Shown here piece by piece: positions 1 through 64,000 of a stretch of DNA of 64,000 bases; position 1 is the first letter of the stretch, and every line of letters begins with the position of its first letter. This DNA is from an uncultured Paracoccaceae bacterium (GTDB lineage: Bacteria > Pseudomonadota > Alphaproteobacteria > Rhodobacterales > Rhodobacteraceae), in the NCBI GenBank assembly GCA_937872465.1, contig CALMSR010000051.1, positions 124,001 through 188,000 on the forward strand. Direction: 5' to 3'. Under the pieces are notes generated by a model. The model did no database searches. It was not told the origin of the DNA and worked only from the letters and a program-made list of their open reading frames with translations. The position numbers and the translations under genes were made by a program.

Positions 1-1311
1 CACATGTTCGGGCGTGACCTCCAGCGTCTCGTCCTCGATCGCAGCCTTCATCTCCGGATAGCTGTCGAAGACCAGCACCGGACCCTCGTGGACATGGTAT
101 TTCGGATCGCAGGCGGCGGGCTTGATCACCGCACCGTCCGGGCAGAGATTGCCGCGCAGCACCGCGAGCGAGCCCTCGTGATAGACCGGATTCGAGAGCG
201 GCCGGATCACGTCGTCGTTCCAGACCTCCGCGCCTTCGAGCCCCTCGCCGAGCGTCCTGCCGGTGACGGTGATCACGGAGGTGTCGAGGCGATCCTCGAG
301 CCGCTTCATCAGCGCGCGAAGGCCCCCGGCATAGAAGAAATCCTCCATCAGGTAGTCCCTGCCCGAGGGCCGGAGATTGGCGATGAGCGGCGTGCTGCGG
401 CCGAGGGCATCGAGGTCGTCGAGCGTCAGGCCGACTCCGGCGCGCCGAGCCATGGCGATGAGATGCACCACGGCATTCGTCGAGCAGCCGGTGGCCATGG
501 CGACGATGGCGGCATTGCGCACCGCGGCATCCGTGACGATCCGGTCCGGGGTCAGATCCTCCCAGACCATCCCGACGATGCGGCGTCCGCAGGCCGAGGC
601 CATGCGCCGATGGCCGGAATCGGCTGCCGGGATCGAGGAGGCGCCCGGCAGGCTTAGGCCCATCGCCTCGGTGATCGCGGTCATGGTCGAGGCGGTGCCC
701 ATGGTCATGCAGGTGCCGACCGAGCGGGCGATGCCGCCCTGGATGCCGAGCCATTCCTCGTCGGTGACCTTGCCCGCCCGCCGCTCGTCCCAGTATTTCC
801 AGGCATCCGAGCCCGAGCCCAGCACGCGCCCGGCGTAATGCCCGCGCAGCATCGGCCCCGCCGGCAGGAAGATCATCGGCACGCCGGCGGTGAGCGCACC
901 CATCACGAGGCCCGGCGTCGTCTTGTCGCAGCCTCCCATCAGCACCACGCCGTCGAGCGGATGGGCGCGGATCATCTCCTCGGCCTCCATCGCCAGCAGG
1001 TTGCGGTAGAGCATCGAGGTAGGCTTCAGGAAGCTCTCGTCGACGCTGAGCGCCGGCAGCTCCACCGGGAATCCGCCGGCCTGGAGCACGCCGCGCTTCA
1101 CGTCGCGCGCCCGCTCCGGGAAATGGCCGTGGCAGGAGTTCAGCTCCGACCAGGTGTTCAGGACGCCGATGATCGGCTTGCCCATGAACTCCTCCTCGGC
1201 ATAGCCGAGCTGCATCATGCGCGAGCGGTGGCCGAAGCTGCGCAGGTCGTCGGGGGCGAACCATCGGGCGCTGCGCAGCTGCTCCGGGCACTTCTTCCTG
1301 GTGTCGACCAT
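1..1311 (-). CDS. IlvD/Edd-family sugar-acid dehydratase (L-arabinonate dehydratase-like), 3' end cut by window edge
   Basis: The reading frame is open from an ATG at 1311 down to base 1, so 437 codons are visible and the C-terminus is missing. The family dehydrates 2,3-dihydroxy acids using an Fe-S cluster. I see the three cluster cysteines in their usual contexts: Cys60 in NSCHGHF, Cys128 in GGCDKTTPG (which also carries the Asp and Lys that bind Mg), and a third in ATGCSTNAVVH. The NTWSELN context before Cys60 is typical of the sugar-acid branch (arabinonate, xylonate, galactonate) rather than of IlvD proper, so branched-chain amino acid synthesis is less likely. It lies 47 bp downstream of a secreted HAD phosphatase gene on the same strand. 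The exact substrate is not determined by the sequence. Confidence 0.9.
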   Translation of the reverse strand, partial: MVDTRKKCPEQLRSARWFAPDDLRSFGHRSRMMQLGYAEEEFMGKPIIGVLNTWSELNSCHGHFPERARDVKRGVLQAGGFPVELPALSVDESFLKPTSMLYRNLLAMEAEEMIRAHPLDGVVLMGGCDKTTPGLVMGALTAGVPMIFLPAGPMLRGHYAGRVLGSGSDAWKYWDERRAGKVTDEEWLGIQGGIARSVGTCMTMGTASTMTAITEAMGLSLPGASSIPAADSGHRRMASACGRRIVGMVWEDLTPDRIVTDAAVRNAAIVAMATGCSTNAVVHLIAMARRAGVGLTLDDLDALGRSTPLIANLRPSGRDYLMEDFFYAGGLRALMKRLEDRLDTSVITVTGRTLGEGLEGAEVWNDDVIRPLSNPVYHEGSLAVLRGNLCPDGAVIKPAACDPKYHVHEGPVLVFDSYPEMKAAIEDETLEVTPEHV

Positions 1312-1358
1312 GCCTTGGCTTCCCGGCAGTGTCCCGGCCTCCTGTCACCCCAGGGGCG

Positions 1359-2357
1359 TCACTCCGGGAAGACCTTGGCCCAATCGTCCTTCATGCTGAT
1401 GACGTTCCAGCCCTTCTGCTTGGCTTCGTCCATCAGATCCTGCGGGAAGGCGCCGATCTTGGTGTCGGGCTGGCCGTCGGCCGGACCATAGGCATATTCG
1501 CGGTCCGCGTCGTCGTGGAAGACCAGCACCTTCAGCGTCGCCCCCTCGCCGGCGCCGGTCCATTCCAGCATCTCGCGATCGCCCGCGGAATTGCCGAAGG
1601 CCGCAATCGGACGGCGGCCGATGTGGGAATTGATGCCGACCGGCTTGCCCGCCTTGTCGTCGATGAAGTTGATCGCGGCTTCGCGCATCAGGACGGGCGT
1701 GCCGTCCACGACCTTGTATTCGGTCTTGATCGAGGATCCGACGACCTGCTCGGGCGGAATGTCATAGACCTGCTCGGTCCAGGGCCGCATGAACTCGATG
1801 CCGCCGCCGGAGACGATGAAGGTCTTGAAATCGTTGGCCTGCAGGTAATCGATCACCTCGAGCATCGGCTGATAGACGAGCTCGGTATAGGGCCTGTCGA
1901 ATTTGGGGTGCTTCGCCTTGGCGATCCAGCCCGAGACGATCGTCTCGAAATCCGCCGTGCTCATCCCGGCATGGGTGGCCGCGATGATCTCGGTCAGCCC
2001 CTTCTCGCCGGACGCGGCCAGCGCCTCCATGTCGTCGTCGAGCACCGCCTTGAAGGGCTGGGTGTCCTTCCATTCGGGATGATCCGCCGCCAACTCCTTC
2101 ACCCGGTCGAGTGCGAAGACGAGCTGGGTATAGACCGGGTGCTCGACCCAGAGCGTGCCGTCGTTGTCGAAGGTGGCGATGCGCTCCGGCGCCGGGACGA
2201 AATCCTCGCTCGATTCGTTCGTGACCGTCTCGACGAAGTCGACGATCGCCGTCTTGGTATCGCCGTCGTTCCAGGACGGCAGCGGGTCAGTCTGCCCCCA
2301 GGCCTGGGCGGCGAGAGCGGTGGTGAAGCCGAGGGCGAGGAAGCTCGTCGGGCGCAT
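1359..2357 (-). CDS. Secreted HAD-family phosphatase-like hydrolase
   Basis: The product is 332 residues. An N-terminal signal peptide is apparent (hydrophobic FLALGFTTALAAQAW, likely cleaved near residue 21). HAD motif I is FDNDGTLW with Asp64 as nucleophile and Asp66 as acid/base, motif II is IVSGGG, and motif IV is GNSAGDREM. The family transfers phosphoryl groups from small phosphomonoesters; the signal peptide places this member in the periplasm. The start ATG has a GGAGA ribosome site 6-7 bases upstream. It sits 55 bp after the arylsulfatase stop on the same strand, so the two secreted hydrolases probably form one operon for scavenging sulfate and phosphate esters (inference). The substrate is unknown. 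Confidence 0.88.
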   Translation of the reverse strand: MRPTSFLALGFTTALAAQAWGQTDPLPSWNDGDTKTAIVDFVETVTNESSEDFVPAPERIATFDNDGTLWVEHPVYTQLVFALDRVKELAADHPEWKDTQPFKAVLDDDMEALAASGEKGLTEIIAATHAGMSTADFETIVSGWIAKAKHPKFDRPYTELVYQPMLEVIDYLQANDFKTFIVSGGGIEFMRPWTEQVYDIPPEQVVGSSIKTEYKVVDGTPVLMREAAINFIDDKAGKPVGINSHIGRRPIAAFGNSAGDREMLEWTGAGEGATLKVLVFHDDADREYAYGPADGQPDTKIGAFPQDLMDEAKQKGWNVISMKDDWAKVFPE

Positions 2358-2412
2358 GGTCGATCTCCGGGTTGCGGTGCCGCGGCCCGATGTCCAGGCC
2401 GCGGCAGCCGGG

Positions 2413-4110
2413 TCAGTTGCCGGTCGGCATCGGCAGGCTGATGCCGTCCTCCTTCAGCTGGTCACGAACCCACTGGAACCGCTGGTAGTTCGTGATGGTA
2501 ATCGGACCGGTATAGACCTCACTCTGCAGCTTCCGCGGCGGATAGTCGACGTAGGTCTTCATGAGCTTCTTGATGGCGTCGCCGGCGGTCACCAGCGTCC
2601 AGGTATGCTCGGTGAAGTTGGTCATGAAGACGTCGTAGCGCTCCTGCGGGTCCTGCAGCAGGTCGAAGACCTGCGGCACGGTCGCCGCATAGCTCTCGGC
2701 GCCCTTCCAGCCGAGGTTGGTATCGACCGCGAGGCCGCCGGTCTGCGCACCGTCATCGCCGCGAAGGTTGTAGACGTACTTGTAGTTGCCGACGCGCGCC
2801 GCGCCGGGCGTCAGCTCATCCTCGGTGAAGTAGAACCAGCTGTCCCGCTCCGACGCGCCGCTGCCGGTCCAGACCGGAAGCATGTTGTAGCTGTCGAAAT
2901 AGATCGGCTCACCGTCACGGTCGTTGGCGGGCAGCTCGATGCCCGCGATCGAGGCGAAGGTCGCCATCAGGTCCAGCCCGCCGAGGATGTCGTCGCTCTT
3001 CGAACCCGCCGCAACGTGGCCCGGCCAGCGGACCATCGAGGGAACCCGGCTGCCGCCCTCGCGAACCGTGCCCTTGGTACCGCGGAACGGGGTGTATCCG
3101 GCATCCGGATAGACGTCCTGCCAGGCGCCGTTGTCGACGGTGTAGAAGACCACCGTATTGTCGGCCAGGCCGAGCTCGTCGAGCTTCGCGAGCACGTTGC
3201 CGACCCGGGTGTCGAGCTCCAGCACCGAATCCGCGTATTTCGACTTCGAAATCGACTTATGCTCGAAGTCCGGATGCGGCAGGTTCGGCTGGTGGTTCTT
3301 CATGAAGTTGACGTTGATGAAGAACGGCGTGTCGGGATCCTGCGCCGCGTCCTCGAGGAACTCGATCGCCGCGCCTTCGACGTAGGCGTCGAGGTACGGG
3401 ATGCCGACGACGCCCTGGTCGGGCGTGTCGACATATTCGCCGTTGACCTTCCAGTCCTCCTTCGCCTCCTCGCCGGCATTGCCCGAGAGCGAGCCCCTGG
3501 TCACGCGCTGGAACATCTCCAGCATTTCCGGGCTCATGTCCGGGAACCACTTCGGGTCGGTATAGGTGTAGGCGTTCAGGTGATAGAGGAAGGCGTGCTT
3601 CATCACGTCGTAGCCCTGGGCGTTCGGCAGCGCGTAATCCGACTCGCCCAGGTGCCACTTGCCGGTGAAATAGGTCCTGTAGCCCGCCTCCTTCAGCACC
3701 GAGCCGAGCGTCCATTCCGCATGCGGCAGACCGCCCCCCTGACCCTGGAAGGCCACCGTGGTCATGCCCGAGCGGTTCGGGATGCGGCCCGTCTGGATCG
3801 CGGCGCGGCCGGGCGTGCAGGAGGGCTGGCCGTAGAAGTTGGTGAAGACCATGCCCTCTTCGGCGAGCTTGTCGAAGGTCGGGGTCTGCATGCCCCGCGC
3901 CGCGCCGCCGAGATAGGGGCCGAGATCGCCCCAGCCGGTGTCGTCCGAGACGATCAGCAGGATGTTCGGCTTCTGATCGCCCGCCGAAGCCTGGGCATGG
4001 GCAGAGGGCGCGACGGCTGCGGCGCCGATGGCGAATGCGGCGAAGGCACAGAACGACAGGCGCGGAGCAAGCCGGGATCCGGCCGGGTGCTCATGTGCGT
4101 TGTCCGACAT
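2413..4110 (-). CDS. Secreted arylsulfatase (formylglycine-dependent, type I)
   Basis: The product is 565 residues. After an N-terminal signal-like segment (residues 15-40, ending APSAHAQ) the sulfatase core begins with PNILLIVSDDTGWGD, whose Asp56 and Asp57 bind calcium. The signature CTPGR at 98-102 matches CxPxR, in which the Cys is oxidised to formylglycine by a maturase encoded elsewhere. Further metal-site motifs include GKWHLG. The enzyme hydrolyses sulfate esters, probably in the periplasm, and releases sulfate. The ATG at 4110 is preceded by AAGGA at suitable spacing. It heads the minus-strand group with the HAD hydrolase and sugar-acid dehydratase, which suggests use of sulfated sugars (inference). 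Confidence 0.93.
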   Translation of the reverse strand: MSDNAHEHPAGSRLAPRLSFCAFAAFAIGAAAVAPSAHAQASAGDQKPNILLIVSDDTGWGDLGPYLGGAARGMQTPTFDKLAEEGMVFTNFYGQPSCTPGRAAIQTGRIPNRSGMTTVAFQGQGGGLPHAEWTLGSVLKEAGYRTYFTGKWHLGESDYALPNAQGYDVMKHAFLYHLNAYTYTDPKWFPDMSPEMLEMFQRVTRGSLSGNAGEEAKEDWKVNGEYVDTPDQGVVGIPYLDAYVEGAAIEFLEDAAQDPDTPFFINVNFMKNHQPNLPHPDFEHKSISKSKYADSVLELDTRVGNVLAKLDELGLADNTVVFYTVDNGAWQDVYPDAGYTPFRGTKGTVREGGSRVPSMVRWPGHVAAGSKSDDILGGLDLMATFASIAGIELPANDRDGEPIYFDSYNMLPVWTGSGASERDSWFYFTEDELTPGAARVGNYKYVYNLRGDDGAQTGGLAVDTNLGWKGAESYAATVPQVFDLLQDPQERYDVFMTNFTEHTWTLVTAGDAIKKLMKTYVDYPPRKLQSEVYTGPITITNYQRFQWVRDQLKEDGISLPMPTGN

Positions 4111-4410
4111 GGCCTGATCCTTTCGAATATGTGAAAACTGGATCGCGGAACGCGCAAGTCGTGGAATATCGTGGGGGACGCGTCAAGTCCGGAGCACGAA
4201 ATCGCAGGCCCCGCCCCCTGGCCGGCCGTGGCTGCGGGCGCCATACCCCATCCGATGCCGGGTCGCCTTGAATGGGTCCGCGGTCGATCGGCAGGGCGCG
4301 GTCACCATTGACGCCCCGTGCCGGGTGCATCTCCCGCCGCGGGACGAGGCGCGTCCGCGGCCCCCGACATCGCGGAGCGCATATCCCCCGGCTTGTCGAA
4401 GACTCCCGCC

Positions 4411-4439
4411 TTGCCTGACCGCATGTCTGTCGATAGCAA
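4411..4439 (+). promoter_or_regulatory. Candidate promoter of the conserved ATPase gene
   Basis: TTGCCT at 4411-4416 and TAGCAA at 4434-4439 are separated by 17 bp, a good sigma-70 arrangement for this group. The start point would fall near 4446, about 23 bases before the ATG at 4469, which supports that start over longer in-frame alternatives. The rest of the 358 bp divergent gap (4111-4468) holds no gene that I can support. Confidence 0.45.
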
Positions 4440-4468
4440 GGCCGGCGATGTCCGGGATCGGGGCGCAT

Positions 4469-5338
4469 ATGGTCTATACCTCCTCTGCCGACTGGCGCGG
4501 CGCGGCGCATCGGCGCGTCGCACTCTTCGGCATGTCGGGCCTCGGCAAGACCCGCATCGCCGCGATGCTGCGCGACCAGGCCGAATGGTTCCACTACTCG
4601 ATCGATTTCCGCATCGGCACCCGCTACATGGGCGAGCACATCGTCGACAACTTCAAGCGCGAGGCGATGCGCAATCCCTTCCTGCGCGAGCTCCTGCGCT
4701 CGGACTCGATCTACATCGCCTCGAACATCACCTTCTCGAACCTCGCCCCGCTCTCGACCTATCTCGGCAAGCCGGGCGACCCGGAGAAGGGCGGCATTCC
4801 CTTCGCGGATTATCTCCAGCGCCAGCGCCAGCACCGCGCCGCCGAGATCGCGGCCACGCGCGACGCGCTCCTCTTCATCCGCAAGGCCGAGCATCTCTAC
4901 GGCTACGACCATTTCGTCTGCGACACCTCCGGCTCGCTCTGCGAGGTGGTCGATCCGGACGACCCAAAGGATCCGGTGCTCGAAGACCTCGTCTCCGCCA
5001 CCCTGCCCGTCTGGATCCGCGGCACCGAGGAGCATCTGGAGGATCTCGCCGCCCGCTTCGACCGGGCGCCGAAGCCGATGTACTACCCCGAGGATTTCCT
5101 CGTGCAGCTTTGGCAGCGCTATCGCACAGAGCAGGGACTGGCCGAGGATGAGGTGGACCCCGATGCCTTCATCCGTCACGGCTTTACCGCGCTCATGGCC
5201 CATAGGCTCCCGCGCTATGCGGCGATCGCGGAGCGCTGGGGCGTGACCGTCGAGGCGGCGGAGGCCGCATCCGTCCGCGACCCCCAGGATTTCGACGCGC
5301 TGATCCAGACGGCGCTGGACCGCCGCGGCCGGGAATGA
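4469..5338 (+). CDS. Conserved P-loop ATPase of Rhodobacterales, function unknown
   Basis: The product is 289 residues from the ATG at 4469. A Walker A motif GMSGLGKT lies at residues 21-28 near the N-terminus, and the following HYSIDFRIGTRYMGE block is strongly conserved in what I recall of marine Rhodobacterales homologues. Longer in-frame starts exist at 4448 and 4268, but the promoter-like elements at 4411-4439 and the usual family start (MVYTSS) favour 4469. The protein resembles nucleoside or small-molecule kinases only in the P-loop; I do not know its substrate. Its stop overlaps the start of the cation exporter (ATGA), so the two are probably co-translated. Confidence 0.85.
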   Translation: MVYTSSADWRGAAHRRVALFGMSGLGKTRIAAMLRDQAEWFHYSIDFRIGTRYMGEHIVDNFKREAMRNPFLRELLRSDSIYIASNITFSNLAPLSTYLGKPGDPEKGGIPFADYLQRQRQHRAAEIAATRDALLFIRKAEHLYGYDHFVCDTSGSLCEVVDPDDPKDPVLEDLVSATLPVWIRGTEEHLEDLAARFDRAPKPMYYPEDFLVQLWQRYRTEQGLAEDEVDPDAFIRHGFTALMAHRLPRYAAIAERWGVTVEAAEAASVRDPQDFDALIQTALDRRGRE

Positions 5339-6297
5339 CCGGTCGCCCCCACGACGGCCATTCTCACGGCCATTGGCATGGCCACCACCATCACGCGGCG
5401 GCGCCCCGCGACGCGGCGAATGCCCGTGCCGTGGGACTCGCCGCGGCCGTCACCGGCGGGTTCATGGTGGTCGAGGTCATCGGCGGGATCCTCGCCGGCT
5501 CGCTGGCGCTGGTGGCCGACGCCGGCCACATGATGACCGACTTCGCCGCGCTGTCGATGGCCTGGCTCGCCTTCCGCGTCGCCCGCCGCCCCGCGGACGC
5601 ACGGCGCACCTATGGCTTCGACCGGCTCTCGGTGCTGGCGGCCTTCGTGAACGGACTGGCCCTGTTCGCCATCGCCTTCTGGATCCTGGTCGAGGCGATC
5701 CGAAGGCTCGCCGAGCCACAACCGGTCGCCGGCGGGCTGATGCTGGCGGTGGCCGCGGCCGGTCTCCTGGTCAATGTCGCGGCGTTCTGGATCCTCTCGC
5801 GCGGCGACCGCGGCAATCTCAACCTGCGCGCGGCGCTGCTGCATGTCGCGGGCGACCTCCTGGGATCCGTGGCGGCGATCCTGGCGGCGCTGGTGATCCT
5901 CGGCACCGGCTGGACGCCGATCGACCCGATCCTCTCGGTCCTCGTCGCCTTCCTGATCCTCTACTCGGCCTGGAACGTCGTGCGCGAGAGCGCGCATATC
6001 CTGCTCGAAGGCGCGCCGCCGGGCGCCGATCCCGACGGCATCGCCGAGGATCTGCGCGCTTCGGTGCCGGAAGTGATCGAGGTGCGCCACCTCCACGCCT
6101 GGTCGATCAGCGAGTCCCGACCGATGGTCACGCTCGAGGCGCTGATAGCGGCGGAAGCCGATCCCGAAGCCGTGCGGCGGGCGATCAAGTCTAGGCTCGC
6201 CGAGCAGTTCGGCTTCGACCACGTGACGGTGGAGGTGCAGGACGAGCGCGCCGCCGATGCAGCGAGGTTGCCGGCAGGCTGTTCCGGGCCTATCTAG
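5335..6297 (+). CDS. Cation diffusion facilitator (CDF) family metal exporter, CzcD/ZitB-like
   Basis: The product is 320 residues. It has a His-rich cytoplasmic N-terminus ([14 protein letters not shown] type, residues 9-20), then six predicted membrane helices. The two metal-site motifs HxxxD are visible: H65MMTD69 in helix 2 and HVAGD in helix 5. A C-terminal cytoplasmic domain of about 80 residues ([15 protein letters not shown]) follows, as in Zn/Cd/Co-exporting CDF proteins. Such proteins swap Zn2+ or related ions for protons across the inner membrane. The start codon overlaps the stop of the upstream ATPase gene. Zinc is the most likely substrate, but the sequence does not prove it. 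Confidence 0.93.
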
Positions 6298-6325
6298 GCG
6301 TCTTCGCCGACGGAACCCCGAAGCC

Positions 6326-7243
6326 ATGCCGATCAAGATCCCCGCGACGCTGCCTGCCCATGACGTGCTCCGGCGCGAGGGCGTGATGGTGATGTCCGAG
6401 GAGACGGCGCTGCGCCAGGACATCCGCCCGCTGCAGATCGGGCTTCTCAACCTGATGCCCAAGAAGGTGCAGACCGAGACGCAGTTCGCCCGCATGATCG
6501 GCGCGACGCCGCTGCAGATCGAGCTGACGCTGATCCGCATGTCCGAGCATCAGTCGCGCAACACTTCCGCCGCGCATCTCGAGACCTTCTACGAGCCCTT
6601 CGCCACGGCGCGCGAACGCAAGTTCGACGGGCTGATCATCACGGGGGCGCCGATCGAGCATCTGGAATTCGAGGCGGTGGACTACTGGCCTGAGCTCCGC
6701 GAGGTCTTCGACTGGACCCGGACCAACGTGCATCGGACCATGGGCATCTGCTGGGGCGGAATGGCGTTGCTCCACCATTTCCACGGCGTGCCCAAGCACC
6801 TGCTGCCCGCCAAGGCCTTCGGCTGCTTCCGCCATGCCGCGGTGGAGCCGGCCTCGCCCTTCCTGCAGGGGTTCTCCGACAGCCTCATGGTTCCCGTCAG
6901 CCGCTGGACCGAGGTGCGGTCCGAGGACGTGCGCCTGCACCCCGAGCTGCGGATCCTGCTCGATTCCCCCGATGTCGGGCCATGCCTCATCGAGGACACG
7001 CCCAATCGGGCCCTCTACATGTTCAACCATCTCGAATACGATTCGACCACGTTGAAGGAAGAATACGACCGCGACCTGATGTCGGGCGGCCCGATCGCCA
7101 TGCCGGTCAACTACTTCCCCGACAACGATCCCGCCCGCGCGCCGGAGAACCGCTGGCGCAGCCACGGCCAGCTTCTCTACGGGAATTGGATCAACGAGAT
7201 CTACCAGACCACGCCCTTCGACACCGCGGACATCGGATCCTGA
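6326..7243 (+). CDS. metAA: Homoserine O-acyltransferase MetA; residue 111 predicts acetyl-CoA use
   Basis: The product is 305 residues, close to the family length. It activates the hydroxyl of L-homoserine for methionine synthesis in the cytoplasm. The nucleophile is Cys142 in GICWGGMA, with the family His and Glu in the later MFNHLEYD region. Family work shows that position 111 sets acyl-donor choice: Gly gives succinyl-CoA and Glu gives acetyl-CoA. Here TGAPIE puts Glu at 111, so this is predicted to be a homoserine O-acetyltransferase of the MetA fold. I chose the ATG at 6326 over an in-frame upstream start at 6257, which would lie inside the exporter gene. Confidence 0.94.
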
Positions 7244-7268
7244 GCGGCCCGATCCTCGCGGCGGCGGT

Positions 7269-7670
7269 TCACCCGGCCGAGCGCGTTCGGGATTGCGCCG
7301 GATCCGGCGGCGCTCCCGGCCCCTGCCGGACCCGCTCGCCCGCCGCCGACCCGGAATCGGCCGGCACGCTGCCGCCTAGCCCCCCGCCGGCCGCGGCGAT
7401 CTCCCTCGCCGCACCCGATACCGTGAGGCGGGCGAGCCTGTCCCGGTCGACGACGAGGCCGGCCGCGCGCTCGGGCTGGCGGGTCAGGATCCGACCGACC
7501 TCCCGGGCGACCATCCGCCGCAGTACCTTGGTCTTGCGGTCGAGCCCCGCCTCCCGCGACCTGAGCCAGGCGACCGGCCCCGCGAGCCGCCCGAATTCGG
7601 AGATGAGCGCTTCGGCCTCGAGCACCGCGGATTGCTCGCGCTCATACCAGACCATCAGGTATTTCAACAT
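7269..7670 (-). CDS. Small hypothetical protein
   Basis: The product is 133 residues. The first 75 residues (beginning MLKYLMVWYEREQSA) look like a folded helical domain rich in Arg and Glu, and the tail after residue 90 is Gly/Pro/Ala-rich and probably disordered. I do not recognise a family. The gene is supported by a GAGGGGG ribosome site before the ATG and by a promoter-like pair on the same strand at 7702-7729. It is convergent with metAA, whose stop lies 25 bp away. Confidence 0.6.
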   Translation of the reverse strand: MLKYLMVWYEREQSAVLEAEALISEFGRLAGPVAWLRSREAGLDRKTKVLRRMVAREVGRILTRQPERAAGLVVDRDRLARLTVSGAAREIAAAGGGLGGSVPADSGSAAGERVRQGPGAPPDPAQSRTRSAG

Positions 7671-7701
7671 TGACTGCCCCCTCGTTTATTTTGTTTTCTT
7701 G

Positions 7702-7729
7702 ATTCTATTCCCATAGCGGTACTTCACAA
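7702..7729 (-). promoter_or_regulatory. Candidate promoter of the 133-residue hypothetical gene
   Basis: Read on the minus strand, TTGTGA (7724-7729) and TAGAAT (7702-7707) are 16 bp apart. They sit in an unusually AT-rich stretch for this genome, about 30 bases upstream of the ATG at 7670. Confidence 0.45.
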
Positions 7730-7891
7730 AACGCGACCTCGCATTTCCCGGCATACCGGCGGAAATCCGCCGAGAACCGCCCTGCACCCCGACCGCGCCG
7801 CGACCGGCCACGGCATCGGTCGGGTGCCCTGCCTTGCGGCGGCATGCCTCCGGCCCCATCTGAGGCCCCGAGCCATTGAGAGACCTCGCCG

Positions 7892-8368
7892 ATGCACCAG
7901 ACCTACGGGTTTTCCGGCCCCATGGACGGCCTTCCCGATCCCGACCGCGACCGCCAGTTCTACGAAGGCGTGCAGTCCCGACGGCTGGCGGCCTGGTTCG
8001 TGGATCTCTTCGTGATCCTGCTGGCGGGCGTGCCGGTCGCTCTCGTCTTCGGGCTCGCGACCTTCGGCTTCGGCTTCGCGCTCTTTCCCCTCGTGGTCGC
8101 CGGGGTCGGCTTCGTCTACCGGACCCTGACAATCGCCGGACGCTCGGCGACCTGGGGCATGCGGGTGATGGGCATCGAGCTTCGGCGCCACGACGGGACG
8201 CGCTTCGACCTCGCCACGGCGGCGCTGCACACGGCGATCTATTCCGTCGCCTTCAGCGTGGTGATCCTCCAGGCCATCAGCTGCATCTCCATGCTGAGCA
8301 CCCGCTACGGCCAGGGCCTGCCGGACATCATCCTTCGCACCACCGCGATCAACCGCCCCGCCGACTGA
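7892..8368 (+). CDS. RDD-family membrane protein
   Basis: The product is 158 residues. The RDD signature is visible as SRRLAAWFVDLFVIL (Arg and Asp in the first membrane segment). It is followed by further hydrophobic segments near residues 45-75 and 110-130 and by the conserved WGMRVMGIELRR loop. RDD proteins are small inner-membrane proteins; some affect ion exchange or osmotic response, but most have no known role. The ribosome site is weak. It stands upstream of bpt with an 87 bp gap that contains a separate promoter candidate, so co-transcription is uncertain. Confidence 0.85.
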   Translation: MHQTYGFSGPMDGLPDPDRDRQFYEGVQSRRLAAWFVDLFVILLAGVPVALVFGLATFGFGFALFPLVVAGVGFVYRTLTIAGRSATWGMRVMGIELRRHDGTRFDLATAALHTAIYSVAFSVVILQAISCISMLSTRYGQGLPDIILRTTAINRPAD

Positions 8369-8406
8369 CGGCGGCGCCATCCGTTCACCTCTGGAAGAGA
8401 ATCCGG

Positions 8407-8436
8407 TTGCCCGAGCGCGGCGGCTGTAGTTAGCAT
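8407..8436 (+). promoter_or_regulatory. Candidate promoter of bpt
   Basis: TTGCCC (8407-8412) and TAGCAT (8431-8436) are 18 bp apart, just before the bpt gene. A strong AGGAGG ribosome site at 8450-8455 lies immediately downstream. Confidence 0.4.
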
Positions 8437-8473
8437 TCCATTAGCCAAGAGGAGGATGCCGTCGGGGCCGCAC

Positions 8474-9292
8474 ATGCGCCACAGCCTGCCGCAGCAGCAT
8501 CAATTCTACGTCACGGCCCCGCAACCCTGCCCGTATCTGCCGGGCAAGGTGGAGCGCAAGCTGTTCACCGCGCTGCAGGGCGAGGGCGCAGGGCATCTCA
8601 ACGACGTGCTGTCCCATCAGGGCTTCCGGCGGTCGCAGAACGTGCTCTACCGCCCGTCCTGCGCCGGCTGCTCGGCCTGTCTCTCGGCGCGCATCGTCGT
8701 GGCCGATTTCCGGCCCTCCCGCGGGCAGAGGCGCATCCTCAAGCGCAACGCCGGTCTCGAACGGATCGTGCGCAGCCCCTGGGCGACCGAAGAGCAATAC
8801 GACCTCTTCCGGACCTATCTCGACGCCCGCCACGCCACCGGCGGCATGGCCGACATGGACATGTCCGAATTCGCCGCGATGATCGAGGAGACGCCGGTGC
8901 GCAGCCGGGTGGTGGAATATCACCGCCCCGCCGCCGGGATGCGCCGGGGCGAACTGGTGGCGGTCTGCCTCACCGACCTGCTGAGCGACGGCGTCTCGAT
9001 GGTCTATTCCTTCTTCGACCCCGCGCTGGAGCAGGACAGCCTGGGCGTGCAGGTCATCCTCGATCACATCGCCGTCGCGCGCGAGGCCGGGCTGCCTTAC
9101 GTCTATCTCGGCTACTGGGTGCCGGGCAGCGCCAAGATGGACTACAAGGCCCGGTTCAAGCCGCTCGAGATCTTCGCCGACGGGCGCTGGACCCTGCTCT
9201 CCGACACCGACCAGGCGGAAGCCGCCCGGCGTGCGCATCGCCCGGCGATCAGCGAACAGGTCGCCGCGATCGAGCTTCCGGCGACGAAATAG
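8474..9292 (+). CDS. bpt: Aspartate/glutamate leucyltransferase (bacterial arginyl-transferase-type)
   Basis: The product is 272 residues. This enzyme transfers leucine from Leu-tRNA to N-terminal Asp or Glu of proteins, marking them for ClpS/ClpAP degradation in the cytoplasm (N-degron pathway). Family hallmarks are the N-terminal [16 protein letters not shown] block, the paired cysteines in [12 protein letters not shown], and the C-terminal [19 protein letters not shown] chose the ATG at 8474 because family members begin MRH. An ATG at 8456 is directly abutted by AGGAGG with no spacer, while 8474 lies 18 bases from it, so the true start is not settled. Confidence 0.92.
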
Positions 9293-9333
9293 CGCCGGCG
9301 CCGATCGGGAACCCCGCCGCAGCCGGCGCATTC

Positions 9334-9362
9334 TTGCTATCGGTGGCACCAACCCCTAGGAC
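9334..9362 (+). promoter_or_regulatory. Candidate promoter of the TRAP substrate-binding protein gene
   Basis: TTGCTA (9334-9339) and TAGGAC (9357-9362) are spaced 17 bp. The 5' untranslated region then carries a stem (CCCGACG 9382-9388 with CGTCGGG 9396-9402) before an AAGGAG ribosome site. Confidence 0.5.
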
Positions 9363-9425
9363 TCCAACCATATCGCATTGGCCCGACGGCCATTTCGTCG
9401 GGGCCCAGACCCACAAGGAGCATGC

Positions 9426-10514
9426 ATGGAACGTCGTCAGTTTCTCGGGGCTGCGGCCCTCACCGCGGCGGGCGGCGCGCTCGCCGCACCGGCGATCGCG
9501 CAGGAGCGCACCACCTGGCGCATGGTCACCACCTGGCCGAAGAACTTCCCCGGCCTCGGCGTCGGCGCCCAGCGCCTCGCGGACCGCATCACCACCATGT
9601 CGGACGGCCGCCTGACGATCGAGGTCTATTCCGCCGGTGAACTGGTGCCGCCGCTCGGCGCCTTCGATGCGGTCATCGAGGGCTCGGCGGAGATGAGCCA
9701 CGGCGCGGCCTATTACTGGCAGAACAAGTCACCCGCGACGGCCTTCTTCACCGGCGTTCCCTACGGCATGACCTCGCGCGAGCTCGCCTCCTGGATCCGC
9801 TACATGGGCGGGCAGGAGCTCTGGGACGAGGTCTACGACCAGTTCGGCGTCAGGGGCTTCATCAACGGCGACACCGGCACCCAGGCCGGCGGCTGGTTCC
9901 GCGACGAGCTCACCGGGCTCTCCGACCTCCAGGGACTGAAGTTCCGCACGCCCGGCCTCGGCGGCAAGGTCTGGGAGAAGATGGGCGCGACGGTCGTCAA
10001 CATGGCGGGCGGCGAAATCTTCGCGGCCCTGCAATCGGGCGCGCTCGACGCCGCGGAATTCGTCGGCCCCTACAACGACCTCGCGCTCGGCTTCTACCAG
10101 ATCGCCAAGAACTACTATCTCTCGAGCTTCACCGAGCCGGGGCTCGCGACCGAGCTCGCGGTCAACAAGGCCAAGCTCGCCGCCCTGCCCGCCGATCTCC
10201 AGATGATCGTCGAGATCGCCTGCCAGGCGGAATACGATCAGGTCGCCTGCGATTTCTACGCGAACGATCCGCGGTCGCTGGCCATCCTGGTCGACGAGCA
10301 CGGGGTCAAGACGCATCAGTTCCCCGAGGAGATCCTCGAGGCCGGCGCCAAGGCTTCGGCCGAGATCTTCGCCGAGCTGCGCGCCTCCGACGATGCCCTG
10401 ACCCAGAAGGTGACCGAGAACTATCTCGCGGCGCTGAACCTGCTGCGGACCCGCACGCAGAACACCGACACGCCGTTCCTGCTGGCGCGCGAGAAATACT
10501 TCAGCGTCAGCTGA
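9426..10514 (+). CDS. TRAP transporter substrate-binding protein, TakP-like (2-oxo acid type)
   Basis: The product is 362 residues. It begins with a Tat-like signal (MERRQFLGAAALTAAGGAL, cleaved near APAIAQ). The mature protein follows the DctP/TakP fold, with conserved TakP-type blocks: YSAGELVPPLGAFDAVIEG, GGWFRDELTGLSDLQGLKFR and AGGEIFAALQSGALDAAEFVGPYND. The WVGP/FVGPYND region contributes to the 2-oxo-acid site in Rhodobacter TakP. It acts in the periplasm and delivers ligand to the DctQM permease. The matching permease genes lie at 11587-13533 on the other strand, separated by a DedA and an unknown membrane gene, an unusual split. The start has an AAGGAG site. The ligand is inferred by similarity only. 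Confidence 0.92.
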   Translation: MERRQFLGAAALTAAGGALAAPAIAQERTTWRMVTTWPKNFPGLGVGAQRLADRITTMSDGRLTIEVYSAGELVPPLGAFDAVIEGSAEMSHGAAYYWQNKSPATAFFTGVPYGMTSRELASWIRYMGGQELWDEVYDQFGVRGFINGDTGTQAGGWFRDELTGLSDLQGLKFRTPGLGGKVWEKMGATVVNMAGGEIFAALQSGALDAAEFVGPYNDLALGFYQIAKNYYLSSFTEPGLATELAVNKAKLAALPADLQMIVEIACQAEYDQVACDFYANDPRSLAILVDEHGVKTHQFPEEILEAGAKASAEIFAELRASDDALTQKVTENYLAALNLLRTRTQNTDTPFLLAREKYFSVS

Positions 10515-10517
10515 GGG

Positions 10518-11108
10518 TCACGACCGCGTCCGCAGGACAGATCGCAGCCGCAGCGTCAGCACCAGGCTGACCGCTGCCGCCGCCAGCATCCAGACGAGAT
10601 CGCCGCTCACCGCGGCGATCTCGACGATGTCCCGGCTGAAGGCATAGCCGAGCCCGAAATAGAGACCGACCCAAACGATCTCGCCGGCGACATCGAAGAC
10701 CGTGAACCGGCGCCAGGACATGGCGGTCATGCCGCCCACGAGGTTCACCGCGGGCCCGATCGGCGCCAGCAGCCAGCGCGTGAAGAAGACCGCAGCGCCC
10801 CCGAAACGGCCGATCAGCTGCCGCGCCCGCGCGAGCGCCCCGGACATCCCGCGCCTTTCGGCGAGGCCCGCCGCGCGCTCGGTGCCGGCCGCCCCGAGCC
10901 AGTATCCCGCCTGATCCCCGAGCAGCGCACCGGCGAGCCCCGCCGCGATCGCCGCCGCCGGGACCAGATCGCCGCTCGCCGAGAACGACCCCGCCGCGAG
11001 CAGCGCGAGCGATCCCGGCACCGGCAGACCGAGGCATCCGGCAAAGGTCACGAGAAAGACCACGGCGAGGCCGTAGACCGGCACGAGACCTAGGACCGCT
11101 TCGATCAA
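10518..11108 (-). CDS. DedA-family membrane protein
   Basis: The product is 196 residues with about five hydrophobic segments and the DedA/SNARE-associated core (VFFTRWLLAPIGPAVNLVGG, containing the conserved F.TR...P motif, and WRRFTVFDVAGEIVW). DedA proteins of the inner membrane include undecaprenyl-phosphate and phospholipid flippases that depend on the proton gradient. The start is a TTG at 11108 whose last two bases overlap the TGA of the upstream gene, so translation is probably coupled. It is convergent with the TRAP binding-protein gene, with 3 bp between the stops. Confidence 0.88.
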   Translation of the reverse strand: MIEAVLGLVPVYGLAVVFLVTFAGCLGLPVPGSLALLAAGSFSASGDLVPAAAIAAGLAGALLGDQAGYWLGAAGTERAAGLAERRGMSGALARARQLIGRFGGAAVFFTRWLLAPIGPAVNLVGGMTAMSWRRFTVFDVAGEIVWVGLYFGLGYAFSRDIVEIAAVSGDLVWMLAAAAVSLVLTLRLRSVLRTRS

Positions 11109-11476
11109 GGCCGGTCCGGAACCACGGGCTGCTCCGTCCGTCCCGCGCGCTCCTCGGCGATCACCGCGAGCAGGGTCACCTCGACCTCGGCGAGCGGCAT
11201 CCCGTTTCGGGCCGCGATCTCGTCGAGGGTCAGGCGCGGCCGCTGGTCCGGATCGAGGCCGAGGGCCTCGGCGAGGCGCAGCCGGTCCACGTCATAGGAA
11301 TGCGCGACGTAGCCGACCGTCATCCAGCCGGCCAGCGTGGCGTCGCGGTGCCCGGCCCAGTAGAGCGTCGAGATTGTCAGGCGGATGGCGAAGAAGAGCG
11401 TGACGAGGCAGGCAGCCACGAGCGCGAGCACCAGCCCGCGATGCCGCCGCCAGAGAAGGATCAGCCAGTCGAACAT
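11105..11476 (-). CDS. Single-pass membrane protein of unknown function
   Basis: The product is 123 residues. Residues 13-37 form one transmembrane segment after a positively charged WRRHR, and a soluble helical domain follows (RLAEALGLDPDQRPRLTLDEIAARNGMPLAEVEVTLLAVIAEE). That domain resembles a helix-turn-helix-like or ruler domain, without a family I can name. The stop overlaps the DedA start. It lies 110 bp after the TRAP large permease gene on the same strand and could be co-transcribed with it. Confidence 0.7.
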   Translation of the reverse strand: MFDWLILLWRRHRGLVLALVAACLVTLFFAIRLTISTLYWAGHRDATLAGWMTVGYVAHSYDVDRLRLAEALGLDPDQRPRLTLDEIAARNGMPLAEVEVTLLAVIAEERAGRTEQPVVPDRP

Positions 11477-11586
11477 TCGATCACGCGCTCCCGCAGAGGC
11501 AGGTTCAGGATGCCCCGCGATCGGGCCGAAGCCGGGCGGCTACCGTCCACGCTCCCTGCCCGCTTCGCAGAACGATCGCGGCCACC

Positions 11587-12978
11587 TCAATCGTAGAGCA
11601 CGGACGGCAGCCAGGTCACCATCCCCGGAAAGGCGATGAGAATGGCGATCACGAGGATCTGCAATGCGACGAAGGGCATGGCGCCCCGATAGATGTCGCC
11701 CGTGGTCACGCTCGCCGGGGCGACGCTGCGCAGGTAGAAGAGCGAGAAGCCGAAGGGCGGCGTGAGAAAGCTCGTCTGCAGATTGACCGCGACGATGACG
11801 CCGAGCCAGACCGGATCGACATCCATCATCAGGAGCACCGGCGCGGTGATCGGGATGATCACGAAGATGATCTCGAAGGTGTCGAGGATGAACCCCAGCA
11901 CGAACATCAGCGCCATCACGAAGACGATCGCGCCGATCTTCTCCCCCGGCAGGCCGGTGATGAACTCGGCCACGAGCTTGTCCCCGCCGAGCATCCGGAA
12001 CACCAGGCTGAAGACCGAGGCGCCGATCAGGATGACGAAGATCATCGAGGTCGTGGTGGCGGTCGCCTCCATCACCGACCGCAGGTTCGGCCAGTTGAAC
12101 CGGCCGCGCAGCGCGGCGAGCGCCATCGCCCCCACCGCGCCGACTGAGGCCGATTCCGTGGGCGTCGCGATCCCGGCGAGGATCGAGCCGAGCACCGCGA
12201 CGATCAGGGCCAGCGTGGGCAGCATGGTGACCAGCACGTCGCGGCGCAGCCCCGCCCGCTCCGCATCGGTCGAGACGAGCGCGGGACAGCTGGCCGGATC
12301 CCGCATCGCCTTCCACAGCACGAAGGCCATGTAGACCAGCACCAGCAGCAGGCCGGGGATGAAGGCGCCCGCGAAGAGATTACCGACCGAGACCACCTGC
12401 GGCGCGAAATTGCCCTTCTCCATCTGCACCTGGGCGTTCATCCCGCCGAGCATGTCCCCCATGAAGATCAGGATCGTCGAGGGCGGGATGATCTGCCCCA
12501 GGGTGCCGGAGGCGCAGATCACGCCGCTCGCGAGCCGGGGGTCGTATTTCGCCCGCAGCATGGCCGGCAGCGACAGCAGGCCCATCGTCACCACCGTCGC
12601 ACCGACGATCCCGGTCGAGGCGGCAAGCAGCGCGCCAACCACGATCACCGAGAGCCCCAGCCCGCCGCGCAGCCGCCCGAAGAGCCGTCCCATGGTCACG
12701 AGGAGCTGCTCGGCGATCCCCGAGCGCTCCAGCATCATGCCCATGAAGATGAAGAGCGGCACGGCGACCAGCACCTCGTTGAGCATGATCCCGAGATAGC
12801 GCGGCGCGAGGCTCGAAAGGTTCGACGGATCGAAGGCGCCGAAGAGCCACCCCACCCCGGCGAAGACGAGCGCCACGCCGGGCAGCGTGAAGGCCACCGG
12901 GAAGCCGAGCAGCAGCACGCCGATGATGGCGACGAACATTCCCAGGCTCAGCGCCTCGCCGATCATCACCGGGTCCAT
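11587..12978 (-). CDS. TRAP transporter large permease (DctM-type)
   Basis: The product is 463 residues with about 12 predicted membrane helices. DctM signatures are visible: LLGFPVAFTLPG near the N-terminus, GALLAASTGIVGATVVTMGLL, CASGTLGQIIPPSTILI, and LQTSFLTPPFGFSLFYL near the C-terminus. It is the main inner-membrane channel subunit and imports the ligand with Na+. It pairs with the small permease immediately upstream (3 bp gap), and presumably with the TakP-like binding protein on the opposite strand. Confidence 0.95.
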   Translation of the reverse strand: MDPVMIGEALSLGMFVAIIGVLLLGFPVAFTLPGVALVFAGVGWLFGAFDPSNLSSLAPRYLGIMLNEVLVAVPLFIFMGMMLERSGIAEQLLVTMGRLFGRLRGGLGLSVIVVGALLAASTGIVGATVVTMGLLSLPAMLRAKYDPRLASGVICASGTLGQIIPPSTILIFMGDMLGGMNAQVQMEKGNFAPQVVSVGNLFAGAFIPGLLLVLVYMAFVLWKAMRDPASCPALVSTDAERAGLRRDVLVTMLPTLALIVAVLGSILAGIATPTESASVGAVGAMALAALRGRFNWPNLRSVMEATATTTSMIFVILIGASVFSLVFRMLGGDKLVAEFITGLPGEKIGAIVFVMALMFVLGFILDTFEIIFVIIPITAPVLLMMDVDPVWLGVIVAVNLQTSFLTPPFGFSLFYLRSVAPASVTTGDIYRGAMPFVALQILVIAILIAFPGMVTWLPSVLYD

Positions 12979-12981
12979 GGC

Positions 12982-13533
12982 TCAGCCTTCGCCGCCGGAG
13001 TACCGCAGGCGGTCGGGGAGCAGCTCCTCGCTCCCGGCGAGCACGAGGACCCCGCGCAGGAACATCGCCAGCGCCTGGAGGCCGATCACCGCCACGAAGA
13101 CCAGAACGAAGCTCTTGAGAATGTAGAGCCCGGGCAGGCCGCCGACATTGGCGCTGCCCTCGCGCAACGCCCAGGAACGCTCCACGTAAGGAAGGCTCCA
13201 GACGGTCAGCACCACCAGGAAGGGCGCGACGAAGACGACCGCGCCGACCATGTCGACCAGCGCCCTGCGCCGCGTCGGGGCGTCGCGATAGAAGACATCC
13301 ACGCGCACGTGGCCGTCGCGCATGAGAGTATATCCGGCGATCCCCATGAACATCATGCCGTTCAGCCAGACATAGAGGTCCTGCAGCGGCACCGCGCCGA
13401 GATGGAAGACGTAGCGCAGCGTGACGACGACGAAGCAGACCAGCACGATCCCGAGCGAAAACCAGGAGAAGATCCGGCCGAGGAACCCGTTGAAGCCGCA
13501 GATGGCCCGCACGATCGCTGCTATGATCCGCAT
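12982..13533 (-). CDS. TRAP transporter small permease (DctQ-type)
   Basis: The product is 183 residues with four hydrophobic helices. It has the DctQ pattern LGIVLVCFVVVTLRYVFHLGAVPLQDLYVWLNGMMFMG, followed by YTLMRDGHVRVDVFY, a well-conserved small-subunit motif. The ATG at 13533 is preceded by GGGAGAG. An in-frame extension upstream to 13803 exists, but it would run through the ilv leader region and lacks family similarity. It is the first gene of the permease group and diverges from the ilv leader. Confidence 0.92.
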   Translation of the reverse strand: MRIIAAIVRAICGFNGFLGRIFSWFSLGIVLVCFVVVTLRYVFHLGAVPLQDLYVWLNGMMFMGIAGYTLMRDGHVRVDVFYRDAPTRRRALVDMVGAVVFVAPFLVVLTVWSLPYVERSWALREGSANVGGLPGLYILKSFVLVFVAVIGLQALAMFLRGVLVLAGSEELLPDRLRYSGGEG

Positions 13534-13705
13534 GTCTCTCCCGCCGGCCGTCGAGCGGCCATATTTTCGCGTCCGGACCCGGATTCTGCAAGTGCGAGTC
13601 GAGGGCGCCGGACGCGCGGCCCCGTTTGATGCCGAGACCCGGGCCGGAACGAACAAAAACAACCCGAACGCCCGGGATCCGGCAATCTTCGCGACATTTG
13701 AGCGG

Positions 13706-13734
13706 TTGACCGGGCGGCGGCGAGTACCTAAGAC
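13706..13734 (+). promoter_or_regulatory. Promoter of the ilvBH leader transcript
   Basis: TTGACC (13706-13711) and TAAGAC (13729-13734) are spaced exactly 17 bp. The predicted start near 13741 would place the leader-peptide ribosome site (GGGGAG) at the very 5' end of the RNA, about 180 bases before ilvB. Confidence 0.6.
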
Positions 13735-13752
13735 GGCGGCAGGGGAGATCCG

Positions 13753-13806
13753 ATGAGACCGAAACCCATCCTCGTAGCGGACGGCGCGGACCGGCGAAGG
13801 CACTAG
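13753..13806 (+). CDS. ilv leader peptide (17 residues, Ile-Leu-Val codons)
   Basis: A 17-codon frame encodes MRPKPILVADGADRRRH, followed by TAG. It has a GGGGAG site 6 bases before the ATG, lies between a promoter and a terminator hairpin, and ends 113 bases before ilvB. Codons 6-8 are ATC CTC GTA, i.e. Ile-Leu-Val, the three end products of the pathway that ilvBH opens; GTA should be a rare Val codon in DNA this GC-rich. This is the layout of a transcription-attenuation leader: ribosome stalling at these codons under amino-acid shortage would alter downstream RNA folding. The peptide itself probably has no other role. That it is translated is inferred. Confidence 0.65.
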   Translation: MRPKPILVADGADRRRH

Positions 13807-13826
13807 CCTCGACCGGATGCCGCGCC
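13783..13826 (+). promoter_or_regulatory. Leader hairpin overlapping the end of the ilv leader peptide
   Basis: GGCGCGG (13783-13789) pairs perfectly with CCGCGCC (13820-13826). Inside it, CCGGCGA-GG (13791-13800) pairs with CCTCG-CCGG (13807-13816), leaving a small loop over the stop codon. A ribosome stalled at the Ile-Leu-Val codons (13768-13776) would cover the left arm, so this stem is a candidate for the structure that switches with the terminator. Confidence 0.5.
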
Positions 13827-13827
13827 T

Positions 13828-13855
13828 TGGCCCCCGTTCGGGGCCATTTTTGTTT
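13828..13855 (+). terminator. Intrinsic terminator / attenuator upstream of ilvB
   Basis: The arms TGGCCCC (13828-13834) and GGGGCCA (13840-13846) form a 7 bp stem with a 5-base loop. They are followed directly by a T-rich run (TTTTTGTTT, 13847-13855), a textbook Rho-independent terminator. It lies 65 bases before the ilvB start and after the leader peptide, so it would stop transcription before ilvBH unless an alternative fold forms. A second small hairpin (GGGGC 13856-13860 with GCCCC 13865-13869) follows and may take part in the alternative pairing. Confidence 0.7.
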
Positions 13856-13919
13856 GGGGCGGTTGCCCCGGGATACCGTCGGCAGGCTGTGGCCGGCGGG
13901 AGGAAGAAGGAAGAGCGAG

Positions 13920-15674
13920 ATGACCCGTCGCATGACCGGCGCGCAGATGGTGGTCCAGGCCCTCAGGGATCAGGGCGTCGACACCGTATTCGGCTATCCC
14001 GGCGGCGCGGTCCTGCCGATCTATGACGAGATCTTCCAGCAGAACGACATCCGCCACATCCTGGTGCGCCACGAGCAGGGCGCGGCCCATGCGGCCGAGG
14101 GCTATGCCCGCTCCACCGGCAAGCCCGGCGTCGTGCTCGTCACCTCGGGCCCCGGTGCCACCAATGCCGTCACCGGCATGACCGACGCGCTGATGGATTC
14201 CATCCCGCTCGTCATCCTCACCGGGCAGGTGCCGACCTTCCTGATCGGCAACGATGCCTTCCAGGAGGCCGATACCGTCGGCATCACCCGGCCCTGCACC
14301 AAGCACAACTGGCTGGTGAAGGATCCCGCACAGCTCTCCGAGGTCATCCACCAGGCCTTCCACGTCGCCACGAACGGCCGGCCCGGCCCGGTTCTCGTCG
14401 ACATCCCCAAGGACGTGCAATTCGCCACCGCCGCCTATTCGCCCCCCGACAAGGCGCGCATCGGCCATTACCAGCCGCGCAGGAAGGGCGATCCGGCGGC
14501 GATCCTCGCGGCGGTCGAGGCGCTGGAGCGGGCCGAGCGGCCGGTGCTCTATTCGGGCGGCGGGGTGATCAACTCCGGCACCGAGGCGTCGCGGCTGCTG
14601 CGCGAGCTCGCGGATTCCACCGGCTTTCCGATCACCTCGACGCTCATGGGGCTCGGCGCCTATCCCGCTTCCGGCAAGGGCTGGATCGGCATGCTGGGGA
14701 TGCACGGCACCTATCAGGCCAATTGGACGATGCATGATTGCGACTTCATGCTCTGCATCGGCGCGCGGTTCGACGACCGGATCACCGGGCGGCTCGACGC
14801 CTTCAGCCCCGGGTCGATCAAGGTCCATATCGACATCGACCCCTCCTCGATCAACAAGAACATCCATGTCGACATTCCGATCGTCGGCGACGTCGGCACG
14901 GTCCTCGCCGAGATGCTCGATCTCTGGAAGGCGCGGGGCCGCGTCACCGCCTCGGAGGCGGTCGCGAAATGGTGGCAGCAGATCGAGCGCTGGCGCGGGC
15001 GGAACTGCCTCGCCTACCGCAACTCGGACAAGGTCATCAAACCGCAATTCGCGCTGGAGCGGCTCGAGGCGGCGACACGGGACCGCGACCGCTACATCAC
15101 GACCGAGGTCGGCCAGCACCAGATGTGGGCGGCGCAGTACATGGGCTTCGAGGAGCCGAACCGCTGGATGACCTCCGGCGGCCTCGGCACCATGGGCTAC
15201 GGGCTGCCGGCCTCGATCGGCGTGCAGGTCGCCCATCCCGAGGCGCTGGTCATCAACGTGGCGGGCGAGGCCTCCTGGCTGATGAACATGCAGGAGATGT
15301 CGACGGCGGTGCAGTACCGGCTGCCGGTCAAGCAGTTCATCCTCAACAACGAGCGCCTCGGCATGGTCCGCCAGTGGCAGCAGCTCCTGCACGGCGAGCG
15401 CTATTCCTCGTCCTGGTCCGAGGCGCTGCCGGATTTCGTCAAGCTCGCCGAGGCCTTCGGCGCGAAGGGGATCCTCTGTTCCGATCCGGCCGATCTCGAC
15501 GAGGCCATCGCCGAGATGCTCGCCTACGACGGGCCGGTGATCTTCGACTGCATGGTGGAGAAGCACGAGAACTGCTTCCCGATGATCCCGTCGGGCAAGG
15601 CGCATAACGAGATGCTGCTCGGGGAGGACGCGACCACGGACGCGATCGAATCCGGCGGCGCGGTGCTGGTTTGA
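13920..15674 (+). CDS. ilvB: Acetolactate synthase, large catalytic subunit
   Basis: The product is 584 residues. It makes 2-acetolactate (or 2-aceto-2-hydroxybutyrate) from pyruvate using ThDP, FAD and Mg2+, the first common step to Val, Leu and Ile. Visible landmarks are the N-terminal GYPGGAVLPIYDE, RHEQGAAHAAEGYARSTG with the catalytic Glu, the central FAD-domain block GMLGMHGTYQAN, and a C-terminal ThDP region. The usual GDG-start of the ThDP motif reads AGEASWLMNMQE here, a variant that I recall as typical of alphaproteobacterial enzymes. The start ATG (13920) follows GGAGGAAGAAGGAAG. It is followed 16 bp later by its regulatory subunit and preceded by a likely attenuator. Confidence 0.97.
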   Translation: MTRRMTGAQMVVQALRDQGVDTVFGYPGGAVLPIYDEIFQQNDIRHILVRHEQGAAHAAEGYARSTGKPGVVLVTSGPGATNAVTGMTDALMDSIPLVILTGQVPTFLIGNDAFQEADTVGITRPCTKHNWLVKDPAQLSEVIHQAFHVATNGRPGPVLVDIPKDVQFATAAYSPPDKARIGHYQPRRKGDPAAILAAVEALERAERPVLYSGGGVINSGTEASRLLRELADSTGFPITSTLMGLGAYPASGKGWIGMLGMHGTYQANWTMHDCDFMLCIGARFDDRITGRLDAFSPGSIKVHIDIDPSSINKNIHVDIPIVGDVGTVLAEMLDLWKARGRVTASEAVAKWWQQIERWRGRNCLAYRNSDKVIKPQFALERLEAATRDRDRYITTEVGQHQMWAAQYMGFEEPNRWMTSGGLGTMGYGLPASIGVQVAHPEALVINVAGEASWLMNMQEMSTAVQYRLPVKQFILNNERLGMVRQWQQLLHGERYSSSWSEALPDFVKLAEAFGAKGILCSDPADLDEAIAEMLAYDGPVIFDCMVEKHENCFPMIPSGKAHNEMLLGEDATTDAIESGGAVLV

Positions 15675-15690
15675 GCCCCGGAGAGACGCG

Positions 15691-16251
15691 ATGAACGCAC
15701 TCAGCCTCAAGAAGGGCGCTTCCAGCCACAGCGCCTACGACCTGAAGAACCCGCTGGGCGACCGGCAGGAGACCCATACCCTCGCCGTGCTGGTAGACAA
15801 CGAGGCCGGCGTGCTCGCCCGCGTCATCGGGCTCTTCTCCGGGCGCGGCTACAATATCGAGAGCCTGACCGTCGCCGAGACCGACCACGAGGGGCATCGC
15901 TCGCGCATCACGATCGTCACCACCGGCACCCCGGCGGTGATCGAGCAGATCAAGGCGCAGCTCGGCCGGCTGGTGCCGGTCCATGACGTGCACGACCTGA
16001 CGGTCGAGGGCCCCGCCGTCCAGCGCGAGCTGGCGCTGGTCAAGGTCGCGGGCACCGGCGAGAAGCGGGTGGAGGCGATGCGGCTCGCGGACGTGTTCCG
16101 CGCGCGGGTGGTCGATACCACGCTCGAGAGCTTCGTCTTCGAGATCACCGGCACGCCGGAGAAGGTCGACGCGCTGATCGGGCTGATGCGCCCGCTCGGC
16201 CTGGTGGACGTCGCCCGCACCGGGGTCGCCGCGATCGCCCGGGGGGCGTGA
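15691..16251 (+). CDS. ilvN: Acetolactate synthase, small regulatory subunit
   Basis: The product is 186 residues (also named ilvH in many genomes). An N-terminal ACT domain (TLAVLVDNEAGVLARVIGLFSGRGYNIESLTV) binds valine and confers feedback inhibition. The C-terminal domain (RELALVKVAG...ADVFRARVVD) activates the large subunit. The N-terminus has about 25 extra residues before the ACT domain, as in other alphaproteobacterial members. It forms an operon with ilvB (16 bp gap) and so shares the leader control. Confidence 0.96.
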   Translation: MNALSLKKGASSHSAYDLKNPLGDRQETHTLAVLVDNEAGVLARVIGLFSGRGYNIESLTVAETDHEGHRSRITIVTTGTPAVIEQIKAQLGRLVPVHDVHDLTVEGPAVQRELALVKVAGTGEKRVEAMRLADVFRARVVDTTLESFVFEITGTPEKVDALIGLMRPLGLVDVARTGVAAIARGA

Positions 16252-16274
16252 CGCGGCCCACGGGAGCGCCAAAT

Positions 16275-16298
16275 GCGCTGTCCCCATGGGGACAGCGC
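16275..16298. terminator. Perfect 24-bp palindrome after ilvBN (possible terminator)
   Basis: The half-site GCGCTGTCCCCA is followed immediately by its exact reverse complement, with no spacer, 24 bp downstream of the ilvN stop. It can form a very stable hairpin, but no T-run follows, so terminator function is uncertain; a protein-binding site is the alternative. Confidence 0.4.
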
Positions 16299-16370
16299 GC
16301 AAGGCGCTGATATGTTTCGATAAAAGTGTTAACGCCGCATTTCGGCGGCCTTCCGTCCGACCGAGGCTGG

Positions 16371-16534
16371 GTGTCGGGACAGGGAAGAGGCCGCGCCCCG
16401 CGCAGCCCGCTCAAGATACCCCCGGACCGAAAAGGCGAGGCGCCGGTGGCGCCTTGTCCGGTCCGGTCGCCCGGAGGCGCGAGCCGCAGGGCGAGGGGAG
16501 TGCAGTTTCACCGTCGGTTGAGGATCGGGCCGCG
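16371..16534. repeat. Dispersed intergenic repeat, copy A
   Basis: This non-coding GC-rich segment shares two blocks with other intergenic sites in the window. Block 1 (16375-16410, CGGGACAGGGAAGAGGCCGC and onward) matches copies B and C. The CCCCCGGACCGA just after it matches copy C. Block 2 (GGAGGCGCGAGCCGCAGGGC, 16473-16492, plus flank) matches copy B. The 544 bp between ilvN and the transposase remnant holds this repeat, the palindrome at 16275 and the presumed IS end; no gene is supported there. Confidence 0.6.
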
Positions 16535-16689
16535 CCGGCCCTGGACGGTGCGCAAAGCGCGCCGGCCCCGGGGAGGGCCGGCGCGGCCCGATCGACAGCG
16601 GTCGATCGGGCTGGGGATCCTTGGCCCGCGTGGGAAGGGGGACGATGGCCGGGGTCCCTGGTCTCGTTCCAGCGGATCTTCGACCCCCC

Positions 16690-17160
16690 GACAGTAGTGT
16701 CAGGAGAGTTCTGCAAAATCGCCTCGGTCTGAGGCGGCCATAGCAAGCTGGCGATGTTCGACGTCGCTCCTCTCAGTCAGCCGAGAGGTCCTGCCATGAC
16801 CAAGCCTGAGCCTACCGATCCGGTCGCTCTCTCGAAAGCGGCGCTGCTCGCCGATCCTGACTTTCTGAAGGAGATCGTGCGCGCCACGCTGCAGGAGATG
16901 CTGGAAGCCGAGATGACCGACGCGCTCGGCGCCGCGAAGGGCGAGCGCAGCGAGGCCAGGCGGGGCTATCGCTCCGGCTCCTATCCGCGGACGCTTTTCA
17001 CCCGCGTCGGCAAGCTGGAGCTCAGGGTGCCGCAGGATCGCGACGGCCGCTTCTCGACCGAGCTCTTCGCAAGATACCAGCGTTCGGAGCAGGCGCTGGT
17101 CTCCAGCCTTGCGGAAATGTACGTCCAGGGCGTCTCGACGCGTAAGGTGAAGGCGATCAC
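16690..17160 (+). mobile_element. Truncated IS256-family insertion sequence (left part only)
   Basis: A transposase fragment of IS256/Mutator type begins at 16796. The sequence around 16690-16720 (AGTAGTGTCAGGAGAGTTCT) looks like an IS256-family terminal end, an inference since the opposite end is missing. The element stops abruptly at 17160, where the sequence becomes the inside of an xsc gene on the other strand. The right two-thirds of the element and of xsc are gone, which points to an IS-linked deletion. Confidence 0.7.
16796..17160 (+). pseudogene. IS256-family transposase, 5' fragment
   Basis: About 121 residues of a transposase that is normally near 400 are present. The recognisable N-terminal blocks are ALGAAKGERSEARRGYRSG, LELRVPQDRDGRFSTELF and ALVSSLAEMYVQGVSTRKVKAIT. 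Homology ends at the bases GATCAC (17155-17160). After that the frame reads through antisense xsc sequence to a stop at 17278, so the DDE catalytic domain is absent and the protein cannot transpose. Confidence 0.85.
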
Positions 17161-17760
17161 CGGAAAGCGCGCCGCCGAGCGAAGCCGTGCCGCGGCGGCG
17201 ATGGCCGCGGGCCCGCCGGCCGGGCGCTCGAAGACGCTGGGCGCCGGCAGGTCGATGTCGATCGCTTGCGTCCAGTAGTCGCGCGGCAGGTTGATCTGGG
17301 CGGGCGCCGAGCGGCGGCGGGCCTTGGCGATCACCCGGGTCAGCACCTCGGCGATGCGGGCGGGGTCGCGCAGCTCTTCCCGGTAGCCGACCATGTCGCG
17401 GAAGAGCGCCATCTGCTCGACCTCCTGGAAGCCGCCCTGGCCGATGGTGCGGTTGGCGGCCTGGGGCGTGACCAGGAGCATGGGCGTGTGGTTCCAGTAG
17501 GCGGTCTTGATGGCGGTGACGAAATTGGTGACGCCCGGCCCGTTCTGGGCGATGCACATGGCCATGCGGCCGGTGGCGCGGGTGAAGCCGTCGGCCATGT
17601 AGCCGCCGTTGCATTCGTGGGCCACGTCCCAGAAGCGGATGCCGGCGCGGGGGAAGAGGTCCGAGATGGGCATGAAGGCCGAGCCGATGATGCCGAAGGC
17701 CTCGCGGATCCCGTGGCGCTGGAGCACCTTGACGAAGGCTTCCTCGGTGGTCATGCGCAT
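17155..17760 (-). pseudogene. xsc: Sulfoacetaldehyde acetyltransferase (Xsc), 5' fragment
   Basis: The first 202 residues match Xsc closely: TTEEAFVKVLQRHGIREAFGIIGSAFMPISDLFP, AQNGPGVTNFVTAIKTAYWNHTPMLLVTPQAANRTIGQGGFQEVEQM and SAPAQINLPRDYWTQ. The full protein is near 590 residues. Similarity stops at ARFPVI, where the frame enters antisense transposase DNA. Xsc is a ThDP enzyme that converts sulfoacetaldehyde and phosphate to acetyl phosphate and sulfite in taurine and sulfonate degradation. The fragment lacks the central and ThDP-binding C-terminal domains, so it is dead. A stem (GCGTCCCC 17763-17770 with GGGGACGC 17781-17788) overlaps its ribosome site. Confidence 0.88.
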
Positions 17761-18038
17761 GAGCGTCCCCTCATTGCATTGGGGACGCGACCTCGTCCGC
17801 CCGAGCCTGGCGTCATCCCGCCCGGGACGGGCGCTGCCCTCATTCTGGGGCGGAGCGGTCGAAGTAGAATGGATGAATGCGGTTCCGGTCAGCGTCCGGG
17901 CGGAATCTTCCCGCTCGACAAGGGAACCAAAGGGCGCGAGATCCGCGTTACCCCGGACTGCGGCGATCCCGCGGCACCCGGCGCAAGGCCTGCGGCCTCG
18001 CCCCGGCAGACTGAACCCCGACCGCCACGGAGGGCGTG

Positions 18039-18794
18039 ATGACCGATTTCTCCTACCAGCTCTACAGCGCGCGCAATTTTCCCCCGCTCTCCCGGACGCT
18101 CGTGATGCTTGCCCGCCTCGGCTATGGCGAGGTCGAGGGATACCATGCGCTCTATGCCGATGCCACGAAGGTGGCGGAACTGGCCGAGCTGCTCGAGCTG
18201 ACCGGGCTCAGGATGCCAACCGGGCATTTCGGCCTCGAGATGATCGAGGCGGCGCCGGAGCGGGTGCTCGAGATCGCCCGGGGGCTCGGCATCGGCACGG
18301 TCTATTGCCCCGCGCTCCCGCCCGATGTGCAGCCCGAAACCGGGGTGGCCTGGGAGATCCTGGGCCATCGGCTCGCGGAGGCGGGCAAGCCGCTCCGCGA
18401 CGCGGGCCTCGGCTTCGGCTGGCATAACCACGACCTCGAGTTCATCGCGCTGAAGGACGGGGCGATCCCGCTCGAGGCGATCTTCGCCGGCGCGCCGGAA
18501 CTGGAATGGCAGGCGGACATCGCCTGGCTCGCCAGATCGGGCGCCGATCCCTTCCACTGGATCGCCCGCTTCGCCGATCGCATCACCGCGGTGCATGTCA
18601 AGGACATCGCGCCCGCCGGCCAGAACACCGGCGAGGACGGCTGGGCCGACGTGGGCTACGGGATCCTCGACTGGCCGGGGCTGATGACCGCGCTGCGCGC
18701 GACCAGGGCGCGGCATTTCGTGATCGAGCACGACAATCCCCGCGACCCCGGGCGCTTCGCGGAGCGCTCGCTGACCGCGGCGCGGGCCTTCTGA
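18039..18794 (+). CDS. Sugar phosphate isomerase/epimerase-family TIM-barrel protein
   Basis: The product is 251 residues. It matches the xylose isomerase-like TIM-barrel (AP-endonuclease 2) family. Metal-ligand positions are visible in GWHNHDLEF, ELEWQADIAWLARSGADP, AVHVKDIAP and VGYGILDW. Such enzymes isomerise or epimerise sugars or inositol derivatives using a divalent metal. It is the first gene of a three-gene plus-strand set with a Gfo/Idh/MocA oxidoreductase (15 bp gap) and an aldo/keto reductase. The ATG at 18039 follows GGAGGG; a GTG one codon upstream is an alternative. The substrate is unknown. Confidence 0.88.
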   Translation: MTDFSYQLYSARNFPPLSRTLVMLARLGYGEVEGYHALYADATKVAELAELLELTGLRMPTGHFGLEMIEAAPERVLEIARGLGIGTVYCPALPPDVQPETGVAWEILGHRLAEAGKPLRDAGLGFGWHNHDLEFIALKDGAIPLEAIFAGAPELEWQADIAWLARSGADPFHWIARFADRITAVHVKDIAPAGQNTGEDGWADVGYGILDWPGLMTALRATRARHFVIEHDNPRDPGRFAERSLTAARAF

Positions 18795-18809
18795 GCGGGA
18801 GCGGGGCGC

Positions 18810-19946
18810 ATGGGCGACACGCTCGGGATCGGCATCGTCGGCTGCGGCAATATCTCGAAGACCTATTTCACCCTCGCGCCGCTCTTCAGGGGGCTGGAGC
18901 TGCGCGCCTGCGCCGATCTCCTTCCCGCCGCCGCGGCGGCGCGCGCGAAGGAATTCAAGGTCGAGGCGCAGAGCTTCGAGGCCATGCTCGGCAACGGGGA
19001 CATCGACCTCGTCATCAACCTGACGGTCCCGGAGGCGCATTTCGCGATCACCCGGCAGGCGCTGGAGGCCGGCAAGCATGTCTATTCGGAAAAGCCCCTG
19101 GTGCTTTCGGTGGCGCAGGGGCTGGAGCTGCGCGCGCTGGCGGCGAAGGCCGGGCGGCGGGTCGGCTGCGCGCCCGATACGTTCCTCGGCGGCGCGCATC
19201 AGCTGGCCCGCCGGCTGATCGACGAGGGCGCCATCGGCGCGATCACCGCCGGCAGCGCCCATGTCATGTCCCATGGCATGGAGCACTGGCACCCGAACCC
19301 GGATTTCTTCTTCCTGCCCGGGGCGGGGCCGATGCTCGACCTCGGGCCCTATTACATCGCCAATCTGGTCAATCTGATCGGGCCGGTCCGGCGGGTGGCG
19401 GCGCTGGCGACCTCGGCGAGCCCGACCCGGACGATCCTGACCGAGGGGCCGCGCCGGGGCGAGACGATCGCGGTCAGGACGCCCACCAACATCCACGCCC
19501 TGCTCGACTTCGCGAGCGGCGCCACCGTCACGGTCTCGGCGAGCTGGGACGTCTGGGCGCATCACCACCGGAACATGGAGATCTACGGCACCGAGGGCTC
19601 GCTCTTCCTGCCCGATCCGAACTTCTTCGGCGGGAGGCTGGAGATGGCCGGCCGCGACGGCGTGATTGCGCCCGTCGCCGAATCGGGCCATCCCTTGGGC
19701 GTGCCGAACGACCGGCACCCGGAGGGGATGATGGCGAACTACCGCAGCGCCGGCCTCGCGGACATGGCGCAGGCGATCCTGCAGGGCCGGGAGATGCGCT
19801 GCTCGCTCGACCGCGCGCTGCACGGCGTGGACGTGATGACCGCGATCCTGAAGTCCGGCGAGACCGGGACCTTCGTCGAGCTGCAGACGACCTGCACCCG
19901 GCCGGAGCCGTTCGGCCCGGAGGCGGCGCGGGCGCTGCTGGCTTGA
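18810..19946 (+). CDS. Gfo/Idh/MocA-family NAD(P)-dependent oxidoreductase
   Basis: The product is 378 residues. The N-terminal Rossmann fold has GIVGCGNIS at residues 7-15, and the family motif EKPL follows near residue 95 (HVYSEKPLVLS). The C-terminal substrate domain includes GPMLDLGPYYIANLVNLIGP with the Asp and Tyr commonly used in catalysis. Family members oxidise or reduce sugars and cyclitols in the cytoplasm. It sits between a sugar isomerase-like and an aldo/keto reductase gene, which suggests a shared sugar or polyol pathway (inference). Confidence 0.92.
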   Translation: MGDTLGIGIVGCGNISKTYFTLAPLFRGLELRACADLLPAAAAARAKEFKVEAQSFEAMLGNGDIDLVINLTVPEAHFAITRQALEAGKHVYSEKPLVLSVAQGLELRALAAKAGRRVGCAPDTFLGGAHQLARRLIDEGAIGAITAGSAHVMSHGMEHWHPNPDFFFLPGAGPMLDLGPYYIANLVNLIGPVRRVAALATSASPTRTILTEGPRRGETIAVRTPTNIHALLDFASGATVTVSASWDVWAHHHRNMEIYGTEGSLFLPDPNFFGGRLEMAGRDGVIAPVAESGHPLGVPNDRHPEGMMANYRSAGLADMAQAILQGREMRCSLDRALHGVDVMTAILKSGETGTFVELQTTCTRPEPFGPEAARALLA

Positions 19947-19972
19947 TGCCGCGACATGTGGGAGATGGGCGC

Positions 19973-21004
19973 ATGACCTATGTACCGGCCGAAGATCGCT
20001 ACGATTCCATGGTCTATCGCCGCTGCGGCGCGACCGGTCTGAGGCTGCCCGCGATCTCGCTGGGGCTCTGGCACAATTTCGGCCATGACACGCCGCACCA
20101 GACCAAGCGCGCGATCTGCCGCGCGGCCTTCGACCGCGGCATCACGCATTTCGATCTCGCCAACAATTACGGGCCGCCGCCGGGTTCCGCCGAGGAGGCC
20201 TTCGGGGAGATCCTGCGGACCGATCTCGCCGGCTACCGCGACGAGCTGATCGTCTCCTCCAAGGCGGGCTATCTGATGTGGCCCGGTCCCTACGGCGAAT
20301 GGGGCAGCCGCAAGTATCTGATCGCCTCCTGCGACGCCTCGCTGAAGCGGCTCGGCCTCGACTACGTCGACATCTTCTATTCGCACCGCTTCGACCCCGA
20401 CACGCCGCTCGAGGAAACCATGGGCGCGCTCGACGCCATCGTGCGCTCGGGGCGTGCGCTCTATGCCGGGATCTCCTCCTACAATTCCGAGCGGACCCGG
20501 GAAGCCGCGGCGATCCTGAAGGATCTCGGCACGCCCCTGGTGATCCACCAGCCGAGCTACAACATGTTCAACCGCTGGCTGGAGCGCGACGGGCTCAAGG
20601 CGACGCTGAAGGAACTGGGCGTCGGCTCCATCGCCTTCACGCCGCTGGCGCAGGGCATGCTGACGGCCAAGTATCTCAAGGGCATCCCGGAGGGCAGCCG
20701 CGCCACCCAGGGCAAGAGCCTGCGCAAGGAATTCCTCAACGAGCACACGATCGAGAGCATCCGCGCCCTCAACGCCATCGCCGAGCGCCGCGGCCAGACG
20801 CTGGCGCAGATGGCGCTCGCCTGGGTGCTGCGCGACGAGGGGATCACCACCGCGCTGATCGGCGCCTCGAAGCCGGAGCAGGTGCTCGATTGCGCCGGGG
20901 CCGTCGGCAATCTCGACTTCACCGCGGCGGAGCTGAGCGAGATCGACGCCCATGCCAACGAGGAGAACATCAACCTCTGGGCGCGCTCGTCCGAGGGCGT
21001 CTGA
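19973..21004 (+). CDS. Aldo/keto reductase, YghZ/glyceraldehyde-3-phosphate reductase-like
   Basis: The product is 343 residues. The AKR catalytic tetrad is visible: Asp and Tyr in THFDLANNYGPPPGSAEEAFG, Lys in IVSSKAGY, and His in DIFYSHRFDPDTP. The PPPGSAEE segment and the C-terminal cofactor loop (LIGASKPEQ) are typical of the YghZ subfamily, which reduces L-glyceraldehyde 3-phosphate and other aldehydes with NADPH. I chose the ATG at 19973 with GGGAG upstream; an in-frame ATG at 19946 that overlaps the previous stop is possible. Confidence 0.92.
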   Translation: MTYVPAEDRYDSMVYRRCGATGLRLPAISLGLWHNFGHDTPHQTKRAICRAAFDRGITHFDLANNYGPPPGSAEEAFGEILRTDLAGYRDELIVSSKAGYLMWPGPYGEWGSRKYLIASCDASLKRLGLDYVDIFYSHRFDPDTPLEETMGALDAIVRSGRALYAGISSYNSERTREAAAILKDLGTPLVIHQPSYNMFNRWLERDGLKATLKELGVGSIAFTPLAQGMLTAKYLKGIPEGSRATQGKSLRKEFLNEHTIESIRALNAIAERRGQTLAQMALAWVLRDEGITTALIGASKPEQVLDCAGAVGNLDFTAAELSEIDAHANEENINLWARSSEGV

Positions 21005-21013
21005 CCGGGCGCG

Positions 21014-21565
21014 TCAGGGCAGCAGGGTCTCGAGCGTGCCGAGGCGCGGCTTGACATAGGCGACCTTGCGGAAGACGCCCGGGCTCGCCGTGAGGCCGAA
21101 GATCGGCTCGAAATCGTAGAAGACCTCGGAGACGATGATCGTCTCGCCTTCGGTCGTCGCGAGGGTCGCAGGAAGGGCCGCGACCTCGCCCGGCGCGCCG
21201 ATCTCGCTCGCCGCCACGAGGGTTCCCGCGCCGCTGCGCTGCCAGCTGATCACCGGATCGCCCGCGCTGTCGACGCGGATCCCGGTCACGATCGCGGTCC
21301 CCTCCGCATCGAATGCGAAGGGCTGGACGATGTTGTCGAGCGCGAGGAAGATGCTGTCGAGCTGGCCCACGCTCAGCGTCTTGTCGCGCGCCGCCAGGTC
21401 GGCGAGGATGAAGGTGCCGTTCTGCAGCTTCTGGGTCAGGATGACCAGCCGGCCGAATTCGACGGTTCCCGCGGCGAGGATCGCGATGACCGGCAGGATC
21501 AGCGCGAATTCGAGCGAGGTCACGCCCCGGGTGTTCCGCCAGATCCGCCGAAAGCTGCGTCGCAT
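21014..21565 (-). CDS. TadE-family pseudopilin-like protein (tad locus)
   Basis: The product is 183 residues. After a basic N-terminus (MRRSFRRIWRNTRG) comes TSLEFALILPVIAILAAGTVEFGRLVI, the TadE-type hydrophobic segment with the conserved Glu near its start. The rest is a periplasmic domain. TadE/F are minor pseudopilins needed for Flp pilus assembly and are processed by TadV. It is the last gene of a three-gene minus-strand set with another TadE-like gene (12 bp gap) and tadG. Confidence 0.85.
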   Translation of the reverse strand: MRRSFRRIWRNTRGVTSLEFALILPVIAILAAGTVEFGRLVILTQKLQNGTFILADLAARDKTLSVGQLDSIFLALDNIVQPFAFDAEGTAIVTGIRVDSAGDPVISWQRSGAGTLVAASEIGAPGEVAALPATLATTEGETIIVSEVFYDFEPIFGLTASPGVFRKVAYVKPRLGTLETLLP

Positions 21566-21577
21566 CCCCGCCTCCCC

Positions 21578-22156
21578 TCAGAACGGCTCGTTGCGCACGG
21601 CGACGCTGGAGACGTGCCGGAGGCTGTCGCCGAGCACGCCGCGGATCAGCGGCGTCATCACGCCCCAGTCGTAGCTGACCCGGTAGACCACCACGTCGCT
21701 CGGCCCGCCGAGCCCGGCGGCGCCCATGTCGGCGTCCCAGACACCGTTGCCGTTCACGTCGGTGAAGGGCTCGGGATCGTCGTAGACGGTATTGAGGTTG
21801 TCGTCCTCGAAGGGCTCGGGCTGTCCGATGTCGTCGAAGCTCGCATAGACCAGGGTCTGGATGTCGGCCTGGTCCATGTCGACCAGCCCGTAGGTCTTGT
21901 CGCCCACGATCTCGAGCACCCGGTCCTCGCGGCTCACGCCCGGCGGCAGGCTGCCGGTGGCGCCGAAGCGCGAGGCCTCGAGCACCGCGGCCTCGATGCT
22001 GGAACTGACGAAGAGCGCGACGGCCGTCTCGATGATCCCGAAGACCGCGAGGATGAAGACCGGGAAGATCGCCGCGAATTCCACGATCGTGGCGCCGCCC
22101 CGGTCGCGGCGGAGCCGCCGGAGTGTCTGGATCATCATCGGTATGCGCCCTCTCAT
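21578..22156 (-). CDS. TadE/TadF-family pseudopilin-like protein (tad locus)
   Basis: The product is 192 residues. The N-terminal region RRDRGGATIVEFAAIFPVFILAVFGIIETAVALF has the Gly-Ala-Thr...Glu-Phe pattern of TadE pseudopilins. A calcium-loop-like acidic stretch (DVNGNGVWDADMG) appears in the second half, which I infer may bind Ca2+. It lies 4 bp downstream of tadG. Confidence 0.87.
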   Translation of the reverse strand: MRGRIPMMIQTLRRLRRDRGGATIVEFAAIFPVFILAVFGIIETAVALFVSSSIEAAVLEASRFGATGSLPPGVSREDRVLEIVGDKTYGLVDMDQADIQTLVYASFDDIGQPEPFEDDNLNTVYDDPEPFTDVNGNGVWDADMGAAGLGGPSDVVVYRVSYDWGVMTPLIRGVLGDSLRHVSSVAVRNEPF

Positions 22157-22160
22157 CGGA

Positions 22161-23588
22161 TCACTCCACGATGCGCAGATTGGCGAGCTCGCCCCCGATC
22201 GCCGTGAAGGCGTCGGACAGATCCGCGTTGGTCGGGGCGTGGCGATACATCGCCGGCGTGCTCGCGCAATTGCGGAAGAGCGCCTGGGCCGTGGGGTCGG
22301 GCGAGGCCCCGAAGGTGATCGAGTAGATCCGGATGCCTTCGGCCTTCATCGCGGCGCAGGTCGCGGCCATGCGGCCGTCGAGAATGGCCCGGCCCTGGGA
22401 GAGCGTCGTCACGCCGAGCGCCTCCAGCCGCCCATAGGCGGTGTAGTCCGAGCGCGGCAGGGCGCCGGAATCGTGGTCGTAGAACTGGTTCTGGCCATCG
22501 GTGAGGATGACGACCACCTTGTCCATGAAGGGCGTGCCGTAGTCGAGCGGATGGGTCGCGGGGGTCTCGCCGCCCCAGAGCCCGCGCCAGCGCGGCGAGA
22601 TGGTGCGCCAGCCCCAGGAGAGGCCGAGGTTGCCGGTGGTGCCGCCGCGGTGCCAGGCGCCCATATTGCCGATGGCCGCGTCGATGGTCGCCCGCGACGG
22701 GGTGAGCGAGGTGATCGCCGGACCGCAGCCGAGGTTCGGGCCACGCCCGTCGTTGCGGCGCCAGAGCTCGGGCAGGATCGCGGGCCAGTTGTTGTCCTGG
22801 GTCCGCGTGGTTGAGGCGTAGAAATACGAGGTGAAGGCGCCACCGGAGGGCGGGGTGTCGTCGCTGTCGAGCGGCGTCGCCCGCGCCTCGACGCAGCCCT
22901 TCCAGCCCGCCGTCGAAAAATCGCCGGGGCTCGTGTTCACCCGGTCTCCGGCGGCGAGCCAGCCGGAGTGCCCGCTGCCGATGTTCACGGTGGCGGTATA
23001 GGGCACGAGGCTGACCCAGAGGTTGTCGACCTCGGTGTCCTCGCCGTAGAGGATGTCGACCAGGTCGAAGGCCGCCTGCTGCATGGTGTCGAAGGCGGTG
23101 CCCCACATCGAGCCGGTATTGTCGAGCACCAGCGCCAGCTCCATGCCGGTGGTCTGCCGCCGGATCACCGTGCGCGAGCTGACCGTCATCGTGTCCCGGC
23201 CGAAGACGCGCATGAAGATGGTCGGCGCGGTCGCCTCGGCGGACAGGGTCACGAACTTGCGGTCCGGGGCGAGCTCGAAGGTGAAGCTCGTCAGCTCGAC
23301 CGACCCGCCGGAGGCCTCGAAATTCGCGTCGAAATACTGCCGCGCGATATCCTCGGCATTGGCGTTGAGCGCGAGACGCCCCGCGGCGAGGCCGGCGGTA
23401 TCGAGCGCCTTCGACATGCGGCTGCGCAGGACGTAGCCCATCGACGAATCGACCGCCAATCCGACCGAGGCGAAGATCGGCACCACGGCGAGCGCGAGCA
23501 ATATCGCCGCCGCGCCGCGCCGGTCGCGCCCGAGATCTGCGAGATGTCTGCGCAGTCGATGGATGAAACTCGCGGCCATGGCTTGCAT
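22161..23588 (-). CDS. TadG-like pilus assembly protein with von Willebrand A-type domain
   Basis: The product is 475 residues from the ATG at 23588 (an ATG at 23579 is equally possible). The N-terminal Flp-like part, DRRGAAAILLALAVVPIFASVGLAVD, is the TadG/TadE_N membrane segment. A VWA-like domain follows from about residue 150, with a metal-site variant LVLDNTGSM (DxTxS rather than DxSxS) and later VVVILTDGQNQF. TadG proteins are anchored in the cell envelope and help assemble or anchor Flp pili. The order is tadG-tadE-tadE on the minus strand. Confidence 0.87.
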   Translation of the reverse strand: MQAMAASFIHRLRRHLADLGRDRRGAAAILLALAVVPIFASVGLAVDSSMGYVLRSRMSKALDTAGLAAGRLALNANAEDIARQYFDANFEASGGSVELTSFTFELAPDRKFVTLSAEATAPTIFMRVFGRDTMTVSSRTVIRRQTTGMELALVLDNTGSMWGTAFDTMQQAAFDLVDILYGEDTEVDNLWVSLVPYTATVNIGSGHSGWLAAGDRVNTSPGDFSTAGWKGCVEARATPLDSDDTPPSGGAFTSYFYASTTRTQDNNWPAILPELWRRNDGRGPNLGCGPAITSLTPSRATIDAAIGNMGAWHRGGTTGNLGLSWGWRTISPRWRGLWGGETPATHPLDYGTPFMDKVVVILTDGQNQFYDHDSGALPRSDYTAYGRLEALGVTTLSQGRAILDGRMAATCAAMKAEGIRIYSITFGASPDPTAQALFRNCASTPAMYRHAPTNADLSDAFTAIGGELANLRIVE

Positions 23589-23782
23589 CCCCAATACCGG
23601 AGGCGCCGGCGGGCGGTCCCGGGAGGCCGGATCGCGGCCCCGGAGACGCCGGGCCTCCGAATTCCTCCCGGCCAATCTGCTCGGGGATGGGAAACAAGTG
23701 ATGAACCCGGGCCGGGATTCTCGGCCGAATATGCATAGAATGGTTCACAAATCTTAAGTTAACCAATGGATAAGAAGGGATT

Positions 23783-23810
23783 TTGCCCTGCCCTCCCGCG
23801 GGCGTAGACT
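23783..23810 (+). promoter_or_regulatory. Candidate promoter of the PilZ gene
   Basis: TTGCCC (23783-23788) and TAGACT (23805-23810) are spaced 16 bp, about 47 bases before the PilZ ATG. The surrounding divergent gap to tadG is AT-rich near 23735-23780. Confidence 0.4.
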
Positions 23811-23856
23811 GGCGGGGCAAGGAAGCAGACCAGGTTCAGGAACGGAAATACGCGCC

Positions 23857-24114
23857 ATGTCCAGCGAACGCCGAAACTCCCCGCGCTCCCGCGTGCTGCG
23901 ACGCGGACAGATCGTCTTTCGCAGCGGCCATACCGCCATCGACTGCGTGCTGCTCGACCTCTCGGAGGAGGGGGCGCAGCTGAGGCTCGACAACTGGCTG
24001 GCGCTGCCCCGGCGCTTCGAGCTGCGCATCGAGAACGGGCCGAGCCGGCAGGCCGAGGTGCGCTACCGCGCGGTCGAGCGGATGGGGATCCGCTTCGTCC
24101 CCGAAGCGGCCTGA
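23857..24114 (+). CDS. PilZ-domain protein (predicted c-di-GMP binding)
   Basis: The product is 85 residues, a stand-alone PilZ domain. Both ligand motifs are present: RxxxR at R6-R10 (RNSPR) and DxSxxG at D34-G39 (DLSEEG), the residues that wrap c-di-GMP in this family. A remaining beta-barrel pattern follows (RFELRIENGPSRQAEVRYRAVERMGIRF). The gene lies alone on the plus strand between tadG and tadV, within the Flp pilus locus, so it may tie pilus function to c-di-GMP (inference). Confidence 0.88.
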   Translation: MSSERRNSPRSRVLRRGQIVFRSGHTAIDCVLLDLSEEGAQLRLDNWLALPRRFELRIENGPSRQAEVRYRAVERMGIRFVPEAA

Positions 24115-24127
24115 GCGCGCGGCGCCT

Positions 24128-24589
24128 TCAGACCAGGCCGGCCGTCACCAGGATGCCGCCGGCCGAGATCGCCACGCCATAGGGCAGCGAGGGCCGCCGG
24201 CCGCCGCCGCCGACGGCATTCGCCACGAAGGTCCAGGTGAGAAAGCCCATGGCGAGCAGCCCGCCGGCGAGCGCGGTGGCGAAGAGATAGCTGCCGGCCG
24301 AAGCGGCGCCGATCCAGAGCGCGCCGGCCGCGAGCAGCTTGACGTCGCCGCCGCCGAAGAGCCCGAAATGGAAGAGCGCCGCCCCGGCGGCGAAGACCGC
24401 GAAGGCCACCGCAAGATCGAGGATCGGCGTTCCCGTCGCCGCGCCGAAGGAGGCCCCGAAGACCAGCCGCAGGAGCGCGAGCAGGCCAAGCCCGAGCACG
24501 AAGGCATTGGCGATTCGGCGATGGGCGATGTCGTCGACCGCGGCGCCGGCGAAGAGCGCGATGGCGACGGCCGGGATGAGATACGCCAT
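24128..24589 (-). CDS. cpaA: Prepilin peptidase TadV/CpaA
   Basis: The product is 153 residues with four to five membrane helices. It is the short type IV prepilin peptidase that lacks the methylase domain. The two catalytic Asp are visible: one in VDDIAHRRIANAF (first cytoplasmic loop) and one in GGGDVKLLAAGALW, the GxGD motif. It cleaves Flp pilins and TadE/F pseudopilins at the inner membrane. I chose the ATG at 24589 (MAYLIPA); a longer frame upstream has no family similarity. It is oriented opposite to tadD and PilZ. Confidence 0.92.
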   Translation of the reverse strand: MAYLIPAVAIALFAGAAVDDIAHRRIANAFVLGLGLLALLRLVFGASFGAATGTPILDLAVAFAVFAAGAALFHFGLFGGGDVKLLAAGALWIGAASAGSYLFATALAGGLLAMGFLTWTFVANAVGGGGRRPSLPYGVAISAGGILVTAGLV

Positions 24590-24776
24590 GGATGTCGCGC
24601 CTTTCGTGACCGGGGCGAAGACGCCCGCAGGGCGCGAGCTTGCCGGCCAAGGGTTTCTTTTCCGTAACCGCCCGCCCCGCGGCGCGCGATCGCCCGCCCC
24701 GCCCCGGCGCGACAAGGATTTGGTAACCATTCGGATCAATATCTGGTGGTCGCACACCAACCGGACAGGACAGGCC

Positions 24777-25565
24777 ATGGGCGCGACATCAGCACGGGGA
24801 AGAAGTCCACTTCTGGCGGCACTCGCCGCGGCGACCTTCCTCACCGCCTGCTCCGGGGGGCCGGGCACCGGCATCGGCGGCTCGGGATCCTCGATGAGCC
24901 TCGCCGAGAAGGCGATGAGCGCCGGCGATTACGGCACGGCCGCCAATCTCTACCAGCAGGCCTTCGACGCCAATCCGCGCTCGGTCGATCCGCTGGTGGG
25001 GCTGGGGCGGAGCTATACCGGGCTGGGGCAGTTCTCGCGCGCCGAGCAGGCGCTGCTCGAGGCCAATCTGCGCAAGCCGCGCAATCCCGAGATCCTGCTG
25101 GAACTGTCGCGCACCCAGCTCGCCGGCGGCAAGCCGCAGGCGGCGCTGACCAATCTGGAGGTCGCCTCGAAGCGCGCGCCCAGGAACATCCAGATCACCA
25201 CGGCGCGGGGAATCGCCCTCGACCGGCTCAGCCGGCACAAGGAGGCGCAGGCGGTCTATCGCGAGGGGCTGGCGCGCAATCCGACGGATTTCGCCCTGCT
25301 CAGCAATCTCGGCCTGTCGCTCGGGCTCTCGGGCCAGACCGACGAGGGGATCCGGATCCTCAGCGAGCTCTCCCGCGACAATGCCTCCTCGGCGCGCACC
25401 CGGGGCAATCTCGCGCTGGTCTACGGCCTCGCGGGCAAGGACCGCGAGGCGGCGGCGACCCTGTCGCGGGACCTGAGCCCGCAGCAGGTCCAGAGCAACC
25501 TCGCCTATTACCGGGAGCTGCGCGCCCTGCTCCGGCAGGGCAAACCGATCGGGAACGTGCAGTAG
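24777..25565 (+). CDS. TadD-like TPR lipoprotein of the Flp pilus system
   Basis: The product is 262 residues. A lipobox FLTAC ends the signal peptide near residue 24, so the mature protein is probably a lipoprotein. Several TPR-like repeats follow (SAGDYGTAANLYQQAFDANP, GQFSRAEQALLEANLRKP, and similar units through residue 220). TadD proteins are TPR lipoproteins needed for pilus assembly, perhaps for secretin placement, as with PilF/PilW in other pilus systems. It is convergent with tadC, with a strong hairpin between them. Confidence 0.88.
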   Translation: MGATSARGRSPLLAALAAATFLTACSGGPGTGIGGSGSSMSLAEKAMSAGDYGTAANLYQQAFDANPRSVDPLVGLGRSYTGLGQFSRAEQALLEANLRKPRNPEILLELSRTQLAGGKPQAALTNLEVASKRAPRNIQITTARGIALDRLSRHKEAQAVYREGLARNPTDFALLSNLGLSLGLSGQTDEGIRILSELSRDNASSARTRGNLALVYGLAGKDREAAATLSRDLSPQQVQSNLAYYRELRALLRQGKPIGNVQ

Positions 25566-25573
25566 CATCGACG

Positions 25574-25595
25574 GGGGCCTTCGGAAGAAGGCCCC
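25574..25595. terminator. Bidirectional hairpin between tadD and tadC
   Basis: GGGGCCTTC (25574-25582) and GAAGGCCCC (25587-25595) form a 9 bp perfect stem with a GGAA tetraloop. It sits in the 54 bp between two convergent stop codons. No T-run follows, but its position fits a shared terminator. Confidence 0.55.
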
Positions 25596-25619
25596 GCGCC
25601 GGCGCCGCCGCGCGGCCGG

Positions 25620-26579
25620 CTACTGGTTCATCCCGATGAAATTGTCCATGATGTCGAGGATCGCCGGGCCGATCAGCACGATGAAGAGTGCGGGCAGGAT
25701 GAAGAGCATCATCGGCACGGTCATGGTCGCCGGCAGCCGGCCCGCCTTCTCCTCGGCCCGCAGCATGCGCTCGGTGCGCTGCTCCTGGCTCAGCACCTTG
25801 AAGGCGCGGGCGAGCGGTGTGCCGTATTTCTCGGCCTGGATCATGGTGTTGACGAAGGCGGCGACCGAAGGCAGCGGCGCGCGGTCGGCGAGATTCTCGA
25901 GCGCCTGGCGGCGTTCGGGCATGAAGCTCAGCTCGAGCGCGGTCTGGTTCAGCTCCTCGCCGAGCACCGAGGACTTGCGGCTCGTCTCGGTCACGACGCG
26001 CTTGAGCGCGGCATCGGAGGCCAGGCCCGCCTCGGCGCAGATCACCAGCATGTCGAGCGCGTCGGGCAGCGACTTGCGGATGCTCTCGAGCCGCTTCTGC
26101 CTTCCGTTCTTGACGATGATGTCGGGCAGCTTGCTGCCGAGGAGGGCTGCCAGCACGATCGCCCCGGCGTCGAAGGCCGGACCGCGGCCGATCGGGTCGA
26201 GCCCGTAGACATAGAGCGCCGCCGCCGCGAGGAAGACGATCGGCGCGACCAGCTTGAAGAAGGTGTAGATGACAATGGCGTCGCGCGACCGATAGCCCGC
26301 GCTGACCAGCATGAGCTTCTTCTCCCGGCTCTGGCGATCCTTCATGATCGAGAAGCGCTTGGTCGAGAAGCGCATGAAGTTGACTGCGCCCTGCTGCCAC
26401 ATGGAGTTGCGCGACGGCCCGGAAGCGCCGGCGGCCCGCCCGCTGCGCCGTCCGACCGCCGATTGCACCCGCTGCTGGCGGGCGCGGCGGTCGAAGAGCA
26501 TCATGCCGACGGCCGAGAGGAGAAGCACGCCCGAGAGGCCCGCGGCCAGGACGATGACGACTGCCGGATGAAGCTCCAT
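25620..26579 (-). CDS. tadC: Flp pilus inner-membrane platform protein TadC
   Basis: The product is 319 residues of the type II secretion F-domain family. An N-terminal membrane segment is followed by a cytoplasmic F domain, with LPDALDMLVICAEAGLASDAAL near the centre, EELNQTALELSFMPERRQALENLADR, and C-terminal membrane helices. TadC pairs with TadB as the platform on which the TadA ATPase acts. It lies 13 bp after tadB and is the last gene of the main minus-strand tad operon. Confidence 0.95.
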   Translation of the reverse strand: MELHPAVVIVLAAGLSGVLLLSAVGMMLFDRRARQQRVQSAVGRRSGRAAGASGPSRNSMWQQGAVNFMRFSTKRFSIMKDRQSREKKLMLVSAGYRSRDAIVIYTFFKLVAPIVFLAAAALYVYGLDPIGRGPAFDAGAIVLAALLGSKLPDIIVKNGRQKRLESIRKSLPDALDMLVICAEAGLASDAALKRVVTETSRKSSVLGEELNQTALELSFMPERRQALENLADRAPLPSVAAFVNTMIQAEKYGTPLARAFKVLSQEQRTERMLRAEEKAGRLPATMTVPMMLFILPALFIVLIGPAILDIMDNFIGMNQ

Positions 26580-26592
26580 CGGCCCTGCCCTC

Positions 26593-27600
26593 CTAGATCT
26601 CGAACTGGGTCATGCGCCACATCACGAAGGCGCCCACACTGATGCTGCCCATCCCGATCATCAGCATGTTCTGACCCCGCGGATCGGTGAAGAGCGGCAT
26701 CACGTAGTCGGGGCTCATCAGGGTGAGCAGGCCGAGCATGACGAAGGGCAGCGCGCCGATGATCATCGCCGAGGCCTTGGCCTCGGAGGAGATCGCCTTG
26801 ATCTTCAGCTTCATGCGCTCGCGCTGGCGCAGGAGATCGGCGAGGTTGCCGAGCGCCTCGGCGAGGCTGCCGCCGGTCTCCATCTGGATGGTGATCGAGA
26901 TCGCGAGAAAATCCATCTCCGGCCGGTCGATCACCCGCGCGGTGCGCCAGAGCGCCTGGTCGATCGGCTCGCCGAGCGCGACCCGCTCGCTGATCGCGAG
27001 GAAATAGCCACCGAGCGGATCCTCGTATTCCTGGCCGACGGTCCCGATGCATTCGATGACCGGGAGGCCGGACCGGATGCCGCGGATGATGGTGTCGAGC
27101 CCGTTGGGCAGCTGCTTCATGAAGCGGTTGGCGACCATGTTGCCGCGGAGCTTGACGAAGGCGTCCACGAGGAACATGCCGACGAAGAGCGACGGGACGA
27201 CGAGGAGCGGCGGCGGGAAATCCGTGGTCAGCGTGGCGATCGTCCCGGCGATGCCCGCCACGATCAGCGAGATGAGGACGAAGGCGCCGATCGAGAGCTT
27301 CATGCCGGCGCGCTTGATGTTGGCCCGCAGCCGGGTGGTGTTGAGCAGCGGCACGAAGCGCGAGAGCGCGTCGGTCAGGGTGACGAAGACGCTGGTGTCC
27401 TCCTTGTGCCGCAGGAGCGCCATGCGGGCGTCGTCGAGGTCGAGCTTGCCCGACATGCGCTTGCGCCCCACCCGGCCGAGGCGCTTGCGGTGCCGGTGCC
27501 GGGCCTCGAGCACCACCGAGATCACGAAGAGGCCCAGCCCGACGATCACCGCCACCGAAAGGACGAAGATGCCGGCGACGAAGATCAGGTTGCTCGGCAT
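26593..27600 (-). CDS. tadB: Flp pilus inner-membrane platform protein TadB
   Basis: The product is 335 residues from the ATG at 27600. It has an N-terminal membrane helix, a long basic linker (EARHRHRKRLGRVGRKRM), then helices flanking a cytoplasmic F domain: QLPNGLDTIIRGIRSGLPVIECI and ITIQMETGGSLAEALGNLADLLRQRERMKLKIKA, a typical TadB/GspF motif. The gene start overlaps the end of tadA by 16 bp, so translation is probably coupled. Confidence 0.95.
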   Translation of the reverse strand: MPSNLIFVAGIFVLSVAVIVGLGLFVISVVLEARHRHRKRLGRVGRKRMSGKLDLDDARMALLRHKEDTSVFVTLTDALSRFVPLLNTTRLRANIKRAGMKLSIGAFVLISLIVAGIAGTIATLTTDFPPPLLVVPSLFVGMFLVDAFVKLRGNMVANRFMKQLPNGLDTIIRGIRSGLPVIECIGTVGQEYEDPLGGYFLAISERVALGEPIDQALWRTARVIDRPEMDFLAISITIQMETGGSLAEALGNLADLLRQRERMKLKIKAISSEAKASAMIIGALPFVMLGLLTLMSPDYVMPLFTDPRGQNMLMIGMGSISVGAFVMWRMTQFEI

Positions 27601-29210
27601 CCCATCGCCTCCATCAGCCGGGTTCCCAGCCCGAAATATTCCGCCCGCGGCATGAAATGCGGGCGCAGGTGACTGCATTCGTGATGGCCGAGCAGGCTGC
27701 CGTCGTTGCCCTCGCCCTCGTAGACGAACTTGAAGAGGTCCTGGGTGGTGACGACCTCGCCCTCCATGCCGGTGATCTCGGTCACCTGGGTGATGCGGCG
27801 CTTGCCGTCGCGCATGCGGCTGATCTGGACGATCATGTGGACCGCCGACTGGATCTGCTCGCGCACCGCCTCGGCCGGCAGCTTGAAGCCCGACATCGCC
27901 ACCATGTTCTCGAGGCGCGTCAGCGCGTCGCGCGGCGTGTTGGAGTGGATCGTGCCCATGGAGCCGTCGTGGCCGGTGTTCATGGCCTGGAGCATGTCGA
28001 TGGCTTCCTCGCCGCGGATCTCGCCGACGATGATGCGGTCGGGGCGCATGCGCAGCGCATTCTTCAGGAGGTGGCGCATGGTGATCTCGCCCTCGCCCTC
28101 GATATTGGCGGGCCGGGTCTCGAGGCGGACCACATGGGGCTGCTGCAATTGCAGCTCGGCCGCGTCCTCGATGGTGATGGTGCGCTCGCCGTGGTCGATC
28201 ATCCGGCTCATGGCGTTGAGCAGCGTCGTCTTGCCCGAGCCGGTGCCGCCGGAGATCAGGATGTTGAGCCGCGCGCGGCCGGCGATCTTCAGCACCGTCG
28301 CCATGTCCGGCGAGATGTTGCCCTGGCGCGCCATCACGTCGAGCGTGATCTCCTTCTTGGAGAACTTGCGGATGGCGATGGTCGGGCCGTCGATGGCGAG
28401 CGGCGGGATGATGATGTTGACGCGGCTGCCGTCCTTGAGGCGGGCGTCGACCAGCGGCACCGATTCGTCGACGCGGCGGCCGACCTCGGTCACGATCCGG
28501 GTCGCCACGTGGATGACATGGGGGTCGTCGCGGAACTGCACGTCCGTGAGTTCCAGCTTGCCCTTGCGCTCCACATAGACCTGGTGCGGGCCGTTGACCA
28601 TGATGTCGGTCACGGTCTCGTCGGCCAGGAGCGGCTCGAGCGGGCCGAGGCCGACCATGTCGTCGACGAGCAGGCGCACGATGTTGCGCAGCTCGGCCGC
28701 GTTCAGCTGGATGCGCAGGTCGACGATGATCTCCTCGACGATCTCCGCGATCTGGGCGCGCAGCTGGTCGGGCCCGAGCGAGGAGGCGACCGAGATGTCG
28801 ATGCGCTGCATCAGGAGCGGCATCACCTGCGCCTTGACCTGGAGCGAGCGCTTGTTCTTGGCGTCCGGCGCGTTCCGGGACTCGGGCTCCGCCAGCGGAT
28901 CGGCGAGCGGATCCTCCTCGGGCTCCTCGGGGGCCTCGGGCTGGTTGGCGGCGAGGCGCTCGGAGTTCAGCACATCGACCACCTCGCGCAGCATCTGGCG
29001 CTGCTCGAGGATCGTCGGCTTCTCGTCCCGGGCCGCGACCAGGGATTCGAGCACGTCGTTGGCCATCTCCGCGAGCTGCATCGGATTGGAGGCGGCGAGT
29101 CCCTCCGCCCCGAGCGCCTGGCGGATGCGCTCGGTCGCCGCCGAACGCAGCACCGAGAGCGCGCCCTCGGAAGGGGCGACCCCGCCCCGCTCGAATCCGT
29201 CGTCCATCAT
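27585..29210 (-). CDS. cpaF: Flp pilus assembly ATPase TadA/CpaF
   Basis: The product is 541 residues, a type II/IV secretion ATPase. Walker A is SGGTGSGKTTLLNAM, preceded by the Asp and His boxes, and the Walker B-like region is RMRPDRIIVGEIRGEEAIDMLQAMNTGHDGSMGTIHSN. An N-terminal helical extension of about 150 residues (acidic EAPEEPEEDPLADP linker) precedes the core, a little longer than many homologues. It hexamerises on the cytoplasmic face and drives pilus extension, and in Caulobacter also retraction. It lies 3 bp after cpaE. Confidence 0.96.
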   Translation of the reverse strand: MMDDGFERGGVAPSEGALSVLRSAATERIRQALGAEGLAASNPMQLAEMANDVLESLVAARDEKPTILEQRQMLREVVDVLNSERLAANQPEAPEEPEEDPLADPLAEPESRNAPDAKNKRSLQVKAQVMPLLMQRIDISVASSLGPDQLRAQIAEIVEEIIVDLRIQLNAAELRNIVRLLVDDMVGLGPLEPLLADETVTDIMVNGPHQVYVERKGKLELTDVQFRDDPHVIHVATRIVTEVGRRVDESVPLVDARLKDGSRVNIIIPPLAIDGPTIAIRKFSKKEITLDVMARQGNISPDMATVLKIAGRARLNILISGGTGSGKTTLLNAMSRMIDHGERTITIEDAAELQLQQPHVVRLETRPANIEGEGEITMRHLLKNALRMRPDRIIVGEIRGEEAIDMLQAMNTGHDGSMGTIHSNTPRDALTRLENMVAMSGFKLPAEAVREQIQSAVHMIVQISRMRDGKRRITQVTEITGMEGEVVTTQDLFKFVYEGEGNDGSLLGHHECSHLRPHFMPRAEYFGLGTRLMEAMGCRAT

Positions 29211-29213
29211 CGC

Positions 29214-30431
29214 TTAGGCCTTCTTGAGCCGGCGCCTGAAGAACGAGACCTGCTTGGCCTCCTCCGGCACGCCGGCGAGTTCGATGCAGAACTTGTGCAG
29301 GTCCGACACCATCTTGTGCTTGGGATCGGCCGCAACCAGCGGACGTCCCTTGAGGCTGGCAGCAGCCATCGCCTTGCTATCCATCGCGAAGACGCAGCGC
29401 AGCCTGGACTCCATGCCGGCCTCGAATTCCTTGGCCGTCACGTCGGGCTTCGGCGCCACCTGGTTGGCGACGACGTGGATCTTCGCCTGCCGGTTCCGGG
29501 TCTGGAGCAATTTGGACAGGCGGTTGGCGTCGCGGAGGGATTGCAGCGTGAGCTCGGCGACGATCACGATGTCGTCGAAGCGCGAGAAGAGCGCCGGCTC
29601 GCGCATCACGAAATGCCGCGGCAGGTCGAGCACCGACATGTCGAAATTCGCCCGCATCGTGTCGGCGAGCATGAGGACCTTGTCGTCGCTCATGCGGACG
29701 GTGTCGTCGAAGGCCTCCTCCGTCGCGAGCACATGCAGGCCGCGGCCGACCTTGGCCATGGCGTTCTGCAGGAAGACCTCGTCGACCCGCTCGGGATCGT
29801 CGAAGGCCTCGCGCAGGCCCCGCGTCGGCTCGATGTCGAGCGAGAGCGCGATGTTGCCGGCATAGATGTCCATGTCGACCAGCGCCGTCCGGCGGCTCAG
29901 CTTCTCGGACATGATCCAGGCGGTGTTGATCGCGAGCGTCGTGGTGCCCACGCCGCCGCGGCAGCCGAGGAAGCCGACCACCCTGCCCTGGGCGGTGATC
30001 CCGTCGCTCGATTGCTCGAGGCGCACGAAGATCTCGCCGAGCATGTCGGCGTCGATCGGCTTGACGAGGTAGTCGCGCGCGCCGGTGCGCATGATCCGGC
30101 GGAAGTAGTTCACGTCGTTGACGCTGCCCAGGACCATCACCTGCGAGCCGAGCCGGGCGAGCTCGGTCAGGCCCTGCTCGACCTCCTCGATCGGCAGGCC
30201 CTCGACATCGACGATCATGAAGCGCGGCGGCGGCGCCACCCCAAGGAGGCGCAGCGCCGTGGCGAGGCCGCCCTTGCGGATGCTCGAGGTCGACCAGCTG
30301 CGCTGCTCGGCGATGGTGGTCGCCGCCGACTGGGAACCGTCGTCGGTGAGATAGGCGGCGAAGGGCTCACGGGCCGAGGAATCGTCCTCGAAGACCATGC
30401 CGCGGGCGGGTGCTGTCGCTGTGTTTGCCAT
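29214..30431 (-). CDS. cpaE: Pilus assembly protein CpaE/TadZ (ParA/MinD-like)
   Basis: The product is 405 residues. An N-terminal receiver-like domain (residues about 55-150, ending RDYLVKPIDADMLGEIF) lacks an obvious full phosphorylation site. A MinD-type ATPase domain follows, with GCRGGVGTTTLAINTA, the TadZ variant of the deviant Walker A in which the signature Lys is replaced, and then VDMDIYAGN. TadZ/CpaE places the pilus apparatus, often at a cell pole. It lies between cpaD and cpaF in one operon. Confidence 0.95.
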   Translation of the reverse strand: MANTATAPARGMVFEDDSSAREPFAAYLTDDGSQSAATTIAEQRSWSTSSIRKGGLATALRLLGVAPPPRFMIVDVEGLPIEEVEQGLTELARLGSQVMVLGSVNDVNYFRRIMRTGARDYLVKPIDADMLGEIFVRLEQSSDGITAQGRVVGFLGCRGGVGTTTLAINTAWIMSEKLSRRTALVDMDIYAGNIALSLDIEPTRGLREAFDDPERVDEVFLQNAMAKVGRGLHVLATEEAFDDTVRMSDDKVLMLADTMRANFDMSVLDLPRHFVMREPALFSRFDDIVIVAELTLQSLRDANRLSKLLQTRNRQAKIHVVANQVAPKPDVTAKEFEAGMESRLRCVFAMDSKAMAAASLKGRPLVAADPKHKMVSDLHKFCIELAGVPEEAKQVSFFRRRLKKA

Positions 30432-30437
30432 GGCGGT

Positions 30438-31109
30438 TCAGTTGCCGATCATCGAGACGAGCGGATCGGGCTCCTTGATCTGGTCGAGCCGGTAGCGTTC
30501 GACCGCGGCGCCGGCGGCATTGGCCTCCGAGCCGCGGAGCACGCGCGGATTGATCAGGTCCTGGGGCCGGGCCGCCATGTTGGCGAGATTGAGCGCGTTG
30601 GAGCAGCCGGTCGGCGGCTCCGCCGCGGCATCCTCCGGCGTCCAGGTGTCGGGCGCCGGGGTCGGGCACATCACCCGGAACCGGCCGTTGCGCACGACCT
30701 CCACCAGCGCCGCGTCGAAGCGCCCGGCGCCGAGCGGGCTCGCGGGGCTGCCGAGAACCTGCACGCGCGCCGGGGTGCCCGCGACCGCGGCCGCGGCGGT
30801 GGCGACCCGCGCCTGGTCGAGCGTCTCGTTGCCGGTGATCCCGAGCCGCACGAAGATGTCGTCCCCGGCCCGGAGCCCGAGCGTGGAGAGCGTGTCCTGC
30901 ATCCAGATCAGCTCGCCGCTCGCCAGATCCGCGCCGCCGGCCTGGAACTTCAGCTCGTAGAAGCGCTCGGAGGGACCGATGTTGTAGCTCGACTTGGCGA
31001 CATAGGGCACCGTGCCGGTTTCGCAGCCGGCCAGCGCGGCCAGCGCCGCGACGGCGAGCCCGCCGAGGAGCGCCCGCGTCGGGCGCCGCGTGGATGTGGT
31101 TCTCGACAT
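30438..31109 (-). CDS. cpaD: Pilus assembly protein CpaD (outer-membrane lipoprotein)
   Basis: The product is 223 residues from the ATG at 31109. A lipobox-like LAALAGC ends the signal peptide, so a lipoprotein is expected. The body shows an OmpA-like ordering (DTLSTLGLRAGDDIFVRLGITG...VQVLGSP). The CpaD core with FRVMCPTPAPDTWTP and CSNALNLANMAARPQDLINPR follows and is highly characteristic. CpaD supports secretin (CpaC) function at the outer membrane. A GTG at 31136 that overlaps the cpaC stop is an alternative start. Confidence 0.93.
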   Translation of the reverse strand: MSRTTSTRRPTRALLGGLAVAALAALAGCETGTVPYVAKSSYNIGPSERFYELKFQAGGADLASGELIWMQDTLSTLGLRAGDDIFVRLGITGNETLDQARVATAAAAVAGTPARVQVLGSPASPLGAGRFDAALVEVVRNGRFRVMCPTPAPDTWTPEDAAAEPPTGCSNALNLANMAARPQDLINPRVLRGSEANAAGAAVERYRLDQIKEPDPLVSMIGN

Positions 31110-31132
31110 CTCCTGCAACCTCCCGATACCCG

Positions 31133-32500
31133 TCACTCGAACACGAAGCCGGACGACCCGTAGAGCCGGCGCTTGCCGATCCGGTTCTGCACCTGGGTCA
31201 CGTTGGCGCGGTTGCCCTGGAAACGGCCGAGCATGATGCGCTCGAAGTCGTTGGGCGGCACGTAGCTGTCGACCGGGGTCGCGACCTTGCGCGCCGTGGT
31301 CGGGCTGACGATGACCGGGGTGACGATGATCACGAGCTCGGTCTGTCCGCGCTTGAAGCCGGTGGACTTGAAGAGCGCGCCGAGCACCGGGACGTTGCCG
31401 AGCCCCGGCATCTGGGCGGCGTTCTGCGCCGAGTTCTTCTGCATCAGCCCGGCGATGGCGAAGCTCTGCCCGCTGGCGAGATCGACCGTCGTCTCGGCGC
31501 GGCGGGCCACCAGCGAGGGCACGCTCGCCTCGTTCGCGAAGCTGAGGTCGCTGACCTCGGTGGCGACCTTCAGGCTGATCCGGTTGCCGTCGATCACCGT
31601 CGGCGTGAAGTTCAGCGCGATGCCGTAGTCCTTGAACTCGACATTGGTGCCGTTGTCGCTGACGGTGGAATAGGGATATTCGCCGCCCGCGAGGAAGTTC
31701 GCCGTCTCGCCGGAGCGCGCCGTGAGGTTCGGCTCGGCGAGGATGGTCACCATGCCCTCCTCCGAGAGCGCCTGCAGCAGCACGTCGACATTGAGCCGCG
31801 GCGCGCTGTAGCTGACGCTGGCGCCGTAGCCGTCCGGGCCGACCGACGAATTGCCGCCGCCGACGAAGCCGTACTGGAACTTGCCGTCCGAGCTCACGCC
31901 GATCGCGCCCCAGCGGATGCCGAGCTGCCGGTCGACGTTGCGGTTGACCTCGGCGATGCGGACCTGGAGGTTGACCTGGGTCGGCGCCGCGACGGTCATG
32001 CGATTGACCACCTGGCCGATGTCGTCGACGAACTGCGCCGCCACCTGCATCACGTCGGCCGCCTGCTGCGGGGTGTCGACGGCGCCGGTGATGACCAGGG
32101 ACTGGTCGACGGTCGTCGCCGTCACGTTCTGGCCGGGCGCCACGCGCCGGAAGCCTTCGGTGATCGCCGCGTTGTTGTGGGTGACCTTGATGACGGCCGA
32201 CATCAGCACGTCGTCGTTGTCGTCGACGGCGAAGAGCGTGGTCTCGCCGACGCCGATCCCGGTGAGATAGAGCAGGCGCGGCGATTTCACCTCGACATCG
32301 GCGACCTCGGGATTCGCCACGAAGAGGCTGGTAAACTCGCTGTCGACCTTGATCAGCTGGCCGGTTCCGACCGTAAGGGACACGTCCTGTTCCGTCGCCG
32401 GCTTGACCAGTTCGAAGCTCTGGGCCGGGATGGTGCAGAACACCGGCTGAAGAAGCAGCGCCGCAAGGATCGCGGACGCGCGAATGTGGGGTCTGTTCAC
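31133..32500 (-). CDS. cpaC: Flp pilus secretin CpaC/RcpA
   Basis: The product is 455 residues from a GTG at 32500, chosen because GGAGA lies 8 bases upstream and the next residues form a signal peptide (SAILAALLLQPVF). The N-terminal domains include VNRPHIRAS...VSLTVGTGQLIKV and a BON-like segment near VTATTVDQSLVITGAVDTPQQA. The secretin domain follows (LNVDVLLQALSEEGMVTILAEPNLTARSGETANFLAGG to VPVLGALFKSTGFKRGQTELVIIVTPVIV). It forms the outer-membrane pore for the Flp pilus. Confidence 0.95.
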   Translation of the reverse strand: MNRPHIRASAILAALLLQPVFCTIPAQSFELVKPATEQDVSLTVGTGQLIKVDSEFTSLFVANPEVADVEVKSPRLLYLTGIGVGETTLFAVDDNDDVLMSAVIKVTHNNAAITEGFRRVAPGQNVTATTVDQSLVITGAVDTPQQAADVMQVAAQFVDDIGQVVNRMTVAAPTQVNLQVRIAEVNRNVDRQLGIRWGAIGVSSDGKFQYGFVGGGNSSVGPDGYGASVSYSAPRLNVDVLLQALSEEGMVTILAEPNLTARSGETANFLAGGEYPYSTVSDNGTNVEFKDYGIALNFTPTVIDGNRISLKVATEVSDLSFANEASVPSLVARRAETTVDLASGQSFAIAGLMQKNSAQNAAQMPGLGNVPVLGALFKSTGFKRGQTELVIIVTPVIVSPTTARKVATPVDSYVPPNDFERIMLGRFQGNRANVTQVQNRIGKRRLYGSSGFVFE

Positions 32501-32525
32501 TGCTCGGTCTCCGTTGCGTTCCGTT

Positions 32526-33566
32526 CTAGTCCGCGGCGGGTGCGGCATCCGCCTCCGCGCCGAGGTCGATGGCGCCGATCGCGACGGCGCGGGTGGCGGT
32601 TCCGCGCACGATCTGGACGCGCGCCATCCGGTCCTGGATCGGAACGGGGCTGCCGGGGGTGCCGCTGGCCGCGACGGGCGCGGTCGAGGCCGCCACCTCC
32701 CGGCGCAGAAGCGAGGTCACGTCCGAATCGAGGGTGAGCTTGCGCGGATCGAGCCGGGTCAGGCCGGCGGCCAGCCGCGAGGCGCTCGTCAGCCCGAGCG
32801 GCTCGGTCATCCCCTCGCCGGCGCCGGCCTCCGCGACCTCGTCGCCGCCGTCGCGCACCGAGTTCAGGACCAGCGAGAGGTCGCCGAGCGTCGTGGCCAG
32901 CGTGATCACCTCCGCCTGCTCGGGCGTCACCTCGAGGGTGGCGGTGCGGGCGACGGGCGGCGGAACGATGTTGCCGGTCTTCTCGTCGATGGTCTGGCTC
33001 GCGTCCAGGCGCTGGTCGAGGGCCAGAACCCGGAGGTTCCGCACCATGGTCTCGCTGGCGCGGATGTCGCGCTCGGCGTCGATGACGTCGCCGGCGACGG
33101 AATAGGTCAGGATGATGTCCACCCGGTCGCCGGGCAGGATCAGGCCGCTGAGCCCCGCCACCTCGCCGATCGGGATGGCGATGGCGCGCTTGCCCTGCGG
33201 CAGGACCGCGGCGAGGAAGCCGCGCTCGCCGGGCTGGACGATCGCCGAGCGGGCGAGCGGCACGCCCTTGGGCAGCACCTGCCGGGCGACGCTGCCCACC
33301 AGGATCTCGGCGCCCGCGTCGTCGGCCACGATCATCTCGGGCGTGACGAGCGATTCGCCGACCGCCATCCGCCCGAGCTGCTCGGGGCGGAGGATCGATC
33401 CGGCGGCCAGTTCGACCGCCGGAACGAAGACTTCCTTCGTCTTCGGGGCCTGGGCGACAGCCGGCATGTCGACCGCCTGCACCGGCGCTCCGAGCTGCTG
33501 GAACAGGTAGAAGCCGGTTCCGCCCGCCGCGACCAGGGCCGCGAAGATGAAAAGGAAGATGCGCAT
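32526..33566 (-). CDS. cpaB: Pilus assembly protein CpaB/RcpC
   Basis: The product is 346 residues. An N-terminal membrane anchor (IFLFIFAALVAAGGTGFYLF) is followed by a SAF domain (EVFVPAVELAAGSILRPEQL) and the CpaB core (GKRAIAIPIGEVAGLSGLILPGDRVDIILTY). CpaB is a periplasmic protein thought to hold or align the secretin. It is the gene after flp in the operon (45 bp gap) and precedes cpaC by 25 bp. Confidence 0.95.
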   Translation of the reverse strand: MRIFLFIFAALVAAGGTGFYLFQQLGAPVQAVDMPAVAQAPKTKEVFVPAVELAAGSILRPEQLGRMAVGESLVTPEMIVADDAGAEILVGSVARQVLPKGVPLARSAIVQPGERGFLAAVLPQGKRAIAIPIGEVAGLSGLILPGDRVDIILTYSVAGDVIDAERDIRASETMVRNLRVLALDQRLDASQTIDEKTGNIVPPPVARTATLEVTPEQAEVITLATTLGDLSLVLNSVRDGGDEVAEAGAGEGMTEPLGLTSASRLAAGLTRLDPRKLTLDSDVTSLLRREVAASTAPVAASGTPGSPVPIQDRMARVQIVRGTATRAVAIGAIDLGAEADAAPAAD

Positions 33567-33611
33567 GGGAAGCGACCCCTCGGTTAGGAATTGGCCGACC
33601 TAGTGTCGCGA

Positions 33612-33824
33612 TTACTCCTCCGCGACGACCTCGCCACCGCCGTCAGGGGCCGCGGCCAGCTCGGCGCTCACTTCACCGAAGGTGCCGATCAGGCCTTCGC
33701 CGAGCGTCGTCACGGCACCGATGATGGCGACGGCAATGAGCGCGGCCAGCAGGCCGTATTCGATGGCCGTCGCACCCTCGTCGTCGGACCAGAGGCGCTT
33801 GGCAAAGTTCAGCGTATTCATCAT
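33612..33824 (-). CDS. flp: Flp-family type IVb pilin (major candidate)
   Basis: The product is 70 residues. The prepilin site is SDDEGATAIEYGLL: cleavage after Gly18 leaves a mature pilin of about 52 residues that begins ATAIEY, with Glu5 and Tyr6 as in Flp pilins. It is followed by a 20-residue hydrophobic stretch and an acidic tail. It is the first gene of the cpaB-C-D-E-F-tadB-C operon and has an AGGAG site before the ATG pair at 33821/33824. Its upstream DNA is AT-rich and carries a hairpin at 33853-33873. Confidence 0.95.
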   Translation of the reverse strand: MMNTLNFAKRLWSDDEGATAIEYGLLAALIAVAIIGAVTTLGEGLIGTFGEVSAELAAAPDGGGEVVAEE

Positions 33825-33852
33825 CTCTTCACTCCTGTACTCAGCTACTCCA

Positions 33853-33873
33853 GGCGTGTGATCTTCACACGCC
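33853..33873 (-). promoter_or_regulatory. Hairpin in the flp upstream region
   Basis: GGCGTGTGA (33853-33861) and TCACACGCC (33865-33873) form a perfect 9 bp inverted repeat with a 3-base spacer, 29 bases upstream of the flp start. It may be an RNA structure in the flp leader or an operator. The AT-rich DNA beyond it (33885-33960) is the likely flp promoter region; TTGTTT-16-TAACAA on the minus strand is a weak candidate. Confidence 0.4.
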
Positions 33874-34066
33874 GCCTTGTTACCACAACTCTCCCATAAA
33901 ACAAGACTTCAATACTGATATTTTTCTAGAAACTTGCAGAGTGTAGGGATGAAATCATTTATAGAGCGTTAAATAGCGAAATCGCCGATACTGGCAACGA
34001 ACTGGCGACGCCGATCAAGACTGGAACGGGCCGGGCGGGCGGTCCGGCAGACGGTCGGTTCCGATC

Positions 34067-34089
34067 CCCGCCGAAGGGGCTTCGGCGGG
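34067..34089 (-). terminator. Hairpin downstream of the second flp gene
   Basis: CCCGCCGAAG (34067-34076) and CTTCGGCGGG (34080-34089) form a 10 bp stem with a 3-base loop, 26 bases after the stop of the second pilin gene. There is no T-run on the minus strand, so its role as a terminator is tentative. Confidence 0.5.
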
Positions 34090-34115
34090 TTAAAACGCGG
34101 GGCGGGATCGCGCGC

Positions 34116-34310
34116 TTACGGCGCGGGCGCTTCCATCGCCACCAGGCCGTCTTCGACATCGTTGAAGGTGGTCGCCAGTTCGGTGCCGATGGCTCGCAGC
34201 GATACGACGATCGCCATGGCGAGAAGCGCGGCGAGGAAGGCGTATTCGATCGCGGTGGCGGCATCCTCGTTGCGAATCAGGTGCCAGGCGCTCTTCGGGA
34301 AGCCTCTCAT
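34116..34310 (-). CDS. Second Flp-family pilin with Ala at the -1 cleavage position
   Basis: The product is 64 residues. The core IRNEDAATAIEYAFLAALLAMAIVVSL has the same ATAIEY mature start as the neighbouring Flp. The residue before the cut is Ala instead of the usual Gly. The hydrophobic helix has FLAALLAM in place of GLLAALIA. A short acidic tail follows. It lies 292 bp upstream of flp on the same strand, with its own hairpin between them, so it is probably a separate transcription unit. It may be a minor pilin or a pilin processed less efficiently. Confidence 0.88.
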   Translation of the reverse strand: MRGFPKSAWHLIRNEDAATAIEYAFLAALLAMAIVVSLRAIGTELATTFNDVEDGLVAMEAPAP

Positions 34311-34380
34311 TTCCGAATACTCCGACGTTACGATTGCGGTGCATGCGAATTGCAGTCGCCCGAGCGTAGGGTCTCGGCAT

Positions 34381-35283
34381 TTAGTCCGCGTTAAGAATTT
34401 CCCGCCGATTCAACTCGTATTGTTGGCGACCGAGTTCGGCCGGCGCCTGCCAGGCTTCCGGCAGCCGGCCCGCGGCCGCGACCCATTCCCCGTCCGAGGG
34501 AATGTCCTGCCTCCGGGCCGAGGCCACCCGTTCCTGCGGCTGGCGCGGCTCGACCGCCTTCTCGAGGCGCTCGGTGCGCAGCGCGGCCATGCGGTCGGAT
34601 CCGGTCAGGTGCGGGCCCGCTTCGGGCGTCCGGTCGATGCGGATGATGAGCGGGCCGCGCGACATGCGGACCCGGCTCCTGCGGTTCGGATCCGGCCCCG
34701 CCTCGGGTTCGACGGCCGCGGCCACCAGGGGCGAGCCGCCGATGTCGTCCAGGATCCGGTCGAATCGGGCGCGATAGACATTGGCGTATTGCGGCGTGCG
34801 CGAGTGATAGGATCCGGCCGCGCGCGACCAGCTGCCGCTCTCGGCATAGAGGTCCTGCAGGAACCGCGCGGCATAGGCCGCGCCGGCCTCGGGGTCGAAC
34901 ATCGCCTCGACGGACGGGAAATTCGCTCCGTGCCAGTGATAGTTGATCTGGAAGCAGCCCACGTCGAAACTGTGGCGCCCTTCCGCGACGCTCTGGCGGG
35001 CGAAGGCGAGGGCTTCGTCGCGCGTCCTGAACCAATGCCCCTGCCCTTCGCGGTTGATCGCCCAGGGCCAGGGCCGCAGCCGGCCGCCGTCGCGCCGCCC
35101 CGTTTCGGTCAGCGAGATCGCATGGAGCACCTCTTGCGGCACGCCGGAGCGCTGGGAGCCGAGCACGATCGCCCGCTCGCAGAGCGCCGAAGGGTCTGAA
35201 GCGCCTGCCGGAAAGGCGAGAAGATGCGCCGCGAGGCATGCGAGAATCGCGAGGCGCGGCCGAAGACCGTACCGGATAGCCAT
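34381..35283 (-). CDS. Lytic transglycosylase (SLT-like), periplasmic
   Basis: The product is 300 residues. It has a signal peptide (LAILACLAAHLLAFPAGAS). A lysozyme-like domain starts near residue 35 with CERAIVLGSQRSGVPQEVLHAISLTETG; the Glu in SLTETG is the predicted catalytic acid. FDVGCFQINYHWHG and YHSRTPQYANVYRARF complete the domain. The last 110 residues are Arg-rich and low in complexity. It cleaves peptidoglycan. Placement 70 bp upstream of an flp pilin suggests it opens the wall for the pilus machine (inference). Confidence 0.9.
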   Translation of the reverse strand: MAIRYGLRPRLAILACLAAHLLAFPAGASDPSALCERAIVLGSQRSGVPQEVLHAISLTETGRRDGGRLRPWPWAINREGQGHWFRTRDEALAFARQSVAEGRHSFDVGCFQINYHWHGANFPSVEAMFDPEAGAAYAARFLQDLYAESGSWSRAAGSYHSRTPQYANVYRARFDRILDDIGGSPLVAAAVEPEAGPDPNRRSRVRMSRGPLIIRIDRTPEAGPHLTGSDRMAALRTERLEKAVEPRQPQERVASARRQDIPSDGEWVAAAGRLPEAWQAPAELGRQQYELNRREILNAD

Positions 35284-35500
35284 GCGAACCGCCTCCGAAT
35301 GAACCTGGGTGTTCCCGGTCTACCCCAGCAGGGTTAGCGCGGCCTTATCGCCCGGCGCGGATTCATCGCCCCGCTGCCGAAAGTCCGTAAAATTAGGCGC
35401 TTAACGCGCCGTTCAGACAATCCGCGCGAAGGGCGCTGCTCCGGTCCGCGGCCCCGCGATCCCGCATGCCGAACCGATGCCCGGGGCCATGGACCCAGCC

Positions 35501-35612
35501 TCGGGACAGGAAGAAGGCCGCACCCCGCGCGGCCCGCAGCGCCTCCCTCCGGAGGCGCAAGCCGCAGGGCGAGGGAGGTGTGGCGTCGCCGTCCGCGGCG
35601 GATCGGGCCTGG
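35501..35612. repeat. Dispersed intergenic repeat, copy B
   Basis: TCGGGACAGGAAGAAGGCCG with the following CCCGCGCGGCCCGC (35501-35537) matches block 1 of copy A at about nine bases in ten. GGAGGCGCAAGCCGCAGGGC (35551-35570) with GAGGGAGG and a later GGATCGGGC match block 2 of copy A. The 559 bp between the transglycosylase and pstS holds this repeat and the Pho box; I see no gene there. Confidence 0.6.
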
Positions 35613-35709
35613 GCGGCGGGCCGGGTTTCGCCAGGCGATCAGGCCGTGCCGCATTTCGCGAGCACGGGCGGGACGAACGGAACAATGCCAGCCATTTCAG
35701 TGACTTATA

Positions 35710-35741
35710 CTGTCGTCAAACCGTCAAGGAACTGAAATATA
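35710..35741 (+). promoter_or_regulatory. Pho box and promoter of pstSCAB
   Basis: CTGTCGTCAAACCGTCAA (35710-35727) matches the PhoB-binding consensus of two CTGTCAT-like repeats 11 bases apart. An ATATAA-type -10 follows at about 35736-35741, so the box replaces the -35, as is normal for PhoB-activated promoters. Expression on phosphate limitation is predicted. Confidence 0.75.
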
Positions 35742-35842
35742 AAGGTCAACAGCGACTTCTATGATGCGGCGAGAGACGGGGAGAGCTTTGCCCCTCTTGA
35801 TATCGTGAACGCAATCGAACCAGAGTCTCGAGAGGAATTCCC

Positions 35843-36880
35843 ATGAGAACCGGCCTCCACGCAGGCGCAGCGATCGCCGCGCTCATCGCCGTGTCCGCAC
35901 CCGGCGCCTTCGCGCAGTCCCGCGACCAGATCCGCATCGTCGGCTCCTCCACGGTCTTTCCCTATACCCAGGCCGTCGCCGAGCAATTCGCGGGCATGAC
36001 CGGCATGAAGGCGCCGGTGGTCGAATCCACCGGCACCGGCGGGGGCATGAAGATCTTCTGCGGCGGCGTCGGCCCGGACCATCCGGACATCACCGGCGCA
36101 TCGCGGGCGATGAAGGAATCCGAATTCGAGGCCTGCACCGCGGCGGGCGTGGACAGCATCACCGAGGTGCTGATCGGCTACGACGGGCTCTCGATCGCCC
36201 ATGCCATCGACGGCCCGGACCTCGACCTGAGCAAGGCCCAGCTGTTCCAGGCGCTGGCCTCGGAGGTGGAAGTCGACGGCGAGATCGTCGCCAATCCCTA
36301 CCAGAACTGGAGCGAGATCGATCCCGCCCTGCCCGACAGCCCGATCCAGGTCTTCGGGCCGCCCCCGACCTCGGGCACGCGCGACGCCTTCGTCGAGCTG
36401 GTGATGCACGAGGGCTGCGCCGAATTCGCCGCGATCGAGGCGCTCGACGAGACGCGCAAGGCCGAGGTCTGCGAGCGGATGCGCCAGGACGGCCCCTTCA
36501 TCGAGGCCGGCGAGAACGACAACCTGATCGTCCAGCGGCTGAACGCCGATCACAACGCCCTCGGCATCTTCGGCTATTCCTTCCTCTACGAGAACACCGA
36601 TGCGCTGAAGGCCGTCGCGATTGACGGCGTGCTCCCGGAGACCGACACGATCGCCGACGGCTCCTATGCCGTCTCGCGGCCGCTCTTCGTCTACATCAAG
36701 AACGCCCATCGCGGCGTCATCCCCGGCCTCGACGACTTCGTCGCCGAATATGTCTCCGAGGACAGCTTCGGCCCCGGCGGCTATCTCGAGGAGCGCGGCC
36801 TGATCCCGCTCTCCGACGAGGAGCGCGAGCAGGTGCGCGCCGCGGTCGAGCAGGGCTCGCAGATGGACCGGTTCAACTGA
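35843..36880 (+). CDS. pstS: Periplasmic phosphate-binding protein PstS
   Basis: The product is 345 residues. A signal peptide ends near APGAFA. The mature protein begins QSRDQIRIVGSSTVFPYTQAVAE, the PstS phosphate loop (GSSTV). STGTGGGMKIFCGGVG, the GASRAMK segment and the SGTRDAF loop complete the ligand site. It captures inorganic phosphate for the PstCAB importer. The ATG is preceded by GAGAGGAATTCCC. It is the first gene of the pst operon behind a Pho box. Confidence 0.96.
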   Translation: MRTGLHAGAAIAALIAVSAPGAFAQSRDQIRIVGSSTVFPYTQAVAEQFAGMTGMKAPVVESTGTGGGMKIFCGGVGPDHPDITGASRAMKESEFEACTAAGVDSITEVLIGYDGLSIAHAIDGPDLDLSKAQLFQALASEVEVDGEIVANPYQNWSEIDPALPDSPIQVFGPPPTSGTRDAFVELVMHEGCAEFAAIEALDETRKAEVCERMRQDGPFIEAGENDNLIVQRLNADHNALGIFGYSFLYENTDALKAVAIDGVLPETDTIADGSYAVSRPLFVYIKNAHRGVIPGLDDFVAEYVSEDSFGPGGYLEERGLIPLSDEEREQVRAAVEQGSQMDRFN

Positions 36881-36952
36881 CGTCCCGACCGATGCCGCGG
36901 CGCGCCCCTGCGCGCCGCGGTCGCCTGAGTCGACCAAGCCTGCGGGGGTCCG

Positions 36953-38335
36953 GTGTTCTCCTATCTCTTCCTGACGATCATCGTGATGTCCGCGGTCGCC
37001 TTCTTCGTCGGCCAGGCCACGGGCAAGCGCTTCGCGGCCGTGGGCGACGCGCCCGACATGCATTCGCTGCCGAGCTACCACGGCGCCTATGTCGCGGTCT
37101 GGGTGGGGATCCCCTCGCTGGTGCTCGTGCTCCTCTGGGCGCTCTTCCAGTCGAGCGTCATCGATTCGCTGCTCTGGAGCAGCCTGCCCGACCACCTGAC
37201 CTCCGGCGCCGACGCGGCCAACCGCAGCCTGCTGCTCTCCGAGATCCGCAACGTCGCCGAGGGGCGGATCTTCTCCGAACCGACGCCCGAGGTCCTCGCC
37301 GCCGCCGAGCGCCTGAACGGCTGGCAGGCGATCGTCCGGATCGCGGGCTTCGTGGTCGTGCTCGCCCTGATGGTGGCCGGCCTCTTCTTCGCCCGCGCGC
37401 GCCTCGCGCCGAGGTTCCGCGCCCGCAACAGCGTCGAGCGCTTCCTCGACGGCTTCATGGTCCTCTGCGCCCTGGCGGCGATCGTCACCACGATCGGCAT
37501 CGTCGTCTCGCTGGTCTACGAGGCCTGGGCTTTCTTCAAGCTCGTGCCGCCGCAGGATTTCTTCTTCGGCACGAAATGGGAGCCGCAGATCGCCATCCGC
37601 GCCGACCAGATCGCCGGCCAGGGGGCCTTCGGCGCCCTGCCCGTCTTCCTCGGCACCCTGGTGATCTCGGTGATCGCCATGCTGGTGGCGATCCCGACCG
37701 GCATCTACACCGCGATCTATCTCAACGAATACGCCTCGAAGCGGGTCCGCCAGACCGTCAAGCCGATGCTCGAGATCCTCGCGGGCGTGCCGACCGTGGT
37801 CTACGGCTTCTTCGCCGTGCTGACGGTCGCGCCGGCGATCCGCGAGGCCGGCGGGCTCCTGGGGCTCGCGACCTCGCCCAATTCCGCGCTGGCGGCCGGG
37901 CTCGTCATGGGCACGATGATCATCCCCTTCGTCTCCTCGCTCTCCGACGATGCGCTGAACGCGGTGCCGCGCTCGATGCGCGACGGCTCGCTCGCCATGG
38001 GCGCGACGCCCGGCGAGACCATGCTGCGCGTCATGCTGCCCGCCGCCCTGCCCGGCATCATGGGCGGCGTGCTGCTCGCGCTCTCGCGCGCGATCGGCGA
38101 GACCATGATCGTGGTGATGGCCGCCGGCCTGATCGCCTCGCTCAACGTCAATCCGCTCGATTCGGTGACCACCGTGACGGTGCAGATCGTGACCCTGCTC
38201 ACCGGCGACACCGAATTCGACAGCCCCAAGACGCTCGCGGCCTTCGCGCTCGGCCTCGTCCTCTTCCTCGTGACGCTCGGGCTCAACGTGATCGCGCTCG
38301 GCATCGTGCGTCGCTACCGCGAGCAATACGAATGA
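36953..38335 (+). CDS. pstC: Phosphate ABC transporter permease PstC
   Basis: The product is 460 residues from a GTG start with GGGGGT upstream. It is the long alphaproteobacterial form: an N-terminal extension of about 160 residues with extra membrane helices precedes the core. The core has FLGTLVISVIAMLVAIPTGIYTAIYLNEYA and the permease EAA-type loop (DDALNAVPRSMRDGSLAMGATPGETMLRVMLPAALPGI). It forms the inner-membrane channel with PstA. It lies 72 bp after pstS. Confidence 0.95.
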   Translation: MFSYLFLTIIVMSAVAFFVGQATGKRFAAVGDAPDMHSLPSYHGAYVAVWVGIPSLVLVLLWALFQSSVIDSLLWSSLPDHLTSGADAANRSLLLSEIRNVAEGRIFSEPTPEVLAAAERLNGWQAIVRIAGFVVVLALMVAGLFFARARLAPRFRARNSVERFLDGFMVLCALAAIVTTIGIVVSLVYEAWAFFKLVPPQDFFFGTKWEPQIAIRADQIAGQGAFGALPVFLGTLVISVIAMLVAIPTGIYTAIYLNEYASKRVRQTVKPMLEILAGVPTVVYGFFAVLTVAPAIREAGGLLGLATSPNSALAAGLVMGTMIIPFVSSLSDDALNAVPRSMRDGSLAMGATPGETMLRVMLPAALPGIMGGVLLALSRAIGETMIVVMAAGLIASLNVNPLDSVTTVTVQIVTLLTGDTEFDSPKTLAAFALGLVLFLVTLGLNVIALGIVRRYREQYE

Positions 38336-38360
38336 CCCCGGGCCCAAGGGAGCTCCGACC

Positions 38361-39647
38361 ATGACCGATACGGCCGTCCCCTCCCCGGGTCACGCCCCCT
38401 CCGCGGCAGCGCTGGCGCAGCGCCGCCGGCGCTACGCCGCGGACCGCCGGCTCCGGGCCTATGGCATCATCGCGATCACCTTCGCGCTCGGGCTCTTGGC
38501 GACCCTCGTCGTCTCGCTCGTGGTGAGCGGCTATCCGGCCTTCACCCAGACCTTCGTGCGCGTCGATTTCCCGATCTCCGAGGATCTCGTCGATCCCGCG
38601 GATCCGGGCGAGGGCAATTTCCGCAAGATCATGCAGGAGGGGGTCTCGACGCTGATCCCGGGCGAGCATTCGCCGCGCGAGCTGCGCGCCATGGCCGGCA
38701 TCCTGACCGACAACACCCAGTTCCTGCTGCGCGACGCGGTGGTGGCCGACCCTTCGGTGATCGGCGGCACGCTCACCATGAAGGTGCCGGTCTCCGACCC
38801 CTTCGACCAGCTGAACAAGGGGCTCGTCGACCGCGACACGCCCGAGGACCGGCGGCGGCTCAACGACACCGAGATCGGCTGGTTCGACGCGCTGGTCGAC
38901 GAAGGCCGGGTGTCGCGGTCGTTCAACTGGGGCCTCTTCACCCATGCCGACAGCCGCTTTCCCGAGATGGCCGGGCTCAAGGGCGCGATCGTCGGGTCGT
39001 TCTATGCGCTGCTGGTCTGCTTCCTGATCAGCTTCCCGGTGGGGATCGCGGCCGCGGTCTATCTCGAGGAATTCGCGCCGAAGAACCGCGCCACCGACAT
39101 CATCGAGGTCAATATCAACAATCTCGCGGCGGTGCCCTCGATCGTCTTTGGCCTGCTCGGCCTCGCGGTCTTCATCCAGATCTTCGGCCTGCCGCGGTCG
39201 GCGCCGCTGGTCGGCGGCATGGTGCTGAGCCTCATGACTTTGCCCACCATCATCATCGTGACCCGCAACGCGCTGAAGGCGGTGCCGCCTTCGATCCGCG
39301 AGGCGGGCTACGGCGTGGGCGCCTCGCAGCATCAGGTGACGATGCATCACGTGCTGCCGCTGGCCATGCCGGGCATCATGACCGGCACGATCATCGGCCT
39401 CGCCCAGGCGCTCGGCGAGACCGCGCCGCTCCTGCTCGTGGGCATGAACGCCTTCATCACCAGCCCGCCGGGCGGGTTGCTCGACGCCTCCACGGCGCTG
39501 CCGACGCAGATCTTCATCTGGGCCGACAGCCCGGAGCGCGGCTTCGTGTCGCGCACCTCGGCGGCGATCCTCGTGCTGCTGGGCTTTCTGATCGTGATGA
39601 ACGCGATCGCCATCTTCCTGCGCCAGCGTCTTGAGCGCACGTGGTAA
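38361..39647 (+). CDS. pstA: Phosphate ABC transporter permease PstA
   Basis: The product is 428 residues, the long alphaproteobacterial form with a periplasmic insertion of about 140 residues (about 55-195) between the first two membrane segments. The core has [27 protein letters not shown] and the EAA-like loop [38 protein letters not shown]. It lies 25 bp after pstC. Confidence 0.95.
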
Positions 39648-39666
39648 TGCATTGAGGGGACTGGAC

Positions 39667-40488
<822 letters not shown>

Positions 40489-40587
40489 CACGCGGACGCT
40501 CCGCCCGCTTCGCGAAGGGTGCGAGCGGCGCGGCAGGATTTCGACCGCCCTCCGCCGGGCCGAGGCAGTTCCGGGGGCGGGCATGAA

Positions 40588-40642
40588 GAGAAGGCCACGC
40601 TCCGCGCGGCCCGCTGGGCATGCCCCCGGACCGATGACCGCA
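40588..40642. repeat. Dispersed intergenic repeat, copy C (short)
   Basis: AGAGAAGGCCACGCTCCGCG (40588-40607) and the following CGGCCCGCTGGGCATG match block 1 of copies A and B. TGCCCCCGGACCGA (40621-40634) matches the segment after block 1 in copy A only. Block 2 is absent. It lies in the 275 bp gap after pstB. Confidence 0.55.
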
Positions 40643-40763
40643 AGGGCCGCTCCGCCGGCCTTCGGGACGCTTCTCCGCACCCATATCCGCCGGCCCGGGT
40701 TCAGGCGAATTGCATCGAAGGCCATCTTGGGAAAAGCTGAACGCAGCAGACCCGGAGATTCGC

Positions 40764-41471
40764 ATGGTTGCCCGCTCCGACGGCGAGATCGCTCGCCGCT
40801 CGAACCTGATCGCCGCCATGCCCTCGGACGTGGCGCATGCGATCCTGTCGCAATCGGTCATCCGCACCTATGACCGCGGCGAGACGATCTTTCTCCAGGG
40901 CGAGCGCTCCGAGACCTTCTTCATCGTGATCGAGGGCTGGATCAAGCTCTACCGCATCGCCCAGAACGGCGCGGAGGCGGTCGTGGCCTGCTTCAGCGAG
41001 GGCCAGAGCTTCGGCGAGGCGGTGGCGCTGCAGCGGGCGGCCTTTCCCGTCACCGCCGAGGCGGTGACCGATTGCCGGCTGATGCATGTGCGCGCCGCCG
41101 TGCTCTTCGAGATGATCCAGAACCGGCCCGAGCTCGTGGTCTCGATCATGGCGACGCTCTACCAGCACTTCCAGGCCCTCGTCGCCCAGATCGAGCAGCT
41201 CAAGGCCCAGACCGGATCGCAGCGGGTCGCGGAATTCCTGCTCGAGCTCTGCAATTGCGAAACCGGCAGCGCGACGGTGCGGCTGCCCTATGACAAGATC
41301 CTGATCGCCGGCCGCCTCGGCATGAAGCCCGAGAGCCTGTCGCGCGCCTTCTCCCGCCTGCGCAAGGTGGGGGTGGCCGTCAACCACAGCAACGCCGCCA
41401 TCGCGGACGTGGAGCGGCTGCGCGCCTTCGCGGCCCAGGATCCGGCGGAAGCCTGGAGCCGGGTGCAATGA
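40764..41471 (+). CDS. Crp/Fnr-family transcription regulator
   Basis: The product is 235 residues. An N-terminal cyclic-nucleotide-like beta-roll (SQSVIRTYDRGETIFLQGERSETFFIVIEGWIKLYRI...GQSFGEAVALQ) is followed by a dimer helix and a C-terminal helix-turn-helix (KILIAGRLGMKPESLSRAFSRLRKVGV). It lacks the four-Cys cluster of FNR, so it resembles the DNR/NnrR-like group, but its signal is unknown. The ATG at 40764 has GGAG 7 bases upstream. Its stop overlaps the next start (ATGA), tying it to the DUF4202 gene. Confidence 0.9.
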   Translation: MVARSDGEIARRSNLIAAMPSDVAHAILSQSVIRTYDRGETIFLQGERSETFFIVIEGWIKLYRIAQNGAEAVVACFSEGQSFGEAVALQRAAFPVTAEAVTDCRLMHVRAAVLFEMIQNRPELVVSIMATLYQHFQALVAQIEQLKAQTGSQRVAEFLLELCNCETGSATVRLPYDKILIAGRLGMKPESLSRAFSRLRKVGVAVNHSNAAIADVERLRAFAAQDPAEAWSRVQ

Positions 41472-42046
41472 CCGCGCGCCTCGCGACGGTGCTCGCGGCG
41501 ATCGACGCCGCCAATGCCGCCGATCCGACCTTGGAGCGCGATGGCGCGGCGGAGCGGCCCGCGGCGCTGCTCTACGGCGAGCGCATGTCCGCGGAGACGG
41601 CGCGGCTCTTTCCCGATGCCTCCGAGCATCTGCGCATCGCCGCGCGCGGGCAGCATGTCGAGCGCTGGCGCATGCCGAGGGCGAGCTATCCCGAGGGCCG
41701 CGCCGGCTATCTCGCCTGGCGCACCGCCCAGGCCGCCTCCCATGCCGAGCGGGTCGGCGCCATGATGGCCGAGGCCGGCTACGGTGCAGCGGACATCGAC
41801 GCCGTCGCCCGCCTGCTGCGCAAGGAGGGCATCAAGCGCAATCCCGAGATGCAGCGGCTCGAGGACGTGATCTGCTTCGTCTTCCTGCGCTGGTACTTCG
41901 CGGATTTCGCCGCCCGGCACGACCCGGAGGCCGTGCTGCGCATCGTCGCCAGGACCGCCCGCAAGATGTCCGCCGAGGCCCGCACCCGCGCCCTGGCCGA
42001 GTTCGGCGACCTGCCCGCGGATCTCGCCGAGGCGATCCGGGGCTGA
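41468..42046 (+). CDS. DUF4202 domain protein
   Basis: The product is 192 residues and matches the DUF4202 family, whose function is unknown. Conserved-looking blocks are ASEHLRIAARGQHVERWRMPRASYPEGRAGYLAWR, with clustered His and Arg, and RLEDVICFVFLRWYFADFAARHD. The pattern resembles an HD-type metal phosphohydrolase fold, but that is inference. Translation is coupled to the Crp/Fnr gene by a 4-base overlap. It is convergent with the cytochrome c gene (15 bp between stops). Confidence 0.9.
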   Translation: MTARLATVLAAIDAANAADPTLERDGAAERPAALLYGERMSAETARLFPDASEHLRIAARGQHVERWRMPRASYPEGRAGYLAWRTAQAASHAERVGAMMAEAGYGAADIDAVARLLRKEGIKRNPEMQRLEDVICFVFLRWYFADFAARHDPEAVLRIVARTARKMSAEARTRALAEFGDLPADLAEAIRG

Positions 42047-42061
42047 TCGCCGGCCCCGGGG

Positions 42062-42904
42062 TCACTGCGCGTCGGGAAGGGGCGGAAGCGTCCGCAGATA
42101 GGCGACGACGGCGTCGAGATCCCCGGGCGTCATCTTCGCGAGATAGGGGAAGGGCATCGGCGGCCTGAGCGGCTCGCCCTCCGCGCCGATGCCTTCGGTG
42201 ATCATCCGCTTGATCTGGTCGTCGCTGTAATGCGCCAGCCCGTCCTCGCTCGAGGTGATGTTGGCGGCGACCGAGACGCCCCAGGGCCCGGGAAACTCGA
42301 ACCCGCCGCGGCCGAGATCGGTCTCGATCATCGGCCCCTCCGGGCCCATGGGCGTGTGGCATTCGAGGCAATGGGCCACCGGCCCGGCGAGATAGGCGCC
42401 GTATTCCGCCGTCGGCCCGCGCGGGATGTCGGCGACATGTTCCACCGGCGGGCCATAGGCCGGCGGCAGCGGGATGCGGTATTCCGACTTCGGATTGTCG
42501 CTCGGGATCGCGGGCAGGGTGCGCAGGAAGGCGACCACCGCCGCGAGGTCGGTGTCGCTGAGATGGCGGTAGAAGGTGAAGGGCATCGGCGGTCCGATCA
42601 GCGAGCCGTCGGGCCGGATGCCCTCGCGGATCGCCCGCGCGAGCTCGGCGTCGCTCCAGCCCGCGATCTCGCCGGCCGGGGTGATATTGGCCGACCAGGC
42701 CGTGAAATCGGGCCCGTCCCAGATCAGCGTCCCGGTGAATTCCTTGTCCATCTCCGGCCCGTCGGGGCCGGTCGGCGTGTGGCAATTGCCGCAGCCCATG
42801 GGCCCCCGCACGAGATATTCGCCGCGCTCCACCGGCGTTTCGGCGCCCGCCAGCCCCGCGGTGCCGCAGAGCGCGGCCGCCAGCAGCCCAAATATTCGCG
42901 TCAC
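42062..42904 (-). CDS. Diheme c-type cytochrome
   Basis: The product is 280 residues from a GTG start with GGAGGG upstream. A signal peptide (FGLLAAALCGTAGLAGA) exports it to the periplasm. Two heme sites are present, CGNCH at 38-42 and CLECH at 179-183, in two homologous cytochrome c domains. Each domain ends with a similar PPMPF...LVAFLRTLP block whose Met likely serves as the second heme ligand. It probably carries electrons to or from a periplasmic dehydrogenase; no partner gene is adjacent. A Crp/Fnr regulator nearby may control it (inference). Confidence 0.93.
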   Translation of the reverse strand: MTRIFGLLAAALCGTAGLAGAETPVERGEYLVRGPMGCGNCHTPTGPDGPEMDKEFTGTLIWDGPDFTAWSANITPAGEIAGWSDAELARAIREGIRPDGSLIGPPMPFTFYRHLSDTDLAAVVAFLRTLPAIPSDNPKSEYRIPLPPAYGPPVEHVADIPRGPTAEYGAYLAGPVAHCLECHTPMGPEGPMIETDLGRGGFEFPGPWGVSVAANITSSEDGLAHYSDDQIKRMITEGIGAEGEPLRPPMPFPYLAKMTPGDLDAVVAYLRTLPPLPDAQ

Positions 42905-43302
42905 GATTACTTCCCTCCCTCGAGTTGCCGGCTATCCCGACCCCTCAGAAAAGAATTCATACCATTGCGCCCAATTACGGGCAACAAGACTTCACCGCAC
43001 GACTTTTCGGAAGTGCGGGAAACGCCGAATACTTGCCTTGCGGGACCCGCGGCCCCGGTCCACGGGGGAAGTGGTCGCGTTCGGCGGCGGCAAGGTCTTC
43101 CGCGACGGCATGGGCCAGGCCCGGGCCACCCGCCCCGGGGGGGGCCGTTCGCGTCGGCCTTGCCGCAGGCACCGCAGGGCCTCCGTTCCCGCCCTGCCCC
43201 GACCGCGCCTCGCGCAACCGTGAAGCGCGGACGGATCGACTTCCGAGGATGTGCCATACCTTGCCTCCGGGGAGGTCGCTCCCCCTGAACGGGACCATCA
43301 TC
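42905..43302. other. 398 bp divergent gap without a recognised gene
   Basis: This separates the cytochrome c gene (leftward) from the first small lipoprotein gene (rightward) and so should hold both promoters. The first 100 bases are AT-richer and include an imperfect inverted repeat (TTGCGCCCAATTACGGGCAA, 42964-42983) that could be a regulator site. No clear Fnr-type palindrome is seen. The remainder is GC-rich and featureless to me. Confidence 0.4.
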
Positions 43303-43494
43303 ATGCGACTTGCGGCAATCCTCGGCGCCTGCGCGGTTCTCCTCACGGCCTGCGCCGGCGCGTCGACCGGCAGCGCCGACCTCATCCCCAGCGGCGGCGC
43401 CGCCGGCAGGATGGGACCGGGCTATTGCCATACCGTGCCCGGCAATCCCAACGACCGGCTGCAATGGGACCGCCTCTGCAACCCCTTGCATTAG
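43303..43494 (+). CDS. Small lipoprotein, first of a tandem paralogous pair
   Basis: The product is 63 residues. A signal peptide ends in the lipobox LTAC (Cys17), so a lipid-anchored protein with a mature part of 47 residues is predicted. The mature end carries GYCHTVPGNPNDRLQWDRLC, with two Cys 17 residues apart and one His. It aligns without gaps to the protein encoded at 43728-43946, with 41 of the first 60 residues identical. I know no family with this motif. The ATG is preceded only by a moderate GGGA site. The gene is short, but paralogy supports it. Confidence 0.75.
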   Translation: MRLAAILGACAVLLTACAGASTGSADLIPSGGAAGRMGPGYCHTVPGNPNDRLQWDRLCNPLH

Positions 43495-43727
43495 CCTTCC
43501 TGCCCCGGTCCGGACGGACCGGCCGGGCGGCGCCGGAGCGATTGGGCGGTCACCAGCCGAAGGTGCTCGCCCCTGCCCGAGGCGCGTGGCCGCTGGCACG
43601 GCGCCGGCCGGAAGCGGCGCCGATCCGGTGGCGCCTGACGAAAGCGGGAGCCTCGATGGCAGAACCGTCCTGACTGTGGCAGGCTTCGGGGCGGAGCAAT
43701 CGGCTCTTCTCCGAGGGGACAGGTAAC

Positions 43728-43946
43728 TTGCGACTCATGACCAGCCTTGGCGCCTGCGCGCTCGTTCTTGCGGCCTGCGACGGGTCTTCGACCATCGATC
43801 CGGATTTCATTCCATCCGGCGGCGCGGTCGGCAGGGAGGGATCGGGCTTCTGCCACACCGTCCCGGGCAACCCGAACGACCGCCCGCAATGGAACAACCT
43901 CTGCAACAACGCCGAGGCGGTGATGGACCCGGACGATGACGAATAG
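43728..43946 (+). CDS. Small lipoprotein, second of a tandem paralogous pair
   Basis: The product is 72 residues from a TTG start, which aligns with the ATG of its neighbour and has GAGGGG 9 bases upstream (an internal ATG at 43737 is an alternative). The lipobox LAAC uses Cys17. The conserved C-terminal motif reads GFCHTVPGNPNDRPQWNNLC, with Cys42, His43 and Cys59 kept. It differs from its paralogue by an acidic tail of 12 residues (ending DPDDDE). The function is unknown; outer-membrane or inner-membrane anchoring with an exposed disulfide-bonded loop is plausible. Confidence 0.72.
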   Translation: MRLMTSLGACALVLAACDGSSTIDPDFIPSGGAVGREGSGFCHTVPGNPNDRPQWNNLCNNAEAVMDPDDDE

Positions 43947-44012
43947 GGTGGTTGAAACCGATTGCGCGTCGGTTTGCGAGATCGAGAACAGCCTCTGATT
44001 TTAATGGCCTCT

Positions 44013-44038
44013 CCGGATGTGCGCATGCGCACATCCGG
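44013..44038. repeat. Perfect 26-bp palindrome between convergent genes (GATGTGCGC family)
   Basis: The half CCGGATGTGCGCA is followed by its exact reverse complement. It lies between the second lipoprotein stop and the putA stop, the position of a shared terminator. The inner 20 bases are GATGTGCGC, two bases, GCGCACATC; the same 20-mer with a different central pair recurs at 61416-61435. Confidence 0.65.
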
Positions 44039-44050
44039 CTGGGATCCGCT

Positions 44051-47000
44051 TCAGGCGCTCGCCGCCAGCAGGCTCGCGTTGCCGCCCGCGGCCGTGGTGT
44101 CGATGCAGAGATGCCGCTCGGCGGCATAGCGCTCCGGGGCGACCGGCGCGGTTTCGAGCGGCACGATCGCACCCGGTCGCGCGGCCAGCGCCCGGCGCAG
44201 CGCGCGCAGCCAATCCGCCGGACCGCGTGCGGCCACGAGCGCGAGATCCGGCAATCCGGTCAGCGCCTCCGGCGCCACATGGCCGTCGAGGGCGGCCAGC
44301 GGCAGGCCGGACTTCAGGAGCGGCCTGAGCGCCTCGACGGCGCCGGGCGCCACGACCAGCACCGGATTGCCGAGCGCCAGCGCCTGCAGCGCCTGGGCGA
44401 GCGCCGCCGCGCCATCGGCCCCGAGGCAGAGCACGCGGCCCCGGGGATGCAGGCCGAGCCGGTTGCTCTCGCCGGTCGGCCCCGGCAGATCCATCGGTGC
44501 CGCGGGCAGCCCCGCCGCCGCGCTCAGGGCGGGATGGTCCGCGCCGAGGGCGGCGCGCAGGGCCGCGATCCGGTCGCCCTTGGCCGCCCATGCTCCGGCA
44601 TCGAGCGTGCCGAAGACCTTCGTCAGCGTCGTCGCGGGGACCTCCGCGCCGCCGGGCGCCGCCGGCTCGGGCGCCTCGGCCGGGCGCTGCAGCCGCGCGA
44701 GATAGAAGGGCCCCCCGGCCTTGGGGCCGGTGCCCGACATCCCCTCGCCGCCGAAGGGCTGCGAGCCGACGATGGCGCCGATCTGGTTGCGGTTGACATA
44801 GGTGTTGCCCATATGCAGCCGCGCCGTCACGCGCTCGACCCGGTCGTCGATGCGGCTGTGCAGCCCGCAGGTCAGCCCGAAGCCGCGCCCGTTGATGGCG
44901 TCCACCACCCGGTCGAGCTCGGCCGCCCGGAAGCTGGCGAGATGCAGCACCGGGCCGAAGACCTCGCGCTCCACCGCGCCGATGCCGTCGACCGCGATGA
45001 TCGTCGGCGGCACGAAGCGCCCCGTCTGCGGCACTTCGAGCGTCTTGAGCACCTTCTTCGCATTCGCGGCGAGATAATCCCTGATGCCCGCCTCCGCCTC
45101 GGAATCGATCACCGGCCCGACATCGGTCGCGATGTCCCAGGGATCGCCGATCGCAAGCACCTCCATCGCCCCCGAGAGCATCTCCAGCACGCGGGCGCGG
45201 GCCTCGTCCTGGACGTAGAGCACCCGCAGCGCCGAGCAACGCTGTCCGGCCGACTGGAAGGCCGAGGCGAGCACGTCGCGCACCACCTGCTCGGTCAGCG
45301 CGGTGGAATCGACGATCATCGCGTTGAGCCCGCCGGTCTCGGCGATCAGCACCGCGTCGGGTGCGGCATGCTCGGCCAGGGCGCGGTGGATGATCTGCGC
45401 CACCTCGGTCGAGCCGGTGAAGACGACCCCGGCGATGTCCGGCGATGTCGTGAGCGGCCCGCCCACGGTCGGCCCGTCGCCGGGCAGGATCTGCAGCGCC
45501 GCGGCGGGAACGCCGGCCGCCTGCAGCAGTTCCACCGCCCGCAGCGCGATCAGCGGCGTCTGCTCGGCGGGCTTGGCGATCACGGCATTGCCGGCGCCGA
45601 GGCAGGCGGCGACCTGGCCGGTGAAGATCGCGAGCGGGAAGTTCCAGGGCGAGATGCAGACCATCACCCCCCGCGGGCTGCCGGTGGCGGCCTCGGCCGC
45701 ATCGGCGTAGTAGCGCAGGAAATCCACCGCCTCGCGGATCTCGGCCGTCGCGTCGAGCAGCGTCTTGCCCGCCTCGCGGGTGGCGAGCGACGTCAGCTCC
45801 GCCGCGTTCTCCTCGTAGAGATCGGCGGCCCGGCGCAGCACCGCCGCGCGGTCCCGGGCCGGGGTGGCCGACCAGACCGCGAAGCCCTCCTGCGCCGCCG
45901 CCAGCGCTGCCGCGACCTCGGCGGGTCCGGCCTCGCGCACATAGCCCACGATGTCGTCGGGGCGGGCCGGGTTGCGCACCGGCTCGCCCTCGCTGCCCCA
46001 GACATGGCCCCGCCAATCCTCCCGCGCCGCGATCAGCGGGATGATCGAGGCCGGCTCGTTGACGTTCCAGCCCATGGCGTTCCGCCGCGGCGCGAAGACC
46101 GCCTCGGGCGGCGCGATGATCGGATTGGGGATGGAGGAGAGCGCCTCGACCTCGGCGACCGGATCGGCGGCGATCTCTTCCGCCGGAAGCGACTTGTCGA
46201 CGATCTGGTTCACGAAGGACGAATTCGCGCCGTTCTCCAGGAGCCGCCGCACCAGATAGGCGAGCAGGTCGCGATGCGCCCCCACCGGCGCGTAGATGCG
46301 GCAGCGCGTCCTCTCGGTCTCGTGCACGATGCCGTGCAGCGCCTCGCCCATGCCGTGCAGCCGCTGGAACTCGAAGCTGTCGCGATCGCCCGCCATGGCC
46401 AGCACCGCCGCCACGGTATGGGCGTTGTGCGTGGCGAATTGCGGATAGATCCGGTCGCGCTTGTCGAGCAGCCGGCGCGCATTGGCCATGTAGCTGACGT
46501 CGGTGGAGGGCTTGCGGGTGAAGACCGGAAAGCCCGGCAGCCCGCGCTCCTGGGCGATCTTGACCTCCGCGTCCCAATAGGCGCCCTTGACCAGCCGGAC
46601 CATGATCCTGCGATCGTGCCGCGCCGCGAGGTCGTAGAGCCAGTCGATCACCGCGCCCGCGCGCCGGCCGTAGGCCTGGATCACCACCCCGAACCCGTCC
46701 CAGCCCTTCAGCGCCGGATCGGGCAGCATGGCCTCGATCACGTCGAGCGAGAGATCGAGCCGGTCCGCCTCCTCGGCGTCGATGTTGAAGCCGATGCCGG
46801 CCTTCGCCGCGGCGCGCGCGAGCTCCAGCGCCCGCGGCACCAGCACCCGCATCACCTCCTCGCGATGGGTCCATTCATAGCGCGGATGCAGCGCCGAGAG
46901 CTTCACCGAGATGCCGGGGCTCGAGCGCACGTCGCCCTTCGCCCCCTTGGCGATGGCGGCGATCGCGGCGGAATAGGCCCTGGCATAGCGGATCGCGTCC

Positions 47001-47629
47001 GCATCGGTGCGGGCCGCCTCGCCGAGCATGTCGTAGGAATAGGTATAGCCCTTGGCCTCCATCCCGGCGGCGCGATCCATGGCCGCGCCGATGGTCTCGC
47101 CGAGCACGAAGGAGCGCCCCATCAGCTTCATCGCCTGGCCCACGGCGGTCCGCACCACCGGCTCGCCCAGCCGGCGCACCATGGCGCGCAGGGCCTTGGC
47201 CGGCCGCGAGGGATCGTCGTCGAGCACGCGGCCGGTCAGCATCAGCCCCCAGGTGGCGGCATTCACGAGGCTCGAGGTGGAATGCCCCAGATGCGCGCCC
47301 CAGTTCGACGGCTCGATCTTGTCGGCGATCAGCTCGTCGATCGTCTCGGCGTCCGGCACACGCAGGAGCGCCTCGGCGAGGCACATGAGCCCGACGCCCT
47401 CGTCCGTCGAAAGCCCGTATTCGGCGAGGAAGGCCTCCATGACCGTGGGCGACGAGCGCTTGCGCACCTGGACCACCAGCTCGGCGGCGCTGCGCACGAT
47501 CGCCTGGCGCGCCGCCGCGTCGAGGCGGATCCGCTCGATCAGCCCGCGCACCAGCGCGGTCTCGTCGGCATAGGTCAGGGCGCGGATCGTCGCGCGCGCG
47601 TCGGGCGGGGTGGCGGTGAGCTTGTCCAT
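44051..47629 (-). CDS. putA: Bifunctional proline dehydrogenase / glutamate-semialdehyde dehydrogenase PutA
   Basis: The product is 1192 residues. The N-terminal part lacks the ribbon-helix-helix DNA-binding domain of enteric PutA, so it is not expected to repress its own gene. The FAD-dependent proline dehydrogenase barrel spans about residues 75-500 (VRLVKGAYWDAEVK, FATHNAHTV). The aldehyde dehydrogenase domain follows, with ETGGLNAMIVDSTAL and the nucleophile Cys in SAGQRCSALRVLY. A C-terminal extension of about 200 residues (GRVLCLGADGAAAL...) marks the long type B PutA with a domain that covers the tunnel. It converts proline to glutamate at the membrane. Confidence 0.97.
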   Translation of the reverse strand: MDKLTATPPDARATIRALTYADETALVRGLIERIRLDAAARQAIVRSAAELVVQVRKRSSPTVMEAFLAEYGLSTDEGVGLMCLAEALLRVPDAETIDELIADKIEPSNWGAHLGHSTSSLVNAATWGLMLTGRVLDDDPSRPAKALRAMVRRLGEPVVRTAVGQAMKLMGRSFVLGETIGAAMDRAAGMEAKGYTYSYDMLGEAARTDADAIRYARAYSAAIAAIAKGAKGDVRSSPGISVKLSALHPRYEWTHREEVMRVLVPRALELARAAAKAGIGFNIDAEEADRLDLSLDVIEAMLPDPALKGWDGFGVVIQAYGRRAGAVIDWLYDLAARHDRRIMVRLVKGAYWDAEVKIAQERGLPGFPVFTRKPSTDVSYMANARRLLDKRDRIYPQFATHNAHTVAAVLAMAGDRDSFEFQRLHGMGEALHGIVHETERTRCRIYAPVGAHRDLLAYLVRRLLENGANSSFVNQIVDKSLPAEEIAADPVAEVEALSSIPNPIIAPPEAVFAPRRNAMGWNVNEPASIIPLIAAREDWRGHVWGSEGEPVRNPARPDDIVGYVREAGPAEVAAALAAAQEGFAVWSATPARDRAAVLRRAADLYEENAAELTSLATREAGKTLLDATAEIREAVDFLRYYADAAEAATGSPRGVMVCISPWNFPLAIFTGQVAACLGAGNAVIAKPAEQTPLIALRAVELLQAAGVPAAALQILPGDGPTVGGPLTTSPDIAGVVFTGSTEVAQIIHRALAEHAAPDAVLIAETGGLNAMIVDSTALTEQVVRDVLASAFQSAGQRCSALRVLYVQDEARARVLEMLSGAMEVLAIGDPWDIATDVGPVIDSEAEAGIRDYLAANAKKVLKTLEVPQTGRFVPPTIIAVDGIGAVEREVFGPVLHLASFRAAELDRVVDAINGRGFGLTCGLHSRIDDRVERVTARLHMGNTYVNRNQIGAIVGSQPFGGEGMSGTGPKAGGPFYLARLQRPAEAPEPAAPGGAEVPATTLTKVFGTLDAGAWAAKGDRIAALRAALGADHPALSAAAGLPAAPMDLPGPTGESNRLGLHPRGRVLCLGADGAAALAQALQALALGNPVLVVAPGAVEALRPLLKSGLPLAALDGHVAPEALTGLPDLALVAARGPADWLRALRRALAARPGAIVPLETAPVAPERYAAERHLCIDTTAAGGNASLLAASA

Positions 47630-47697
47630 GGCGCAATCCTAACTATGGGTCGACGGAATGCGCCGCTTGGCCGGCAGGTCGCCGCGATCGGCGCGGT

Positions 47698-47712
47698 GTT
47701 GCTCGACGCAAC
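47698..47712. promoter_or_regulatory. Inverted repeat in the putA / ABC transporter divergent gap
   Basis: GTTGC-TCGAC-GCAAC is a perfect inverted repeat of 5-base arms centred about 75 bases upstream of the putA start. Lrp/AsnC-type regulators (PutR in Rhodobacter) control putA and bind such short inverted repeats, so it is a candidate site. No putR gene is adjacent. This is weak evidence on its own. Confidence 0.3.
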
Positions 47713-47755
47713 ATCGCATTACATGGCAAGAGGCGCCGGGGAGATCCACCAAGAA

Positions 47756-48408
<653 letters not shown>

Positions 48409-48412
<4 letters not shown>

Positions 48413-50838
48413 GGGCCTGGACGACGCTCCGGGCGCTTATGGGCCATTGGCGGCGCCATCCGGTGGAATGCCTCACCCTGCTCGCCGGGCTCGCGGTCGC
48501 CACCGCGCTCTGGAGCGGCGTGCAGGCGCTCAATGCCGAGGCCCGCGCCAGCTACGCCCGCTCCGCCGCGCTGCTCGGCACCGGCTCGCTGGCGAGCGTG
48601 GTCGCCGAGGACGGCGGCCGCTTCGCCCGCGAGGATTTCGTCGCGCTGCGGCTCCTCGGCTGGCCGGTGACGCCCCTGCTCGACGGCAGGCTCACCCGGG
48701 ACGGCGAGAGCCTGCGCATCATCGGCGTCGATCCGATCACCCTGCCCGCTTCGGCTTCGGCGCTCCGGATCGGCGAAGGCGACGAGCGGCTGACCGACTT
48801 CCTGCTGCCGCCCCATCTCGCGCTCGCCGCACCCGAGACGCTCGCAAGGCTCGGCGCGCCGGCCGACCTGCCGCCGCTCGCCGCCTCCGAGACGCTGCCG
48901 CCCGACACCCTCGTGGTGGACATCGGCGTGGCCGAGCGGCTGCTCGACGCCGAAGGCCGGGTCTCGCGCCTGCTCCTGCCGCCCGAGCGCGCCGGCGAGC
49001 CGCTGCCCGCACCCCTGGCCGCGCGCCTGCGCATCCAGCCCGAGGATGCCGAAAGCGATCTCGACCGGCTCACCGCGAGCTTCCATCTCAACCTCGCCGC
49101 CTTCGGCTTCCTCGCCTTCGTCGTCGGCCTCTTCATCGTCTATTCCGCCATTGGCCTCGCCTTCGAGCAGCGCAAGCCGATGATCCGCACCCTGCGCGCC
49201 TGCGGCGTCTCGGCGCGGTTGCTGACCGGCGCCATGCTCGCCGAAACGATCGGCTTCGCGCTCCTCGGCGGCGCGCTCGGGATCGTCGCGGGCTACGGGA
49301 TCGCGGCCGCGCTGCTTCCGGACGTGGCGGCCTCGCTCGAAGGGCTCTACGGCGCCACCCTGCCCGGCCGGCTCAGCCTCGATCCTGCCTGGTGGCTCGC
49401 CGGCATGGCGCTCTGCCTGGCCGGCGCGCTGGCGGCGGCGGGCGGCAGCCTCTGGCGCGCCGCACGCCTGCCGGTGCTGGCGCCGGCGCAGCCGCAGGCC
49501 TGGCTCGCGGACCAGCGCCGGGGGATGCGGCGCCAGCTGGTCGCGGCGGCGCTGCTCGCCGCCGGATCGCTGGCGGCGCTGGCGCTCGGATCCGGGCTCG
49601 CCGCCGGCTTCGCGGTCCTGGGCGGGCTCCTCGTCTCGGCCGCCCTGGCGCTGCCCGCGCTGCTCGCCTCAGTCCTCGCCTTCGGCCATCGCCGCGCGCG
49701 CCGCCCGGTGGCGGAATGGGCCTGGGCCGACGGCCGCCAGCAGCTTTCCGGCCTCTCGCTGGCCTTGATGGCGCTCCTGCTCGCGCTGGCGGTCAATCTC
49801 GGGGTCGGCACCATGGTCGAGAGCTTCCGGCGGACCTTCGACGCCTATCTCGACCAGCGCCTGGTCTCGGAGCTCTACGTCACCGGCCGCGACGGTGCCG
49901 AGGCCCGCGACATCGCCGCCTGGGCCGCGGCGCGGCCGGAGGTCGCGGCCGTGCTGCCGATCTGGCGCGCCGAATCGCGCTTCCGCGACTGGCCGCTGGA
50001 GATCTACGCCTTCGCCGACCATGCCAGCTACCGCGACAACTGGCCGCTCGTCGCCGGCCTCCCCGACGCCTGGGATCGCGTCGCCGCCGGCGAGGCGGTG
50101 CTCGTCTCCGAGCAGATGGCCCGTCGCTTCGGCCTCGGGCCCGGCGACCGTCTGACCCTGCCGACGCCGGGCGGCGGCTGGGAGGTCGGTCTGGCGGCGG
50201 TCTATCGCGATTTCGGCAACCCCGAGGCCCAGGTCATGGTTTCCCGCGAGGCCTTCGCGCTGCACTGGCCCGAAGGCGACCACCGACGCATGGGCCTGCG
50301 TGCGGCGCCGGAGGCGGTCCCTGGACTGGCCGCGGCACTTGCCGCAAGCTTCGGACTCGGGGACGAGCAGATCGTCGATCAGCGCGCGCTCAAGGCCCTC
50401 TCGCTGCGCATCTTCGAGAAGACCTTCGCGATCACCATCGCGCTGAATGCGCTGACCCTCCTCGTCGCCGGCGTGGCACTGCTGACGAGCCTGCTCGCGC
50501 TCTCGGATCTCAGATTGCTCCAGCTCGCCCCGCTCTGGGCGCTCGGGCTGACCCGCGCGCAGCTCGCGCTGCTCGAAATGGGCAAGCTGCTGGGGCTCGC
50601 GGCGCTGACCGCCTGCGCCGCCCTGCCGCTCGGCCTCGCCGTCGCCTGGGTCCTGACCGCCGTCGTCAACGTGCGCGCCTTCGGCTGGCGCCTGCCGGTG
50701 GAATTCCTGCCGGGGCAATGGGGGAGGCTCTTCGTTCTGGCGCTCCTCTGCGCCTTCGTCGCCGCGCTCTGGCCCATCTGGCGGCTGCGGCGCGCCTCGC
50801 CGCTCACCTTGCTCCAGGGCTTCAGCAATGAGCGCTAA
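48409..50838 (+). CDS. FtsX-type ABC permease, fused double form (AttFG-like)
   Basis: The product is 809 residues. It has an N-terminal membrane helix, a periplasmic domain, then membrane groups near residues 225-350 and 365-465, a second periplasmic domain, and a final set at about 670-800 ending WPIWRLRRASPLTLLQGF. Two FtsX-like modules (LAFEQRKPMIRTLRACGVSARLLTGAML and SDLRLLQLAPLWALGLTRAQLALLEMGK) are present in one chain, so one protein may replace the two permeases AttF and AttG. The gene starts inside the ATPase stop and ends overlapping the start of the lipocalin-like gene by 11 bp. Confidence 0.9.
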
Positions 50839-51886
50839 GACCCTCGTTCTTTCGGCCTTCTTTCCAGTTGCCGCCCTTGCCCAGAGCTATGCCGGCCTCG
50901 GCGGCGAGGCGGGGGGGTTTCTCCCCGCCACCCCCCCCGCCGCGCTGGCATTCCCGCGCGACCACGGGCCGCATCCGGGCTTCCGCATCGAATGGTGGTA
51001 CCTGACCGCCAATCTGAGCGACGCCGACGGGACCGATTTCGGCATCCAGTGGACGCTCTTCCGCATCCCGCTCTCGCCCGCGCCCGAGGCGCCGGGATGG
51101 CAGTCCAACCAGATCTGGATGGGCCATGCCGCGCTCACCCATGCGGACGAGCACCGCTATGCGGAGACCTTCGCCCGTGGCGGAATCGGCACGGCGGGCG
51201 TTCAGCTTGCCCCCTTCCGCGCCTGGATCGACGACTGGCGCATGACCGCCCTGCGCGGCCCCGGCGATGCGCTCGCCGCGATCGCGCTGACCGCCGGCGG
51301 CGAGGGCTTCGCCTACGACCTCCAGGCCTCCGCGGACCTGCCGCCGGTGCCGCAGGGCGAGGAAGGCTACAGCCTGAAGGCGCCGGGCGGAGCGGCCTCC
51401 TATTACTACAGCCAGCCGTTCTATGCCGTGGAGGGCAGCCTCGAGCTCGATGGCCGCAGGATCCCGGTGACCGGACAGGCCTGGCTCGACCGCGAATGGT
51501 CGAGCCAGCCGCTCCGCCCCGACGATGCCGGCTGGGACTGGTTCTCGCTGCATCTCGCGACCGGCGAGAAGGTCATGGCCTACCGCTTCCGCAAGACCGA
51601 CGGCAGCGCCAACCTCGCCGGCACCTGGATCGACGCCGGGGGCCGGCCGAGCCCGCTCGGCGACGCCGAGATCGCCATCACCGAACGCGCCCGCAGCACC
51701 GTCGCCGGGCGCGCGGTCCCCACCGCCTGGCATGTCGAGATACCCTCCCGCGGCTTCGCGGTGGACACCGAACCCCTGAATCCGCAAAGCTGGATGGGGA
51801 CGACCTTCGCCTATTGGGAAGGGCCGATCCGCTTCGAGGGCAGCCACGACGGGCGGGGATACCTGGAAATGACGGGGTACGAATGA
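50828..51886 (+). CDS. Secreted lipocalin/carotenoid-hydratase-like protein (AttH-like)
   Basis: The product is 352 residues. A short signal peptide (LVLSAFFPVAALAQS) is followed by the AttH/CrtC beta-rich fold: PGFRIEWWYLTANL, the first of two lipocalin-like domains, FYAVEGSLELDGRRIPVTGQAWLDREWSSQPL, the central WDWFSLHL, and a second domain ending SHDGRGYLEMTGYE. Family members include the AttH component of AttEFGH and carotenoid 1,2-hydratases; the genes here match an exporter operon, not pigment synthesis. It overlaps the permease by 11 bp. Confidence 0.9.
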   Translation: MSAKTLVLSAFFPVAALAQSYAGLGGEAGGFLPATPPAALAFPRDHGPHPGFRIEWWYLTANLSDADGTDFGIQWTLFRIPLSPAPEAPGWQSNQIWMGHAALTHADEHRYAETFARGGIGTAGVQLAPFRAWIDDWRMTALRGPGDALAAIALTAGGEGFAYDLQASADLPPVPQGEEGYSLKAPGGAASYYYSQPFYAVEGSLELDGRRIPVTGQAWLDREWSSQPLRPDDAGWDWFSLHLATGEKVMAYRFRKTDGSANLAGTWIDAGGRPSPLGDAEIAITERARSTVAGRAVPTAWHVEIPSRGFAVDTEPLNPQSWMGTTFAYWEGPIRFEGSHDGRGYLEMTGYE

Positions 51887-52284
51887 TGGATGCCGACCTT
51901 GAGCCGAGCCTGAACGTGCTGGGCGGGCCGCTGAAGCCCTGCTCCTTCGATCCGATGACCGGCTTCTTTCGCGACGGCTGCTGCAACACCGGCCCCGAGG
52001 ATCGCGGCCGCCACACCGTCTGCGTCCGCCTGACTGCGGATTTCCTCGCCTTCAGCCGGGCGCGCGGCAACGACCTCTCGACGCCGCGGCCCGAATACGG
52101 CTTCCCCGGCCTGCGCCCCGGCGAGCGCTGGTGCCTCTGCGCCGAGCGCTGGATGGAGGCCTGGCGGGCCGGCAAGGCGCCGATGGTCGTGCTGGCCAGC
52201 ACGCATCAATCGATGCTGCGCCATGTCTCGCTCGAGATCCTGAGCGAGCACGCCGTGCCGGGCACCGCGCCGACCCGGCACTGA
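51883..52284 (+). CDS. DUF2237 family protein
   Basis: The product is 133 residues. It shows the DUF2237 pattern LNVLGGPLKPCSFDPMTGFFRDGCCNTGPEDRGRHTVCVRLTADFLAFSRARGNDLSTP. That region contains conserved Cys residues, and a later GERWCLCAERWMEAW adds two more. The protein is probably cytoplasmic and its role is unknown; conserved Cys suggest metal or redox activity. The start overlaps the stop of the AttH-like gene (ATGA), so it belongs to the same operon. Confidence 0.92.
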   Translation: MMDADLEPSLNVLGGPLKPCSFDPMTGFFRDGCCNTGPEDRGRHTVCVRLTADFLAFSRARGNDLSTPRPEYGFPGLRPGERWCLCAERWMEAWRAGKAPMVVLASTHQSMLRHVSLEILSEHAVPGTAPTRH

Positions 52285-52296
52285 GCCGTCGCGGGG

Positions 52297-53082
52297 TCAG
52301 AGCATCCAGGAGGCCGGCCGCCTCTCGAGGAACGCCGCGATGCCTTCCGCGGCCTCGGGCGTCTCCCAGGTCGCGACCAGCCGGTCGATCGAGGCCTCGA
52401 TGACGCTCGCGTCGATCCGCGGCCCCAGGGAGCGCGCCAGGCGCTTGGCCGCGGCGACCGCGGCGGGCGCGGCGGCGAGATAGGGCGCGACCTCGGCCTC
52501 CACCGCGGCATCGAGATCCGCCGCCGCCACGACCCGCGTCGCGAGATGGAGCCTGAGCGCCTCGCCGGCATCGAAGACCCCGCCCGAGAAGAACACCGAC
52601 CGCGCCGGCCCCTCGCCCATGCGCGCGATGACATAGGGCGCGATCGTCGCCGGGATCAGCCCCAGCCGCGTCTCCGTCAGCCCGAACCGCGCGCCCTCCG
52701 CCACCACCGTGGCGTCGCAGACCGCCATGAGCCCGACGCCCCCGCCATAGGCCGCCCCGTGCACGCGCCCGATCAGCGGCTTCTCGAGGGTGTTGAGGGC
52801 GGCGAGCATGTCCGCCAGCCGCCGCGCCTCGACCCGGCGCCCGGCGCCGTCCGCCGCGACCTGCGCCCGCATCCAGCCGAGATCGCCGCCGGCGCAGAAG
52901 CTCGCGCCGTTGCCGCCGAGCACCACGACGCGGATCGCGGCATCGGCATTGATCCTGCCGGCGGCGGCGGCGAGCGCGTCGCAGGTCTCGCCGGCGAGCA
53001 CGTTGTGCCGCTCGGGCCGGTCGAGCGTCAGCCGCGCGACCCCGCGCGCATCGGTCTCCAGAGTGAAATGCGGCCGGTTCAT
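52297..53082 (-). CDS. Enoyl-CoA hydratase-family protein, likely methylglutaconyl-CoA hydratase (LiuC-like)
   Basis: The product is 261 residues of the crotonase family. Oxyanion-hole blocks are GNGASFCAGGDLGWMR and GRVHGAAYGGGVGLMAVCD. The catalytic region RFGLTETRLGLIPATIAPYVIARMG matches methylglutaconyl-CoA hydratases. It hydrates 3-methylglutaconyl-CoA to HMG-CoA in leucine degradation. It is the last gene of the minus-strand leucine cluster, after the HMG-CoA lyase and a small ORF. I chose the ATG at 53082 (MNRPHF), since the upstream frame lacks similarity. Confidence 0.9.
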   Translation of the reverse strand: MNRPHFTLETDARGVARLTLDRPERHNVLAGETCDALAAAAGRINADAAIRVVVLGGNGASFCAGGDLGWMRAQVAADGAGRRVEARRLADMLAALNTLEKPLIGRVHGAAYGGGVGLMAVCDATVVAEGARFGLTETRLGLIPATIAPYVIARMGEGPARSVFFSGGVFDAGEALRLHLATRVVAAADLDAAVEAEVAPYLAAAPAAVAAAKRLARSLGPRIDASVIEASIDRLVATWETPEAAEGIAAFLERRPASWML

Positions 53083-53125
53083 CGCCGGGCCGGCCCGCCG
53101 GGACCGGCACGACCCCCTTTTCCGG

Positions 53126-53353
53126 TCAGGCGGAGCCCACGTGACGGCGCAGGACCGCGGCGACCCGCGGGTCGCGCACCAGCCGGTCCGCCCCCCAGAG
53201 GCGCAGCGCCTCCTTCGATGCAAGCGATTCGCCGGTCGCCTCGCGCAGGATCGCGCCGAGGCTCGGCCCTTCCATCGGCGCCATGCCACGGGCAATAAGG
53301 CGTTCGTTGATGCGGGCGTCGGTCGCCAGTACGACGAGAGCGCGGTCTTGCAT
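53126..53353 (-). CDS. Small protein of unknown function in the leucine cluster
   Basis: The product is 75 residues (starting MQDRALVVLATDAR). A strong GGGAGGA site lies 7 bases before the ATG. The protein is mostly helical by composition, has no signal peptide, and includes LGAILREATGESLASKEALRLWGADRLVRDPRVAAVL, which may be an acidic-basic helical hairpin. I recognise no family. It lies between the HMG-CoA lyase and the hydratase, 150 bp after the lyase, in a stretch with direct repeats, so it may have its own promoter. Confidence 0.6.
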   Translation of the reverse strand: MQDRALVVLATDARINERLIARGMAPMEGPSLGAILREATGESLASKEALRLWGADRLVRDPRVAAVLRRHVGSA

Positions 53354-53412
53354 CGTGCTTCCTCCCAGAAGTCGTCTCGTTGCTTGGGAAGCACAATAGC
53401 TCAACTCCCGGT

Positions 53413-53444
53413 AGTTTGAAAGCTTGACATTGACGAAGTTTGAA
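53413..53444. promoter_or_regulatory. Direct repeats upstream of the 75-residue gene
   Basis: AGTTTGAA occurs at 53413-53420 and again at 53437-53444, 24 bp apart, with a tandem TTGACATTGAC between them. The region is AT-rich against its GC-rich surroundings and lies 60-90 bases upstream of the gene start. It could be a regulator site or an internal promoter of the leucine cluster. Confidence 0.35.
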
Positions 53445-53503
53445 TCGACCTGTGCGAATCGAGGAAACCGGCCAAAATCCGCCCGCGCCCGCCCGCCGGG
53501 CGC

Positions 53504-54361
53504 TCATGTCGCGGCCCGGAACGACCGTGCGAAACCCGCGGTCTCCGCGAGCCTCTCCGGGTCGAGCCCGGTCTCGAACCCGAGCGCCGCCAGCCGGGCC
53601 GCCACCGCCTCGCTCGCCACGTTCCCCGGCGCTCCCGGCGCGAAGGGGCAGCCGCCCAAACCCCCGACCGAGGCGTCGAAGACCCGCAGGCCCCGCTCCA
53701 GCGCGACCTCGATATTGGCCATGGCCCGGCCGCCGGTATCGTGGAAATGGCCGGCCAGCCGCTCCGGCCCGACCACCCCGAGCACCGCATCGAGCATCGC
53801 GCCGATCCGCTGCGGCGTGCCGCGGCCGATGGTATCGCCCAGGCTGATCTCGTGGCAGCCGAGGGCGAGCAGGCTGCGCACCACCGCCACCACCGCCTCC
53901 GGCGCGATGCTTCCCTCGAAAGGACAATCGGTTATGCAGGAAACATAACCCCGCAGCGGAACGCGGTCGCGCCGCGCTGCCTCCGCGACCGGGGTGAAAC
54001 GCTCGAGGCTGCCCCCGATCGAGGCATTGACGTTGCGCTGGCTGAAGCTATCCGAGGCGGAGGTGAAGATCGCCACCTCGTCACAGCGTGCGGCATGCGC
54101 GGCGCCATAGCCCTGGAGATTCGGCACCAGCGCCGAATAGGCGATGCCCGGCCGGCGCTCGATCCCCGCCATCACCGCCGCGCCATCGGCCATCTGCGGC
54201 ACCCGGTCGGGGCTGACGAAGCTCGCCACCTCGATCCGCGAAAACCCGCAATCGCTCAACCGATTGATCAGCTCGATCTTGGAATCCGTCGGAATCGGCC
54301 GCGTCTCGTTCTGCAGCCCGTCCCGAGGGCCGACTTCATAGATCGTTACGCGATCAATCAT
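53504..54361 (-). CDS. Hydroxymethylglutaryl-CoA lyase
   Basis: The product is 285 residues of the HMGL-like TIM-barrel family. The N-terminus EVGPRDGLQNE holds the metal and substrate Asp and Arg. VASFVSP, GLGGCPFAPGAPGNVASE with the catalytic Cys, and GHFHDTGGRAMAN with metal His residues complete the site. It cleaves HMG-CoA to acetoacetate and acetyl-CoA, the last step of leucine degradation. It overlaps the end of the biotin carboxylase subunit gene by 8 bp, indicating coupled translation. Confidence 0.96.
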   Translation of the reverse strand: MIDRVTIYEVGPRDGLQNETRPIPTDSKIELINRLSDCGFSRIEVASFVSPDRVPQMADGAAVMAGIERRPGIAYSALVPNLQGYGAAHAARCDEVAIFTSASDSFSQRNVNASIGGSLERFTPVAEAARRDRVPLRGYVSCITDCPFEGSIAPEAVVAVVRSLLALGCHEISLGDTIGRGTPQRIGAMLDAVLGVVGPERLAGHFHDTGGRAMANIEVALERGLRVFDASVGGLGGCPFAPGAPGNVASEAVAARLAALGFETGLDPERLAETAGFARSFRAAT

Positions 54362-56306
54362 CCTGCGATCCGAGCCGGATCATAACCGTTCCCTCCGTGA
54401 CCTGCTGGCCCGCGGCAACGGCGACCTCCGCCACGGTGCCGTCCCTTGGCGCGGTCAGCGCATGCTCCATCTTCATCGCCTCGAGCACGACTAGGACGTC
54501 GCCGGCGGCCACCTGCGCCCCGGTCTCGACCGCGAGATGGCGCACGAGTCCCGGCATCGGCGCGCGGATCTCGTCGCCCGACCCCTGGACCTCTCCCGCT
54601 CCCGCCAGCGGATCGGGGCGCCGCAGCCCATGCGCCTCCGCACCCTCGAAGATCGTGAGGCTGCGCCCCGCGCGCGCGAGGCCGAAACGCCGTGCCACCC
54701 CATCGATGCGGCAGGCGAGTTCGCCGCCCTCGCAACGATCGACCGCAACCTCCTGTCCGGCCGCGAGAAACCGGCCCGGACCGCGCACCTCCAGCGCGAC
54801 CGTCTGGCGCTCCCCCTCCGCCTCCAGCACCACCTGGCGCCGCAGCGGCGCCCAGAGCGCAAAGCCGGCCAGCGGATCGGCGCAGGCCTCCAGCCCCTCG
54901 GCGGCGATCGCCGCGACGGCGAGCAGACCGGCGTCACGGGCCGCCGGCGGGGTCAGCGCGTCGATGTTGCGCTCGATGAGCCCGGTATCGACCCGTCCCG
55001 CCACGAAATCCGCCTGCCGCGCCAGCCGGGCGAGAAAGCCGAGATTGGTCACCGACCCGGCGACGCGGCTCGCCTCGAGCGCCCGGGCGAGCGCGCCGAG
55101 GGCGGTCGCCCGCGTCGGCCCGTGCACGATGAGCTTGGCGATCATCGGGTCGTACCAGGGGCTTATCGCATCCCCGGCGCGGATGCCGGCATCGACGCGG
55201 ACCCCGGGCGGAAAGGCGAGATGCGTGAGCGTCCCGATGGCCGGCAGGAAGTCGCGCGCCGGATCCTCGGCATAGAGCCGCGCCTCGAAGGCATGGCCCG
55301 AGATCGCGAGCGCCTCCTGCCGCAGCGGCAGCGGCTCCCCGGCGGCGACGCGCAGCTGCCATTCCACCAGATCGACCCCGGTGATCGCCTCGGTGACGGG
55401 ATGCTCGACCTGCAGCCGGGTGTTCATCTCCATGAACCAGAAGCCGTCGGGATGCAGCGCGCGGCTGCCGTCGACGATGAACTCGACCGTCCCCGCACCG
55501 GAATAGCCGATCGCCTGCGCCGCCCTGACCGCCGCCTCCCCCATGGCCTCGCGCATCACCGGCGTCATGCCCGGCGCCGGCGCCTCCTCGATCACCTTCT
55601 GGTGGCGGCGCTGCAGCGAGCAGTCCCGCTCGAAGAGATGCACGGCGTCGCCGAAGCCGTCGCCGAAGACCTGGATCTCGATATGGCGTGGTGCCGTGAC
55701 GTATTTCTCGACCAGCATCGCTTCGTTGCCGAAGGCGCCCTGCGCCTCGCGCCGCGCCGAGGCCAGCGCCGCGGCGAAATCGCGCGGATGCCCGACCCGG
55801 CGCATGCCCTTGCCACCGCCGCCCGCCACCGCCTTGATCAGCACCGGATAGCCGATCAGCGCCGCCTGTTCGGCGAGATAGCCGGGATCCTGCTCGGCGC
55901 CGTGATAGCCCGGCACCACCGGCACGCCGGCCTCCGCCATCAGCGCCTTGGCCGCGTCCTTCAGCCCCATGGCCCGGATCGCCGCCGCCGAGGGCCCGAT
56001 GAAGACGAGCCCCGCCGCCGCGACCCGCTCCACGAAGTCCGGATTCTCCGACAGGAAGCCGTAGCCGGGATGGATCGCTTCCGCGCCGGTCTCCAGCGCC
56101 GCCGCGATGATGCGCTCGCCGTTGAGGTAGCTCTCCGCCGCCGGCGCCAGGCCGATGCGGACCGCCGCATCCGCCATCGCCACGTGCTTCGCGCCGGCAT
56201 CCGCGTCGGAATGGACCGCCACCGTATCCACCCCGAGCCGCCGGCAGGTCGCCATCACCCGGCAGGCGATCTCTCCCCGATTGGCGATCAGCACCCGCTG
56301 GAACAT
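54354..56306 (-). CDS. Methylcrotonyl-CoA carboxylase, biotin-carrying alpha subunit
   Basis: The product is 650 residues. The biotin carboxylase domain (about 1-445) has RVLIANRGEIACRV, the ATP-grasp glycine loop GGGGKGMRRV and FMEMNTRLQVEHPVTEAI. A middle domain of about 110 residues follows, then a C-terminal biotinyl domain with VLEAMKMEHALTAP, whose Lys carries biotin. With the carboxyltransferase encoded at 56947-58554 it carboxylates 3-methylcrotonyl-CoA. I chose the ATG at 56306, with GGAGG 7 bases upstream. Confidence 0.95.
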   Translation of the reverse strand: MFQRVLIANRGEIACRVMATCRRLGVDTVAVHSDADAGAKHVAMADAAVRIGLAPAAESYLNGERIIAAALETGAEAIHPGYGFLSENPDFVERVAAAGLVFIGPSAAAIRAMGLKDAAKALMAEAGVPVVPGYHGAEQDPGYLAEQAALIGYPVLIKAVAGGGGKGMRRVGHPRDFAAALASARREAQGAFGNEAMLVEKYVTAPRHIEIQVFGDGFGDAVHLFERDCSLQRRHQKVIEEAPAPGMTPVMREAMGEAAVRAAQAIGYSGAGTVEFIVDGSRALHPDGFWFMEMNTRLQVEHPVTEAITGVDLVEWQLRVAAGEPLPLRQEALAISGHAFEARLYAEDPARDFLPAIGTLTHLAFPPGVRVDAGIRAGDAISPWYDPMIAKLIVHGPTRATALGALARALEASRVAGSVTNLGFLARLARQADFVAGRVDTGLIERNIDALTPPAARDAGLLAVAAIAAEGLEACADPLAGFALWAPLRRQVVLEAEGERQTVALEVRGPGRFLAAGQEVAVDRCEGGELACRIDGVARRFGLARAGRSLTIFEGAEAHGLRRPDPLAGAGEVQGSGDEIRAPMPGLVRHLAVETGAQVAAGDVLVVLEAMKMEHALTAPRDGTVAEVAVAAGQQVTEGTVMIRLGSQDD

Positions 56307-56325
56307 CACCGACCTCCAGGAAGCG

Positions 56326-56841
56326 TTAGCACCAGCCCCCACGCAGGGATCCGAAGTACCGGCGCCCGTTTCCGCTCTTCACCATGGCGGTCGCCACCCG
56401 TTGTCCCCCGAGACGCATGTCCGCGAGCCACCGCCCGAAGTGGTCGTGTCCTTGGAAGCCCACCTCCACCGGTGTCTGCCGGGCCAGGTTTCTCAGGGCC
56501 TGCGTCGCTCGCAGAGCCGCGGCATGTTCCGCCTCGCACATGGGCGAGAAGAGTTCCGGTGCATCGTAGCCCACGATCCGCACCCGCATCGTCCCGCGCC
56601 CCGGACAAGCGAGATCGACGGTGTCCCCGTCGATCGCCCGCACCATACGGCAGTCCGAACGCATGGCCCGCATCGACGACATCCTGTCGTCCACGGCCGG
56701 CGCCAGCAGCGCGTAGCCGCCCGAGAGGAGCGCAAAGGCCGCGATCCAGAACAGCGCGGCCTGCAATTCCGTCCTGCCGCGCCGCCAGCGCCCGCGGGAA
56801 ATCCGGCGAGGCCGCCTGAAAGGCACGACCTTCCTTCTCAT
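56326..56841 (-). CDS. Thermonuclease (SNase-like) domain protein with N-terminal membrane segment
   Basis: The product is 171 residues. A very basic N-terminus (RRKVVPFRRPRRISRGRWRRGR) precedes a hydrophobic helix (LFWIAAFALLSGGYALLAP). The SNase-like fold follows: CRMVRAIDGDTVDLACPGRGTMRVRIVGYDAPELFSP, with the family Asp/Asp and Arg, and GHDHFGRWLADMRLGGQRVATAMV. Secreted or membrane-anchored SNase-like proteins cut DNA or RNA; activity here is untested. It lies in the leucine operon, 20 bp before the biotin carboxylase gene, with no pathway reason. The ribosome site is weak. Confidence 0.85.
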   Translation of the reverse strand: MRRKVVPFRRPRRISRGRWRRGRTELQAALFWIAAFALLSGGYALLAPAVDDRMSSMRAMRSDCRMVRAIDGDTVDLACPGRGTMRVRIVGYDAPELFSPMCEAEHAAALRATQALRNLARQTPVEVGFQGHDHFGRWLADMRLGGQRVATAMVKSGNGRRYFGSLRGGWC

Positions 56842-56946
56842 GCCGCGCTGCGGCTTCGGCGGGGTCCAATGGGTCCGCGATTCTTCGCCATGTCGCGCCT
56901 CCGGGCGCCCAGCCTGCCCCCGCCTTGGAGAAGAAATTCTTAACGC

Positions 56947-58554
56947 TCACATCCGGAACACGCCGAAGCGCGTCTCCCCGATGGGCAGGTTGAGCGCCGC
57001 CGCCAGGCTCAGCGCCAGCACCGCCCGGGACTTCCTCGGGTCGATCACCCCGTCGTCCCAGAGCCGGGCGCTGGCATAGAGCGGATGCGACTGGCGCGCG
57101 AACATCTCCAGCGTCGGCGCCTTGAACGCCGCCTCCTCCGCCGCGCTCCAGCTGCCGCCGCGCCGCTCGATCCCCTCGCGCCGCACCGCGGCGAGCACGC
57201 CCGCCGCCTGCTCGCCGCCCATCACCGAGATGCGGCTGTTGGGCCAAGTCCAGAGGAAGCGCGGCTGGAAGGCCCGCCCCGCCATGCCGTAGTTCCCGGC
57301 CCCGAAGGAGCCGCCGACCAGCAGCGTGACCTTCGGCACCGCCGTGGTCGCCACCGCCGTCACCAGCTTCGCCCCGTGCCGCGCGATGCCCTCGTTCTCG
57401 TAGCGCCGCCCGACCATGAAGCCGGTGATGTTCTGCAGGAACACCAGCGGGATGCGCCGCTGCGAGCACAATTCGACGAAATGCGCGCCCTTCACCGCGC
57501 TCTCCGAGAAAAGCACGCCGTTGTTCGCCACGAGCCCGACCGGAATGCCCGCCACATGCGCGAAGCCGCAGACCAGCGTCGCCCCGAACCGCGCCTTGAA
57601 CTCGTCGAAGCGCGAGCCGTCCACCAGCCGCGCGATCACCTCGCGGATGTCGTAGGGCGTGCGCAGATCCGCCGGCACCACGCCGAGGATCTCGTCCGGA
57701 TCGCAGGCCGGCTCCTCGGGCGCCTGCATCGCCACATGGGGGCGCCGGGGCCGGTTCAGCCCCGCCACCGCCTGCCGCGCCAGGGCAAGCGCATGCGCGT
57801 CGTCGTCGGCGAGGTAATCCGCAACGCCCGAGAGCCGCGTATGCACGTCGCCGCCGCCGAGGTCCTCGGCGCTCACCTCCTCCCCGGTCGCGGCCTTCAC
57901 CAGCGGCGGGCCGGCGAGAAAGATCGTGCCCTGGTCGCGCACGATGATGCTCACATCCGCCATCGCCGGAACATAGGCCCCGCCCGCGGTGCAGGATCCC
58001 ATCACCACCGCGATCTGGGGGATGGCGCGGGCCGACATCTGCGCCTGATTGTAGAAGATGCGCCCGAAATGCTCGCGGTCGGGAAAGACCTCGTCCTGGT
58101 TCGGCAGGTTCGCCCCGCCGCTGTCCACCAGATAGATGCAGGGCAGCCCGTTCTCCGCCGCGATCTCCTGGGCGCGCAGGTGCTTCTTCACCGTCAGCGG
58201 ATAATAGGTCCCGCCCTTCACCGTGGCGTCATTGGCCACGACCATCACCGGCTGGCTCTCCACCCGCCCCACCCCGGCGATCAGCCCCGCCCCCGGCGCG
58301 GCGCCGTCGTAGAGCCCATGCGCCGCCAGCGCGCCGATCTCGAGAAACGGCGCGCCGGCATCGAGCAGCATCGCCACCCGTTCCCGCGGCAGCATCTTGC
58401 CCCGGGCGACATGCCGCGCCGAAGCCTCCGCCCCGCCCCCGTCCGCCGCGGCGGCGGCCGCCGCCTCGATCTCGGCCAGCGCCGCCAGATGCGTCGCCTG
58501 GTTGGCGCGGAACGCGGCCGAAGCCGGGCTGGCCGAGGAGGCGATCACCGCCAT
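56947..58554 (-). CDS. Methylcrotonyl-CoA carboxylase, carboxyltransferase beta subunit
   Basis: The product is 535 residues of the acyl-CoA carboxyltransferase family. Motifs include [64 protein letters not shown] (typical of MCC beta), [16 protein letters not shown], and [43 protein letters not shown]. It transfers the carboxyl group from biotin to 3-methylcrotonyl-CoA. It starts inside the 34-residue ORF that follows ivd and is followed by a nuclease-like gene. Confidence 0.96.
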
Positions 58555-58649
58555 GCGCGAGGCTCCGGAGCTTGCGGACCGGGCGCGATGGCCTCCACCC
58601 GCTCCTGCAGGACCCGCGCCGTGCCGCCGCCGGAGCTCGGGGCCTTCAT
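58545..58649 (-). CDS. Possible 34-residue ORF coupled to ivd and mccB
   Basis: An ATG at 58649 overlaps the ivd stop (ATGA), and the frame runs 34 codons ([20 protein letters not shown] and 14 more) to a TGA at 58545 that lies inside the first codons of the carboxyltransferase gene. Tight overlap at both ends suggests translational coupling. The peptide is Gly, Pro and Arg-rich and matches nothing I know. It may be only a spacer read by chance. Confidence 0.3.
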
Positions 58650-59809
58650 TCCGTCGCCGTCATCAGTTCCCGCCCGATCAGCATCCGCCGGATCTCCGAG
58701 GTGCCGGCGCCGATCTCCATCAGCTTGGCGTCGCGCATGATCCGCGCGAGCGGGCTCTCGGCGAGATAGCCCGCGCCCCCCATCGCCTGCACGCCCTGCA
58801 CCGCCGCCTTCATGCCCTGCTCCGAGGCATAGAGCACGCAGGCCGCCGCATCGGCCCGCCGCACCGCGCCCCGGTCGCAGGCCGCGGCCACCGCGTACAT
58901 ATAGGCCCGCGCCGTGCTGAGCGCGGTGTAGAGATCGGCGACCTTGCCCTGCATCAGCTGGAAATCGCCAATCCTTTCACCGAACTGCCGCCGCTCGTGC
59001 ATGTAGGGCATGATATGGTCGAGCACCGCGTGCATGAGCCCGACATTCACCCCCGAGAGCACCACCCGCTCGTAGTCGAGCCCCGACATCAGCACCCTGA
59101 CCCCGCGCCCTTCCGCGCCGAGCACGTTCGCGAAGGGCACCTCGACATCCGAGAAGATCAGCTCGCCGGTGTTCGAGCCGCGCATGCCGAGCTTGTCGAA
59201 ATGCTTGCTCGTCGAGAACCCCGCCATGGTCTTCTCGATCAGGAAGGCGGTGATGCCCTTCGCGCCCGCCTCCGGGTCGGTCTTGGCATAGACCACCAGC
59301 ACATCGGCGTCCGGCCCGTTGGTGATCCAGTATTTCGTGCCGTTGAGCACGTAGCGGTCGTTCCGCTTCTCGGCCCGGAGCTTCATCGAGACCACGTCCG
59401 AGCCCGCGCCCGCCTCGGACATCGCCAGCGCCCCGACCTGCGCACCGGAGATCAGCCCGGGCAGATAGCGCGCCTTCTGCTCCGCGCTGCCGTTGAGCGC
59501 GATCTGGTTGACGCAGAGGTTGGAATGCGCCCCGTAGCTCAGCGCCACGCTGGCGGAGGCGCGCGCGATCTCCTCCACCGCCACGCAATGGGCGAGATAC
59601 CCCATGCCGGCGCCGCCCTCGGCCTCCGGCACGGTGATCCCGAGGATGCCGAGATCGCCCATCTCGCGCCACAAGGCGGCGGGAAAGAGGTTGCTGCGGT
59701 CGATCTCGGCGGCCATGGGCGCCACGCGCTCCTGCGCCCAGGAGGCGACCAGATCGCGCAGCGCCGCGATGTCCTCGCCGAGCGCAAAATCCATCGACGC
59801 CAGAAACAT
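58646..59809 (-). CDS. ivd: Isovaleryl-CoA dehydrogenase
   Basis: The product is 387 residues of the acyl-CoA dehydrogenase family. The FAD-binding blocks are [21 protein letters not shown] and [18 protein letters not shown]. The catalytic Glu of isovaleryl-CoA dehydrogenases sits in [11 protein letters not shown], while the alternative C-terminal position reads [11 protein letters not shown], as in this subfamily. It oxidises isovaleryl-CoA to 3-methylcrotonyl-CoA and passes electrons to ETF. I chose the ATG at 59809, with AAGGAA upstream. It heads the minus-strand leucine cluster and diverges from hisB. Confidence 0.95.
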
Positions 59810-59867
59810 CGCGATTCCTTCCGAGCCGCCGCGACGAGGCCCTTCCCGGACACGCCGCCCGCCGGGC

Positions 59868-59916
59868 TTGGAACGGCTCCGACGGCGGTCTATAGACCGC
59901 CCGAGCAGCATTCCAA
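59868..59916. promoter_or_regulatory. Symmetric overlapping promoters of hisB and ivd sharing a palindromic -10
   Basis: Rightward: TTGGAA (59868-59873), 17 bp, TATAGA (59891-59896). Leftward: TTGGAA (minus strand of 59911-59916), 16 bp, TATAGA (minus strand of 59889-59894). The two -10 elements overlap within a perfect 18-bp palindrome, GGCGGTCTATAGACCGCC (59884-59901). Each promoter transcribes outward through the other's -35, toward hisB at 59929 and ivd at 59809, so one polymerase at a time should bind. Confidence 0.6.
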
Positions 59917-59928
59917 GGAAAGCCCCCC

Positions 59929-60513
59929 ATGCGCAAGGCCGAAGTCAGCCGCACCACCGCCGAGACCGCGCTGACCGTCGCGCTCGATCTCGACGGCACC
60001 GGCGCCTACGACAATGCCACCGGCGTCGGCTTCTTCGACCACATGCTCGACCAGCTCGCGCGCCACGCGATGATCGACATCAGGACCAGGGCCACGGGGG
60101 ACCTGCATATCGACGACCACCACACCGTCGAGGACATCGGCATCGCGCTCGGGCGGGCGCTCGCCGAGGCGCTCGGCGACAAGACGGGGATCCGCCGCTA
60201 CGGCTCCTGCCTCCTGCCCATGGACGAGGCGCTGGTGCGCGCCGCGCTCGATCTCTCGGGCCGGCCCTTTCTCGTCTGGAAGGTCGATTTCCCGAGCGCG
60301 AAGATCGGCAGCTTCGACACCGAGCTGGTGCGCGAGTTCTGGACCGCGGTGGCGATGAACGCACGCATGACGCTCAACGTCGCCTGTCTCGACGGCGCCA
60401 ACAGCCACCACATCGCCGAGGCCAGCTTCAAGGCGATCGCCCAGGCGCTGCGCATGGCCGTCGAGCCCGATCCGCGCGCCGCCGGCATTCCCTCGACCAA
60501 GGGCGTGCTCTAG
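59929..60513 (+). CDS. hisB: Imidazoleglycerol-phosphate dehydratase
   Basis: The product is 194 residues, the stand-alone bacterial form without the phosphatase domain of enteric HisB. Metal and catalytic motifs are [31 protein letters not shown], and the later [23 protein letters not shown] with two His. It forms imidazole-acetol phosphate in histidine synthesis. It precedes hisH by 4 bp and is driven by the symmetric promoter at 59868-59916. Confidence 0.97.
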
Positions 60514-60517
60514 GCCC

Positions 60518-61159
60518 ATGACCTGCGTCATCGTCGATTACGAGAGCGGCAACCTGCATTCGGCGCTGAAGAGCTTCCAGCGCATGGCCGCCGAGACCGG
60601 CGCCGGCCCGGTGACGATCAGCGCCGATCCGGCAGCGGTGCGCGATGCCGAGCGGATCGTGCTGCCCGGCGTCGGCGCCTTCGCCGATTGCCGCGCCGGG
60701 CTCATGGCCCGGCCGGGGCTCTTCGCGGCGATCGAGGCCCGCGTCATCGGCGAGCGCGCGCCCTTCCTCGGGATCTGCGTCGGCGAGCAGATGATGGCCA
60801 CCTGGGGCCGCGAGCACGGGCTCGACACGCCCGGCTTCGGCTGGATCCCCGGCGAGGTCCTGCGCATCGCGCCCTCGGACCCGGCTTTGAAGATCCCGCA
60901 TATGGGCTGGAACGCGCTCGAGGATCTGGCGCCCCACCCGCTGCTCGAGGGCATCGCCGCCGGCGATCACGCCTATTTCGTGCATTCCTACCATCTTGTC
61001 GCCGAGAACCCCGCCCATGTGCTCGCCCGCACCGACCACGGCGGCACGATCACCGCCATGGTCGGGCGCGACAATCTGGCGGGCACCCAGTTCCATCCCG
61101 AGAAGAGCCAGAAGACCGGCCTGCGGCTGATCGCCAATTTTCTCCACTGGCGGCCTTGA
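60518..61159 (+). CDS. hisH: Imidazole glycerol phosphate synthase, glutaminase subunit HisH
   Basis: The product is 213 residues. It is a class I glutamine amidotransferase: the nucleophile is Cys87 in FLGICVGEQMM, and the His and Glu of the triad are in GTQFHPEKSQ. PGVGAFADC and the HSY-containing VHSYHLVAE are typical of HisH. It supplies ammonia to HisF, whose gene is not in the window. The two genes hisB-hisH form an operon that ends before a 406 bp convergent gap. Confidence 0.97.
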   Translation: MTCVIVDYESGNLHSALKSFQRMAAETGAGPVTISADPAAVRDAERIVLPGVGAFADCRAGLMARPGLFAAIEARVIGERAPFLGICVGEQMMATWGREHGLDTPGFGWIPGEVLRIAPSDPALKIPHMGWNALEDLAPHPLLEGIAAGDHAYFVHSYHLVAENPAHVLARTDHGGTITAMVGRDNLAGTQFHPEKSQKTGLRLIANFLHWRP

Positions 61160-61565
61160 ACCGCTCCGGGGGCGACGGAAGCCGGAGCGCCGCCCGTGCG
61201 GACGCCGGAGTGATCGCATTGGAGCCGATTGTTCCCGGTGCGACCGCCCCGCTGCCCGGCGGTGCCTGGCCTCGGCCGGATGGCAACGCTCGGCGCGCCC
61301 GGATGCGGTCCTTTTGCCGGATGCGCTTCTTCTTTCGATCACGATGTCACGTCGTGCAGCGTGAAGATCCGGTAAACGTGAGAATCTTTATCGTTTAATT
61401 TCATACGATTACCACGATGTGCGCGCGCGCACATCGGGCCCGGATCCGGATGGATGCCACCCCGGCACGACAGCAGCGGGGCTTGCCGCGCGATCGGGAA
61501 AGGCCGGGGCGCTCCTGAGCGAAGCCCCGATCGCGACCCGCACCCCGCCCCGGAGCCTGCGGCCG
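61160..61565. other. 406 bp convergent gap without a recognised gene
   Basis: This lies between the hisH and galM stops. It holds an AT-rich stretch (61376-61412) directly followed by the palindrome at 61415-61436, and otherwise GC-rich DNA in which I see no gene. A CACGA...TCGTG inverted repeat (61342-61358) may be incidental. Confidence 0.4.
61415..61436. repeat. Perfect 22-bp palindrome between convergent genes (GATGTGCGC family)
   Basis: The half CGATGTGCGCG is followed by its exact reverse complement. The inner 20 bases are GATGTGCGC, two bases, GCGCACATC, identical to those at 44016-44035 except for the central pair. As at that site, it lies between converging genes, so it may be a terminator or a dispersed palindrome. 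Confidence 0.65.
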
Positions 61566-62573
61566 CTATCGGCGCGCGATCTCCACCTCCAGCCGCTGGA
61601 GATAGGGCTGCTCCGGGGTGCGGATGATGCTCGGCCAGTCCGGATTGTGCAGGCTGTCGGGAAAATGCTGGGCCTCGAGGCAAAGCCCGGCGAAGGGGCC
61701 GTAGATCTGGCCCTCGTGGCCGGGAACCGCGACCGAGGCGCCGGCCCCGTCATAGATCTGGAGCGCAGGCTCGGAGGTCCGGAGCCTCAGGCTGACGCCG
61801 CTGCGCGGGCAATGGACCCTGGCCGCGGGCTCGCCCGGATCGCGGCCGGCGCGCAGCACCAGATTGTTGTCGATACCGGCCCCATCGGGATCCGCCTCCT
61901 CCAGGCTGCGCGGCGCGGTGAAGTCGAGCGCGGTGCCCTCGACGCTCCGGATCACGCCCCTTGGGATCAGCTCGGCATCCACGGGGGTGAAATCGGGCGC
62001 ATCGACCTCCAGCACATGGTCGCGCACCGTCCCGGTGCCGGCGAGGTTGTAGTAATTGTGCTGGGCGAGATTGATCGGGGTCGGGCGGTCCGGCCGGCCG
62101 GACATCTCGCAGACCAGCCGCGCGCCATCGAGGCGGTAGCTCACCGCGAATTCCACCCGCCCCGGATAGCCCTCCTCGCCGTCCGGGCTCAAATAGGCGA
62201 GACGGACGGTCTCGGCCGCGGTATCGACCTCCATCGCCCAGACCCGCCGGTCGAGGCCGACGGCACCGCCGTGCAGATGATGCAGGCCGTCGTTCTGCGC
62301 AAGCTGCCAGGTCCTCCCGTCCAGCTCGAAGCGGCCCTTCGCGGTGCGATTGGCCACCCGGCCCACCACGGCGCCATGGGCGCGGGCGTGAAGCACGTAA
62401 TCCTCGAGCCGGGGAAAGCCGAGCACCACGGGCAGGCTGCCGCGCGCTCCGTCGATCCGCCAGTCGCGCACCGCGCATCCCAAGCTCAGGATCGAGACGG
62501 CGGCGTCAGGGCTTTCCAGCGTGACCTGCTCCACCGGACCGAAGTCATGTCGTCCGAACGGGCGTTTCTTCAT
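61566..62573 (-). CDS. galM: Aldose 1-epimerase (mutarotase)
   Basis: The product is 335 residues. It interconverts alpha and beta anomers of aldoses. The catalytic His is in NLAQHNYYNLAG, the catalytic Glu in GLCLEAQHFPDS, and the N-terminal region has VVGRVANRTAKGRFELDG with the Arg that contacts the sugar, followed by LHHLHGG. No signal peptide is present, so it acts in the cytoplasm. It follows the YqeY gene on the same strand with a hairpin between them. Confidence 0.93.
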   Translation of the reverse strand: MKKRPFGRHDFGPVEQVTLESPDAAVSILSLGCAVRDWRIDGARGSLPVVLGFPRLEDYVLHARAHGAVVGRVANRTAKGRFELDGRTWQLAQNDGLHHLHGGAVGLDRRVWAMEVDTAAETVRLAYLSPDGEEGYPGRVEFAVSYRLDGARLVCEMSGRPDRPTPINLAQHNYYNLAGTGTVRDHVLEVDAPDFTPVDAELIPRGVIRSVEGTALDFTAPRSLEEADPDGAGIDNNLVLRAGRDPGEPAARVHCPRSGVSLRLRTSEPALQIYDGAGASVAVPGHEGQIYGPFAGLCLEAQHFPDSLHNPDWPSIIRTPEQPYLQRLEVEIARR

Positions 62574-62591
62574 GGTCCGCTTCCGAAGCTC

Positions 62592-62614
62592 GGGCCGCCG
62601 GCCTTTGGCGGCCC
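62592..62614 (-). terminator. Hairpin between the YqeY-domain gene and galM
   Basis: GGGCCGCC (62592-62599) and GGCGGCCC (62607-62614) form an 8 bp stem with a 7-base loop in the 50 bp between the two minus-strand genes. No T-run follows; it may be a weak terminator. Confidence 0.4.
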
Positions 62615-62623
62615 CGGCGATCG

Positions 62624-63079
62624 TCAGCCGAAGGAGTTCTTCAGGCAGGCACAGGCACGGGCGAAGTCCATCCGACCCGTGTGATGCGCCTTGAGATGCG
62701 CCATCACCTTGCCCATGTCGCGGATCGAGGCGGCGCCGGTGTCGTGGATCGCGGTGGCGATGGCCGATCTCACTTCCTTTTCGGAAAGCTGGCGCGGAAG
62801 ATAGCTCCGGATGATCTCGATCTCGGCGCGTTCCTTCTCGGCCATGTCGACCTGTCCGGCCTCGTCATAGGCGTCAGCGCTCGACTCGCGCTGCCGTATC
62901 ATCTGGGCGAGGATGCCGAGGATCTCGGATTCCGGCATGCCGCCGCTGCCTTCGTCGGATCGGGTGTTGAGGTCGCGATCCTTGATGGCCGCACAGATCA
63001 GGCGCAAAGTCGAAATTCGGGTCGGATCCTGCGCCTTGATCGCTTCCTTCAAGTCTCCGGAGAGTCTCTCTCGGATCAT
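62624..63079 (-). CDS. GatB/YqeY domain protein
   Basis: The product is 151 residues, the stand-alone YqeY type. It starts MIRERLSGDLKEAIKAQDPTRISTLRLICAAIKDRDL, which is characteristic, and continues with EIEIIRSYLPRQLSEKEV and the C-terminal GKVMAHLKAHHTGRMDFARA. The domain resembles the tail of the amidotransferase GatB that binds tRNA; stand-alone members have no settled role. The ATG has AAGGTG upstream. It diverges from carA. Confidence 0.94.
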   Translation of the reverse strand: MIRERLSGDLKEAIKAQDPTRISTLRLICAAIKDRDLNTRSDEGSGGMPESEILGILAQMIRQRESSADAYDEAGQVDMAEKERAEIEIIRSYLPRQLSEKEVRSAIATAIHDTGAASIRDMGKVMAHLKAHHTGRMDFARACACLKNSFG

Positions 63080-63210
63080 CCTGCACCTTTGCGTAACGCC
63101 GTTCCGAGGCAGCGAGGGTTAATTATATAGTGCGACACACCTCTATCCGCAAGCCACGCCGGCCTGTTCAAGTCTCTGTTATTGTTATATTTTCATTCAG
63201 GTCAGCATGC

Positions 63211-63239
63211 TTGACCCGCCCGATCGGGCGGCCTAGGTT
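63211..63239 (+). promoter_or_regulatory. Promoter of carA
   Basis: TTGACC (63211-63216) and TAGGTT (63234-63239) are spaced exactly 17 bp, 28 bases before the carA ATG. The spacer contains GCCCGATCGGGC, a 12-base palindrome that might be an operator. AT-rich DNA lies just upstream. Confidence 0.6.
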
Positions 63240-63266
63240 CCACCCGCCGCCAACAGGATTCGCACC

Positions 63267-64000
63267 ATGACGCAGATAGCCGCCGACACGGATCGAGCGC
63301 CGGGCGCCCGGCACGACGACCGGCCGCCGCCGACGGCCTGTCTCGTGCTCACCGACGGCCAGATCTTCTACGGCGAGGGATTCGGCGCGACAGGTCAAGC
63401 GGTTGCGGAGCTTTGCTTCAACACCGCCATGACCGGCTACCAGGAGATCATGACCGATCCCTCCTATGCGGGGCAGATCGTCACCTTCACCTTCCCCCAT
63501 ATCGGCAATGTCGGCGTCAATCCCGAGGACGACGAGACTGCGGAACCGGTGGCGGCCGGCATGGTCGTCAAATGGCGTCCGACCGCGCCGTCGAACTGGC
63601 GTTCGGCCGAATCGCTCTCGGCCTGGCTGGCGCGGCGGGGCCGGATCGGCATCGGCGGGCTCGACACGCGCCGGCTCACCCGGGCGATCCGGCTGCAGGG
63701 CGCGCCGCATGTGGCGATCGCGCACGATCCTTCGGGGAACTTCGACATCGCCGCGCTGCGCACCAGCGCCAGGGCGTTCCGCGGCCTCACGGGCATGGAT
63801 CTCGCCAAGGACGTCACCTGCGCGCAGAGCTACCGCTGGGACGAGATGCGCTGGGCCTGGCCTGCCGGCTACACGCGCCGGGAGGGGCCGGCCCGGCGGG
63901 TGGTGGCGGTCGATTACGGCGCGAAACGCAACATCCTGCGCTGCCTCGCCTCGGCGGGCTGCGACGTGACCGTGCTTCCGGCGAGCGCCACGGCCGAGGA
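63267..64000 (+). CDS. carA: Carbamoyl-phosphate synthase small subunit (5' part, cut by window edge)
   Basis: The first 244 codons are present. CACLVLTDGQIFYGEGFGATG-type N-terminus, ELCFNTAMTGYQEIMTDPSYAGQIVTFTFPHIGNVGVNPEDDE and GIGGLDTRRLTRAIR are distinctive of CarA. The glutaminase triad lies beyond the window. It supplies ammonia from glutamine to CarB for carbamoyl phosphate, used in arginine and pyrimidine synthesis. The final visible residues (VVAVDYGAKRNILRCL) begin the amidotransferase domain. Confidence 0.95.
   Translation, partial: MTQIAADTDRAPGARHDDRPPPTACLVLTDGQIFYGEGFGATGQAVAELCFNTAMTGYQEIMTDPSYAGQIVTFTFPHIGNVGVNPEDDETAEPVAAGMVVKWRPTAPSNWRSAESLSAWLARRGRIGIGGLDTRRLTRAIRLQGAPHVAIAHDPSGNFDIAALRTSARAFRGLTGMDLAKDVTCAQSYRWDEMRWAWPAGYTRREGPARRVVAVDYGAKRNILRCLASAGCDVTVLPASATAE

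Follow-up and report, generated by a model that had tools for sequence, protein, structure and literature searches.

A mirror-symmetric, probably bidirectional promoter between hisB and a leucine-degradation cluster in a Paracoccaceae genome

The short gap between hisB and the divergently oriented ivd cluster for leucine degradation appears to hold a single housekeeping sigma70-type promoter with a shared palindromic -10 element, probably used in both directions and with an ivd side acquired within the lineage. The site lies near one end of the window, a stretch of 64,000 nucleotides from an uncultured Paracoccaceae bacterium. Every element that the initial annotation had described was recovered as described: a TTGGAA hexamer on each strand, a perfect 18-bp palindrome and a TATAGA hexamer read in both directions, with spacings of 17 bp on the plus strand and 16 bp on the minus strand (Table 1). 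In the proposed mechanism, RNA polymerase would bind in either orientation at the shared palindromic -10. In one orientation the left TTGGAA would be used and hisB-hisH transcribed from about position 59903, while in the other the right TTGGAA would be used and the ivd cluster transcribed from about 59882. These starts, predicted from the -10 positions, are separated by 21 bp. The hisB half would be the ancestral part. As for ivd, it would have lost its own TetR-controlled promoter and the gap would have contracted; the ivd half would then have arisen in the lineage and taken over the gene. From the sequence comparisons we infer that the ivd-facing half is bound by polymerase and drives ivd, and that the events fell in this order. 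Polymerase occupancy would presumably be mutually exclusive. The initial annotation went further and had hisBH and the ivd cluster competing for one polymerase-binding site; such competition would follow from the geometry and is possible, but it is not the default. Of the bidirectional promoters of E. coli, five were tested and proved too weak to compete at basal activity; competition appeared once one direction was strongly activated (PMC12825309).

Table 1. Promoter elements and genes at the hisB-ivd site, in window coordinates.
Feature	Position	Strand	Basis or remark
hisB-directed -35, TTGGAA	59868-59873	+	In 91 related hisB promoters the aligned -35 is mostly CTTGG
hisB-directed -10, TATAGA	59891-59896	+	In register with the CTATAAG that precedes hisB across Rhodobacterales
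ivd-directed -35-like, TTGGAA	59911-59916 (minus strand 59916-59911)	-	Score joint top in the window with the forward site
ivd-directed -10-like, TATAGA	59889-59894 (minus strand 59894-59889)	-	No other credible TA-hexamer in the gap on this strand
Perfect 18-bp palindrome GGCGGTCTATAGACCGCC	59884-59901	both	Single copy in the genome, not in relatives
hisB Shine-Dalgarno, AAGGA	59915-59919	+	Position relative to hisB ATG at 59929; partly common with the reverse -35
hisB, imidazoleglycerol-phosphate dehydratase	59929-60513	+	NCBIfam NF002109, 315.7 bits, above cutoff
hisH, imidazole glycerol phosphate synthase subunit	60518-61159	+	TIGR01855, 189 bits, above cutoff
ivd-type acyl-CoA dehydrogenase (isovaleryl-CoA dehydrogenase by context), start MFLASMDF at 59809	58646-59809	-	Pfam acyl-CoA dehydrogenase domains
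Remainder of leucine-degradation cluster	53504-58554	-	Methylcrotonyl-CoA carboxylase beta and alpha (similarity, context), hydroxymethylglutaryl-CoA lyase, nuclease-like gene between

The start of ivd was set at 59809 because the conserved alignment of its relatives begins at that methionine. A longer ivd open frame, which reaches 59911 and overlaps the promoter, was set aside as unsupported. The gap between ivd and hisB in the window is 119 bp. The nuclease-like gene of the leucine-degradation cluster is of the staphylococcal-nuclease (SNase) kind and occupies 56326-56841 on the minus strand, between the two methylcrotonyl-CoA carboxylase subunits.

Judged by its alignment with relatives, the hisB-directed half is a conserved, ancestral hisB promoter. 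A promoter of the form CTTGG-N17-CTATAAG lies upstream of hisB in 91 Rhodobacterales loci, and the hisB half of the window aligns with it. A weight matrix was built from these 91 promoters, with the window excluded, and used as a profile to scan the window. The two sites rank first and second among 127,986 positions with a score of 17.5 each, while the next position scores 11.8. In related hisB promoters the middle half of the score distribution runs from 18.6 to 23.8, so both halves in the window are somewhat weaker than typical. None of the 91 related promoters has a T at -7, and A occupies this position on both strands of the hisB-ivd site. A scan with the standard sigma70 consensus found no promoter here because that consensus demands a T at -7. 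Most alphaproteobacterial sigma70 promoters lack this T and have been proposed to depend on CarD (PMC8407463). The site resembles them in its TTG-type -35, its TATA-type -10 with A at -7 and its spacing near 17. The genome also encodes a CarD-domain protein besides the long Mfd-like one, which fits a -10 without T at -7 (PMC8407463).

The reading of a symmetric -10 as a source of divergent transcription, which the initial annotation offered beside that of a dimeric regulator, is the better of the two, given the profile ranking and the content of the gap. Within the 119-bp gap, the ivd strand has just two TA-hexamers, the TATAGA of the palindrome and, two bases on, TAGACC (59892). With no other credible -10, any ivd promoter within the gap would have to be the palindromic TATAGA. 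In E. coli and Salmonella, symmetry of the -10 is an established source of bidirectional promoters (PMC12825309, PMC10268837); this symmetric -10 type is credited to Warman et al. 2021, as cited in PMC12825309. As in that type, one near-symmetric -10 stands between divergent genes with predicted opposite-strand starts some 20 bp apart, and the two opposite-strand hexamers have TATA in common, the overlap by which such promoters are recognized. Unlike that type, the symmetry reaches across an 18-bp perfect palindrome and mirrored -35 hexamers. The site also differs from the 18-bp arrangement in that its -10 ends in A and the reciprocal pairing of -7T with -11A, the commonest arrangement though not required of all, is missing. 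As a counterpoint to the bidirectional reading, the predicted starts lie 21 bp apart, whereas in E. coli the commonest separation is 18 bp, and 10 and 23 bp are frequent as well (PMC12825309, PMC10268837).

How far the symmetry exceeds chance depends on which part of it is considered. In DNA of 69% GC, an 18-bp palindrome is nothing unusual by itself: the window holds four palindromes of at least 18 bp, and simulation at this composition predicts about 1.6 per 64 kb. Three perfect palindromes in the window are longer, with lengths of 24 bp (16275-16298), 26 bp (44013-44038) and 22 bp (61415-61436), and lie just 3' of an ilvN-like gene, a putA-like gene and hisH, respectively. The 26-bp and 22-bp palindromes have the arms ATGTGCGC/GCGCACAT in common. 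These longer palindromes are possibly transcription terminators or a dispersed repeat. The conjunction of elements is rarer. The pattern TTGGAA-N10-20-TATAGA occurs twice in the window, on the two strands of this site, against an expectation of zero, and CTTGG-N-CTATAR has two matches in 4.4 Mb, both at the hisB-ivd site. The symmetric pattern CTTG-N18-22-TATA-N18-22-CAAG occurs once in the genome, at this site, and its reversed control occurs twice. The combination was chosen post hoc, after it had been seen. With the TCTA core held fixed, 5 of 50,000 simulations gave whole-arm similarity as good as that seen. When the AAG of the hisB ribosome-binding site was fixed as well, the count rose to 164 of 50,000 (0.3%). 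The conjunction is thus beyond chance, though less strikingly once the Shine-Dalgarno overlap is allowed for, and since the hisB ribosome-binding site and the reverse -35 have bases in common, the symmetry is possibly in part a coincidence.

This overlap is the root of the main rival explanation, a one-way hisB promoter with a largely idle mirror half. The reverse half would then be a by-product of a TATA-type -10 with a Shine-Dalgarno about 16 bp downstream and would do little in the cell, and transcription of ivd would begin within hisB or at a promoter that escaped recognition. When the -10 is read in reverse, the Shine-Dalgarno complement in the hisB leaders of several relatives (among them L095, L072, L036 and L092) lies at about the -35 distance. 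The resulting partial reverse promoters, which have no known function, score fairly well (15.9 at best), suggesting that the hisB leader has a built-in tendency toward a reverse promoter; genes with short leaders may in general be prone to bidirectionality. A shared origin of this kind, the sharing of bases between the reverse -35 and hisB AAGGA, the 0.3% of simulations that reach similar arm similarity with the ribosome-binding site fixed and the lack of conservation of the symmetry all suit a one-way promoter. They are set against a reverse site that ties with the forward one as the best of 128k positions, a gap with no other -10 for ivd and a palindrome arm around the TATA core that extends 9 bp in the window but at most 3 bp in any of the 91 relatives. 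On balance a one-way promoter is a minority prospect, albeit one to be taken seriously.

The history of the ivd side bears on the preferred, bidirectional reading. Across Rhodobacterales, a TetR-family protein and a TGAAC-N4-GTTCA operator at ivd apparently provide a LiuQ-like control of leucine degradation throughout the family. The operator or a close variant of it occurs in 29 of 37 distinct ivd upstream regions from relatives (among them L118, L119 and L130-L155), usually 3' of a TTGAC-type -35 and near the start codon. The protein (PF00440, PF17932) is widespread in the family and is present in the operator-carrying congeners G003 and G010. In L127 and L128, a similar operator appears just upstream of the TetR gene (L128:1453-2067, minus strand), as inferred from translated frames only. 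The co-occurrence of operator and TetR protein looks like the arrangement in betaproteobacteria, where the TetR-type LiuQ controls operons for branched-chain amino acid degradation (PMC5343134). The window's genome differs from the LiuQ operons in that TetR control of ivd would have been lost. The best match to TGAAC-N4-GTTCA in its ivd-hisB gap agrees at only 6 of 10 bases, and at the E-value thresholds applied the TetR proteins of G003 and G010 matched nothing in G004 or in the window's genome, which is 99.96% complete. The one exact TGAAC-N4-GTTCA elsewhere in the window's genome precedes an ispDF-type gene, with a CTATAAG promoter beside it, and was regarded as unrelated. G003, G004 and four more members of the family likewise have ivd and hisB as divergent neighbors, separated by 214 to 789 bp versus 119 bp in the window, and the window's genome and G004 are the two with this neighborhood but no operator. 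G004 (L120 / L007) has kept a 214-bp gap. It is a further counterpoint to the bidirectional reading in that it is without operator and TetR yet has no palindrome, indicating that another solution exists.

The same comparisons date the symmetry. The palindrome was not found upstream of hisB in the 91 Rhodobacterales relatives. The initial annotation had counted a lack of conservation of the palindrome, where the gene order is kept, as a refutation of its reading. G003 and G004, the two congeners with ivd and hisB still in divergent order, are without it. Their lack of a palindrome rules out a conserved operator and leaves a promoter born within the lineage tenable. As far as alignment with these relatives goes, the closest of which share 83-84% HisB identity, the palindrome and the reverse half are lineage-specific and private to the window's genome. 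Being confined to one genome, the palindrome and the reverse -35 are features for which purifying selection cannot be shown.

The alternative raised by the initial annotation, a dimeric regulator on the 18-bp palindrome, is improbable; such a protein would cover the -10 and repress hisB and ivd alike. The palindrome is perfect, of operator-like length and centered on the -10, and these are the traits in its favor. An operator would be kept with its target gene or repeated in the genome, and this palindrome is neither. A genome search with the 18-mer, which the initial annotation proposed as the check for an operator, found no other copy within two mismatches and fewer matches with three mismatches than for the reversed control; the 12-bp core with one mismatch likewise showed no excess over its reversed control. 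Together with its absence from the relatives and the lack of a regulator gene adjoining it, this speaks against an operator. Least probable of all is a mutational relic: one promoter half would have been copied in inverted form by a template switch seeded at TCTATAGA, and the symmetry would testify to that mutation regardless of any use. The halves are identical over the inner 9 bp and the outer 7 bp (CTTGGAA), but the stretches in between have different lengths, 10 and 9, and are no more alike than shuffles, 83% of which do just as well. Spacers so dissimilar show no trace of a single recent, unbroken inverted copy, so template switching was rejected as the sole cause, even if it could also be how the bidirectional promoter originated.

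The hisB-ivd promoter is best read as a lineage-specific addition to the known Warman/Grainger-type promoters, with the alphaproteobacterial preference for a base other than T at -7. A more ambitious account would make it a captured and rewired promoter: after loss of TetR and its operator, a mirror-symmetric CarD-type hisB promoter would drive the ivd operon, the synthesis of one amino acid would compete with the breakdown of another for a single polymerase site, and the symmetry would take in the promoter in full (-35, spacer end and -10). In this full form the account is speculative and rather unlikely. Bidirectional promoters are known to be common, while their origin is less clear. Here, the likely states before and after can be read in relatives, from separate promoters with a TetR operator on ivd to one symmetric promoter in a shrunken gap. 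The site also suggests what bidirectional promoters may look like in bacteria whose -10 elements lack T at -7, where the usual symmetry rule fails. If the bidirectional reading is true, an operon can pass from substrate-controlled to housekeeping expression by way of its neighbor's promoter.
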